Assembly (NCBI GenBank): GCA_029267355.1
Contig: JAJUJA010000008.1
Span: forward strand, 1 to 34,793
Direction: 5' to 3'
Length of the DNA stretch: 34,793 nt
Source of the DNA: Elusimicrobiota bacterium
GTDB taxonomy: Bacteria; Elusimicrobiota; Elusimicrobia; Elusimicrobiales; UBA9959
Part shown: piece by piece, positions 1-34,793 of the stretch
Position numbering within the stretch: the stretch's first letter is position 1
Layout: each line of letters starts with the position of its first letter
The notes under the pieces: model-generated
Database searches by the model: none
What the model was told of the DNA's origin: nothing
The model's input: only the letters and a program-made list of their open reading frames with translations
Program-made: the position numbers and the translations under genes

Positions 1-98
1 GCATAACCAAAGCATCTTCCAATAATAAGTTTGACGCCTATATGCCTTACAACTATACGGGCAGTTCGTTCGGCCTGACTTATGGAATAACGTATTAG
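1..98 (+). CDS. C-terminal end of a probable outer-membrane beta-barrel protein (partial)
   Basis: The frame starting at base 3 is open from the window edge to a TAG at 96-98 and is too short for the ORF track. The roughly 31 visible residues are rich in Tyr, Gly, Ser and Asn and end in GLTYGITY. Alternating hydrophobic residues and a C-terminal aromatic residue are usual for the last strand of an outer-membrane barrel recognised by the BAM complex. Only the tail is visible, so family and function cannot be given. A promoter-like region follows, so it is probably the last gene of an upstream unit. Confidence 0.5.
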   Translation, partial: ITKASSNNKFDAYMPYNYTGSSFGLTYGITY

Positions 99-152
99 GC
101 CGGTTCCATGTTAAACTGCTCTTGAGGGCTTTTTACGGGACTCCTAAATTGA

Positions 153-164
153 TATAATTATAAT
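153..164 (+). promoter_or_regulatory. Probable promoter -10 region for smc (two overlapping-phase TATAAT boxes)
   Basis: Two perfect TATAAT hexamers lie back to back at 153-158 and 159-164 in the only intergenic gap upstream of smc. No convincing -35 box sits at 17 bases; the nearest candidates (TTTTAC or TTTACG around 131-138) are weak. A start near 165-172 would give a leader of about 30-40 bases before the smc ATG. Confidence 0.45.
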
Positions 165-202
165 ATTGCGTTTCTTTGCTATTTCGCTTTTCGGAGATTA
201 AA

Positions 203-3200
203 ATGTACTTAAAGTCTGTTGAAATTTACGGTTTTAAATCTTTCGCCAATAAAGTCCGTCTGGACCTCAACCCCGGCATAACTGCCATAGTGGGCCCGAA
301 CGGCTGCGGGAAATCAAATGTTGTTGACTCAATAAAGTGGTCCATAGGCGAAATGTCAAGACGCGCGCTGAGGATGCCGTCAATGATGGATGTCATTTTT
401 GCCGGAACGACCAAAAGGCAGCCGCTCAATATGGCGGAGGTAACCCTTACTTTTGATAATCAGGAAAGGAAACTGAATTTTGACTTCAATGAGGTATCTG
501 TAACAAGAAAGATTTACAGGAGCGAGGAATCGGAGTACTTCATAAACAAGACCCCATGCCGTCTCAAAGACATAAGAGATATGTTCCTTGACACCGGCAT
601 AGGCTCGGACGGATACGCCATAATAAGTCAGGGAGAGATAGAGGCGCTTCTTTCCTCGGACGCGCTCGGCAGGAGGGAATTTTTTGAAGAGGTGGCAGGC
701 GTTTCCAAGTATAAAGCCAAAAGGGAAGAATCGCTTAAAAAACTTGAAAAAGTTGATGCAGATCTTGCCGTCCTTGAAAATTCGCTGCAGATAATAGACG
801 AACAGATAAAAAAGCTTGATGCCGAGGCAAAGAGGGCAAAACTTCAGCAAAAGTACAGGGAAGAGCTCAGGGAAGCCGAAATAGCTCTTATAACAAACGA
901 GATAAGCTCCCACATGGAGCAGATAGAGCTCAAAAAAAACGAGCTTGCCCCAGTGACGGAAGAGATATCGCAGATAAACTCTGCTGTTACAGCCCAGGAA
1001 GCCGAATATGCGGCCCTGAACATAGAGCTTACAGAAAAGACGCAGGAGGAAAGGGCGCTTCTGGAGAAAACCTCTTCAATAAAATTTTCTCTTTCTTCCG
1101 CCGAGGACAGGATAATAAGCAGCAAGGAAATGATAGAGGAGAAGCTGAAACAGATAGAAGATATTAAATCCCAAAAAGAGAAAAATGAACAGTTTGAGGT
1201 TTCAATTCTTCCTCAGCTTGAAGGGCTTAAGGCGAAACTTGCCGAACTGGGGGCTTCCAATGAGAAGCTTGCTGCTCAATATCAGCAGGCGCAGGCTGCC
1301 TATCAGAATCTTGAAAACTCTCTGATGGAAAGCGAAATAAACTCCGAGAGGTATGAAAAGGACACATTTTCTGTTTTGGAGCAGGAAAGCAAGATTTCGG
1401 GGCTTGTCTCAGCTCTTGAAGCATCTATTTCGCATTACGCTGCCGAAGAGCTTTCCATTGAAAAGGACCTTTCCGAGGCCAGGTCGAAAAAGGACGAGGT
1501 TGAAGCCGCGCTTAAAGCCGACAGAGAAAATTTTTCGGCTGTAAATCTCAGAATACAGGAAAATGAGAGCTTGAAGGCCGAAAAAAACGCCCTGAAAGAA
1601 AAAATTTCGGCCGCTAAAAAAGAGGCTGAGGAAAACAGTTTAAGGCTTACCGGTCTGCTGGCTTCTCTTGAAAGCTCGCTTGAAGCCTCTGTTGCGCAGG
1701 CCGAGAAGGATGTTTACTGGATAGGAACGAATGTGATAATGTCCGAAAAGTTTCCGGGTATTTACGGCACGCTCCGCCAGATGATAGATTTCCCGGCTGA
1801 CAAGGCGCCGCTTATCGAAGATTCACTCGGCAGATTTCTGGATTCGCTCGTAGCGGAAAATGAACAGGCCGCAAAAGATTGCGCCCAGAAGCTCAAGTTC
1901 ATAGGCAAGGGCAGGGCTAGATTCATAATACTTGACAAAATCCCCAAGGTTACGCCTCAGCTTTCCTTCAATTCTCTGCTCAATTGCATAAAACCCCAAG
2001 ATAAGGTCGCGGATTTGCTGAACTATCTGCTGTCTGATGTTTCATACAATGAAGACTCGGTTTCAGGCCCGTTCTGGGTTTGCGGCGGCGTTATGGACGT
2101 AAATCAGAACGAAGTGTACTGGGGCAGCGTAGACGAATTGAAGAAAAAAATTGAAAATTGTCGCGCAGAAAGCGCTGAAAATTCCTCTCTTCTGGCCAGG
2201 CTTGCCGCCGATATGGAAAACGCCGAGAAAGAAATTTCCTCCGCTATTGAAAACATTTCAGTCTTAAAGGCTCAGAAGGCGGCGGTTGAAAATTCCATAT
2301 CTTCCAAAGAGGAGGATATGGCGGTGCTTGAAAAAGCTGTCGCTTCCATTTTGTCTCAAAAGGCTCAAAATGAAGCCAGAAAAAAGGAGGCGCTTGAAAA
2401 GGTTGAGATACATAAAAATGAGCTGGCCAATTTAAGGCAAAAAGCCGAAAGCATAAAGAAATCGGCCCAGGAGATCAAGTCTGTAAGGGAAAATCTGGCC
2501 AAGGAAATCCTTTCTGCCAAGGAACAAGTTGTGAATGCGAGAAACGCCTATGAGGGATATCTCAGCAGCAGAAAAGACCTTGAGGAAAAAATTTCCTCTT
2601 TTGAGTCCAGACTTGCCCAGATACAAAGCGATAAGAGTTCCATGGATTCAAAAAAGGCTTTACTTGAAGCGGAGATAGAAAATCTTAACAGGCAGATATC
2701 AGCTTATCAGGAAAAAGTGCTTGAAGAAAGAAACAATCTCAAAGAGACTGAAATAGCGCAGAACGCTTTATCTGAAAAAATTTCCGAGATAAGAAATACC
2801 ATGGAGAGACTGTCTCATTCAATAAGGGAGAATAAGCAGGCCATAAATGACCTTTCAGAAAAGAAGCAGGCCATAGAGCTTGAAATAAACACTTTTTCCA
2901 CCAGAGCCGAGGATGCCCAGAAGAAGCTGGAAAATGACTGGAATGTCAAATATCAGGACACGAAAGATGCCTATCGCGAGACTAAAGTGGATATGGAAAG
3001 GGTCCTTTTTTTAAGAAAGAGAATAGAAAATATGGGACCTGTAAATATGACCGCTCCCGAGGAATATGACGCCCTGATAAACAGGTACAACTCAATGAGA
3101 GGGCAGATAGAGGACCTTAACAAGGCAAAATCCGACCTGCGTTCCGCCATACAGAAAATAAACGAGACAACAAAGGAAAACTTCAAGAAAACTTTTGACA

Positions 3201-3670
3201 GGGTTCAGGAGTATTTCAAAAGCATATATTCCGTTCTGTTCAATGGCGGCGAGGCCAATCTTATCTTGACCAATCCGGACGATCTCCTTGAAACAGGAGT
3301 GGAGATTATGGCTCATCCTCCGGGGAAAAAGCTTATAAATATTTCCCAGCTTTCGGGAGGAGAAAAATCTCTTACGGCCCTGGCGCTGCTTTTCAGTTTC
3401 TTTAAGGTGAATCCCTCGCCTTTCTGCATAATGGACGAGGTGGATGCGGCTCTTGACGAGGGAAATGTTGAGAGATTTGCCAGAATGATAAAAGAGTTTG
3501 CCGCAGATACGCAGTTCATCGTCATAACTCACAATAAGAGAACTATGGAGGCCGCCGATATAATGTACGGGGTTACCATGGAAGAGCTTGGCGTATCAAA
3601 AATAATTTCAGTTGACCTAAAGAGAGCTGTTGACCTCACGGGAGCCAGGCAGCCGGCGGGAGCTGTTTGA
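203..3670 (+). CDS. smc: Chromosome segregation protein SMC
   Basis: This is an ATPase that compacts and segregates the chromosome as a homodimer, usually with ScpA and ScpB. The N-terminal head carries the Walker A motif GPNGCGKS at residues 31-38. Two long Glu/Lys/Ala-rich coiled-coil arms flank a hinge at about residues 515-640, which begins near IYGTLRQMIDF. The C-terminal head has the ABC signature LSGGEKSLTALALLF near residue 1050 and Walker B CIMDEVDAALDE near 1075. The length of 1155 residues is normal for bacterial SMC. The ORF track starts at 176, but the ATG at 203 has GGAG 6 bases upstream and gives the family start MYLKSVEIYGFKSFA. The stop overlaps the next gene's ATG by one base (TGATG), implying translational coupling. 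No scpA or scpB is visible in the window. Confidence 0.97.
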   Translation: MYLKSVEIYGFKSFANKVRLDLNPGITAIVGPNGCGKSNVVDSIKWSIGEMSRRALRMPSMMDVIFAGTTKRQPLNMAEVTLTFDNQERKLNFDFNEVSVTRKIYRSEESEYFINKTPCRLKDIRDMFLDTGIGSDGYAIISQGEIEALLSSDALGRREFFEEVAGVSKYKAKREESLKKLEKVDADLAVLENSLQIIDEQIKKLDAEAKRAKLQQKYREELREAEIALITNEISSHMEQIELKKNELAPVTEEISQINSAVTAQEAEYAALNIELTEKTQEERALLEKTSSIKFSLSSAEDRIISSKEMIEEKLKQIEDIKSQKEKNEQFEVSILPQLEGLKAKLAELGASNEKLAAQYQQAQAAYQNLENSLMESEINSERYEKDTFSVLEQESKISGLVSALEASISHYAAEELSIEKDLSEARSKKDEVEAALKADRENFSAVNLRIQENESLKAEKNALKEKISAAKKEAEENSLRLTGLLASLESSLEASVAQAEKDVYWIGTNVIMSEKFPGIYGTLRQMIDFPADKAPLIEDSLGRFLDSLVAENEQAAKDCAQKLKFIGKGRARFIILDKIPKVTPQLSFNSLLNCIKPQDKVADLLNYLLSDVSYNEDSVSGPFWVCGGVMDVNQNEVYWGSVDELKKKIENCRAESAENSSLLARLAADMENAEKEISSAIENISVLKAQKAAVENSISSKEEDMAVLEKAVASILSQKAQNEARKKEALEKVEIHKNELANLRQKAESIKKSAQEIKSVRENLAKEILSAKEQVVNARNAYEGYLSSRKDLEEKISSFESRLAQIQSDKSSMDSKKALLEAEIENLNRQISAYQEKVLEERNNLKETEIAQNALSEKISEIRNTMERLSHSIRENKQAINDLSEKKQAIELEINTFSTRAEDAQKKLENDWNVKYQDTKDAYRETKVDMERVLFLRKRIENMGPVNMTAPEEYDALINRYNSMRGQIEDLNKAKSDLRSAIQKINETTKENFKKTFDRVQEYFKSIYSVLFNGGEANLILTNPDDLLETGVEIMAHPPGKKLINISQLSGGEKSLTALALLFSFFKVNPSPFCIMDEVDAALDEGNVERFARMIKEFAADTQFIVITHNKRTMEAADIMYGVTMEELGVSKIISVDLKRAVDLTGARQPAGAV

Positions 3671-4404
3671 TGCGCTACGCCGTCTTTTCCGATATACATG
3701 CCAATTATGAGGCGCTTAAAAGCGCCATGGCTCAGATGGAAAAAATGGATATAGACGGCTATATTTTTTGCGGAGACCTTATCGGCTACGGGCCTCAGCC
3801 TGCTGAATGCGCCGCAGCTGTTAGAAAGCTCAAGAATCTTTACATAGTCATGGGAAATCATGACGCCGCTCTTGCCGGCAAAATAGAGCTTAAATGGTTC
3901 AATGAAGCGGCTGCCGCCGCTATAGAGTATTCGGCAAAATCTCTTGACTCTGAAACCATAGCATGGCTTTCCTCTCTTCCTGAAAGAATAGACGCTGCGG
4001 ATTTTACTCTGGTGCACGGCGCTCCGAGGAATGCGCTTAAGGAATACCTGCTCAGCGAAGCCCAGTTTTTTGATAATATAAAATATGTCTCAAACAATGT
4101 CTGCTTTGTCGGCCACAGTCATATGCCGATGTTTTTCTGCCTTAAGGAAGACGGGCTTGTTTACAGCGACTTCATAAAGCCCTCGGAAAAGGTTTTGCTT
4201 AATTCGCCGAAGTGTTTTATAAATCCGGGCTCTGTCGGCCAGCCGAGAGACGGCAATCCTCTGGCGAGTTTCGGGGTCTATGATTCAAAGCTTAAAACTT
4301 TTGAGCTGGTAAGGGTCAAGTACGATGTCCTGACAGTGCAGGAGCTTATGACAAAAATAGGAATGCCTCCTCTTCTGGTTGAGAGACTGGCTATGGGATT
4401 TTAG
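3670..4404 (+). CDS. Calcineurin-like metallophosphoesterase
   Basis: This is a probable cytoplasmic dinuclear-metal phosphoesterase of the YfcE/MJ0936-like branch; its substrate is unknown. The metal-ligand motifs appear in order: FSDIH (Asp8, His10), CGDLIGYGP (Asp36), MGNHD (Asn63, His64), LVHGAPRN and FVGHSHMP. The 244-residue length is typical for a single-domain member. The track starts at a TTG at 3667, but the ATG at 3670 overlaps the smc stop by one base and is preferred. It lies 8 bases before the receiver gene, so the three genes are probably cotranscribed. Whether it acts on nucleotides, phosphodiesters or proteins cannot be told from sequence. Confidence 0.9.
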   Translation: MRYAVFSDIHANYEALKSAMAQMEKMDIDGYIFCGDLIGYGPQPAECAAAVRKLKNLYIVMGNHDAALAGKIELKWFNEAAAAAIEYSAKSLDSETIAWLSSLPERIDAADFTLVHGAPRNALKEYLLSEAQFFDNIKYVSNNVCFVGHSHMPMFFCLKEDGLVYSDFIKPSEKVLLNSPKCFINPGSVGQPRDGNPLASFGVYDSKLKTFELVRVKYDVLTVQELMTKIGMPPLLVERLAMGF

Positions 4405-4412
4405 GAGAAAAA

Positions 4413-4796
4413 ATGAACTTCAAGATTTTTATAGTTGATGATGACAAGAATTTCATAGAGACTTTAAGGGACAGCCTTAAGGAAAAAGACATAAACGCTG
4501 AAATAAAGGTTTCTTCATCCGCCAGGGAGTCCTTTGAGACTCTTTCATCCTATGTGCCGGATATAATAATACTTGACGTTCAGCTTGGGGATATGCACGG
4601 CATGGATTTTATGAAGGCGATAAAAGCCTCAAAAAGACTTAATTCTGTCCCGGTTATTTTCATATCGGCAAAATACACCGAACCAGCTGACAGGGCTGCG
4701 GCCCTGCTGGCGGGAGCCAAGGCTTTTTTCTCCAAGCCGGTTGACATAGAAGAGCTTTGGAAAGAAATAAGCTATTATATAAGGAACAGGAAATAG
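4413..4796 (+). CDS. Single-domain response regulator (CheY-like receiver)
   Basis: The protein is one receiver domain with no output domain (127 residues). Visible phosphorylation-site residues are the acidic cluster Asp9-Asp11 in IVDDDKNF, the phosphoacceptor Asp55 in IILDVQLGD, the switch Ser85 in FISAK and Lys108 in FSKPVDI. It should be phosphorylated by a histidine kinase and signal through protein contacts. No kinase lies nearby, so the partner is unknown. The ATG at 4413 has GGAG a few bases upstream. It sits between a phosphoesterase and thioredoxin in a run of chromosome-maintenance genes, an odd setting for a two-component protein. Confidence 0.93.
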   Translation: MNFKIFIVDDDKNFIETLRDSLKEKDINAEIKVSSSARESFETLSSYVPDIIILDVQLGDMHGMDFMKAIKASKRLNSVPVIFISAKYTEPADRAAALLAGAKAFFSKPVDIEELWKEISYYIRNRK

Positions 4797-4808
4797 ATTT
4801 TTAAAATC

Positions 4809-4820
4809 GGCCGCAAGGCC
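4809..4820 (+). other. Short GNRA-capped hairpin in the trxA leader
   Basis: GGCC-GCAA-GGCC forms a 4-bp stem with a GCAA tetraloop, 17 bases before the trxA start. No T-run follows, so it does not look like a terminator. It could be an mRNA stability element or chance. Confidence 0.25.
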
Positions 4821-4837
4821 TAAAATGAGAGGATAAA

Positions 4838-5158
4838 ATGAGCGAAATACATCTGACGGATGAAAACTTTGACGCAGAAGTCCTTAAAAGCTCTGTGCCG
4901 GTGCTTGTTGATTTCTGGGCTCCATGGTGCGGACCATGCAGGATGCTTTCTCCCGTGATAGAAGAGCTGGCCAATGAATACGAAGGCAAGGCCAAAATTT
5001 GCAAAGTTAACACTGACGAAAATCCAGCGAAAGCCGGGGAATATTCTGTCAGCGCCATCCCTACTCTTCTTTTCTTCAAAGGCGGCAAGGTAGTAAAGGA
5101 GAGCGTAGGCCTTCAAAGCAAGGAAGACCTGAAAAAAACTCTGGACTCTCTGCTTTAA
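4838..5158 (+). CDS. trxA: Thioredoxin
   Basis: This is a small cytoplasmic dithiol-disulfide oxidoreductase that reduces target proteins, usually recharged by thioredoxin reductase. The canonical active site WCGPC is present (Cys31, Cys34), as is the cis-proline loop SAIPTLLFF. The length of 106 residues is typical, and there is no signal peptide. The ATG at 4838 is preceded by AGAGGATAAA, a good ribosome site. It lies 41 bases after the receiver gene and 36 bases before polA, separated from polA by a strong GC hairpin. Confidence 0.96.
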   Translation: MSEIHLTDENFDAEVLKSSVPVLVDFWAPWCGPCRMLSPVIEELANEYEGKAKICKVNTDENPAKAGEYSVSAIPTLLFFKGGKVVKESVGLQSKEDLKKTLDSLL

Positions 5159-5167
5159 AACATTCCT

Positions 5168-5189
5168 GGCGCCCCTTTAACGGGGCGCC
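5168..5189 (+). other. Perfect 8-bp GC hairpin just upstream of polA
   Basis: GGCGCCCC (5168-5175), loop TTTAAC, then GGGGCGCC (5182-5189) form a perfect all-GC stem. It ends 5 bases before the polA ATG at 5195. No T-tract follows on either strand, so it is not a standard intrinsic terminator. The 3' arm contains the only G-rich stretch that could serve as the polA ribosome site, so the stem could hide it. It could also stabilise the 3' end of a processed trxA transcript. Confidence 0.6.
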
Positions 5190-5194
5190 GAAAA

Positions 5195-7708
5195 ATGGCT
5201 TCCGAAAAAGAAATTTTCATAATAGATTCTCACGCCTACCTTTACAAGAATTACTTTGCTTTGCCCAAAATGCTGACTTCAAAAGGCGAAGAGGCCGGCG
5301 CGGTATACGGCTTTTTGAGGATGCTGCTTAAGATAATAAAGGAGAAAAAGCCTTTATATCTGGCAGTATGCTATGACTCTCCCGGACCGACGAAAAGGAA
5401 GGAAAAATATCAGCTTTACAAAGCCAACAGGCCCGAAACGGACAGGGCTCTTATAGACCAGATAAATCTTTCTGCGGAAATCCTGAGAGATCTCGGAATC
5501 AAAACAGTTTCTATTTCCGGTTTTGAAGCGGATGATATCATAGCTTCCATAACTCAAAAAGCGCTTAAAAACGGGCTTAAACCAGTTATAGTTTCTCCTG
5601 ACAAGGATATTTGCTCTCTTATCTCTCTCGGCGCTTATGTCTGGGACGGCAGCGCTGAAGAATATTTTTCCGAGGAATATGTCCTGAAAAAATTTATGGT
5701 GCCGTCCTCTCTCGTGGAAGATTTCCTGTCTTTAACGGGCGACGGCTCGGATAATATTCCCGGAGCCGAGGGAATAGGACCTAAAAAAGCTGCACAGCTT
5801 CTTGAAAAATACGGCTCTTTGGATTCTATCATCTCGGCCTGTCAAAAAGACGGCATTGAAGACAAGAATTTGCTCAAAGTTAAAGAAAGTCTTGATTCGG
5901 TGAGGCTGTCAAAAGAGCTTGTCAAGCTTGATTTCACAGCGCCCGTAGGCGAGGATTTGGAAATATTTTCTTTTGGCGGATTGCGAACGGAAAAAATTCC
6001 CTTCTGGGCTCAAAGACTGGAATTCGGCTATCTTTATGAGCTTGATAAAAAGGACGAACTTTTTTCTTTCGGGAATGAAAACATTATTGAAAGCGCGCCG
6101 TCTTTGCCTCTAACCCATATTTTAGATTCAAATCCGGGAGAAATATCTGTTTTTGAAAATAAGCTGTTCACAGAGGCCGGCTATTGCGAATTCGATCAAT
6201 GCCGCGATATCGCGCCCCTGCTTAAAAGCGGGGCTAGAAAATATCTTTATGACACAAAAGAGTTTTTAAAGAACTGCGGAATTTTTCAAATGGAGAATTT
6301 TGAGGACATAAGACTGGCCTATTATCTTGCCTACGGCGGACAGAGAAAGCCTGACCCTTACAGGATGGTAAGGGAGCTTTATCCGGCTCAGGCAAATTCT
6401 CCCGCAGCCGCCGCGAAAAAAGTTTTTTTCTCGCTTGAAAAAATTCTGGACGAAAAAAATCTCAAGGGCATATATGAAGGAATTGAAAAGCCGCTCGTTT
6501 CCTGCCTGGCTGAAATGGAAAGAAACGGCATGAGCGTGGATGAAAAGCGCCTCAGGGACCTTAATGTCTCTCTTGAAAAAGAAATAGAGAATGTTCTGCT
6601 TGAGTTCAGAAGCGCCGCGCAATGCGATATTAACCTTAATTCTCCAAAACAGGTTTCATCGTTTATTTATGAAAAGCTCAACCTTCCGCTCACTGAAAAA
6701 CAGAAAAGCATGTTCAAAACAAAAACGGGCTACACGACATCCGAAGAAGCCCTCGTCGCCCTGGAACCTTACAGCCCTTTGATATCGCTTATAATAAAAT
6801 ACCGTGAACTGGCTAAATTAAAAAGCTCCTTTGTGGAAGTTTTGCTTGAAAAAATTTCAGACGGACGTATTCACACCGTATTCGATCAGACAGGCACCGC
6901 GACCGGCAGGCTTTCCAGCTCCAACCCGAATCTGCAGAATATTCCCGTAAAGACTTCGCATGCCGCAAAGATAAGGGCCTGCTTCAATGCTCCAAGCGGA
7001 TTTTTGCTGGTTTCAGCCGATTATTCTCAGATTGATTTAAGAGTGCTGGCCCATGAAAGCGGAGATGAAAAGCTTGTTGAAGCTTTTCGCAGAGGGGATG
7101 ATATACATCTAAAAACAGCAATGCAGATATTTGCCAAAACTCCCGGGGAAATAACAGCGGATATGCGCAGAATAGCCAAGACCGTGAATTTCGGCATCAT
7201 ATACGGTCAGAGCCCGAACGGCCTTTCAAGAGAACTTTCGATACCGCAAAGCGAAGCTGCCGGATACATAGAGAGTTATTTCAATTATTACAGCGGAGTA
7301 AAGGCCTGGTCTTTAAAGGTCGTTGAAGAATCAAGAAAAAGAGGATATTGCATCAATTTTGCTGGAAGAAGGCGCGAACTTGCGGAGTTAAATTCATCAA
7401 ACAGGGCTGTAAGGGCGTTTGCCGAAAGAATAGCTCTTAATATGCCCATACAAAGCGGTTCCAGCGACATAATAAAAAAAGCCATGATAAGCATAATGGC
7501 TCTAATAAGGGATAACCCTGAGATAAAACTTTGTTCTCAGGTCCATGATGAATTGATCTTTGAGATAAGGGAGGACAAAATAGACAAGTGGGCGCCCTTA
7601 ATTAAAAAGGAAATGGAAAACTCATACTCTTTGAGCGTTCCCTTGCTGGTTGAAATCAAGGCCGGTCCCAACTGGGCTGAGATGAAAAAGATAAATTCCG
7701 GAGTTTGA
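5195..7708 (+). CDS. polA: DNA polymerase I (5' nuclease and polymerase; proofreading domain degenerate)
   Basis: The enzyme removes RNA primers and fills gaps in replication and repair. The N-terminal 5' nuclease domain (about residues 1-290) has FEADDI, PDKDICSL and the helix-hairpin-helix region DGSDNIPGAEGIGPKKAA. The middle region (about 290-480) aligns in position with the 3'-5' exonuclease, but I see no DxE motif, so proofreading is probably lost as in Taq and Bacillus Pol I. The polymerase domain has TGTATGRLSS, motif A SADYSQIDLRVLAHE (near 607), motif B KTVNFGIIYG (near 662) and motif C QVHDELIFE (near 783). The length of 837 residues fits the Taq-type family. The ATG at 5195 has no clear exposed ribosome site; see the hairpin before it. 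Confidence 0.97.
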   Translation: MASEKEIFIIDSHAYLYKNYFALPKMLTSKGEEAGAVYGFLRMLLKIIKEKKPLYLAVCYDSPGPTKRKEKYQLYKANRPETDRALIDQINLSAEILRDLGIKTVSISGFEADDIIASITQKALKNGLKPVIVSPDKDICSLISLGAYVWDGSAEEYFSEEYVLKKFMVPSSLVEDFLSLTGDGSDNIPGAEGIGPKKAAQLLEKYGSLDSIISACQKDGIEDKNLLKVKESLDSVRLSKELVKLDFTAPVGEDLEIFSFGGLRTEKIPFWAQRLEFGYLYELDKKDELFSFGNENIIESAPSLPLTHILDSNPGEISVFENKLFTEAGYCEFDQCRDIAPLLKSGARKYLYDTKEFLKNCGIFQMENFEDIRLAYYLAYGGQRKPDPYRMVRELYPAQANSPAAAAKKVFFSLEKILDEKNLKGIYEGIEKPLVSCLAEMERNGMSVDEKRLRDLNVSLEKEIENVLLEFRSAAQCDINLNSPKQVSSFIYEKLNLPLTEKQKSMFKTKTGYTTSEEALVALEPYSPLISLIIKYRELAKLKSSFVEVLLEKISDGRIHTVFDQTGTATGRLSSSNPNLQNIPVKTSHAAKIRACFNAPSGFLLVSADYSQIDLRVLAHESGDEKLVEAFRRGDDIHLKTAMQIFAKTPGEITADMRRIAKTVNFGIIYGQSPNGLSRELSIPQSEAAGYIESYFNYYSGVKAWSLKVVEESRKRGYCINFAGRRRELAELNSSNRAVRAFAERIALNMPIQSGSSDIIKKAMISIMALIRDNPEIKLCSQVHDELIFEIREDKIDKWAPLIKKEMENSYSLSVPLLVEIKAGPNWAEMKKINSGV

Positions 7709-7715
7709 CCGGAAT
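7695..7715 (+). terminator. Weak hairpin over the polA stop codon
   Basis: ATTCCGG (7695-7701), a 7-base loop containing the TGA stop, and CCGGAAT (7709-7715) form a 7-bp stem, followed by ATTTTC. The T-run is short, so termination would be partial at best. Confidence 0.3.
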
Positions 7716-7736
7716 ATTTTCTGCGCGTTTTACCGT

Positions 7737-8375
7737 ATGGACAGAAAGTATATTGAAAAGCTGAAAAGTGGTCTTAAGGACAAATTTGTGCTGGCCGTAA
7801 CTGGCGTTCCCGGCTGCGGGAAAAGCCTTTTTTGCCTTTTTATGTCAAAGTTCGGCGCCCATTATCTTTCCGCAGATGAAATAGCCGGAAAACTATTGAC
7901 AAAGAAAAAATGCTATAGTAAAATCTTAAAAGAATTCGGCAGTTCTGTATCCGACGGAAATCTCTTAAATAAGGGAAAACTGGCCAAGGCGGTTTTCAAA
8001 AACAAAGGAAAGAGAAGGTGGCTTGAGAATTATCTTCACCCCTTCATAGCGAGCGAAATATATTCCGAGATAAAAAAATCCAAGAAAAAGATAGCCGTTG
8101 TTGAAGCGCCGTTGCTGTTTGAATCGGGATTTGACAGTTTTGCCGACATGACCGTATGCGTTACAAGCGGTTTGAGGAACATAAACTCAAGACTTAAGGC
8201 GAGAGGATGGACGCCTGAGCAGGCCAAAGCCAGAGCTAAAGCCCAGTTCTCTCAAAGAAAAAAAACCGCCCTTTGCGATATTGCGGTGGAAAATAACGCA
8301 ACTCAGAAGGAGCTTGAGGCCAGGGCGGGAGAACTTTCAAAATTTTTAAGAGGTCTTGTTCAGCAGGATTTTTAA
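7737..8375 (+). CDS. coaE: Dephospho-CoA kinase
   Basis: The enzyme phosphorylates the 3'-hydroxyl of dephospho-CoA with ATP, the last step of coenzyme A synthesis. The P-loop is GVPGCGKS at residues 23-30, differing from the common GGIGSGKS. YLSADEIAGKLL matches the usual substrate-binding segment, and VVEAPLLFESG matches the conserved PLLFE motif. The length is 212 residues. The N-terminus is about 15 residues longer than most family members, and no Shine-Dalgarno sequence precedes the ATG at 7737, which is the only reasonable start before the P-loop. It follows polA by 28 bases and precedes rho by 9 bases. Confidence 0.9.
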   Translation: MDRKYIEKLKSGLKDKFVLAVTGVPGCGKSLFCLFMSKFGAHYLSADEIAGKLLTKKKCYSKILKEFGSSVSDGNLLNKGKLAKAVFKNKGKRRWLENYLHPFIASEIYSEIKKSKKKIAVVEAPLLFESGFDSFADMTVCVTSGLRNINSRLKARGWTPEQAKARAKAQFSQRKKTALCDIAVENNATQKELEARAGELSKFLRGLVQQDF

Positions 8376-8384
8376 GGAGAAAAA

Positions 8385-9716
8385 ATGGAAAATTCAAATC
8401 AGAACAACTCTCAGGAGAAGATTCAGGAGAAGAACGGGACTCAGCAGCCCGCCGGGAGCAAATTTGATACGACTCAAATGGCCAAGATGACCATAGCCGA
8501 GCTTATTAAAATAGCCGAACAGTTCAAGCTGGAAGGCGTGGCAGGGCTGAGAAAGCAGGAGCTGATAGGGAAAATAATGGAAGCCCAGGCCAAACAGAAC
8601 GGCCTTGTAAGAGGCGCCGGCACTCTGGAAGTTCTGCCTGACGGATTCGGCTTCCTGCGTTCTCAGGAATATAACTATCTTTCAAGCCATGAAGACATAT
8701 ACGTTTCTCCTTCGCAGATTAAGAAACTTGGGCTCAGAAAAGGCGATACGATACAGGGTCTTATAAGGCCGCCGAAGGAGGGTGAAAGATATTTCGCTCT
8801 TCTACAGGTTGAAACCATAAACGGAGTTCCGATAGAAAAGCTTAAAAACAGGCCGTTTTTTGATAATTTGACGCCTTTACATCCAAACAGCAGATTTGTT
8901 CTTGAGACTACGAAAAACGACCTTACCACAAGAGTGATAGACCTTATGTGCCCCATCGGAAAGGGGCAAAGAGGCCTTATTGTGGCCGCACCAAAGACGG
9001 GCAAAACGATGATATTGCAGAGATTGGCGAATTCTTTGACGACAAATCACCCTGATATAGATCTTATAGTGCTGCTCATAGACGAAAGACCCGAAGAAGT
9101 GACCGATATGAGACGCTCAGTCAGGGGCGAGGTCGTTGCTTCAACATTCGACGAGCCGGCTGACCGTCATGTTCAGGTGGCAGAGATGGTGCTTGAAAAA
9201 GCCAAGAGAATGACGGAGCAGAAGAGGGATGTGGTTATATTGCTTGACTCAATAACAAGACTTGCCAGAGCTTACAATACAGTAACGCCGTCAAGCGGCA
9301 GGGTATTGTCAGGCGGTTTAGAGTCAACCTCTCTGCAAAGACCCAAAAGGTTTTTCGGCGCGGCCAGAAATATAGAGGAAGGCGGCTCGCTCACCATAAT
9401 AGCCACGGCGCTTGTGGAAACCGGCAGCAGAATGGACGATGTTATTTTTGAAGAATTTAAAGGCACCGGCAATTCTGAAATATATCTTGACAGAAAATTA
9501 TCAGACAGAAGAATATTCCCTGCCATAGACATAAACAGGACCTCAACAAGAAAGGAAGAATTGCTGCTCGGCGAAGATGACCTTAATAAAATCTGGATTC
9601 TCAGAAAAGTTCTCGCTCCTCTTTCCTCTGTTGACGCCATGGAGCTTCTTCTCAGCAAGCTTGGCGCGACAAAGTCAAACAGGGATTTCCTTAAATCAAT
9701 GGAGAACGGAGGCTGA
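8385..9716 (+). CDS. rho: Transcription termination factor Rho
   Basis: Rho is a hexameric RNA-dependent ATPase that pulls on nascent RNA to end transcription. A Gln/Asn-rich N-terminal tail of about 30 residues precedes a Rho-N helical domain (near [14 protein letters not shown]). The cold-shock-like RNA-binding domain contains GFGFLRS. The motor domain has Walker A APKTGKT, Walker [17 protein letters not shown] and the Q/R-loop regions around [16 protein letters not shown]. The length of 443 residues is normal. GGAG lies upstream of the ATG at 8385. Its stop overlaps the next ATG by one base (TGATG). Confidence 0.97.
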
Positions 9717-10642
9717 TGTTAAAAAGGCATACTGCTGCCCTGCTTACGGCTGCGGCCGCGACGGGCCTTTTTTCTCTGGCTGCCATAGGCCAGATTTCAA
9801 GACCTGCGCCTTTAAACATGCATTATTCCGTAATTTATCAGCCCGCTTTCAGGGAGCCGCCTGCTGAAGCTTTCAAGAAAATTCCTCGTTTTTTTTACGG
9901 CAGCCATAAGCTTAAAAGAGGAGAAACGGTTTCCTCTCTGGCCTCAGCCTACGCCACAGATATAAAATCCGTGCAGTCTTCAAACAGAAACGAGTTTATC
10001 CTTATGCCGTACGGCTCAAGCATAAAGGTTCATAATGGCAAGGGACTTTTGTATGAGACCTACAAGGAAGGAGAGTCCTTTATGTCCATAGTTTCCAGAT
10101 TCTGCCCCAGAGGGGAAAAGCTTGAGAGCTTTGCCCAAAAAACTGCCAAGGCGAATAATTTTCCAGCTCTTTATATTCTTGAAAATAAAAAATTTCCAAA
10201 AGGGAAAAAGATACTCTTGCCGGGAGTTTATGTTAATCTGGATACCTACAGAATACCTGTTAACGGATTTGTAAGAATAAGCTCCGGATACGGCAACAGG
10301 TATCATCCCATACTTAAAAGAAGGATTTTTCATAACGGCTGCGATATCCCCATGCCGCTCGGCTCGCCTGTCTATCCCGCAAGATCTGGAGATGTGGTTT
10401 TCAGCGGCTATAAAAACGGCTACGGCTATGTGGTGGAAATAAGGCACAAGGACGGATATATCACAAGGTACGGACATTTGAAAGAGTGTCTTGTTTCACA
10501 GGGTGAAAAGGCTCAGAAGGGAAAAACCCTTCTCGGCAAGGTCGGCTCAACAGGGCTTTCAACCGGCCCCCATCTTCATTTTGAGATCATAACTCCTTCC
10601 GGCAAATCTGTAAATCCAGTCTCAAAAATAGGCAAAAATTGA
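9716..10642 (+). CDS. Exported LysM and M23 (LytM-type) peptidase
   Basis: This is a probable periplasmic peptidoglycan endopeptidase or amidase activator. A signal peptide ([21 protein letters not shown], ending near residue 25) is followed by one clear LysM domain (HKLKRGETVSSLASAY, about 62-105) and a possible second, degenerate one. The C-terminal M23 domain (about 185-305) carries the metal ligands in HNGCD and GPHLHFEI, plus YGHLKE. All M23 zinc ligands appear present, so it may be an active hydrolase, unlike NlpD or EnvC. Its start overlaps the rho stop by one base, implying coupled translation. It could be a cell-separation enzyme. Confidence 0.92.
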   Translation: MLKRHTAALLTAAAATGLFSLAAIGQISRPAPLNMHYSVIYQPAFREPPAEAFKKIPRFFYGSHKLKRGETVSSLASAYATDIKSVQSSNRNEFILMPYGSSIKVHNGKGLLYETYKEGESFMSIVSRFCPRGEKLESFAQKTAKANNFPALYILENKKFPKGKKILLPGVYVNLDTYRIPVNGFVRISSGYGNRYHPILKRRIFHNGCDIPMPLGSPVYPARSGDVVFSGYKNGYGYVVEIRHKDGYITRYGHLKECLVSQGEKAQKGKTLLGKVGSTGLSTGPHLHFEIITPSGKSVNPVSKIGKN

Positions 10643-10652
10643 AAGGCGTTTA

Positions 10653-10669
10653 TTGACAAGTAATGTCAA
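10653..10669 (+). promoter_or_regulatory. Inverted repeat TTGACA-N5-TGTCAA upstream of rpmE
   Basis: TTGACA (10653-10658) and TGTCAA (10664-10669) are perfect inverted copies with a 5-base spacer. The left half is a consensus -35 box, but the matching -10 (GAAAAT at 10675) is weak. It may be a small operator or an upstream promoter for rpmE. Confidence 0.3.
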
Positions 10670-10699
10670 GCGCAGAAAATCGCACCTGCTGTTTTCTGT

Positions 10700-10728
10700 T
10701 TTTCATACAGCTTTTTTTATGCTAAAAT
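10700..10728 (+). promoter_or_regulatory. Probable rpmE promoter with extended -10
   Basis: TGCTAAAAT (10720-10728) fits an extended -10 element (TGnTATAAT with one mismatch). A weak -35 TTTTCA lies 17 bases upstream at 10700-10705. The 12-mer ATGCTAAAATAT here (10719-10730) is repeated exactly at 23230-23241 before another gene, which supports promoter function. Transcription would start near 10735. Confidence 0.5.
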
Positions 10729-10735
10729 ATACCTG

Positions 10736-10764
10736 TCGGCCTAAATCCGATTTATGTTTTTTTT
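10736..10764 (+). promoter_or_regulatory. Hairpin plus U-tract in the rpmE leader
   Basis: TCGG-CCTAAAT-CCGA (10736-10750) forms a 4-bp stem and is followed by TTTATG and eight T residues (10757-10764), directly before the AGAGG ribosome site. It could be a small leader element for L31 autoregulation or an attenuator. The stem is too short to be sure. Confidence 0.3.
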
Positions 10765-10775
10765 AAGAGGAAAAT

Positions 10776-11114
10776 ATGAAAGAAGGAATACATCCGAAAT
10801 ACAATGTCTGCCAGGTGGTATGCGCCTGCGGAAATTCTTTTACTACCAGATCTACAAAGGAAAGCCTTAAAGTTGATATTTGCTCTTCCTGCCATCCTTT
10901 TTACACAGGCAAGCAGAAAATACTTGATACCGAAGGGCGCGTAGAGAAATTCAATAAGAAATTTTCCGCCACCGAGGGGAAAATGGTTGAAAGAAAGCCG
11001 AAAGCTAAAAAGATATCGGCTCCTAAAGTGGCCCCCGCCCACGTTAAGAAGCTTTCAACTTCCGTTAAGAAAGCCGTCAAAGAAAAAAAGCCCAAGGAAA
11101 ACAAGAAAGCTTAG
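10776..11114 (+). CDS. rpmE: Large ribosomal subunit protein bL31, zinc-binding type, with basic tail
   Basis: This is a 50S subunit protein. The core MKEGIHPKY...CACG...[13 protein letters not shown] matches bL31. The zinc ligands are Cys16, Cys18, Cys36 and Cys39, so it is the Cys-positive form. bL31 is usually about 65-75 residues; this copy has 112 because of a Lys/Ala/Pro-rich tail of about 40 residues, probably a disordered RNA-contacting extension. AGAGG lies 5 bases before the ATG at 10776. A promoter region precedes it and a strong terminator follows, so it is largely its own unit. Confidence 0.96.
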
Positions 11115-11123
11115 CTTTGATTT

Positions 11124-11163
11124 AAAAGGCGCCTCCGATTTAAAAGGGGGCGCTTTTTATTTT
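11124..11163 (+). terminator. Rho-independent terminator after rpmE
   Basis: AAAAGGCGCCTCC (11124-11136) pairs with GGGGGCGCTTTTT (11146-11158) across a 9-base loop, allowing two G-U pairs. The stem runs into TTTTTATTTTA. It starts 10 bases after the rpmE stop and is the clearest intrinsic terminator in the window. Confidence 0.85.
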
Positions 11164-11176
11164 ACCTTAAAAGACT

Positions 11177-12235
11177 ATGCCTTTTGATATTAAAAAAGAG
11201 TGCGAAAAAGCGCGTCTTGAGCTTGCCGAGACAGAAAGCCTTCTGGCTAATGGAAATACGGGCGACATAGAGCAGTTGTCAAAAAAGCATTACAGACTGT
11301 CCTCAATACTTTCAAAATATGATGAATATCTCTCTTTAACTGCCAGAATCGAGGAGAACAAAAAACTTATTTCTTCAGGCGCCGAGGCGGACTTGGTCGA
11401 GCTGGCTCTGGCCGAAAATGAAGAGGCCGAAAAGAAGGCCTCGCAGCTTTATTCTCAAATAAAATTGTCCTTTCTCCCGCAGGACAAAAATGATTCAAAG
11501 AACATATTCATTGAATTAAGGGCCGGAGTGGGCGGTGAGGAATCGGCGTTATTTGCGGGAGAGCTTTTAAGGGCTTATTCAAAATTTGCACAAAGTCTCG
11601 GTTTTTCCGCCGAGATACAGGATATATCGGCAAGCGGCTTGAAAGGCATAAAAACAGCCGTTCTTTATATCAAGGGCCAGGGTGCATATTCATGGTTTAA
11701 ATATGAGGCCGGGGTGCACAGGGTTCAGCGCGTGCCTCAGACAGAGGCCTCAGGAAGAGTTCATACTTCCACTGTCACCGTCGCCGTATTGCCTGAAATG
11801 GATGAAGTGGAAATAAAGATAAATTCCGCCGATTTGAAAATAGATACCTACAGGGCCGGAGGGGCCGGCGGCCAGAACGTGAATAAAGTTGAAACGGCCA
11901 TAAGAATAACTCATATACCCACCGGCATAGTCGTTCAATGCCAGCAGGAACGCTCTCAGGGGCAGAACAGAATGCGCGCCATGCAGCTTTTGATGGCCAG
12001 ACTGGCCAATCTCTCAAAAGAAAACCAGGAAAAGGAATTTTCCGGAGAAAGAAAAAAACAGGTTGGAACCGGCGACAGGTCGGAAAAGATAAGGACCTAC
12101 AATTTCCCGCAAAGCAGGGTCACAGATCACAGAGCGGGCCTTTCCTGGCATAATATAAACGAGATAATGGAAGGCGGCCTGAAAACTCTTTTTGAGGAAT
12201 TGCGACTTAAACTGAGCCGCGAAGATGAAGATTAG
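11177..12235 (+). CDS. prfA: Peptide chain release factor 1
   Basis: RF1 recognises UAA and UAG stop codons and triggers release of the finished peptide. The GGQ catalytic motif is at residues 231-233 in [16 protein letters not shown]. The anticodon-like tripeptide is PQT at 187-189 in [14 protein letters not shown]; the PxT form marks RF1, whereas RF2 has SPF. The length is 352 residues. The ATG at 11177 follows the rpmE terminator by only 13 bases and has no evident Shine-Dalgarno sequence, so the promoter and initiation mode are unclear. The 3' end overlaps prmC, whose product methylates the GGQ glutamine, by 11 bases. Confidence 0.96.
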
Positions 12236-13067
12236 ATCAGCTTTAACCTTTGCCGTCGGCCGGCTTGAGCTTAATGGCGTATCAGAGTTCAGGCTTAACG
12301 GCGAGCATCTTGTGTCCGGTGCCTGCGGCTTTGAAAGAAAAGAGCTCTTCTTTCACATGGGAAATGACATCTCTGAGCAGCAATTCAGGAAACTAAAGAA
12401 ATTCATTTCACTCAAGATCAGGGGATATCCCTTAAGCTGGATTTTAAAAAATCATGATTTTTGCGGAATGAAAATGCTCATTAAACCGGGAGTTTTTGTC
12501 CCGCGTCCTGAAACCGAAGAACTGGCCTTGATGGTTTACAAAGAAAGCCTTAAGCTCAAGAGCCCGAAAATACTTGATTTTTGCTGCGGCAGCGGCTGTA
12601 TCGGCCTTTATGCGGCTTTTAAGAATCCTTCAGCGCGCGTGCTTGCCATAGATATAAGCTCAAAAGCCGTATCCTGCTGCATTGAGAATATGAGAAACTT
12701 AGGCCTTAAAAACTATAGGGCCGTAAAAAGCCGCCGGCTTCCTGACGGAGGAGATTTTGATATACTGGTTTCAAATCCGCCATATATCCCGTCCGGGCTT
12801 ATAAAAAATCTGGATGCGGAGGTCAGGCTCGAACCCAGGGCCGCTCTGGACGGCGGGGCTGATGGCTTGGATATGATAAGATATATAGAGAAAAAAGCCG
12901 GAGATTACGTCAGGAAAGGCGGAAAGATATATGTTGAATTTTCGGACGGTCAAAGCGCGGCTGTGAAAAGAATGTTTTCCCGCAGATACAAAAATGTGAG
13001 AATAATAAAGGATCTGCAGGGTAAAGCCAGGTTTTTGGAGGCGTGTAATGGACAGTTTTATAGTTAA
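12225..13067 (+). CDS. prmC: Release factor glutamine N5-methyltransferase
   Basis: PrmC uses S-adenosylmethionine to methylate the GGQ glutamine of release factors, its substrate being the product of the preceding gene. A helical N-terminal domain (about 1-90) contains the typical PLSWIL and PRPETEEL motifs. The methyltransferase fold has motif [14 protein letters not shown] near residue 117 and the catalytic NPPY at about 184-187. The length of 280 residues is normal. It overlaps prfA by 11 bases and murA by 20 bases, so translation is probably coupled on both sides. Confidence 0.95.
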
Positions 13068-14301
13068 AGGTCCCTGCCGTCTTAAAGGCAGAGTGAAAAT
13101 TAGCGGTTCTAAAAATTCCTCCCTGCCGATAATTTTTGCTTCTCTGCTTACGGACGAGAAATGCGAAATTTCAAATGTGCCGCAGCTGGCAGATATAAAC
13201 TCGGCCGCAGCCATACTTTCATATTGCGGGAAAAAATGCTCCTTTTTCTCCGGCAAGTTTTCATGCGCGGAAGAGGGGGAAATAAAAACAGAAGCTCCCT
13301 ACGATATGGTAAGGAAAATGAGGGCTTCCGTTTTGATAGCCGGACCCATGCTGGCGCGTTTTGGGAGAGTAAAATTCGCCCTGCCTGGAGGCTGTGCCAT
13401 AGGAGTGCGTCCAATAGATATACATCTTGACGCCTTTTCAAAAATGGGAGCTTCAGTTTCCTTTGAGGGCGGCAATGTCATAATAAAAGCTTCCTCGCTT
13501 AAGCCGGCCAGGATAAATTTCAAGTTCCCGAGCGTCGGAGCCACCGAGAATGTGATGATGGCTGCCGCCCTTACGAAAGGCGAAACCGTCATATACAATG
13601 CAGCCAGGGAGCCGGAGATATCTGACCTGGCTGAAGCTCTCATCAAGATGGGGGCTGATATAAAAGGAGCCGGAGAGGAAATCATAAGAATAAGGGGAGC
13701 CTCAAAACTTAAGGGATTTTCCCATGAGGTCATATGCGACAGAATAGAAGCGGGCACCTTTATTATAGCCGCCTGCGCATTGAAAAGCGAGATAGAGCTC
13801 TATGGTGTCAGAAAGGAGCATCTCGGTTCTCTTTGGAGAAAGCTTATCCTCAGCGGAGCGGAACTTTTTAGCGAGAAGGAAAAGGTTTTTGTGTCTGCGC
13901 CCCAAAAAATAAAGCCGGTTAATATCTCCACAGGCCCTTATCCCCTTTTCCCCACGGATCTGCAGGCGCAGTGGATGGCCTATATGAGTTTGGCGGAAGG
14001 CAAAAGCAGGATAAGCGAAAATATTTTTGAAAACAGATTTATGCATGCGGCCGAACTTATGAGAATGGGAGCTAAAATAGAGGTGAAAGGCAAAGACGCT
14101 TTTGTCAACGGCCCTGCATCGCTTTCAGGCGCGCCGGTAATGGCCTCCGACCTTAGAGCGGGAGCGGCTCTCGTTATAGGGGCCATGGCGGCCAAAGGCC
14201 AGTCGCTTGTAAAGAGAGTTTATCACATAGACAGGGGTTATGAAAAAATAGAAGAAAAGCTTTTTTCATTGGGCGCCGATATAAAAAGGATAAAAGAGTG
14301 A
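13048..14301 (+). CDS. murA: UDP-N-acetylglucosamine 1-carboxyvinyltransferase
   Basis: MurA transfers enolpyruvate from PEP to UDP-GlcNAc, the first committed step of peptidoglycan synthesis in the cytoplasm. Conserved residues include Lys22 and Asn23 in SGSKNSSLP and the active-site Cys116 in PGGCAIGVRPIDIH. The presence of Cys rather than Asp at this site predicts fosfomycin sensitivity at the target. PLFPTDLQAQ and SDLRAGAALVIG complete the family pattern. The length is 417 residues. GGAGG sits before the ATG at 13048, which lies inside the end of prmC. The stop overlaps the folC GTG start (GTGA). Confidence 0.96.
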   Translation: MDSFIVKGPCRLKGRVKISGSKNSSLPIIFASLLTDEKCEISNVPQLADINSAAAILSYCGKKCSFFSGKFSCAEEGEIKTEAPYDMVRKMRASVLIAGPMLARFGRVKFALPGGCAIGVRPIDIHLDAFSKMGASVSFEGGNVIIKASSLKPARINFKFPSVGATENVMMAAALTKGETVIYNAAREPEISDLAEALIKMGADIKGAGEEIIRIRGASKLKGFSHEVICDRIEAGTFIIAACALKSEIELYGVRKEHLGSLWRKLILSGAELFSEKEKVFVSAPQKIKPVNISTGPYPLFPTDLQAQWMAYMSLAEGKSRISENIFENRFMHAAELMRMGAKIEVKGKDAFVNGPASLSGAPVMASDLRAGAALVIGAMAAKGQSLVKRVYHIDRGYEKIEEKLFSLGADIKRIKE

Positions 14302-15563
14302 TCTCATTCAAAGAAGCCGAAAAAATTCTTCTTTCAAAGCATGCCGTAATAAAGAAAAATTCAATGGATTTTCTTTATCCCATCTTTGACAGGCTGGGAC
14401 GGCCGCAAGACAAGCTTGGCTCAGTCATACATGTGACAGGCACCAACGGTAAAGGCTCTGTCTGCGCTTATATGGAATCGGCTCTCAGGGCCTGCGGATT
14501 TAAGACGGCCGTTTACACATCGCCCCACATATTCTCTCTCAGGGAAAGGATAAAATTTTGCGGAAAAGAGATCAGCGAAACGGAGTTTGCCGGAATATTC
14601 TCGCGGGTATATCCGCTTTGCAAAGACCTTACATTTTTTGAAATCATGACCGTCATAGCTTTTGTCTGGTTTTCTCAAAAGAAGCCGGATTTTTCGGTAA
14701 TAGAGGTCGGCATAGGCGGGCTTTACGATACCACAAATGTGATAGAAAAAACTGAAATAGCGGTAATAAGTTCAATAGGATATGACCATATGGAGCTGCT
14801 TGGAAACAGTCTTGAAAAAATAGCGGTTCAAAAAGCCGGTATAGCCAAAAAAGGTTCAACGCTGATTTATCCGGCTATTGCGTCAGAGGCAGAAATTGAA
14901 GTAAAAAAAACCGCCCGGAAAGCCGGCGCTGCCGTTTTGAAAGTGAGAGATATTTTTGAAAAAAGCGAAATAGATGTCCGTAAGGGATTGATGAATTTTT
15001 ACAGCTCAAAGGCAGGCAGGTATCAAACCAGAATGATAGGAGAAAAACAGTCGATCAATGTCTCCATCGCCCTTGCCGCCCTGGAAACGCTTTCGCTCAA
15101 ACACAGCGGAATAGATATGAAAAAAGCCAAAAAAGGCATAGAAAAAGCCTTCATCCCCGCCAGATTTCAAATATTGAAAAAGGCCGGCAAAAGGATAATA
15201 GTGGACGGCTGCCATAATGAGGAGGCCGTAAAGGTTTTCATATCAACGATCAAGAAAGCCGGGTTGAAGCCGAAAACTCTTATTTTTTCAATAATGGCCA
15301 ATAAGGATTATAAAAAGGTTTTGCGCCTTCTTTCCAAAAAATTTGAAAAGGTTTACTTTTCCAGCGCAGATGAGAACAAGGCCTTGTCCCCGGCCTTTCT
15401 GGCGGATGAATTTGAGAAATATGATTCCAAAGCGGATATTACGGCGGTTTCGCAGCCGGAAATAGCTCTGAAGGCAGCTTTGAAAGACGAAGGCGATATA
15501 TGCGTTTGCGGCTCTTTTTATCTTGCTTCCAAAATCTTAAAGCTGCTTGGGAGGGTACAATGA
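14298..15563 (+). CDS. folC: Folylpolyglutamate synthase / dihydrofolate synthase
   Basis: This is an ATP-dependent ligase of the Mur-ligase superfamily that adds glutamate to folates, and to dihydropteroate in bifunctional members. The P-loop motif HVTGTNGKGSV is at residues 45-55. VIEVGIGGLYDTTNV and the C-terminal ligase domain with VDGCHNEEA follow the family. The length is 421 residues. The start is a GTG at 14298 overlapping the murA stop by four bases (GTGA); the next Met is too far downstream. Whether it is bifunctional cannot be decided by eye. Its place after murA may reflect shared superfamily context or chance. Confidence 0.92.
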   Translation: MISFKEAEKILLSKHAVIKKNSMDFLYPIFDRLGRPQDKLGSVIHVTGTNGKGSVCAYMESALRACGFKTAVYTSPHIFSLRERIKFCGKEISETEFAGIFSRVYPLCKDLTFFEIMTVIAFVWFSQKKPDFSVIEVGIGGLYDTTNVIEKTEIAVISSIGYDHMELLGNSLEKIAVQKAGIAKKGSTLIYPAIASEAEIEVKKTARKAGAAVLKVRDIFEKSEIDVRKGLMNFYSSKAGRYQTRMIGEKQSINVSIALAALETLSLKHSGIDMKKAKKGIEKAFIPARFQILKKAGKRIIVDGCHNEEAVKVFISTIKKAGLKPKTLIFSIMANKDYKKVLRLLSKKFEKVYFSSADENKALSPAFLADEFEKYDSKADITAVSQPEIALKAALKDEGDICVCGSFYLASKILKLLGRVQ

Positions 15564-16501
15564 AAGCGGGAATGGGCATTGATATAGGCGGGACGAATGT
15601 AAAGATACTGATTTTATCCGATAAGGGCAAGCCGCTTTACAGCGACAGGTTCAAAACACAAAGCGAAAGAGGGCTCAGAGATTTTTGCTCAAGGCTTGGA
15701 CTGAAAGTCAAGGAAGCGCTCAGAGCCGTCAAACTCAACATAAAAAAAGCGGCGGCGGGCATGGCGGGAGATATAGACAGCGAAGGCGGCATTTTAAGAT
15801 ATTCTCCCAACCTTGCCGGCTGGAAAAATGCCCCGATAGCTGAATTGCTCAGAAAAGAAACCGGAATTTCTTTCTCTCTTGAAAATGACGCGAATATGGC
15901 CGCCTGGGGCGCCTATGTCCTTGAATTGAAGAAAAGCGTCAGGGATATGGCGGTTATCACCATGGGTACGGGTATCGGCGGCGGGCTTATACTCGGCGGA
16001 AAACTTTACCGCGGCGCGTCCTCAACGGCCGGAGAGATAGGCCATTGCGTTATAGAGCAAAACGGCCGCCTTTGCGGCTGCGGAAACAGAGGATGTCTTG
16101 AGGCTTATTGCGGCAGCAAGGCCATAGTGAAAAGGGCTTTATCTCTGATAAAGGACCAGGATTCCTACAGAAAAAAATACGGCATCGGGGATGAAAAGAA
16201 GATAAATGCGGCGGCGCTGGCGGCAGCTGCCGCCAAAGGCGATAAAACCGCTATTTCAGTCTGGGAAGAAACAGGGTTTTATCTTTCCCTCGGCATAGGC
16301 AATATTCTTATGCTTTTAAACCCTTCCGCCATTGTGATAACCGGCGGCGTCTCCAAGGGCGAAAGGTTCTTTATGCCCGCTCTTAAAAAAGGCCTTTCTT
16401 TGTATTCAATAAAGACGCCGCTTAAAAAAGCCAGGATTAAAGTGTCAAAAAATCCGGATCTCGGCTCATACGGAGCCGCTCTTTTTGCCCTGGAGCTTTA
16501 A
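15560..16501 (+). CDS. ROK-family sugar kinase (glucokinase-like)
   Basis: This is a probable cytoplasmic ATP-dependent hexokinase acting on glucose or an N-acetyl amino sugar. It has the phosphate-binding motif GIDIGGTN (about 6-13), the catalytic-Asp region SLENDANMAAWG, TMGTGIGGGL, and the ROK zinc motif with CGCGNRGCLE (near 172-181). There is no N-terminal DNA-binding domain, so it is a kinase and not a ROK repressor. The ORF track starts at 15500, but the ATG at 15560 has GGGAGGG upstream and overlaps the folC stop (ATGA). The length is 313 residues. Substrate specificity cannot be fixed from sequence; GlcNAc or ManNAc kinase is possible. Confidence 0.9.
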   Translation: MKAGMGIDIGGTNVKILILSDKGKPLYSDRFKTQSERGLRDFCSRLGLKVKEALRAVKLNIKKAAAGMAGDIDSEGGILRYSPNLAGWKNAPIAELLRKETGISFSLENDANMAAWGAYVLELKKSVRDMAVITMGTGIGGGLILGGKLYRGASSTAGEIGHCVIEQNGRLCGCGNRGCLEAYCGSKAIVKRALSLIKDQDSYRKKYGIGDEKKINAAALAAAAAKGDKTAISVWEETGFYLSLGIGNILMLLNPSAIVITGGVSKGERFFMPALKKGLSLYSIKTPLKKARIKVSKNPDLGSYGAALFALEL

Positions 16502-18564
16502 TGAAATTTTTCAAGGCGGCAATTCTGCTTTTTTTTATGTATTTTGCTGCAGACGCCTTTTGCGCGGACTTGCTGTCAATCTCATCACAGACGAAAAGAG
16601 TGGAGTTTGAAAGCGGATTCTCATATTATGACTCAAAAAACGGCGATGTTTACCTGTCAACAGGCGTGGTGGTAAGACAGATAGACGCTAATGATTTTCT
16701 TTTGAAAAAAATAACTTCCGGCGAAATTTTGCTAAAAAGCGCGGAAAGCAGAATAGTTATGAACTCTCCTTTTGTTATGGAGGATTCATCTGGAACAATA
16801 AAAGCCGAGAAGGGGTATTATGATTATTCAAGAAATGAGGGCCTTCTTAAAAACGGAGTTTTTAATCTTGGCCGTTTCATCTTTCGCGGAAAGGAAATAA
16901 AGGTTAAGGACGGCTCATATTCATACCGTTCGGCTTCGCTCACGACTTGCGATCTTGAAGAGCCTCATTACAGAATAGCCGCTCATAAAATTTCTCTGTC
17001 TCCCGGCAGATATTTTGTAGCTTACAGCACCATTTTTTATCTCGGCCGCGTGCCGGTCTTCTATTTTCCTGTAGTGTATAAGCCTCTCGGCGAAGGAACC
17101 CCGGTTTTAAGCCAGTTTTATCCTGGCTATGACGAAAGAAACGGCTTTTATATAAAGTCAAACTACACTTACAAATTCAACAGATATTCCAGAGCCAAGG
17201 TTTTTCTGGATTATTTTTCCAGAAAAGGTTTTGGAACAGGCACTGAGCTTGACTATTACAGGCCTGACAAAAACATAAGCAGCATTTCCTATTACAGGAT
17301 AAATGAGTATTCAAGGGAATCCGAGAGATGGGGAGTAAACGGCGGAATGTGGCATTCCTTTAATCTCGAAAATAATAGCGCCTATTTCCAGACCTATGCC
17401 AGGCTTCTTTCAGATCCGGGATTTAACAATGACTTTTTCCGTTCCAATCCTTTTGCGGTAAGTTCTGAAAAGCAGGCGGGAGCGGCTTTTACCTACAATA
17501 CTTCAAAAACGAACACAAGGCTCAGCTATTATACGAAATATCTTTCCTCGCAGGATAATCTTTCCTTCAGACATGCCTATGAAACTGCCCCAAGACTGGA
17601 TTTCAATACTTCACAGATGAAAATTTTGAATCTTCCCTTCTGGAATACCTGGAGTTTTTACGCGGAAAACTCGAAAATTGACACGCCTTATTACCAGAAT
17701 AATCTTTACGGCGCATGGACCATCTCTATGCCTGTAAAGATTTACAAAACTTTCAATCTTTATCCTTCGGCTTTTTACTACCAGAATGTGCATATGTCAA
17801 CATCGCCCTCGGCGGCCGATTCTTTCATAGGCAGATACGGGGCCAATATAAATGCGAGGAAGACAAATTCATGGGGTTCCATAGACTTGAATTTTTATTC
17901 GCTTAGAAGGAACGCAAAAAACAAAATGAGCCTGGACAGAAACTCAAGCGACGGAGGAGTGGAAAAACAGGAACTTTCTCTGTCGGTCTTTAAAATAAGA
18001 AATTCCGGCTCATATCTGAGATTCTCCGGAGGATATGACCTCAAGGACTATAACCTGCAAAAAGATTTTTCGGAAAGATTCCTTCCCTTTGCGGCCGAGG
18101 TTTACAGCTTTTCTTCAAACAGGGAAATTTTTCTCTATGATTCCTATGATATTTCTTCCGGCAATAAAAGCTTCATTTCTCAAATTAATTTCGGCGGCAA
18201 AGATGAGTATTTCGGATTCGGACTTTCCAATTATTCCACAGAAAAGAATGAATGGATAGTTTCGAATTCTTTCGGTTTTGACCCGCGTCTGCCGGGGAAA
18301 TGGCGTATTGAAGGCGTCTTGAGATTCTGGACCGATTTTTCCGGCAGTAAGGTGAAGACCGGCTTTTTTGAAAAATCCGCCGTTATATACAAAGATTTCC
18401 ATGATTTCAGAACAAAATTCAATTTCAGAGTAAGAAAAGACGTTAAGGAATTTTTTGTTTACCTTACTCTTAAAATGAATGACCCCTACAGAAATGACGA
18501 ATTTTCGCGCAAAACAGATGCGTTCTGGCGGCCTTGGCGAAAGCCGGGCGAAGCCAGGGATTAG
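16501..18564 (+). CDS. lptD: LPS-assembly protein LptD (outer-membrane LPS translocon barrel)
   Basis: LptD inserts lipopolysaccharide into the outer leaflet together with LptE. A signal peptide (MKFFKAAILLFFMYFAADAFCA) is followed by an OstA/LptA-like beta-jellyroll (about 30-150, with GTIKAEKGYYDY). The highly characteristic segment LTTCDLEEPHYRIAAHKI and PVFYFPVVYKPLG comes next, then a Tyr/Ser/Asn-rich barrel region to the end. At 687 residues it is somewhat short but normal outside Proteobacteria. The start overlaps the ROK stop by one base (TAATG). The gene is evidence for an LPS-bearing outer membrane. The C-terminus does not end in an aromatic residue. Confidence 0.9.
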   Translation: MKFFKAAILLFFMYFAADAFCADLLSISSQTKRVEFESGFSYYDSKNGDVYLSTGVVVRQIDANDFLLKKITSGEILLKSAESRIVMNSPFVMEDSSGTIKAEKGYYDYSRNEGLLKNGVFNLGRFIFRGKEIKVKDGSYSYRSASLTTCDLEEPHYRIAAHKISLSPGRYFVAYSTIFYLGRVPVFYFPVVYKPLGEGTPVLSQFYPGYDERNGFYIKSNYTYKFNRYSRAKVFLDYFSRKGFGTGTELDYYRPDKNISSISYYRINEYSRESERWGVNGGMWHSFNLENNSAYFQTYARLLSDPGFNNDFFRSNPFAVSSEKQAGAAFTYNTSKTNTRLSYYTKYLSSQDNLSFRHAYETAPRLDFNTSQMKILNLPFWNTWSFYAENSKIDTPYYQNNLYGAWTISMPVKIYKTFNLYPSAFYYQNVHMSTSPSAADSFIGRYGANINARKTNSWGSIDLNFYSLRRNAKNKMSLDRNSSDGGVEKQELSLSVFKIRNSGSYLRFSGGYDLKDYNLQKDFSERFLPFAAEVYSFSSNREIFLYDSYDISSGNKSFISQINFGGKDEYFGFGLSNYSTEKNEWIVSNSFGFDPRLPGKWRIEGVLRFWTDFSGSKVKTGFFEKSAVIYKDFHDFRTKFNFRVRKDVKEFFVYLTLKMNDPYRNDEFSRKTDAFWRPWRKPGEARD

Positions 18565-18577
18565 CCTGAGCTTTCGC
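18537..18577 (+). other. Long-loop inverted repeat at the lptD stop
   Basis: GCGAAAGC (18537-18544) and GCTTTCGC (18570-18577) are perfect inverted copies flanking the lptD stop with a 25-base loop. The following sequence is A/T-rich but has no clean T-run. It may act as a weak terminator or as an element next to the epimerase promoter. Confidence 0.25.
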
Positions 18578-18587
18578 GCTAAAATTG

Positions 18588-18593
18588 TATAAT
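18588..18593 (+). promoter_or_regulatory. Probable -10 box for the epimerase-tdk unit
   Basis: A perfect TATAAT lies 19 bases before the epimerase ATG in a 48-base gap. No good -35 box is seen at the right distance. The predicted leader is only about 12 bases, just enough for the GGAGG site. Confidence 0.4.
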
Positions 18594-18612
18594 TTACTTT
18601 AACGGAGGATAA

Positions 18613-19557
18613 ATGAGCAAAGAACTTTGGGTAGTAACAGGCGGAGCCGGCTTTATAGGCTCAAACATTACGGAAGAGCTTTTGAAAAGAAAGAAAAAAG
18701 TGAGGATTTTTGACAATTTTTCAACTGGGAAAATGTCTCATATAGCCGAGTTTAAGGACAAAATAGAAATTTTTAGGGGAGATTTGAGAAAACCTTCAGA
18801 TTTAAAAAGGGCTCTCCAAGGCGCCACTTATGTGATACATCAGGCCGCGCTTCGCTCCGTGCCGAAATCTGTTGACAATCCAAAAGATTGCAATGAAGTA
18901 AATGTCACAGGCACTTTGAATCTTCTTATGGCGGCCAAAGAGGCGAAAGTCAAAAGAGTGGTATATGCTTCTTCAAGCTCCGTTTACGGCGATAATAAGG
19001 TGTTTCCTCAGAATGAGAGTCTGAAACCGTCTCCTATTTCTCCCTATGCGGTAAGCAAGCTTGCGGCTGAGAATTATTGCGTGATGTTTACCAAAACCTA
19101 CGGCCTTGAAACTGTTTCCCTGAGATATTTTAACGTTTTCGGGCCGAAGCAGGACCCTGAATCTCTTTATTCGGCTGTAATACCCAAGTTCATAGAGCTG
19201 GCTGCCGCTAAAAAACCTCTCGTCATACATTGGGACGGCAAGCAGTCAAGAGACTTTACTTATGTGAAAAATGTGGCTGAAGTGAATATCCTTGCCGCCT
19301 TAAACCCCAAAGCTGCAGGCAAGGTCTATAATGTTGCCGTCGGCTCAACCATTTCTCTTCTGGATATAGTAAAAATGCTTGAGGAGATTTGCGGCTATAA
19401 ACTTGAAAAAATGTTCACACCCATGAGAAAGGGCGACATAAGAAAGACATGGGCGGATGTCAGCGCTCTCAAAAAAGATTTCGGATACAAACCTGCCGTG
19501 CTGTTCAGAGAAGGGCTGGAAAAGACATGGAACTGGTTTACGGGGGAGGAGAAAAAA
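18613..19557 (+). CDS. NAD-dependent NDP-sugar epimerase (UDP-GlcNAc/UDP-glucose 4-epimerase-like)
   Basis: This extended short-chain dehydrogenase acts on a nucleotide sugar and probably supplies precursors for LPS or other surface glycans. The Rossmann motif TGGAGFIGS is at residues 9-17. The catalytic set is the Ser cluster near 120-123 with Tyr145 and Lys149 in SPYAVSKLAAENY. RYFNVFGPKQDP and SAVIPKF resemble WbpP/GalE members. Length is about 315 residues. GGAGG lies upstream of the ATG at 18613. The reading frame ends with the TGA at 19558-19560, which overlaps the tdk ATG at 19557. The exact substrate (UDP-Glc, UDP-GlcNAc or UDP-GalNAc) is not certain. Confidence 0.88.
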
Positions 19558-20123
19558 TGATATTTTACAAGGACAAAAACAATGCGGGCTGGATAGAAGT
19601 GATATGCGGCAGCATGTTTTCAGGCAAGACTCAGGAGCTTATAAGAAGGCTTAAACTGGCTACCATCGCCAAACAGAAAGTACAGGTTTTCAATTCCTAC
19701 CTTGACACCAGATATGCCAAGCAGCATATAGTCTCTCACGACAAAAATATGCTTAAGGCGCATCCGGTAAAAAACGCCAGGGAAATACTGAAACTTGTTG
19801 AGCCTGATACCAGAGTTGTAGGTATAGATGAGGCTCACTTTTTCTCAGATGATATAGTGGAAACAGCCAATAAGCTGGCAGATTCAGGCAAAAGAGTGAT
19901 AGTGGCGGGGCTGGATATGGATTACAGAGGAGAACCTTTTTCTCAAATGGCCAAGATAATGGCAGTGGCCGAATATGTTACAAAAAATCTGGCTATTTGC
20001 ATGGTTTGTGGCGATCCGGCGCATTACAGTCAGCGTCTTACAGACAGCTCCAAAAGAATAGTTGTAGGCGCGCAGGATAAGTACGAAGCCAGATGCAGAA
20101 AATGTTTCAGACCGGAAAAATGA
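19557..20123 (+). CDS. tdk: Thymidine kinase, type II
   Basis: The enzyme phosphorylates thymidine to dTMP in pyrimidine salvage. The P-loop is GSMFSGKT at residues 18-25. VVGIDEAHFF contains the Walker B and DEAH-like segment, and the lasso domain has the zinc cysteines CMVC and CRKC near the C-terminus. The length of 188 residues matches the TK1 family. The ORF track starts at 19449, but the ATG at 19557, with a strong GGGGGAGGAG site, starts the family sequence and overlaps the epimerase stop (ATGA). A truncated transposase ORF starts one base after its stop. Confidence 0.95.
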   Translation: MIFYKDKNNAGWIEVICGSMFSGKTQELIRRLKLATIAKQKVQVFNSYLDTRYAKQHIVSHDKNMLKAHPVKNAREILKLVEPDTRVVGIDEAHFFSDDIVETANKLADSGKRVIVAGLDMDYRGEPFSQMAKIMAVAEYVTKNLAICMVCGDPAHYSQRLTDSSKRIVVGAQDKYEARCRKCFRPEK

Positions 20124-20124
20124 T

Positions 20125-20619
20125 ATGTATGTGAGCGACAATACCCCTCCGCTTTTCAGGGATTTTTTCAGTCTGGGCCAGTCCTTGTCGCCTTCAAACA
20201 GATGGCTTAAGCTTTCCGAGATGATTCCATGGGAAAAAATAGACAGAGTCTACTCGGAAAACTTTTCTCCAAACAGCGGCCGCTATGCTTTGGACAGCAG
20301 GCTTGTTTGCGGCCTTTTCATTGTAAAATACATCAAGAACCTTACTGATGAGGAAACTGTGAGAGAATACGAGGAAAATCCCTATATTCAGGCATTTTGC
20401 GGCAAGATACATTTTTCAAAGGAAAGCGAATTTTCGGTTTCCATGCTTTCGGAGAGGCGCAAGCGGCTTGACCAAAAGTTTTGGGATTTTTGGAATTCAG
20501 AAATATTGACGCTTCTTGATGAGCAGAAATTTTTTAAATTTCCTAAAAATAAGAAAGACGGCGGCTGTTTTTTATCTTCTTTTTTCTGCGCGCTTAAAGC
20601 CAGATTATTCCGTTCCTAA
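20125..20619 (+). pseudogene. Truncated IS5/IS1182-type transposase (DUF772 N-terminal domain only)
   Basis: The 164-residue ORF matches the N-terminal DUF772 domain of IS5/IS1182-like transposases: it has LVCGLFIVKYIKNLTDEETVREYEENPYIQ-type sequence and FSVSMLSERRKRL. The whole DDE catalytic domain, normally 200 or more residues further on, is missing. The last 30 or so residues look like out-of-family tail. It begins one base after the tdk stop with no own ribosome site visible, and its TAA overlaps the convergent tolB stop by 4 bases. No terminal inverted repeats were seen. It is most likely an insertion-sequence remnant; a domesticated small protein is possible but unsupported. Confidence 0.72.
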
Positions 20620-21920
20620 TTCCTGCTCCACGAAGGAGTATAAGAATTTCCTTTCAGGTTTTCGTTCAAGGGGTGCGGGGCGCTGCCGTCTATATCCATG
20701 ACAAAAATTTCGCGCCGCCCTCGTCTTGTGGAAGTGAAAAGTATAAATCTTGAATCAGGCGAAAAGCAGGGGTCTTCATTGTCGCCTTCGCTTCTTGTCA
20801 GACGAAGGATCCTGCTGCCTGTCGGGTCGGTTATAAAAATGTTCATCTTTTCCCTGGGAGTTTCTCTGGCGGAAAAAGCTATCCATTTGCCGTCGGGCGA
20901 CCAGTCCGGAGAGTCAGCCCAATTCAGTCTAGTTATCTTTCTGGTTTTGCCGGTTTCAAAATCATAAATGTGTATTTGAGGATTGCCTGAGATATCGCTT
21001 ACAAAAACTATTTCCTTGCCGTCGGGAGAAAAAGCCGGGGAAGAACTTACTGAAAACTGCTTTATAAGCTTTTTAAGTTCTTTTGTCCTTGTTTCCATCA
21101 CATATACCGAAGGGTCTCTGCCTCTGGAAAGAGTCAGGACCATTTGAAGTCCGTCCGGAGAAAAACCGCCCGGCACATTAAGTCCCTGATAGGTGGAGAA
21201 TGGGGAAATGGTTCCCTTTTTGAAATTTATCTCATAAATGTCAGGGTTTCTGTTCTTATAGGTGGTGTAATAAAGCTTGTATGAATCATTTGACCATACA
21301 GGCAGAAATGAAATGCTTTTGTGATTCGTAAGCCGGAAAAGATTTTCACCGTCATAATCTGAAACGTATATTTCCTTGTATCCGCTTGAATCGTTGGCGA
21401 AGGCTATTTTGCTTGAAGATATGCCCTTTTTGCCCGCAATTGAAAAGATTATGTCGTCGGAAAAAATATGCGCGGCCTTTCTCAAAGATTTTTGAGAAAA
21501 AGAATAGCTCTTTTCAAATATTCTCTTTGCTTTATCCGTTTCAAATATCATGCCTTTCATAGTAAAACTTTCAGAAGAGCAGGACAGCTCGCTGAAAATA
21601 TAATACGGCGATTTTTTTGAAAAATGCTCAAGGGCTTTGGAAGAATATTCAAGAGAGAGCGGGTCCAGAGGATCTTCGGCTATCTCAAAATACCTTGAAT
21701 ACATCAAGTCTGCGCGTACTATCTCCCTCAAACTTATGGCGGACTCCAGGCAATTCTGATCGGATGAAAGCGGCTTAAAGGAAGCCAAAAAAATTTCTTT
21801 CGGCTTAGCCGGCGAAAGTTCAAGGCCTATATAAACCTGAGTATTTTGCGCCAAAGCCGATGAGCAGAAAAAGAGTGCGAAAAAGAAGAATAATTTACTT
21901 TTTGACTGGCTTTTTGGCAT
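20616..21920 (-). CDS. tolB: Tol-Pal system protein TolB
   Basis: TolB is a periplasmic beta-propeller that binds Pal and links it to the TolQRA motor during outer-membrane constriction at division. A signal peptide (KLFFFFALFFCSSALA) is followed by the N-terminal TolB domain (about 25-165). A C-terminal propeller holds five or six PD40-type repeats, seen as SFLPVWSNDS, VPGGFSPDG, SSPAFSPDG, DSPDWSPDG, DPCFSPDS and YTPSWSRN. The length is 434 residues. The start lies inside the end of cpoB (26-base overlap) and is the only Met before the signal peptide. It is last in the pal-cpoB-tolB unit. Confidence 0.93.
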   Translation of the reverse strand: MPKSQSKSKLFFFFALFFCSSALAQNTQVYIGLELSPAKPKEIFLASFKPLSSDQNCLESAISLREIVRADLMYSRYFEIAEDPLDPLSLEYSSKALEHFSKKSPYYIFSELSCSSESFTMKGMIFETDKAKRIFEKSYSFSQKSLRKAAHIFSDDIIFSIAGKKGISSSKIAFANDSSGYKEIYVSDYDGENLFRLTNHKSISFLPVWSNDSYKLYYTTYKNRNPDIYEINFKKGTISPFSTYQGLNVPGGFSPDGLQMVLTLSRGRDPSVYVMETRTKELKKLIKQFSVSSSPAFSPDGKEIVFVSDISGNPQIHIYDFETGKTRKITRLNWADSPDWSPDGKWIAFSARETPREKMNIFITDPTGSRILRLTRSEGDNEDPCFSPDSRFILFTSTRRGRREIFVMDIDGSAPHPLNENLKGNSYTPSWSRN

Positions 21921-22647
21921 TTTGTTCCGGCTTTGCCTGAATGTCCTCTTTTTTAAGCATATCCTTTGCGATTTTGGCTTCCGCGCCGGTAGGGAAATCC
22001 TTTAATATCGATTTGAGATACCTTAAGGCTTCTTTTTTCTTTTCATCATTTTTCAGGGCAAGAAGAGATTGCGCATACTTAAGCCTGACTGAAGGCGTTT
22101 TTAAGTAGTTTGGATACTTTTCCAGTATTTTAGCGTAGAATATGGCTGCTTCTTCATAATTTTTTTTCTCAAACAGTATCTCGCCGCTGTAATAGTAGGC
22201 GTTATCGGCATTTTCATAGCCGGGATATTTTGCAAGGTATTCCGCAAACAGTTTAAGAGCTTCATCTTTATTTGAGGATGAATAAGCGGCTACCGCAGAA
22301 GAGTAAAGTTTAGCCGGCAATATCGTCTTCTCCACATCTTCCTGCTGTTTTTTGACAGTTTGGCCTATATAGTTTATTTTCTTGTCGGTAAGCGAGCCGT
22401 ATTCGTCTATCTTGGCCGACAGCTTGCCGATATCTGAAGAGAGATCTTTCATATTTTCAGATGAAGCGTTAAGGGAGGCGTTGAGATTGTCTATCTTCAA
22501 AGCCAAGTCTGCCTGATTTTTCTGCATCGTTGAAAGGTTGGCGTTCAAGTCATCTATCTGGCTTTGCAGCAAAAGCATGTCATTCTGCGTTGCCATGCAG
22601 CCCGCCAGCGTCAGCAAGGGAATTGCAGCCAGAATCTTTCTGTTCAT
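21895..22647 (-). CDS. cpoB: CpoB/YbgF-like TPR protein, predicted lipoprotein
   Basis: The E. coli homologue coordinates the Tol-Pal machine with peptidoglycan synthesis at the septum. Here the signal sequence ends in a lipobox LAGC with the lipidated Cys17, so this copy is a predicted lipoprotein; E. coli CpoB is a soluble periplasmic protein. An N-terminal Asp/Asn/Leu-rich coiled coil (about 22-95) is followed by tetratricopeptide repeats (about 110-230, with AYYYSGEILFEKKNYEEA). A Lys-rich tail ends the 250-residue protein. It overlaps pal by 4 bases and tolB by 26 bases. Function is inferred from family and position. Confidence 0.85.
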   Translation of the reverse strand: MNRKILAAIPLLTLAGCMATQNDMLLLQSQIDDLNANLSTMQKNQADLALKIDNLNASLNASSENMKDLSSDIGKLSAKIDEYGSLTDKKINYIGQTVKKQQEDVEKTILPAKLYSSAVAAYSSSNKDEALKLFAEYLAKYPGYENADNAYYYSGEILFEKKNYEEAAIFYAKILEKYPNYLKTPSVRLKYAQSLLALKNDEKKKEALRYLKSILKDFPTGAEAKIAKDMLKKEDIQAKPEQNAKKPVKK

Positions 22648-23162
22648 TTTGACACCTTCGTTTCCGCCCTTCTGTTCTTTGCCCAGCAGGCGTCATTGTC
22701 CTCTTTGCACAAGGGGCTTTCTTCGCCGTATGAAATGGTGCCTATTGAGGTTTCCGGAACTCCAAGTTTCATATAGTAGTCTTTTACGACATTGGCTCTT
22801 TTCTGGCCGAGAGCCAGATTGTACTCTATGGTGCCTCTGTTGTCGCAATGGCCTTCCACAAGCACGGTCCATTTCTTTTCTTTGAGTATTTTGGCATTTT
22901 CAGAAAGGATTTTTGCCATATCGGGGCTTATTTCATACTTGTCAAATTCAAAAAATATCGTGTTTATCCCTTCGCTGGAAGAAAATTCCGGAGCCCTTAT
23001 ATCGGCTTCCTGGCCGATTTGGCCTTCCATGGCCGAGACGTCCTCAACCTTCTGCACAGATTCCTGCTGCTGAGCCGGCTGGGCTGTCTTAACATTCTTT
23101 TTGCTGCAGGCAAATGAAAACACAAAAGCGAGAGATAAGAAAGGGTAAACGAAGTTTCTCAT
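22644..23162 (-). CDS. pal: Peptidoglycan-associated lipoprotein Pal
   Basis: Pal is anchored in the outer membrane by a lipid and binds peptidoglycan through an OmpA-like domain. The signal sequence ends in FSFAC, giving lipidated Cys19. A Gln/Glu-rich linker follows, then the OmpA domain (about 65-172) with IFFEFDKYEIS and the peptidoglycan-binding segment VEGHCDNRGTIEYNLALGQKRA. The length of 172 residues is typical. GGAGG precedes the ATG (minus strand), and a strong promoter lies upstream at 23198-23226. It is the first gene of the unit and overlaps cpoB by four bases. Confidence 0.95.
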   Translation of the reverse strand: MRNFVYPFLSLAFVFSFACSKKNVKTAQPAQQQESVQKVEDVSAMEGQIGQEADIRAPEFSSSEGINTIFFEFDKYEISPDMAKILSENAKILKEKKWTVLVEGHCDNRGTIEYNLALGQKRANVVKDYYMKLGVPETSIGTISYGEESPLCKEDNDACWAKNRRAETKVSK

Positions 23163-23197
23163 AAATCCTCCAAATTCCGAGTATTACAGCACTTTCA

Positions 23198-23226
23198 ATT
23201 ATATCAAAAAAATACCCGTATGTTAA
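23198..23226 (-). promoter_or_regulatory. Strong promoter for pal-cpoB-tolB
   Basis: Read on the minus strand, TTAACA (-35, plus-strand 23221-23226) and TATAAT (-10, plus-strand 23198-23203) are separated by exactly 17 bases. This is the best sigma70-type promoter match in the window. The leader to the pal ATG is about 30 bases. Confidence 0.8.
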
Positions 23227-23230
23227 AAAA

Positions 23231-23239
23231 TGCTAAAAT
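23231..23239 (+). promoter_or_regulatory. Extended -10 promoter for the polyprenyl synthase gene, close to its ATG
   Basis: TGCTAAAAT fits an extended -10 element and is part of a 12-mer identical to that before rpmE. It ends only 9 bases before the ATG at 23249, so a start 6-9 bases downstream would give a leaderless or near-leaderless mRNA. No good -35 box is present. Confidence 0.5.
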
Positions 23240-23248
23240 ATCGCTTCA

Positions 23249-24196
23249 ATGGAAAAAGCCGGTGAAATGATATTACAAGTCAAATCTGAGATTGGAAAGT
23301 CTTTTTCTTTTCTCGGTGAAGAAATCATTTCCCCAAAGGAAGCCGATTATTTGTCTTTGGGCAAGGCTGTGCGTTCCAGATTCTCTTTCTACATAGGTAA
23401 AGCCCTGGACATTCCGGTTGAGAAATCTCTGACACTGGCTGTATGCGCTGAAATAGTGCATAATGCCTCGCTTCTCCACGATGATTGCATAGATGAGGCC
23501 GTTTTAAGAAGGGGCCGGCCTACCGCAAATTCGGCTTTGGGCATCAATAAGGCCATACTTATAGGCGATTTGGCAATGGCCGCGGCTTTTAAAAAGGCGG
23601 AAAATCTTTCCTGCGAAATCTCGTCGCAGCTTGTGGCGGCTGTCGGGAAAATGGCTGAGAGCGCTTTGCTTGAAGAAAATTTTAAGAACAAGCTCATAAA
23701 CAGAACGGATTATTACAGGGTCGTTTCCGGTAAAACGTCGGCCCTGTTCCGCTGGATGGCCGTTTCTTCGGCTTTTTTTGTAAAAGAGCCTTTTTTTGAA
23801 AAAACTGCCGCAGCGGCGGAAAATTTCGGCCTTGCCTTTCAAATAACCGACGACGCGATAGATATTGAAAATTGCGGCGAATCCGGGAAAGACTGCCTGA
23901 AAGACCTTTCTGAGGGGAAATGCTCCATGCCTTTGATAATAGCTCTTGAGAATGAAAATTTCAGGCGCGAAAATGAAACGATGATAAGAGATTTCTTTTC
24001 CTCTCCCGTCAAGGACCTTGCCGCCGCAGCTGATATCGCCGCAAAAATCAGGGAAGGCGGATTTTGCGCCAAAGCCAGAAAAGAGGCGGAAAAAAAGGTC
24101 CTTGATATAAAAGATTTGATTTGCGATTTCCCCAATCGCGAAGGAATAAACGAATTTTACGGGCTTGCGATGAGCATTTGTTCAAGAAGCTTTTGA
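23249..24196 (+). CDS. Long-chain polyprenyl diphosphate synthase
   Basis: This is a trans-isoprenyl diphosphate synthase that extends allylic diphosphates with IPP, probably for a quinone side chain. The first Asp-rich motif is DDCID at residues 78-82 in HNASLLHDDCID, followed by RRGRPTAN. The second is DDAID near 201-206 in QITDDAID. The residue five places before the first motif is Ala, which in this family usually allows long products, so an octaprenyl-like product is inferred. The length is 315 residues. The ATG at 23249 has no Shine-Dalgarno site; the Met at codon 7 (23267) is an alternative start with a weak GGTGA. Confidence 0.9.
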   Translation: MEKAGEMILQVKSEIGKSFSFLGEEIISPKEADYLSLGKAVRSRFSFYIGKALDIPVEKSLTLAVCAEIVHNASLLHDDCIDEAVLRRGRPTANSALGINKAILIGDLAMAAAFKKAENLSCEISSQLVAAVGKMAESALLEENFKNKLINRTDYYRVVSGKTSALFRWMAVSSAFFVKEPFFEKTAAAAENFGLAFQITDDAIDIENCGESGKDCLKDLSEGKCSMPLIIALENENFRRENETMIRDFFSSPVKDLAAAADIAAKIREGGFCAKARKEAEKKVLDIKDLICDFPNREGINEFYGLAMSICSRSF

Positions 24197-24209
24197 AGAT
24201 GTAACGCAA

Positions 24210-24226
24210 GTAACTCTTATTGTTAC
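24210..24226 (+). terminator. Weak hairpin after the polyprenyl synthase gene
   Basis: GTAAC-TCTTATT-GTTAC forms a 5-bp stem, followed by AAACTTTTTCTT. It is a poor match to a terminator, but it is placed 13 bases after the stop and just before the next promoter. Confidence 0.3.
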
Positions 24227-24236
24227 AAACTTTTTC

Positions 24237-24265
24237 TTGTCATACTTGCCTGCATAATGTAAAAT
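24237..24265 (+). promoter_or_regulatory. Promoter for the fecR-domain / surface-protein unit
   Basis: TTGTCA (24237-24242) and TAAAAT (24260-24265) are separated by exactly 17 bases, each one mismatch from consensus. The expected leader is about 55-60 bases before the ATG at 24330. It is the only good promoter seen before the 10.4-kb run that extends to the window end. Confidence 0.65.
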
Positions 24266-24329
24266 GTCCGTATGTTTCTGCTCACGGGCGGCTTTGCGGA
24301 ATTTTGATTTTATATGCGATGGAGGACTT

Positions 24330-25838
24330 ATGCGGTCCATTTTTGTTTTTGCTTTGTTTTTGTTAATGGAAACTTTTTCATTTTGCGCCTATCTCAGCGA
24401 GGTGAAAGGAGAGGTATTTATCAAGCCGCAGGATTCGGCTTTCTGGAACAAAATAGAATCACAGGCCGGCAATTTGAAGATAAAAAACAGAGATGAGATA
24501 AGGACCTCCAGAGCATCCTCGGCTGAAATCGTTATGGACGACGGCAGCAGGATAAAGATCGCTCCTTTTTCTTATTTCAGACTGGAAGAGGAAAACCAGA
24601 CGGCTGCGAAAATAAATTTAATGGCCGGCAAAATAAGAAACTGGGTGAAGAAATTTTCAAAAAAATTTGACGTTAAGACGCCAACGGCCGTTTGCGCCGT
24701 AAGAGGAACAGATTTTATGGTCGCAGTTGACATGGAAGGCGGCACAAGGGTTGAGGTTTATGACGGCAGCGTGGCTGCCGGCGATTCAAGGGGCAGAGAG
24801 ATACTGGTGAGAAAAGGGGAAATGATAGAAGTGGGCAAAGACGGCCTTGGCGAAAAAATGGAAAATAAAAATCCGCCCCAAGAAATGGCCTCTTCCATAG
24901 GCGACAAGAAAGAAGCCGCGAGGAAGGAGCTTTATTCCGAGATTTCAAAGGATGCGGTAATAAAACAGGCGCAGGCCGAAATGCAGTCTGCCGAGTACCA
25001 GAACAGAAAAACCGCCATAGACGCCTACGGCCTGAGAGTGAGAATGGAAGAGTACATAGTAAGGCCGGCAGACAATCAATTCAAATATGTAGTATTAAAT
25101 ACGAGGAAAGATTCCTTCAATTTCGGGAAAATACTTTTCACATTTAATTCGCCTTTGCCTGAGGACTTGTCCATGGCCACTAAAAATATGCTCTATTATG
25201 AGGGCAGCTCCGCGCCGCAATGGTATTTGACCGAAATGAACAGCGTTATTTCAAATACCTACGACAAAGTTACGGAAGACGCTTCCGGCGGAAAGATGAT
25301 AGCCGATAATGCCTCCGCTCCTTCTTATTGGACTCATTTTTTCTCTAATTACGGCGTATATTTTGCAGGGCCGGCAGAGGGCGCTGAAAACGGCGGACTC
25401 GGGCGGCTTTTGTGGAAATATTCCGACTCCAACAATAACAACATCGCGGACAGCGGTGAATTTGTTTTCCTCGGCAACAGGACAGTAACCTCCGTGACTT
25501 CAATTTCTTCCTATCAGAAGCAATACAATTTCAATGACGGTTCTTCAATGATAGCCACAAGGATAAATCCTTCTGGGGACGATGTGTTTGATAACATTGT
25601 AAGGAACGAATATTCGGATGGAACATGGATAAATACCAGAGATTATCTTCTCTTTGATGACGGCAAAATCGCTTCCGCAGGCGATTTTGCTTCTTCAATA
25701 GGCGGAGTTTCACGTTCCGATATAGCCGACAGGCTGAATTTTGAGAGAGTTTATGAAAGTTCGCTGTTTCAGGGAAGGAAAATTGACCTGGAATTCTCGG
25801 CGAAACTTTTAAAAGACGCGGGTCTTATAAGGTTTTAA
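24330..25838 (+). CDS. Exported FecR-domain protein
   Basis: The protein has a signal peptide (MRSIFVFALFLLMETFSFCA) and a FecR domain at about residues 22-170. This is seen in VKGEVFIK, DEIRTSRASSAEIVMDDGS, VKTPTAVCAVRGTDFMV and GGTRVEVYDGSV. There is no N-terminal anti-sigma domain or transmembrane helix and no sigma-factor gene nearby, so it is not a classical FecR regulator. A charged helical stretch (about 175-235) and a C-terminal region of unknown fold follow; that region contains an EF-hand-like loop DSNNNNIADSGE. The ORF track starts at 24264, but the ATG at 24330 has GGAGG upstream and begins the signal peptide. Ten bases separate it from the barrel gene. Its role may be structural or adhesive; this is inference. 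Confidence 0.8.
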   Translation: MRSIFVFALFLLMETFSFCAYLSEVKGEVFIKPQDSAFWNKIESQAGNLKIKNRDEIRTSRASSAEIVMDDGSRIKIAPFSYFRLEEENQTAAKINLMAGKIRNWVKKFSKKFDVKTPTAVCAVRGTDFMVAVDMEGGTRVEVYDGSVAAGDSRGREILVRKGEMIEVGKDGLGEKMENKNPPQEMASSIGDKKEAARKELYSEISKDAVIKQAQAEMQSAEYQNRKTAIDAYGLRVRMEEYIVRPADNQFKYVVLNTRKDSFNFGKILFTFNSPLPEDLSMATKNMLYYEGSSAPQWYLTEMNSVISNTYDKVTEDASGGKMIADNASAPSYWTHFFSNYGVYFAGPAEGAENGGLGRLLWKYSDSNNNNIADSGEFVFLGNRTVTSVTSISSYQKQYNFNDGSSMIATRINPSGDDVFDNIVRNEYSDGTWINTRDYLLFDDGKIASAGDFASSIGGVSRSDIADRLNFERVYESSLFQGRKIDLEFSAKLLKDAGLIRF

Positions 25839-25848
25839 CGGAGGGTAA

Positions 25849-27045
25849 ATGAGATTTTTACTTTTCTTTGCTTTATTTCCGGTTTTGGCTCAGATGTCAT
25901 TTGGCGCTGTTAAATATAATCCTGTAGGCGATTTGTCCGTTTACGGAGGGAAATATTATCTTGACGGGGATTCGGCTTCGGCTGATCTGAAGATTGACGC
26001 TTTTTTCTCGCCATCTTTTATTTTTGACGAAAAAAACGAATTCTATCCCGTATATATGGGTTACTATAACGGCACTCAGGATGTTCAGGAACTTGCAGGC
26101 GGCGGGGTGCTTACAAGGCAGAGACAGGAGCACACACTTTCTCTTAAGTATGTGAGAGTGAACGATTTTGATAAGATAAAACCGAGAATTTCCTATTCAA
26201 AAGCCCTTGTAAAGGAGACAAAGGACGAAAAATGGGGCGACGGCCTGTTTGACTACGATACTATATCTCTAGGAGTTGAATTTGAGCAGGAAAGACCTCA
26301 TGGAACCTTCTCTCAATCCTACGATTATTTTTCCGTTAGATATCCGAATTATTCCTCGCTTATTTCCTCTGCGGATACCGTCATAGATACCACCACATAC
26401 AGCGAGCTTTCAAAGAATGCCGGGGACAATACCTTGAACAATTCATCTCACAGGGCCGCTTTTTCGTATATATGGTTTCCGAACACTGACGTTATGAAAA
26501 TATCCGCAAGTTTCACCTACAGAACTTATTCGGATCAGAGCGTGGTATCAAAGACTGGAGGATTTAAATCGGAAAAAAGAAAGGATATGCTGGCAGGATT
26601 TGGTTTCAGGTGGGAAAAACCTTCAAAAAAGCTTCCTCTTTCCTTTGATTTTGCCTTTGACAGGCAGCTTTCAAATCAAAATTCCTATGACGCTTCAAGA
26701 ACAAAGTATATAGACGATTTTTACGGCTATACGAGGTTATCAGCCGGACCAAGGGCCGATTTCTTTTTCAAAAACGGCTCATCATTCGGCTACGGACTTA
26801 ACTGGGAAAAAATTTACTATTCAGGCAGGCTTGCCCAGGACGCGGCTGGAAATTACAGGAATGACACCATACATCAGGAGTTTTGGCTCAACAGCCTTTA
26901 CTTCCGCTATCCTTTGGGCAAAAAGATATTTGTCAGAGTTAATTATTCTTATCAGGCCTCAAGCTCAAATATGAGATATGAAGCCGGCTACAGGTACAAT
27001 TACTCGGCCAGTTCATGGCTTGCCGGCTTGCAGTGGGAGTTTTAA
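25849..27045 (+). CDS. Predicted outer-membrane beta-barrel protein, family not recognised
   Basis: I do not recognise this family. A signal peptide (MRFLLFFALFPVLAQMSFG) is followed by about 380 residues rich in Tyr, Phe, Ser and Asp with many alternating polar/hydrophobic strands, for example ISASFTYRTYS, FGFRWEK and FVRVNYSYQAS. It ends in LAGLQWEF; the terminal Phe is the usual barrel signal for BAM. There are no evident enzymatic motifs. The ATG at 25849 has GGAGGG upstream. It sits between the FecR-domain gene and the giant exported protein with gaps of 10 and 21 bases, so the three are probably cotranscribed. It may be a dedicated channel or anchor for its neighbours, but that is inference. 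Confidence 0.75.
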   Translation: MRFLLFFALFPVLAQMSFGAVKYNPVGDLSVYGGKYYLDGDSASADLKIDAFFSPSFIFDEKNEFYPVYMGYYNGTQDVQELAGGGVLTRQRQEHTLSLKYVRVNDFDKIKPRISYSKALVKETKDEKWGDGLFDYDTISLGVEFEQERPHGTFSQSYDYFSVRYPNYSSLISSADTVIDTTTYSELSKNAGDNTLNNSSHRAAFSYIWFPNTDVMKISASFTYRTYSDQSVVSKTGGFKSEKRKDMLAGFGFRWEKPSKKLPLSFDFAFDRQLSNQNSYDASRTKYIDDFYGYTRLSAGPRADFFFKNGSSFGYGLNWEKIYYSGRLAQDAAGNYRNDTIHQEFWLNSLYFRYPLGKKIFVRVNYSYQASSSNMRYEAGYRYNYSASSWLAGLQWEF

Positions 27046-27066
27046 GATTTTTACGAGAGGTGTTTT

Positions 27067-30000
27067 ATGAAAAACAAAATATTATCCTTTTTTTGCCTGC
27101 TGTTTCTGGGTTTGTCTTTTGCACACGCCGCCGACCCGTATTTTAACTATACCGGAAATCCCGGGTTTGTGAATGACTCCATTGAACCAAATTACCCTCA
27201 GCAAAATACAGGAGTAAGATTTGAAGTCAAGTATTTTTCTGACGGGAATATCCCGCCTGCTTCAGCGTTCCCGAAACTCAAAATTGTCAAGGACGGGGTG
27301 GAAACATCCTATTTAATGCTGCCTCTCATACCCCTGGATACCTATTATATTGACGGGAAAGATTATTTTGTCAATACCAGTTTCGGCTCAAGCGGTTTTT
27401 ACGAGTATTACTTTGAAGTCAGGTCGTCCACCTCGGCCACTATAGTTCAATCGCCCCGATTCGGTTTTCTGGTTCTGGATGCATATCATAACTACGGAAA
27501 TTTTCTGTCCACTTCCGGCGCTGTTGCGGGAACTGATTCATGGGATCAGGCGATTGACATAAAGACAGACAGCGGGGGGAATGTATATGTCCTTGGCTAC
27601 TACAATCCCTACTCGTACATAATTAAATACTCAACAGGCGGTGCTTTCCTCGGCAGGACCATTCTTGAACCGAATGTTCAGTACAAAAAGCTATTCATAA
27701 ATTCCTCAAACCATATATTCGCAGCAGGAGACTATTACGATTATCAGTTCTATTCAAACAAAGTTTCGGTTTCCAAATACGATTCCTCAATGGTTTTTAT
27801 GTCCTCAAGTTCATATCAATTCTCTGCGTCCACAAATTCTTGGTTTTCTGATATGACCGGCGACGGCTCCGCCCTTTACATATGTTCCCAGAATGATGAC
27901 TCGCGCTTCAACATAAGCAAGATAGGTTTTAATCTTTCTCCAGCGGCTTCTTTTGACGATTCCGGTTCTTCAAACAGCTCCTGCAATTCAATAGCCGCAG
28001 CAAATTCAAGCGTTTTCGCCTTGACGCAGATAAACGGAGTTCCTGTTTTAGTTAAGCTTCCTGATACACTGTCTCCTGTTTCCCTTTCATCAACAAGCGT
28101 AAGTAATTCCAACAATTATCAGCATATGTCAGCCGATTCTGCCGGCAACACTTATCTGCTCGGCCAAAGGCAAATTTGCGATACATATTGCGAGAATTTC
28201 ATAACTCTTGAGAAGAGGGATTTTTCTCTCTCTTTAAGCTCTCAGGCTTATCAGGTCTATCAGGGCTGGAATCAGCCGACAGATGTCTTTGTTGACACAA
28301 TGTCAAATGTCGGAGTCTCAGTCCAAATAGAAAACAACGGAAACAGCGATTATGGAGTTTATCTTTTTGATTCCTCCACGCTTGATATTAAGAACTTTTT
28401 TTACTACGACGGCGGAGCATGGGACAGTCCGAGAGCTTTAAGTATGTCAGGCAATAACGTATATGTAACAGGTATTTCCGATATAGAACAGCCCGGCAAT
28501 ATCTATCAGTCGGATATAAGAACGGTCAGGCTTGTTAATGACCTTTCTCAAAACAGAGCGCCTGAGCTTTTATGGCTTAATTCAGGCGATTACTGGTATA
28601 AAGGCGTGAGTCCGCAAAACGGTCTGACCGGCGGCAGCTTTGATTTCAAAATTTTGTATAGAGATCTCGACAGCGATCCTACGGCTTATATAAGGGTCGA
28701 AATATATAAAGACGGCACTCCTATATCAGGAAGCCCGTTCGACCTTTATTATGAATCAGGCATCAGCACTTTTACGGGTATAGTTTATCACGCTGCTATA
28801 ACCCTGCCGGGAGCCGGACAGTACTCTTATAAATTTTCCGCGGCGGATTTCCATGGCGGCTCAATTGGTCTTGCGGCTAAGGGCTATCCGGCTGAAAATA
28901 TGAGCTACGGCCCTGTGATTGCCGAGGGATTCAGCGGAAACTTGTCTCTTTCTACAGGCGCTGCTTATTCTATGGGCTGGAATATGGAGCCGGAGGATAT
29001 AACCGTTTTGAGCCGTTCGGGAGAAGGCGACTATGTCTACGCTCTTGCCGAGATAGACAATTCACCTTACATAATCAAGTTCAGCACGGGCCTTAATTCT
29101 TTGTCCGTCTCAAGCCAAATAGTTTCGAACGATCCTTATCACGCCGATCTTATTTTTAATGACAAGGCGGACAATATTTATCTGGCTGGGCTTACAAGCA
29201 TAGCCAATAAGTACTACCTTGACGTAAGAAGGTATAACTTGAAACTGGATAATACCAAGTCTGGAACTTTCAATCTCGGCATGGATTCAGTAAGTCTTGA
29301 AGACTCCGCCTCTGACGGCTCATCATCATATATTCTTTTCAGAGATGTATACAACGGCAAGCAGAGGGCCAGAATAAGCGCTTTTGACAACACATTAACG
29401 CATGTGTATTTGCTGGGAGCAGAGGATTTGACTTTCAGGCCGCATAATGCTGACGGCTCATCATATTTTGACGCTTATCCATCCGGCATGGTTTTAGACT
29501 CGTCAGGAAATATTTACATAGCCGGGTATTATTATCATGATGAAATCGGCTTAAATCAGGGGAATAATATTTTTGTGGCTAAATTTGACGCTTCAAACGG
29601 ATATTCAGTATCATCCTTTACATTTACATCCCCCGGCGCTTTCAGCGATGATAAGGCGCAGAGCATAGACCTTGACCAGTCAGGGAACATATTTGTTTCC
29701 GGCATTGTTAACAATGGCCAGAGAAATATGTGGCTGGCTCTTAAGCTGGACAATTCGCTCAATCTTGTGAATTCAAAGCTTTTTGATGCAGGCGAGCTTT
29801 CGGAAAATTATGATGTTTCATTCTCAACTCACAGCAATTCCCTGTTTATTTCAGGGTATGTTGAAGAAAAAGGAAATTTTTATGAAAAAAGGTACAAGGG
29901 TCTGGTGCTTAATCTGGACAGCAATCTCGTTTTCAAGTCTTCGTTTACATACGGCAGCAACAATGAAGATACAAGATTGGGATTTGCTGATTTGAATTCC

Positions 30001-33000
30001 CAGGGCCAGGTTTATGTTTTGGGTCTTAAGAGAATAACAGATAATAGCGGTACAAACCAGAAAATTATAGTCCTTAAACCGTCGTTAAATGAAAACAAGG
30101 CTGTTTTCAATTTGTTCGCCTTTAAAAAATCCGACAATTCTCCGATGAGAGATATGAATATCTCTCTTATACCTTACAATCCCATGGGCTACCCTGATGT
30201 TGGACTTATTGATTTTGGTGTAACCTCTTCATCAGGCAATGCCTCTTTCTCTGTTGTTAAAGGTCTAAATTATCTGATAGCCGTAAGCACGCCGGGCTAT
30301 TCGCCAAGGGTAAAGGAACAGGTTTATGACCCTTACGGCAATTTCAATAAAACATTCACTTCCAATATTTCATCCAATTATTACTTCAGTCCTTTGACTA
30401 CGCAGGCCAATACGCTAAGACTGAATATAAAGAACGTCTATAAAGGCGCTTTGCTTATGGGCGAGGTTTATTTCCTGCAAAACGGCGAAAGGGCAGCTTA
30501 CGGCATTTTATCGGCTACAGGCCCGATTTCCACTATGGAAATACATAATGTGCCGAATATAGCTGCCGGCTCCTATGGAGTAAATGTGAATATACCGGGT
30601 TTTATCTCAAGAGATATATATCCCTTTACAGCAATACCATCCACTTCTCCTATTTTAGTTGATATGTCTATGGCCGGACCGCCGTCCTCAAACTATACGC
30701 AAAATATTTCCACGGCTTCGGCTTTTTTCAGCGGCCTGGTTTTGGATTTAAACGGAAGCCCCATACAGGGCGCTTCTGTGAGAGCTTACTGCAATTGCGG
30801 CCCTTCGGGATGCGAGTTTGAAAAAAGGGTTTACAGCGATGCCAACGGCCGTTTTGCGGCTTACGGATATGACAGCGAAAGTTCCTGCTCTCCTTTGTAC
30901 TATGAAATTGGGAAAATAGGCTACAATAAATATCCTTCAAGAGATATGGGGCCGGCTCCTTCATTCGTCCCGCCATATCTCAATATCACTTATATGCTGA
31001 CTCCTGCGACATATTCTGTGAGCGGATATGTAAGGTATATGGGCAGCCCTATAGCCTATGCCAAGCTGAGAATAGGCCCTTCATGGGATAGTTTCTCGGG
31101 CTCTGATTCCTATGCCGGAAATGGAAAAGGAATAGATAACTCAGATTTTATGGTTATTACCGACGGGGACGGCTATTTCAGTTTTACAGGAATAAGCGAC
31201 GGGAACTTGAATATATCTGTAGAGAATCCTTTGTACAGGAGCATTTCGGGCGGCATTGACGGCGATATAGACACAAAAGAGGACAATATAAGAATAACTG
31301 TCAGCTCTTCTCCTGCCGCCGCCCCCGGTTATCCATGTATAGCAGGCAAGGTCTGGGTTTTAGACAGCACCGGCACATGCAAGGGTGTTATGCCTTATGT
31401 TTTTGATATGGGTATAGGCGTATCTACAAATGCCATTGTAGCCGGAAGTCTGACCTTCGCTTCAACTTATACAGTTACAGGCTCAAATCCTCTTGTAATT
31501 TCAAAGTCATCTGCTGTCGTAGTGGCTCTGATTGAGGAATGCGACGGGGAATGCCAAACGAGAAAATCATTCTTCTCAACCGTGTGGGGCACCTACGGCT
31601 CAAACATTATTCCATATTCGGTAAGCGTTTCAAGTTATGACCCTGTAACAGGACAGCCTGTAAGATACTGGCTTACCGTGCTTTCAAATTCCTGGGCCAA
31701 TCTTAATTCCTTTGACGGGGATATTTCCTTTTCAACATCTAATGTCATCACAAGGCATATAAGCCTTGTAAAATCAGGCAAAATCACGGGCTATATAAAA
31801 ACATCAGACGGCTCCGTATATATACCGCCTCAAAACAGCAGGCCGAGAATAAAAATAAAGGGCGAAACTGTTTCCTATGACAAAGACGACGAAATAAGGG
31901 ATGACGGCACATTTGAGTTTGAAAATGTGCCGGGCGGGAAGTATGATGCCATAGTACAATTTCCCGATGACAGTTCTTATGTGCCTCTGGAACTGGAAGA
32001 TGTTGTTGTAAATGAAGGCAAAACTACAAATATAACTTTCTCGCTTAAGGAAGGTTTATATGTGCAGCCCAAGATATACGGCCTGCCTGAAATATCTACA
32101 GTTTCATGGCAATATAAGGTAATGGCAGTTCCAAGCGGATCGCAAATGAGCAGTTCTTTTATAACCGAAATGTTTTTTGGCGAGCCGATGTATGTCTTTG
32201 ATTATGATGCTGTTGCTTCAATCTGGAGCACAAAAGTTTTGCCTGAAGGCCGCTTTGACTTTTATCTGCTGCTTGTCTCAAGGTATTGTACTCCCGGAGA
32301 CACAGAATGCGGTTCAGCGAACTACAATCAGTTTGCCAATTTTATCGGCAGAAGCAGGGGCGTTAACATAAAATATGATTCCAACTCTCCTCTGCTTGGA
32401 ACTTTTTCTCAGCCGATTAATGTCAGTATTGTAGGTTCAATAGGCCAGAACTATATGGGAGGCATTGGAAAGGGGGAAAGAATTTTTACGGATTTTGACT
32501 ATCAGAGACTTTTTGCCGATTTCCAGAACCAAATTATGCCTCTTATACCTTCGGTTATGATATATGACACCGCCGGCGATTTAAGGGGCTTTTCTCACAT
32601 AATATGCGATGAAAACGGTCTTGCAGCGCTTATGAACGGCGTGCTTGAAAGGAATCAATCAGCTATAAGAGATTCAATAGCGGCAGGAATGTACAAATAC
32701 TATATCTGGGGCCTGCCGCCGGGCAAATACACGGCTGTTTTCTCAAATCCAAATTATCCTCCAATTGCCAGAAATGTGACACTGCCGGACAATTCCTCCT
32801 ATGATTTAAACTTTGACCAGGCTAATGTTTCAGTCGGAAACATAGTCGGAGTTGTGAAAAGCTCAGATTCCCTGTCTTCCCCGCTTTCAAACGCCATGAT
32901 ATACCTGAAAGGAAAAATCACCAGTAAATATGCCGTCACTGACAGCTCAGGGCGATTCACATTTTCGGATATGCCTGCCGGCTCTTACAAGATAGAGATT

Positions 33001-34653
33001 TCAATGGACGGCTTTGCCAAATCCGGTAAAAAGTTTTCTCTCGGCAAAGATGATACTGCCGACCTCGGCACATTTTATCTCAAACCTACCACTTCAACGA
33101 TAGCGGGCAAAATATACTATTCAAGGTTTCCAACCCCTCAGGTTAAAGAAGGCATAAAAATTTCCGCCTATGATGAAACCTTGAATGTTACAGACCCGCA
33201 GAGTTATCTGCCTGTTCTGGAAGATATAACAGATGAAAACGGACTTTTTGAATTGAAAGGCGTCGTGCCGGGACACAATTACAAACTTGTTGTGGCTGAA
33301 ACCGGCAAACAGGTTTTTTCAACTGTTACCTACGTAAGCGAGGGCATCAATTATGTTCAGGATATAACTTTGGCTGACTTGCCCCCTGAAATAACCGTGA
33401 AGATAAAGAAAGATGCCGATTCGCCGAATAAGGTTAATGTGTCCATACAGAGCCCCAAGGAGCTTGTAAGCATACCTTCATGCCAGTATAATGAGGGCAG
33501 CGTTTTTGACTCCTCATCGGCTGTTTCTCTGGCCTTGGTCCCTGCCGCCAATAAAACTTATGTCGGCCAATTTACCATATCTTCGGCTTCAAGGTATTAC
33601 ACCATAAAAGTTTCAGCCGGCGACTCAACTCAAGTTGAGAAAACCATAGTTTATGACAGTCTGTCAAACTCCAAGACCGAGCAGTACATAAGCGCGGCAT
33701 CTTTGCTTGGCGGAAATGTTTATATGGACAGCGAAAAGGAAGAATATTCCGGCCTTGAACTGGATGCCGGAGCTTTGACTCAGACCAGCACGGCTGCGGT
33801 GGATATGAGCGATTTGGCAGGCGGTTTCTTCAGCGCCCTGCCCAATGTAAGGACTGTCAAGACGAATAAAGGGGATTTGACCATAGATTCTGTTATACAG
33901 AATATAATGGCCTCTGAGGTTTACGATATAGACCTTTCAAACGCTCAGGCCAACAAGTCCTTTACCATTTCGCTTAAATACGATAAGGAGAAAGCGGCTG
34001 CCTCAGGATCATTGAAAATCTATCAATATGATCAGTACTCAGGCGAATGGAAAGAGGTGCCTGGCACCTATGATATAGACCCGACCATGGGAGTTGTCTC
34101 AGTTTCTGTGGACAGTCTTGAAAGCGCTTATGAAGGTTCCGCTTCCGGCTCATCGCCGATGGCAAGAAAAGCGCATAAAATGAGCGCTATTTCGCCCAAG
34201 GGTTATTATGTGCCTTCGGCGGCATCATCCTCTCAAAGCGGAAAGTTTGCCGTGTTCTCCGCCAAGCCGCCGTCCGGAGTAACATATTCAGGTTCGGCTT
34301 TTGAAATCTATAATATGCCTAATCCTTTTAATCTCAAGGATAAAACTCTCTCTATTTCAGACGGGTGGAGCGGAGTTACCGGCACAAATTATGTAACAAG
34401 AGGCACTATAATAAAATACTTCTTGCCTGCCTCAAAGAGCGGCAATGTTAAACTTGTAATTTACAATAATGCCGGCGAGAAGGTCAGAACTCTTGATGAA
34501 GGTTCCCGTTCCGGCGGGCAGGTTTATTACGCTGAATGGGACGGCAAGAATGATGAAAATGAGGACTGCGCCAGCGGGGTGTATTTCCTTATGACATATC
34601 TTAATGGCGACAAACTTGGAAATAAGCCTCATAAAATGGCGATAATAAAATAG
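27067..34653 (+). CDS. Giant exported multidomain protein with Por/FlgD-like C-terminal domain
   Basis: The 2528-residue protein starts with a signal peptide (MKNKILSFFCLLFLGLSFAHA). Two propeller-like regions (about 159-500 and 637-1010) carry SBBP-type repeats such as GNVYVLGYY, GNTYLLGQ, GNIYIAGYY and GNIFVSGI, separated by an Ig-like segment (about 500-600). About six carboxypeptidase-regulatory-like beta domains follow, near 1012, 1219, 1315, 1569, 1922 and 2009; examples are VTDSSGRFTFSDMPAGSYKI and ITDENGLFELKGVVPG. The C-terminal domain (about 2410-2528) has NMPNPFN, LVIYNNAGEKVRTL, AEWDGKN and SGVYFLM, resembling type IX sorting or FlgD-Ig domains. Cysteines cluster in pairs, suggesting disulfides. 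No protease or hydrolase motif was seen. It is probably surface-displayed, with an adhesive or structural role inferred. GAGAGG precedes the ATG. Confidence 0.85.
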   Translation: MKNKILSFFCLLFLGLSFAHAADPYFNYTGNPGFVNDSIEPNYPQQNTGVRFEVKYFSDGNIPPASAFPKLKIVKDGVETSYLMLPLIPLDTYYIDGKDYFVNTSFGSSGFYEYYFEVRSSTSATIVQSPRFGFLVLDAYHNYGNFLSTSGAVAGTDSWDQAIDIKTDSGGNVYVLGYYNPYSYIIKYSTGGAFLGRTILEPNVQYKKLFINSSNHIFAAGDYYDYQFYSNKVSVSKYDSSMVFMSSSSYQFSASTNSWFSDMTGDGSALYICSQNDDSRFNISKIGFNLSPAASFDDSGSSNSSCNSIAAANSSVFALTQINGVPVLVKLPDTLSPVSLSSTSVSNSNNYQHMSADSAGNTYLLGQRQICDTYCENFITLEKRDFSLSLSSQAYQVYQGWNQPTDVFVDTMSNVGVSVQIENNGNSDYGVYLFDSSTLDIKNFFYYDGGAWDSPRALSMSGNNVYVTGISDIEQPGNIYQSDIRTVRLVNDLSQNRAPELLWLNSGDYWYKGVSPQNGLTGGSFDFKILYRDLDSDPTAYIRVEIYKDGTPISGSPFDLYYESGISTFTGIVYHAAITLPGAGQYSYKFSAADFHGGSIGLAAKGYPAENMSYGPVIAEGFSGNLSLSTGAAYSMGWNMEPEDITVLSRSGEGDYVYALAEIDNSPYIIKFSTGLNSLSVSSQIVSNDPYHADLIFNDKADNIYLAGLTSIANKYYLDVRRYNLKLDNTKSGTFNLGMDSVSLEDSASDGSSSYILFRDVYNGKQRARISAFDNTLTHVYLLGAEDLTFRPHNADGSSYFDAYPSGMVLDSSGNIYIAGYYYHDEIGLNQGNNIFVAKFDASNGYSVSSFTFTSPGAFSDDKAQSIDLDQSGNIFVSGIVNNGQRNMWLALKLDNSLNLVNSKLFDAGELSENYDVSFSTHSNSLFISGYVEEKGNFYEKRYKGLVLNLDSNLVFKSSFTYGSNNEDTRLGFADLNSQGQVYVLGLKRITDNSGTNQKIIVLKPSLNENKAVFNLFAFKKSDNSPMRDMNISLIPYNPMGYPDVGLIDFGVTSSSGNASFSVVKGLNYLIAVSTPGYSPRVKEQVYDPYGNFNKTFTSNISSNYYFSPLTTQANTLRLNIKNVYKGALLMGEVYFLQNGERAAYGILSATGPISTMEIHNVPNIAAGSYGVNVNIPGFISRDIYPFTAIPSTSPILVDMSMAGPPSSNYTQNISTASAFFSGLVLDLNGSPIQGASVRAYCNCGPSGCEFEKRVYSDANGRFAAYGYDSESSCSPLYYEIGKIGYNKYPSRDMGPAPSFVPPYLNITYMLTPATYSVSGYVRYMGSPIAYAKLRIGPSWDSFSGSDSYAGNGKGIDNSDFMVITDGDGYFSFTGISDGNLNISVENPLYRSISGGIDGDIDTKEDNIRITVSSSPAAAPGYPCIAGKVWVLDSTGTCKGVMPYVFDMGIGVSTNAIVAGSLTFASTYTVTGSNPLVISKSSAVVVALIEECDGECQTRKSFFSTVWGTYGSNIIPYSVSVSSYDPVTGQPVRYWLTVLSNSWANLNSFDGDISFSTSNVITRHISLVKSGKITGYIKTSDGSVYIPPQNSRPRIKIKGETVSYDKDDEIRDDGTFEFENVPGGKYDAIVQFPDDSSYVPLELEDVVVNEGKTTNITFSLKEGLYVQPKIYGLPEISTVSWQYKVMAVPSGSQMSSSFITEMFFGEPMYVFDYDAVASIWSTKVLPEGRFDFYLLLVSRYCTPGDTECGSANYNQFANFIGRSRGVNIKYDSNSPLLGTFSQPINVSIVGSIGQNYMGGIGKGERIFTDFDYQRLFADFQNQIMPLIPSVMIYDTAGDLRGFSHIICDENGLAALMNGVLERNQSAIRDSIAAGMYKYYIWGLPPGKYTAVFSNPNYPPIARNVTLPDNSSYDLNFDQANVSVGNIVGVVKSSDSLSSPLSNAMIYLKGKITSKYAVTDSSGRFTFSDMPAGSYKIEISMDGFAKSGKKFSLGKDDTADLGTFYLKPTTSTIAGKIYYSRFPTPQVKEGIKISAYDETLNVTDPQSYLPVLEDITDENGLFELKGVVPGHNYKLVVAETGKQVFSTVTYVSEGINYVQDITLADLPPEITVKIKKDADSPNKVNVSIQSPKELVSIPSCQYNEGSVFDSSSAVSLALVPAANKTYVGQFTISSASRYYTIKVSAGDSTQVEKTIVYDSLSNSKTEQYISAASLLGGNVYMDSEKEEYSGLELDAGALTQTSTAAVDMSDLAGGFFSALPNVRTVKTNKGDLTIDSVIQNIMASEVYDIDLSNAQANKSFTISLKYDKEKAAASGSLKIYQYDQYSGEWKEVPGTYDIDPTMGVVSVSVDSLESAYEGSASGSSPMARKAHKMSAISPKGYYVPSAASSSQSGKFAVFSAKPPSGVTYSGSAFEIYNMPNPFNLKDKTLSISDGWSGVTGTNYVTRGTIIKYFLPASKSGNVKLVIYNNAGEKVRTLDEGSRSGGQVYYAEWDGKNDENEDCASGVYFLMTYLNGDKLGNKPHKMAIIK

Positions 34654-34677
34654 GTGTTCTTTATTTCGGGAGATTTT

Positions 34678-34793
34678 ATGAAAAAAACGATAATATTTCT
34701 GATTTTCCTGGCCTCAAATGTTTTTGCCGGCAGCGGCACGACAGCTGCCAATTTCCTCAAGTTTGCCGTATCAGCGCGCGAGGCCGGGCTGGC
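34678..34793 (+). CDS. PorV/PorQ-like outer-membrane protein, N-terminus only (partial)
   Basis: The frame runs from the ATG at 34678 to the window edge and is absent from the ORF track. A signal peptide (MKKTIIFLIFLASNVFA) is followed by GSGTTAANFLKFAVSAREAG. This closely resembles the conserved start of PorV/PorQ (UPF0164-type) barrels, usually G-T-[ST]-[GA]-A-x-FLK-[IL]-x-x-[GS]-AR-x-x-x-[ML]-G. PorV carries type IX cargo to the cell surface by binding its C-terminal domain. GGGAG lies before the ATG, 24 bases after the giant gene, so the two are probably cotranslated. Only 38 residues are visible, so the assignment rests on that short motif. Confidence 0.65.
   Translation, partial: MKKTIIFLIFLASNVFAGSGTTAANFLKFAVSAREAGL

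What the first reader, a model, noticed from the sequence alone, without database searches (positions are those of the whole stretch)
23198..23251. Overlapping divergent promoters and a possible leaderless isoprenoid synthase mRNA
The minus-strand pal promoter (TTAACA-17-TATAAT) occupies 23198-23226. The plus-strand extended -10 TGCTAAAAT at 23231-23239 has its -35 region inside the pal spacer, so two polymerases could not bind at once. The plus-strand -10 ends 9 bases before ATG 23249, which has no Shine-Dalgarno site. This geometry predicts a leaderless or 1-3 base leader transcript, while most genes here have strong GGAGG sites.
Basis: partly seen in the sequence, partly recalled or inferred. 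Interest (0 to 1): 0.5.

Follow-up and report, generated by a model that had tools for sequence, protein, structure and literature searches.

The report
Leaderless mRNA promoter in Elusimicrobia
A gene for making long isoprenoid chains appears to be transcribed from its start codon, or 1-3 bases before it, with no ribosome-binding leader; the same layout recurs in its relatives and in many other genes of this little-studied bacterial class (Elusimicrobia), where I found no earlier report of leaderless messages.

Summary
The minus-strand pal promoter (TTAACA-17-TATAAT, 11 of 12) and the plus-strand extended -10 TGCTAAAAT, 9 nt before ATG 23249 with no Shine-Dalgarno (SD) site, are where stated. 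The plus strand has no usable -35 (2 of 6). The window belongs to order Elusimicrobiales, phylum Elusimicrobiota. Of 30 polyprenyl-synthase orthologues from its family, 23 carry TGnTAnAAT 5-18 nt before the start codon (0.12 expected in shuffles) and none has an SD; the start is Met1, not Met7.

The layout is also genome-wide. In this genome and two others of the order, SD-less ATG genes show TAnAAT peaking exactly 6 nt before ATG (P from 4e-13 to 7e-21). The peak is ATG-specific, concentrated in transcription-unit-first genes and absent in E. coli. In whole genomes, TAWAAT-N6-ATG exceeds N16 1.5-fold in class Elusimicrobia but not in other classes of the phylum (1.00). Best reading: leaderless or 0-3 nt leader mRNA, as in Deinococcus-Thermus and Actinobacteria, in a class where I found no report of it. 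Overlap with the pal promoter fits mutual exclusion, but that is inferred. No 5'-end data exist here, so this remains a strong prediction.

The parts
23249..24196 (+). polyprenyl diphosphate synthase gene (315 aa), start ATG at Met1
   Evidence: PF00348 E=5.9e-44; orthologues in family f1; N-terminal length conserved
23231..23239 (+). extended -10 promoter element TGCTAAAAT, 9 nt before ATG
   Evidence: sequence; conserved as TGnTAnAAT in 24 of 30 orthologues, 23 at 5-18 nt
23240..23248 (+). discriminator plus 0-3 nt predicted leader (ATCGCTTCA); predicted transcription start 23246-23249
   Evidence: inferred from -10 to +1 spacing; no 5'-end data
23198..23226 (-). pal promoter TTAACA-17-TATAAT with TG extension
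   Evidence: 11 of 12 match
23163..23175 (-). pal leader end with SD GGAGGATTT
   Evidence: sequence
22644..23162 (-). pal, peptidoglycan-associated lipoprotein
   Evidence: TIGR02802 126.3 bits, above cut-off 125.35

Best explanation
TGCTAAAAT at 23231-23239 is a -35-independent extended -10 promoter of the main sigma factor. It starts transcription 7-10 nt downstream, at 23246-23249. The polyprenyl synthase mRNA therefore begins at, or up to 3 nt before, its AUG, and its translation must start on the 5'-terminal AUG rather than through SD pairing. This is one case of a common expression mode in class Elusimicrobia, used mainly by the first gene of a transcription unit. On the other strand, within the same 86 bp, pal uses an ordinary promoter and an SD leader. 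The two RNA polymerase footprints overlap, so initiation in one direction probably hinders the other. Shown: the elements, their conservation, and the genome-wide register. Inferred: the start site, 5'-AUG translation, and mutual exclusion.
For: Conservation in 23 of 30 orthologues against 0.12 expected, with no SD in any. Genome-wide TAnAAT 6-9 nt before ATG in SD-less genes: own genome 26 against 2.5 expected, G023 19 against 1.5, G045 29 against 5.3; at exactly 6 nt 13, 11 and 23. No peak at GTG or TTG starts. Enriched in first genes over operon-internal genes, p = 6e-4, 2e-3 and 2e-5. E. coli 0 of 89 SD-less genes. TAWAAT-N6-ATG against N16 in whole genomes: ratio 1.52 in the order, 1.55 in the rest of the class, 1.00 in 37 genomes of other classes. 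The same 6-7 bp spacing is reported for D. radiodurans (PMC12340547).
Against: No transcript 5' ends were available. The window's own spacing (9 nt) and the orthologue median (11 nt) exceed the genome-wide mode of 6, so a short leader of 1-5 nt is possible, and several orthologues would have 4-8 nt. L006 and L009 lack the element; L007, L008, L015 and L016 lack the TG extension. The absence of the peak in SD genes is partly forced, since SD and -10 would share the same bases. Families f4 and f6 of the class show no N6 excess. Within G000 alone, the whole-genome N6-to-N16 excess is weak (108 against 82, p = 0.07).
Confidence: 0.86

Rival explanations
1. The A/T-rich block is not a promoter but a ribosomal protein S1 or low-structure translation enhancer on a longer mRNA started upstream.
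For: A/T-rich signals near starts are interpreted this way in Bacteroidetes (PMC5397173; PMC3160421).
Against: The register is one base wide at 6 nt, the TG extension is conserved, and the signal is concentrated in transcription-unit-first genes. None of this is expected of S1 sites, which should also serve internal genes.
Confidence: 0.07
2. The transcript starts well upstream from another plus-strand promoter, running antisense through pal, and has a leader.
For: A TTGACA-17-TATTTT match lies at 22352-22380 on the plus strand.
Against: It lies about 870 bp upstream inside pal-operon coding DNA. There is no SD before ATG 23249, and the TGnTAnAAT element is conserved in genera where pal is not the neighbour.
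Confidence: 0.04
3. Translation starts at Met7 (ATG 23267), so the mRNA has a leader of about 20 nt.
For: GGTGA lies just before Met7.
Against: That GGTGA is 1 nt from the ATG, too close for SD pairing. Relatives L003 and L005 keep the Met1-based N-terminal length but have no Met at position 7.
Confidence: 0.03

Closest known systems
-10-adjacent ORFs / leaderless genes of Deinococcus-Thermus (PMC12340547; PMC3160421)
   Same: A -10 box 6-7 bp before the start codon, no SD, coexisting with SD-led genes.
   Different: Here the box is TAnAAT, sometimes with a TGn extension, rather than TANNNT/TACACT; the peak is seen only at ATG starts; and the detected share is about 6-9% of ATG genes rather than a third or more.
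Leaderless genes of Actinobacteria (Streptomyces, Mycobacterium; PMC3160421, PMC4633059)
   Same: Promoter placed so that +1 is the start codon.
   Different: GTG starts occur among the documented Streptomyces cases; no GTG or TTG peak here.
TG-extended leaderless signals of Lactococcus (PMC3160421)
   Same: Extended -10 with strong TG standing in for a -35 region.
   Different: Unrelated phylum; conservation here was followed within one orthologous gene.
Back-to-back divergent promoters
   Same: Two opposed sigma-70 promoters in a short intergenic space with overlapping polymerase footprints.
   Different: Here one arm is leaderless and the other leadered; in relatives the neighbour is a cation-efflux gene whose own -10 can sit 6 nt from its ATG.

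Membership tests
leaderless gene | -10 box placed so that +1 falls at or within a few nt of the start codon | tested here: met
   9 nt spacing, inside the genome's 6-9 nt peak
leaderless gene | no Shine-Dalgarno site | tested here: met
   none in window gene or in any of 30 orthologues
leaderless gene | AUG start codon at conserved position | tested here: met
   Met1 supported by relatives; class peak is ATG-only
leaderless gene | mapped transcription start at the start codon | not testable with these tools
   no RNA data; needs 5'-RACE or dRNA-seq
leaderless gene | translation from the 5'-terminal AUG | not testable with these tools
   needs reporter or toeprint assay
extended -10 promoter | TGn before the -10 hexamer, weak or absent -35 | tested here: met
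   TGCTAAAAT; best -35 match 2 of 6 at spacers 16-18
polyprenyl synthetase (PF00348) | family profile and two Asp-rich motifs | tested here: met
   E=5.9e-44; DDCID and DDAID at residues 78-82 and 201-205
mutually exclusive divergent promoters | activity of one promoter lowers the other | not testable with these tools
   footprint overlap only; inferred

The most novel reading that the evidence does not exclude
Class Elusimicrobia, including the cultured Elusimicrobium lineage, uses leaderless mRNAs as a standard second expression mode, with a preferred 6-nt spacing and AUG starts; the other classes of the phylum do not. This would be a gain or loss of a gene-expression mode within one phylum. 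Some divergent gene pairs in it are driven by minimal (28-50 bp) intergenic regions with a leaderless start on both sides.
Probability: 0.75. Interest if true: 0.52.

Novelty: new member of a known kind. Interest (0 to 1): 0.46.

Why it matters
Leaderless genes are known in several bacterial phyla, but Elusimicrobia are not among the groups named in the large survey (PMC3160421), and the searches of the held library gave no report of them there. If real, gene starts in this class should be re-annotated using the -10 register. A phylum in which one class has the mode and others lack it also makes its origin and its link to translation factors testable by comparison. For this gene, it predicts expression that does not depend on SD pairing and that competes with pal for promoter space.

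Tried and rejected
My first orthologue listing misread loci on the minus strand and was redone with orientation fixed. The positional test with the strict TGnTAnAAT motif had few counts, so TAnAAT was used for the statistics; that motif was chosen after seeing several variants side by side. The per-position letter tally printed empty because of a slicing error; motif variants were instead counted by hand (13 TGCTAAAAT, 4 TGATAAAAT, 3 TGCTAGAAT, 2 TGGTAAAAT, 1 TGGTAGAAT, 1 TGCTATAAT). The family tally covers 105 of the 149 genomes printed; the rows left out are further genomes of f2 and f10 and were dropped only to shorten typing. Met7 start, S1 enhancer and distant upstream promoter were considered and rejected (see rivals). 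One paper search failed on syntax.

Full report
What is there. The 86 bp between pal (22644-23162, minus strand; Pal_lipo) and a polyprenyl synthase gene (23249-24196, plus strand; PF00348) hold two promoters. The pal promoter is TTAACA-17-TATAAT with a TG extension at 23226-23198, the best sigma-70-like match within 21000-26000 (11 of 12), followed by a leader with GGAGGATTT. The plus strand has TGCTAAAAT at 23231-23239, ending 9 nt before ATG 23249. Its -35 position is AATACC (2 of 6) and falls in the pal spacer. No SD-like tetramer precedes the ATG.

Source. The window is contig C15 of a 1.93 Mb, 152-contig genome. One relative (G012, contig of 138379 bases) matches a public record titled Elusimicrobium minutum isolate TT109_36_37, and another (G023, contig of 729573 bases) matches an Elusimicrobiales MAG, so the window is from order Elusimicrobiales, phylum Elusimicrobiota. 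G045, a single contig of 1,643,562 bases, is from the sister family; I take it to be E. minutum itself, from memory of its genome size.

Conservation of the element. Thirty orthologues from the family (the window's own gene included) were compared by start codon. Twenty-four have TGnTAnAAT within 21 nt of the start (13 of them exactly TGCTAAAAT), and 23 have it at 5-18 nt; dinucleotide shuffles of the same upstream DNA give 0.12. Spacings run from 6 to 21 nt, median 11. None of the 30 has AGGA, GGAG or GAGG in the SD position. The closest relative shares AAAAAATGCTAAAAT and the same 9-nt spacing, while the bases between the element and the ATG have changed (L003). The start is Met1: L003 (MTENRGIILVKSEI) and L005 (MEKLDGKLHSIKNEI) have nearly the same N-terminal length as the window (MEKAGEMILQVKSEI) without a Met at position 7.

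Genome-wide test. Genes were called with a simple hexamer-based caller, and the position of TAnAAT before the first ATG was tallied. In genes without an SD the distance peaks at exactly 6 nt: 13 (0.62 expected) in the window's genome, 11 (0.38) in G023, 23 (1.3) in G045. Over 6-9 nt the counts are 26, 19 and 29, against 2.5, 1.5 and 5.3. A small sample from another family of the class (G158) gave 6 against 0.4. E. coli K-12 gave 0, and a genome from another class of the phylum (G074) gave 8 against 3.0 with no sharp register. GTG and TTG starts show no peak. The signal is concentrated in first genes of transcription units: 18/98 against 7/149, 10/133 against 0/106, and 25/144 against 2/113. 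That is expected of a promoter and not of a ribosome-binding enhancer.

Spread. Whole-genome counts of TAWAAT-N6-ATG and of a control spacing N16 (105 of 149 genomes tallied) give ratios of 1.52 for the order (40 of 41 genomes above 1), 1.55 for the rest of the class (family f7: 2.36), and 1.00 for 37 genomes of other classes. Two families of the class (f4, f6) show no excess, so the mode is not uniform. These counts include chance matches in coding DNA, so the true contrast is larger than the ratio. For the window's own genome the excess in this crude test is weak (108 against 82), while the gene-anchored test is strong.

How it most likely works. RNA polymerase with the main sigma factor recognises TGCTAAAAT without a -35 and starts 7-10 nt downstream, at 23246-23249. 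The mRNA begins at the AUG or 1-3 nt before it, and the ribosome recognises the 5'-terminal AUG. Established knowledge of leaderless mRNAs in other bacteria suggests initiation by 70S ribosomes or IF2-favoured 30S complexes; nothing here tests this. A polymerase bound at either promoter (footprint about -55 to +20, textbook value) would cover part of the other, so the two genes probably compete. In other genera of the family the neighbour is a cation-efflux gene (PF01545). In L013 and L024 its own TATAAT lies 6 nt before its ATG, so both directions appear leaderless within about 45-50 bp. The partner gene changes but the synthase promoter persists, which argues that the element serves the synthase and not a fixed pairing with pal.

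The gene. The first Asp-rich motif is preceded by small residues (A, S at -5 and -4), which from established work on prenyl synthases suggests a long-chain product; a second, more distant paralogue lies on C18. The sister family f2 lacks this orthologue (only weak hits). A role in quinone side-chain synthesis is a guess.

What is known. Leaderless genes with a -10 box about 6-7 bp before the start are established in Deinococcus-Thermus (PMC12340547) and surveyed across bacteria (PMC3160421). Elusimicrobia are not among the groups named in that survey, although an unnamed 'Other Bacteria' row could include one. The held library has two papers with both 'leaderless' and 'Elusimicrobi'; in the relevant one the phylum appears in an anti-SD table. 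This is therefore a new member of a known kind, with a class-level distribution that I have not seen described.

Limits. No RNA data. Starts are predicted. The sampled genomes are mostly MAGs apart from the apparent E. minutum chromosome. Orthologues are related by descent, so 23 of 30 is not 23 independent events, although their spacing and central bases vary.

Noticed in passing
L189:2596-2625 (G045:C1, about 342.6 kb): Two divergent genes with start codons only 28 bp apart and interleaved TATAAT boxes on both strands: a minimal two-way promoter that would be leaderless in both directions.
   Followed up: partly
L013 and L024, about 1415-1468: The cation-efflux gene divergent from the synthase orthologue has TATAAT 6 nt before its ATG, and the two -10 boxes are about 15-16 bp apart, so each lies near the other's -35 position.
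   Followed up: partly
window 24237-24330: The downstream FecR-domain gene is listed from ATG 24264, which lies inside its own -10 (TTGTCA-17-TAAAAT). The likely start is ATG 24330, preceded by GGAGG: an ordinary leadered gene.
   Followed up: no
window 20125-20619: Short ORF matching the N-terminal part of an IS5 family transposase, between thymidine kinase and tolB: probably a transposon remnant.
   Followed up: no
window 27067-34653: 2528-aa protein with carboxypeptidase-regulatory-like, beta-propeller-repeat and FlgD Ig-like matches; probably a large surface or secreted protein.
   Followed up: no
families f4 and f6 of class Elusimicrobia (G091, G130, G101, G159): No excess of TAWAAT-N6-ATG over N16, unlike other families of the class: a possible loss of the leaderless mode or use of another -10 form.
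   Followed up: no

Follow-up and report, generated by a model that had tools for sequence, protein, structure and literature searches.

The window analyzed in this study, 34,793 nucleotides long, is the entire contig C15 of a 1.93 Mb assembly that is 93.8% complete; the genome belongs to Elusimicrobiota and is therefore neither in Bacteroidota nor in the FCB group. Its last part carries, on the forward strand, a gene (27067–34653) for a protein of 2528 aa, which has propeller-like repeats and about seven carboxypeptidase-regulatory-like domains and in which a Sec-type signal peptide was recognized by eye. The N-terminus, MKNKILSFFCLLFLGLSFAHA, is hydrophobic and signal-peptide-like, and the C-terminal region contains, in order, NMPNPFN, VIYNNAGEKVRTL, EWDGKN, CASGVYF, and HKMAIIK, the last being the exact C-terminus. 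The domain resembling FlgD-Ig or a type A domain of the type IX secretion system (T9SS), which the original prediction had placed at the end of the giant protein, was indeed seen there as a sorting-type C-terminal domain (CTD) at 34276–34650 on the forward strand.

Downstream on the same strand lies a gene for a PorV/PorQ-family barrel, here called the carrier, of which only the 5' end (34678–34793, 38 codons) is present, the rest being cut off by the contig end; its product begins MKKTIIFLIFLASNVFAGSGTTAANFLKFAVSAREAGL. The coordinates agree with the prediction that such a gene follows after 24 bases, counted between the cargo stop codon, which ends at 34653, and the carrier ATG at 34678.

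Directly upstream of the giant gene is a gene for a 398-aa beta-barrel protein that is secreted and probably located in the outer membrane (25849–27045, forward strand), and a gene for a 524-aa FecR-domain protein (24264–25838, forward strand) opens the group. Together, these genes form a conserved four-gene cassette in the order FecR-domain protein, barrel-like protein of ~400 aa, giant protein, and carrier. The placement of the FecR-domain and barrel-like genes (24264–27045) ahead of the giant gene is repeated in many genomes of the family (L232–L241). With the last 517 residues of the giant protein as the query, orthologues of ~2400–4400 aa turned up in most of the genomes in this family, and no fewer than 14 of these have the giant gene and the carrier gene as direct neighbors, on which ground a chance gene order was set aside for this pair. 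A stray Bacteroidota contig, that is, contamination, was set aside in view of the family-wide orthologues and of the phylum-wide synteny of sprA with lptFG described below.

The C-terminal domain and the carrier

The comparison of the window CTD with PF13860 and TIGR04183 that the original prediction had proposed gave a divided answer. PF13860 (FlgD_ig) was passed at 36.4 bits (cut-off 27) and is the best Pfam match of the domain, and TIGR04183 matched 11 of the 18 members of the window-CTD family at E 0.01 or better, although weakly; the window domain alone, however, did not reach the TIGR04183 cut-off. The PorU CTD model matched all 18 family members and the PorZ CTD model 16 of them, all weakly, and the FlgD models scored best. 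Since a profile of the window-CTD orthologues gave no significant T9SS match in the PDB, the T9SS assignment of this domain rests on the weak NCBIfam matches, its position, its conservation, and the wider CTD set; judged by its own sequence, the window CTD is ambiguous between FlgD-Ig and a type A CTD. FlgD proper was set aside because the domain lies at the extreme C-terminus of a secreted giant protein, and the likeness to the FlgD hook-cap Ig domain, for which the Pfam match speaks, ends in the wider set before the C-terminal tail.

Among the other proteins of the same genome, seven pass TIGR04183, and three cargos reach 40–65 bits against the part of the PorZ model that covers the CTD. In the wider CTD set, K-h-h-h-h-K/R is the usual pattern of the last six residues, and position −6 is occupied by K or R in 34 of the 36 CTDs. 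When the final 45 residues of this set were made into a profile, its best PDB match was PorZ of P. gingivalis (E 6e-6), aligned to the final residue, and it also matched 8glk_D, a type A CTD trapped inside the translocon, whereas FlgD matched only the WDGxNxxG-GxY half. Near the C-terminus of type A CTDs is a nearly invariant lysine, which contacts PorV (PMC10994853), and the C-terminal CTD motif is required for export (PMC11285876). By inference from alignment, the −6 lysine of the Elusimicrobiota CTDs may be the conserved type A lysine.

The carrier orthologues next to the giant gene are about 307–330 aa long and have the same start motif as the window gene; a complete one from the same genus (L217:1057–1998, 313 aa) contains GSGTTAANFLKFAVSAREAGVAGAYSAVGDD. 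The full-length orthologues of the truncated gene (309–313 aa) scored 146–168 bits against NF033709 (PorV_fam, cut-off 90), so that the predicted PorV/PorQ-like nature of the downstream protein was confirmed at the family level by the curated HMM, as well as by a PDB profile and the predicted fold of a related carrier, but it is closer to PorQ than to PorV. The nearest named subfamily is PorQ (NF033711, 123–137 bits, under the equivalog cut-off of 220), and the PorV equivalog NF033710 gave 52–68 bits, under its cut-off of 250. The profile built from the carrier alignment matched 6h3i_F, PorV of the T9SS translocon, at E 1e-24, while a PDB search with one carrier sequence and no alignment profile returned chance matches only. 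The predicted model of the related carrier L126, which is of modest confidence (pLDDT 63), had the PorV chains 8gl6_F and 6h3i_F as its top fold matches, followed by FadL-family barrels, and the L126 carrier set is homologous to the window-type set (hhalign 100%).

The SprA-type pore, the motor, and the sortase

No pore component had been visible in the window, and the search of the genome that the original prediction suggested revealed a SprA homologue on contigs C5 and C34. TIGR04189 (SprA) matched C5 at E 1e-23, and with a phylum-specific profile the gene was resolved as C5:15-4589 plus a C-terminal part on C34 (C34:14054-14659). Besides this two-contig split, the gene has a single in-frame TAA (L026:1620 region, C5) where the copies of the same genus are open, and whether this reflects an assembly error or a real interruption is undecided.

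SprA-like genes encoding ~1750–1930 aa were present in 162 of 199 Elusimicrobiota genomes, and in 132 of the 143 good ones. Their scores are all below the TIGR04189 cut-off (best 84 vs 200 bits), and the Elusimicrobiota SprA is therefore to be regarded as a divergent homologue. A profile of 20 SprA-like proteins had SprA as its only PDB match (6h3i_A/6h3j_A, E 7e-37), in three separate stretches. In most of 20 neighborhoods, the sprA-like gene adjoins divergent lptF/lptG-type genes, and in most it is followed by a comF-type gene (names assigned by eye), and a CTD gene and carrier lie close to sprA in several lineages (L125, L126, L127, L174, L179, L192, L196, L200, and L202). Near lptFG–sprA, L113:3944-5641 encodes a CTD protein whose M6 peptidase domain is Immune inhibitor A-like. 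The Elusimicrobiota type of SprA also occurs in L176 and L195, records titled Sumerlaeota and Caldiserica, in genomes with 29 and 23 PorV_fam matches, respectively; these records are probably misnamed, or the distribution is wider.

The motor parts PorL (GldL) and PorM (GldM), also named in the original prediction, were not found, with no match above the cut-off in 100 genomes for GldL and 41 for GldM, and none in the genome of the window. The PorU-type peptidase (Peptidase_C25, PF01364) was absent from this genome and from 59 of 60 genomes. A complete T9SS is thus not demonstrated. At the same time, distant homologues of the missing parts are not excluded, because the GldL and GldM searches had no T9SS-bearing Bacteroidota as a positive control and because GldK, GldN, SprE/PorW, and PorE were outside the search.

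It is conceivable that these genomes encode a complete ordinary T9SS, in which the motor, ring, and sortase genes have diverged too far for the models, and cleavage and attachment of the cargo follow the Bacteroidota pattern. SprA itself was found only below the cut-off, so other parts could be missed as well, and the four components just named were never searched; weak GldM-like and GldL-like matches also exist, but in the 41 and 100 genomes searched, respectively, they remain unsupported even at loose thresholds, and the C25 family appeared in a single genome of the 60. The SprA homologue, the PorV-family barrel, the C-terminal Ig-like CTD, and the near-terminal lysine are all shared with the type A route of Flavobacterium and Porphyromonas, where a PorV shuttle works with SprA. 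However, Bacteroidota use a single PorV for every type A cargo (PMC12618676), whereas Elusimicrobiota has many dedicated carriers, each next to its own cargo, and GldL, GldM, and C25 peptidase were not found, within the limits given above. A complete, undetected T9SS is thus unlikely in our judgment.

Pairing of cargo and carrier and their loss with SprA

At least nine CTD proteins were identified in the genome of the window by TIGR04183 or FlgD_ig, and a carrier gene follows on the same strand in eight of nine CTD genes, the window pair being counted through its orthologues; six more PorV-like matches, mostly weak, are without an upstream CTD. In a sample of 40 carriers, chosen by carrier score alone from six other genomes and one locus of a seventh, a CTD gene lies immediately upstream of 29, all of these CTDs are C-terminal, and several of the sampled gene pairs overlap by 4 bases. 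This arrangement is similar to that of type B CTD cargo and its cognate PorP/SprF, in which the shuttle gene is directly 3' of the cargo gene and the pairing is specific (PMC12618676), although Elusimicrobiota uses FlgD-Ig/type A-like CTDs and PorQ/PorV-family barrels, namely another CTD type and another shuttle family.

The pairwise CTD distance within genomes correlated with the carrier distance (r 0.73; 0 of 20,000 within-genome permutations), whereas across genomes the best partners agreed in 62 of 216 cases vs ~46 expected, which is only a weak signal. The within-genome co-variation fits cognate pairing, but the pairs could also have duplicated as units without any physical binding.

SprA and carriers occurred together in 161 genomes, SprA only in 1, carriers only in 13, and neither in 24 (Fisher p 1e-20), a p value that is overstated because related genomes are not independent. 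For two of the carriers-only genomes (G179 and G070), sprA was resolved as contig-edge pieces, while in about ten genomes with carriers, some of them nearly complete (G046 and G131), SprA was undetected. PorV-family genes without a SprA detected even by the phylum profile were observed in G046, G131, G166, G156, and G111, and fragmentation may explain some of these cases; G046 is 99% complete and has two carriers. Decay of sprA, which is full of stops or left as a remnant, was seen within the Endomicrobium-like genus g33 in G183 (C25:27816-30540), G052 (C1:953509-954112), and G119 (C11/C28), symbiont genomes that have lost almost all of their carriers and retain 0–1.

The joint loss and the co-variation bear on another explanation, according to which a generic Ig/FlgD-like domain and a FadL-type transporter barrel are adjacent for metabolic reasons and the SprA homologue does other work, e.g., lipid transport. 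The Pfam match of the window domain to FlgD_ig, the FadL-family barrels that come next among the carrier fold matches, and, for lipid transport, the lptF–lptG synteny could be read in this way. It is nevertheless PorV of the T9SS translocon that tops both the fold and the profile matches of the carrier, and the CTDs are C-terminal with K/R at −6 and a tail that fits PorZ where FlgD stops short; moreover, CTD and carrier co-vary, and the loss of SprA goes with that of the carriers. An assembly of generic parts is therefore very improbable. The original prediction had allowed for its own refutation if only generic Ig or FlgD folds, no PorV-type barrel, and no pore or motor genes were found; this refutation did not hold, since the barrel is of the PorV/PorQ family, SprA has a homologue in the genome, and in the wider set the tails align with the PorZ CTD as far as its last residue.

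A type IX-like pathway proposed for Elusimicrobiota

The gene pair and its conservation, the homology of all three parts, their co-occurrence, and the co-variation are established, and we consider it likely that Elusimicrobiota has a divergent type IX-like pathway of outer-membrane secretion and display, spread across the phylum, with the cargo–carrier pair as one of its units. The idea of such a display system outside Bacteroidetes, as originally put forward, stands with respect to the PorV/PorQ barrel, the SprA homologue, and the Elusimicrobiota host; GldL/GldM and a PorU-type peptidase are what the searches did not find, and its function is inferred.

In the proposed pathway, the giant protein would be exported by Sec, and its Ig-like CTD would be recognized inside the SprA-type pore by loops of its own PorQ/PorV-type barrel. 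Barrel and cargo would exit the pore sideways together, and the barrel would remain as the membrane anchor of the cargo, leaving the CTD uncleaved, in the way that PorQ holds PorZ in Porphyromonas; a single pore gene may serve about ten or more cargo–carrier pairs. Transport, the absence of cleavage, permanent anchoring, and the energy source are all inferences without experiment.

In P. gingivalis, PorQ anchors PorZ (PMC5562754), and the PorZ CTD in Porphyromonas is not cleaved (PMC5562754, PMC11285876). The Elusimicrobiota pairs are comparable with this attachment complex in that the barrel is PorQ-like (as much as 137 bits on NF033711) and its partner has a PorZ-like CTD, but they belong to another phylum, number many per genome, place each carrier beside its own cargo, and come without a PorU-type peptidase as far as our search could detect. 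Release instead of display, in which export is of the SprA type and the carrier parts from the cargo after extracting it, modifies the main reading and does not amount to a separate system. Although in F. johnsoniae the CTD is believed to bind PorV less strongly once outside the pore (PMC10994853), we give this variant very little credence, as lasting attachment is favored, by inference only, by one carrier per cargo and the lack of a detected sortase, cf. PorZ–PorQ and type B cargo with PorP/SprF.

Several observations count against the display pathway itself. GldL/GldM were not found, although the motor is needed for release from the translocon in F. johnsoniae (PMC10994853); the window CTD scores higher on FlgD than on T9SS models; the sprA gene of this genome is interrupted and split; the SprA scores are under the cut-off; and there are carrier genomes without a detected SprA.

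The T9SS has been called absent outside the FCB group (PMC11285876) and exclusive to Bacteroidota (PMC12618676), and a survey reported it in Bacteroidetes only (PMC4793230). Our full-text literature search, which did not cover subscription papers and preprints, found no paper on T9SS in Elusimicrobiota. We tentatively suggest, with confidence falling somewhat short of even, that Elusimicrobiota has a working non-FCB type IX-like translocon that does without a sortase and the GldLM rotary motor, in which each cargo keeps its CTD uncleaved and is served by a PorQ/PorV-type barrel of its own as extraction carrier and permanent anchor. The energy would come from cognate-carrier binding or another envelope machine, and this could be an older, simpler form that was later elaborated into the T9SS of Bacteroidota.

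A phylum that almost throughout encodes the pore, the carriers, and the cargo tags would widen the range of the T9SS and make its origin accessible to study. It would also provide a naturally occurring SprA pore that works apart from its known motor, which bears directly on the energy need of the translocon. Further, a likely surface role is indicated for PorV-family barrels and giant unannotated proteins, hundreds in all, of bacteria from groundwater, from the gut, and from association with termites.
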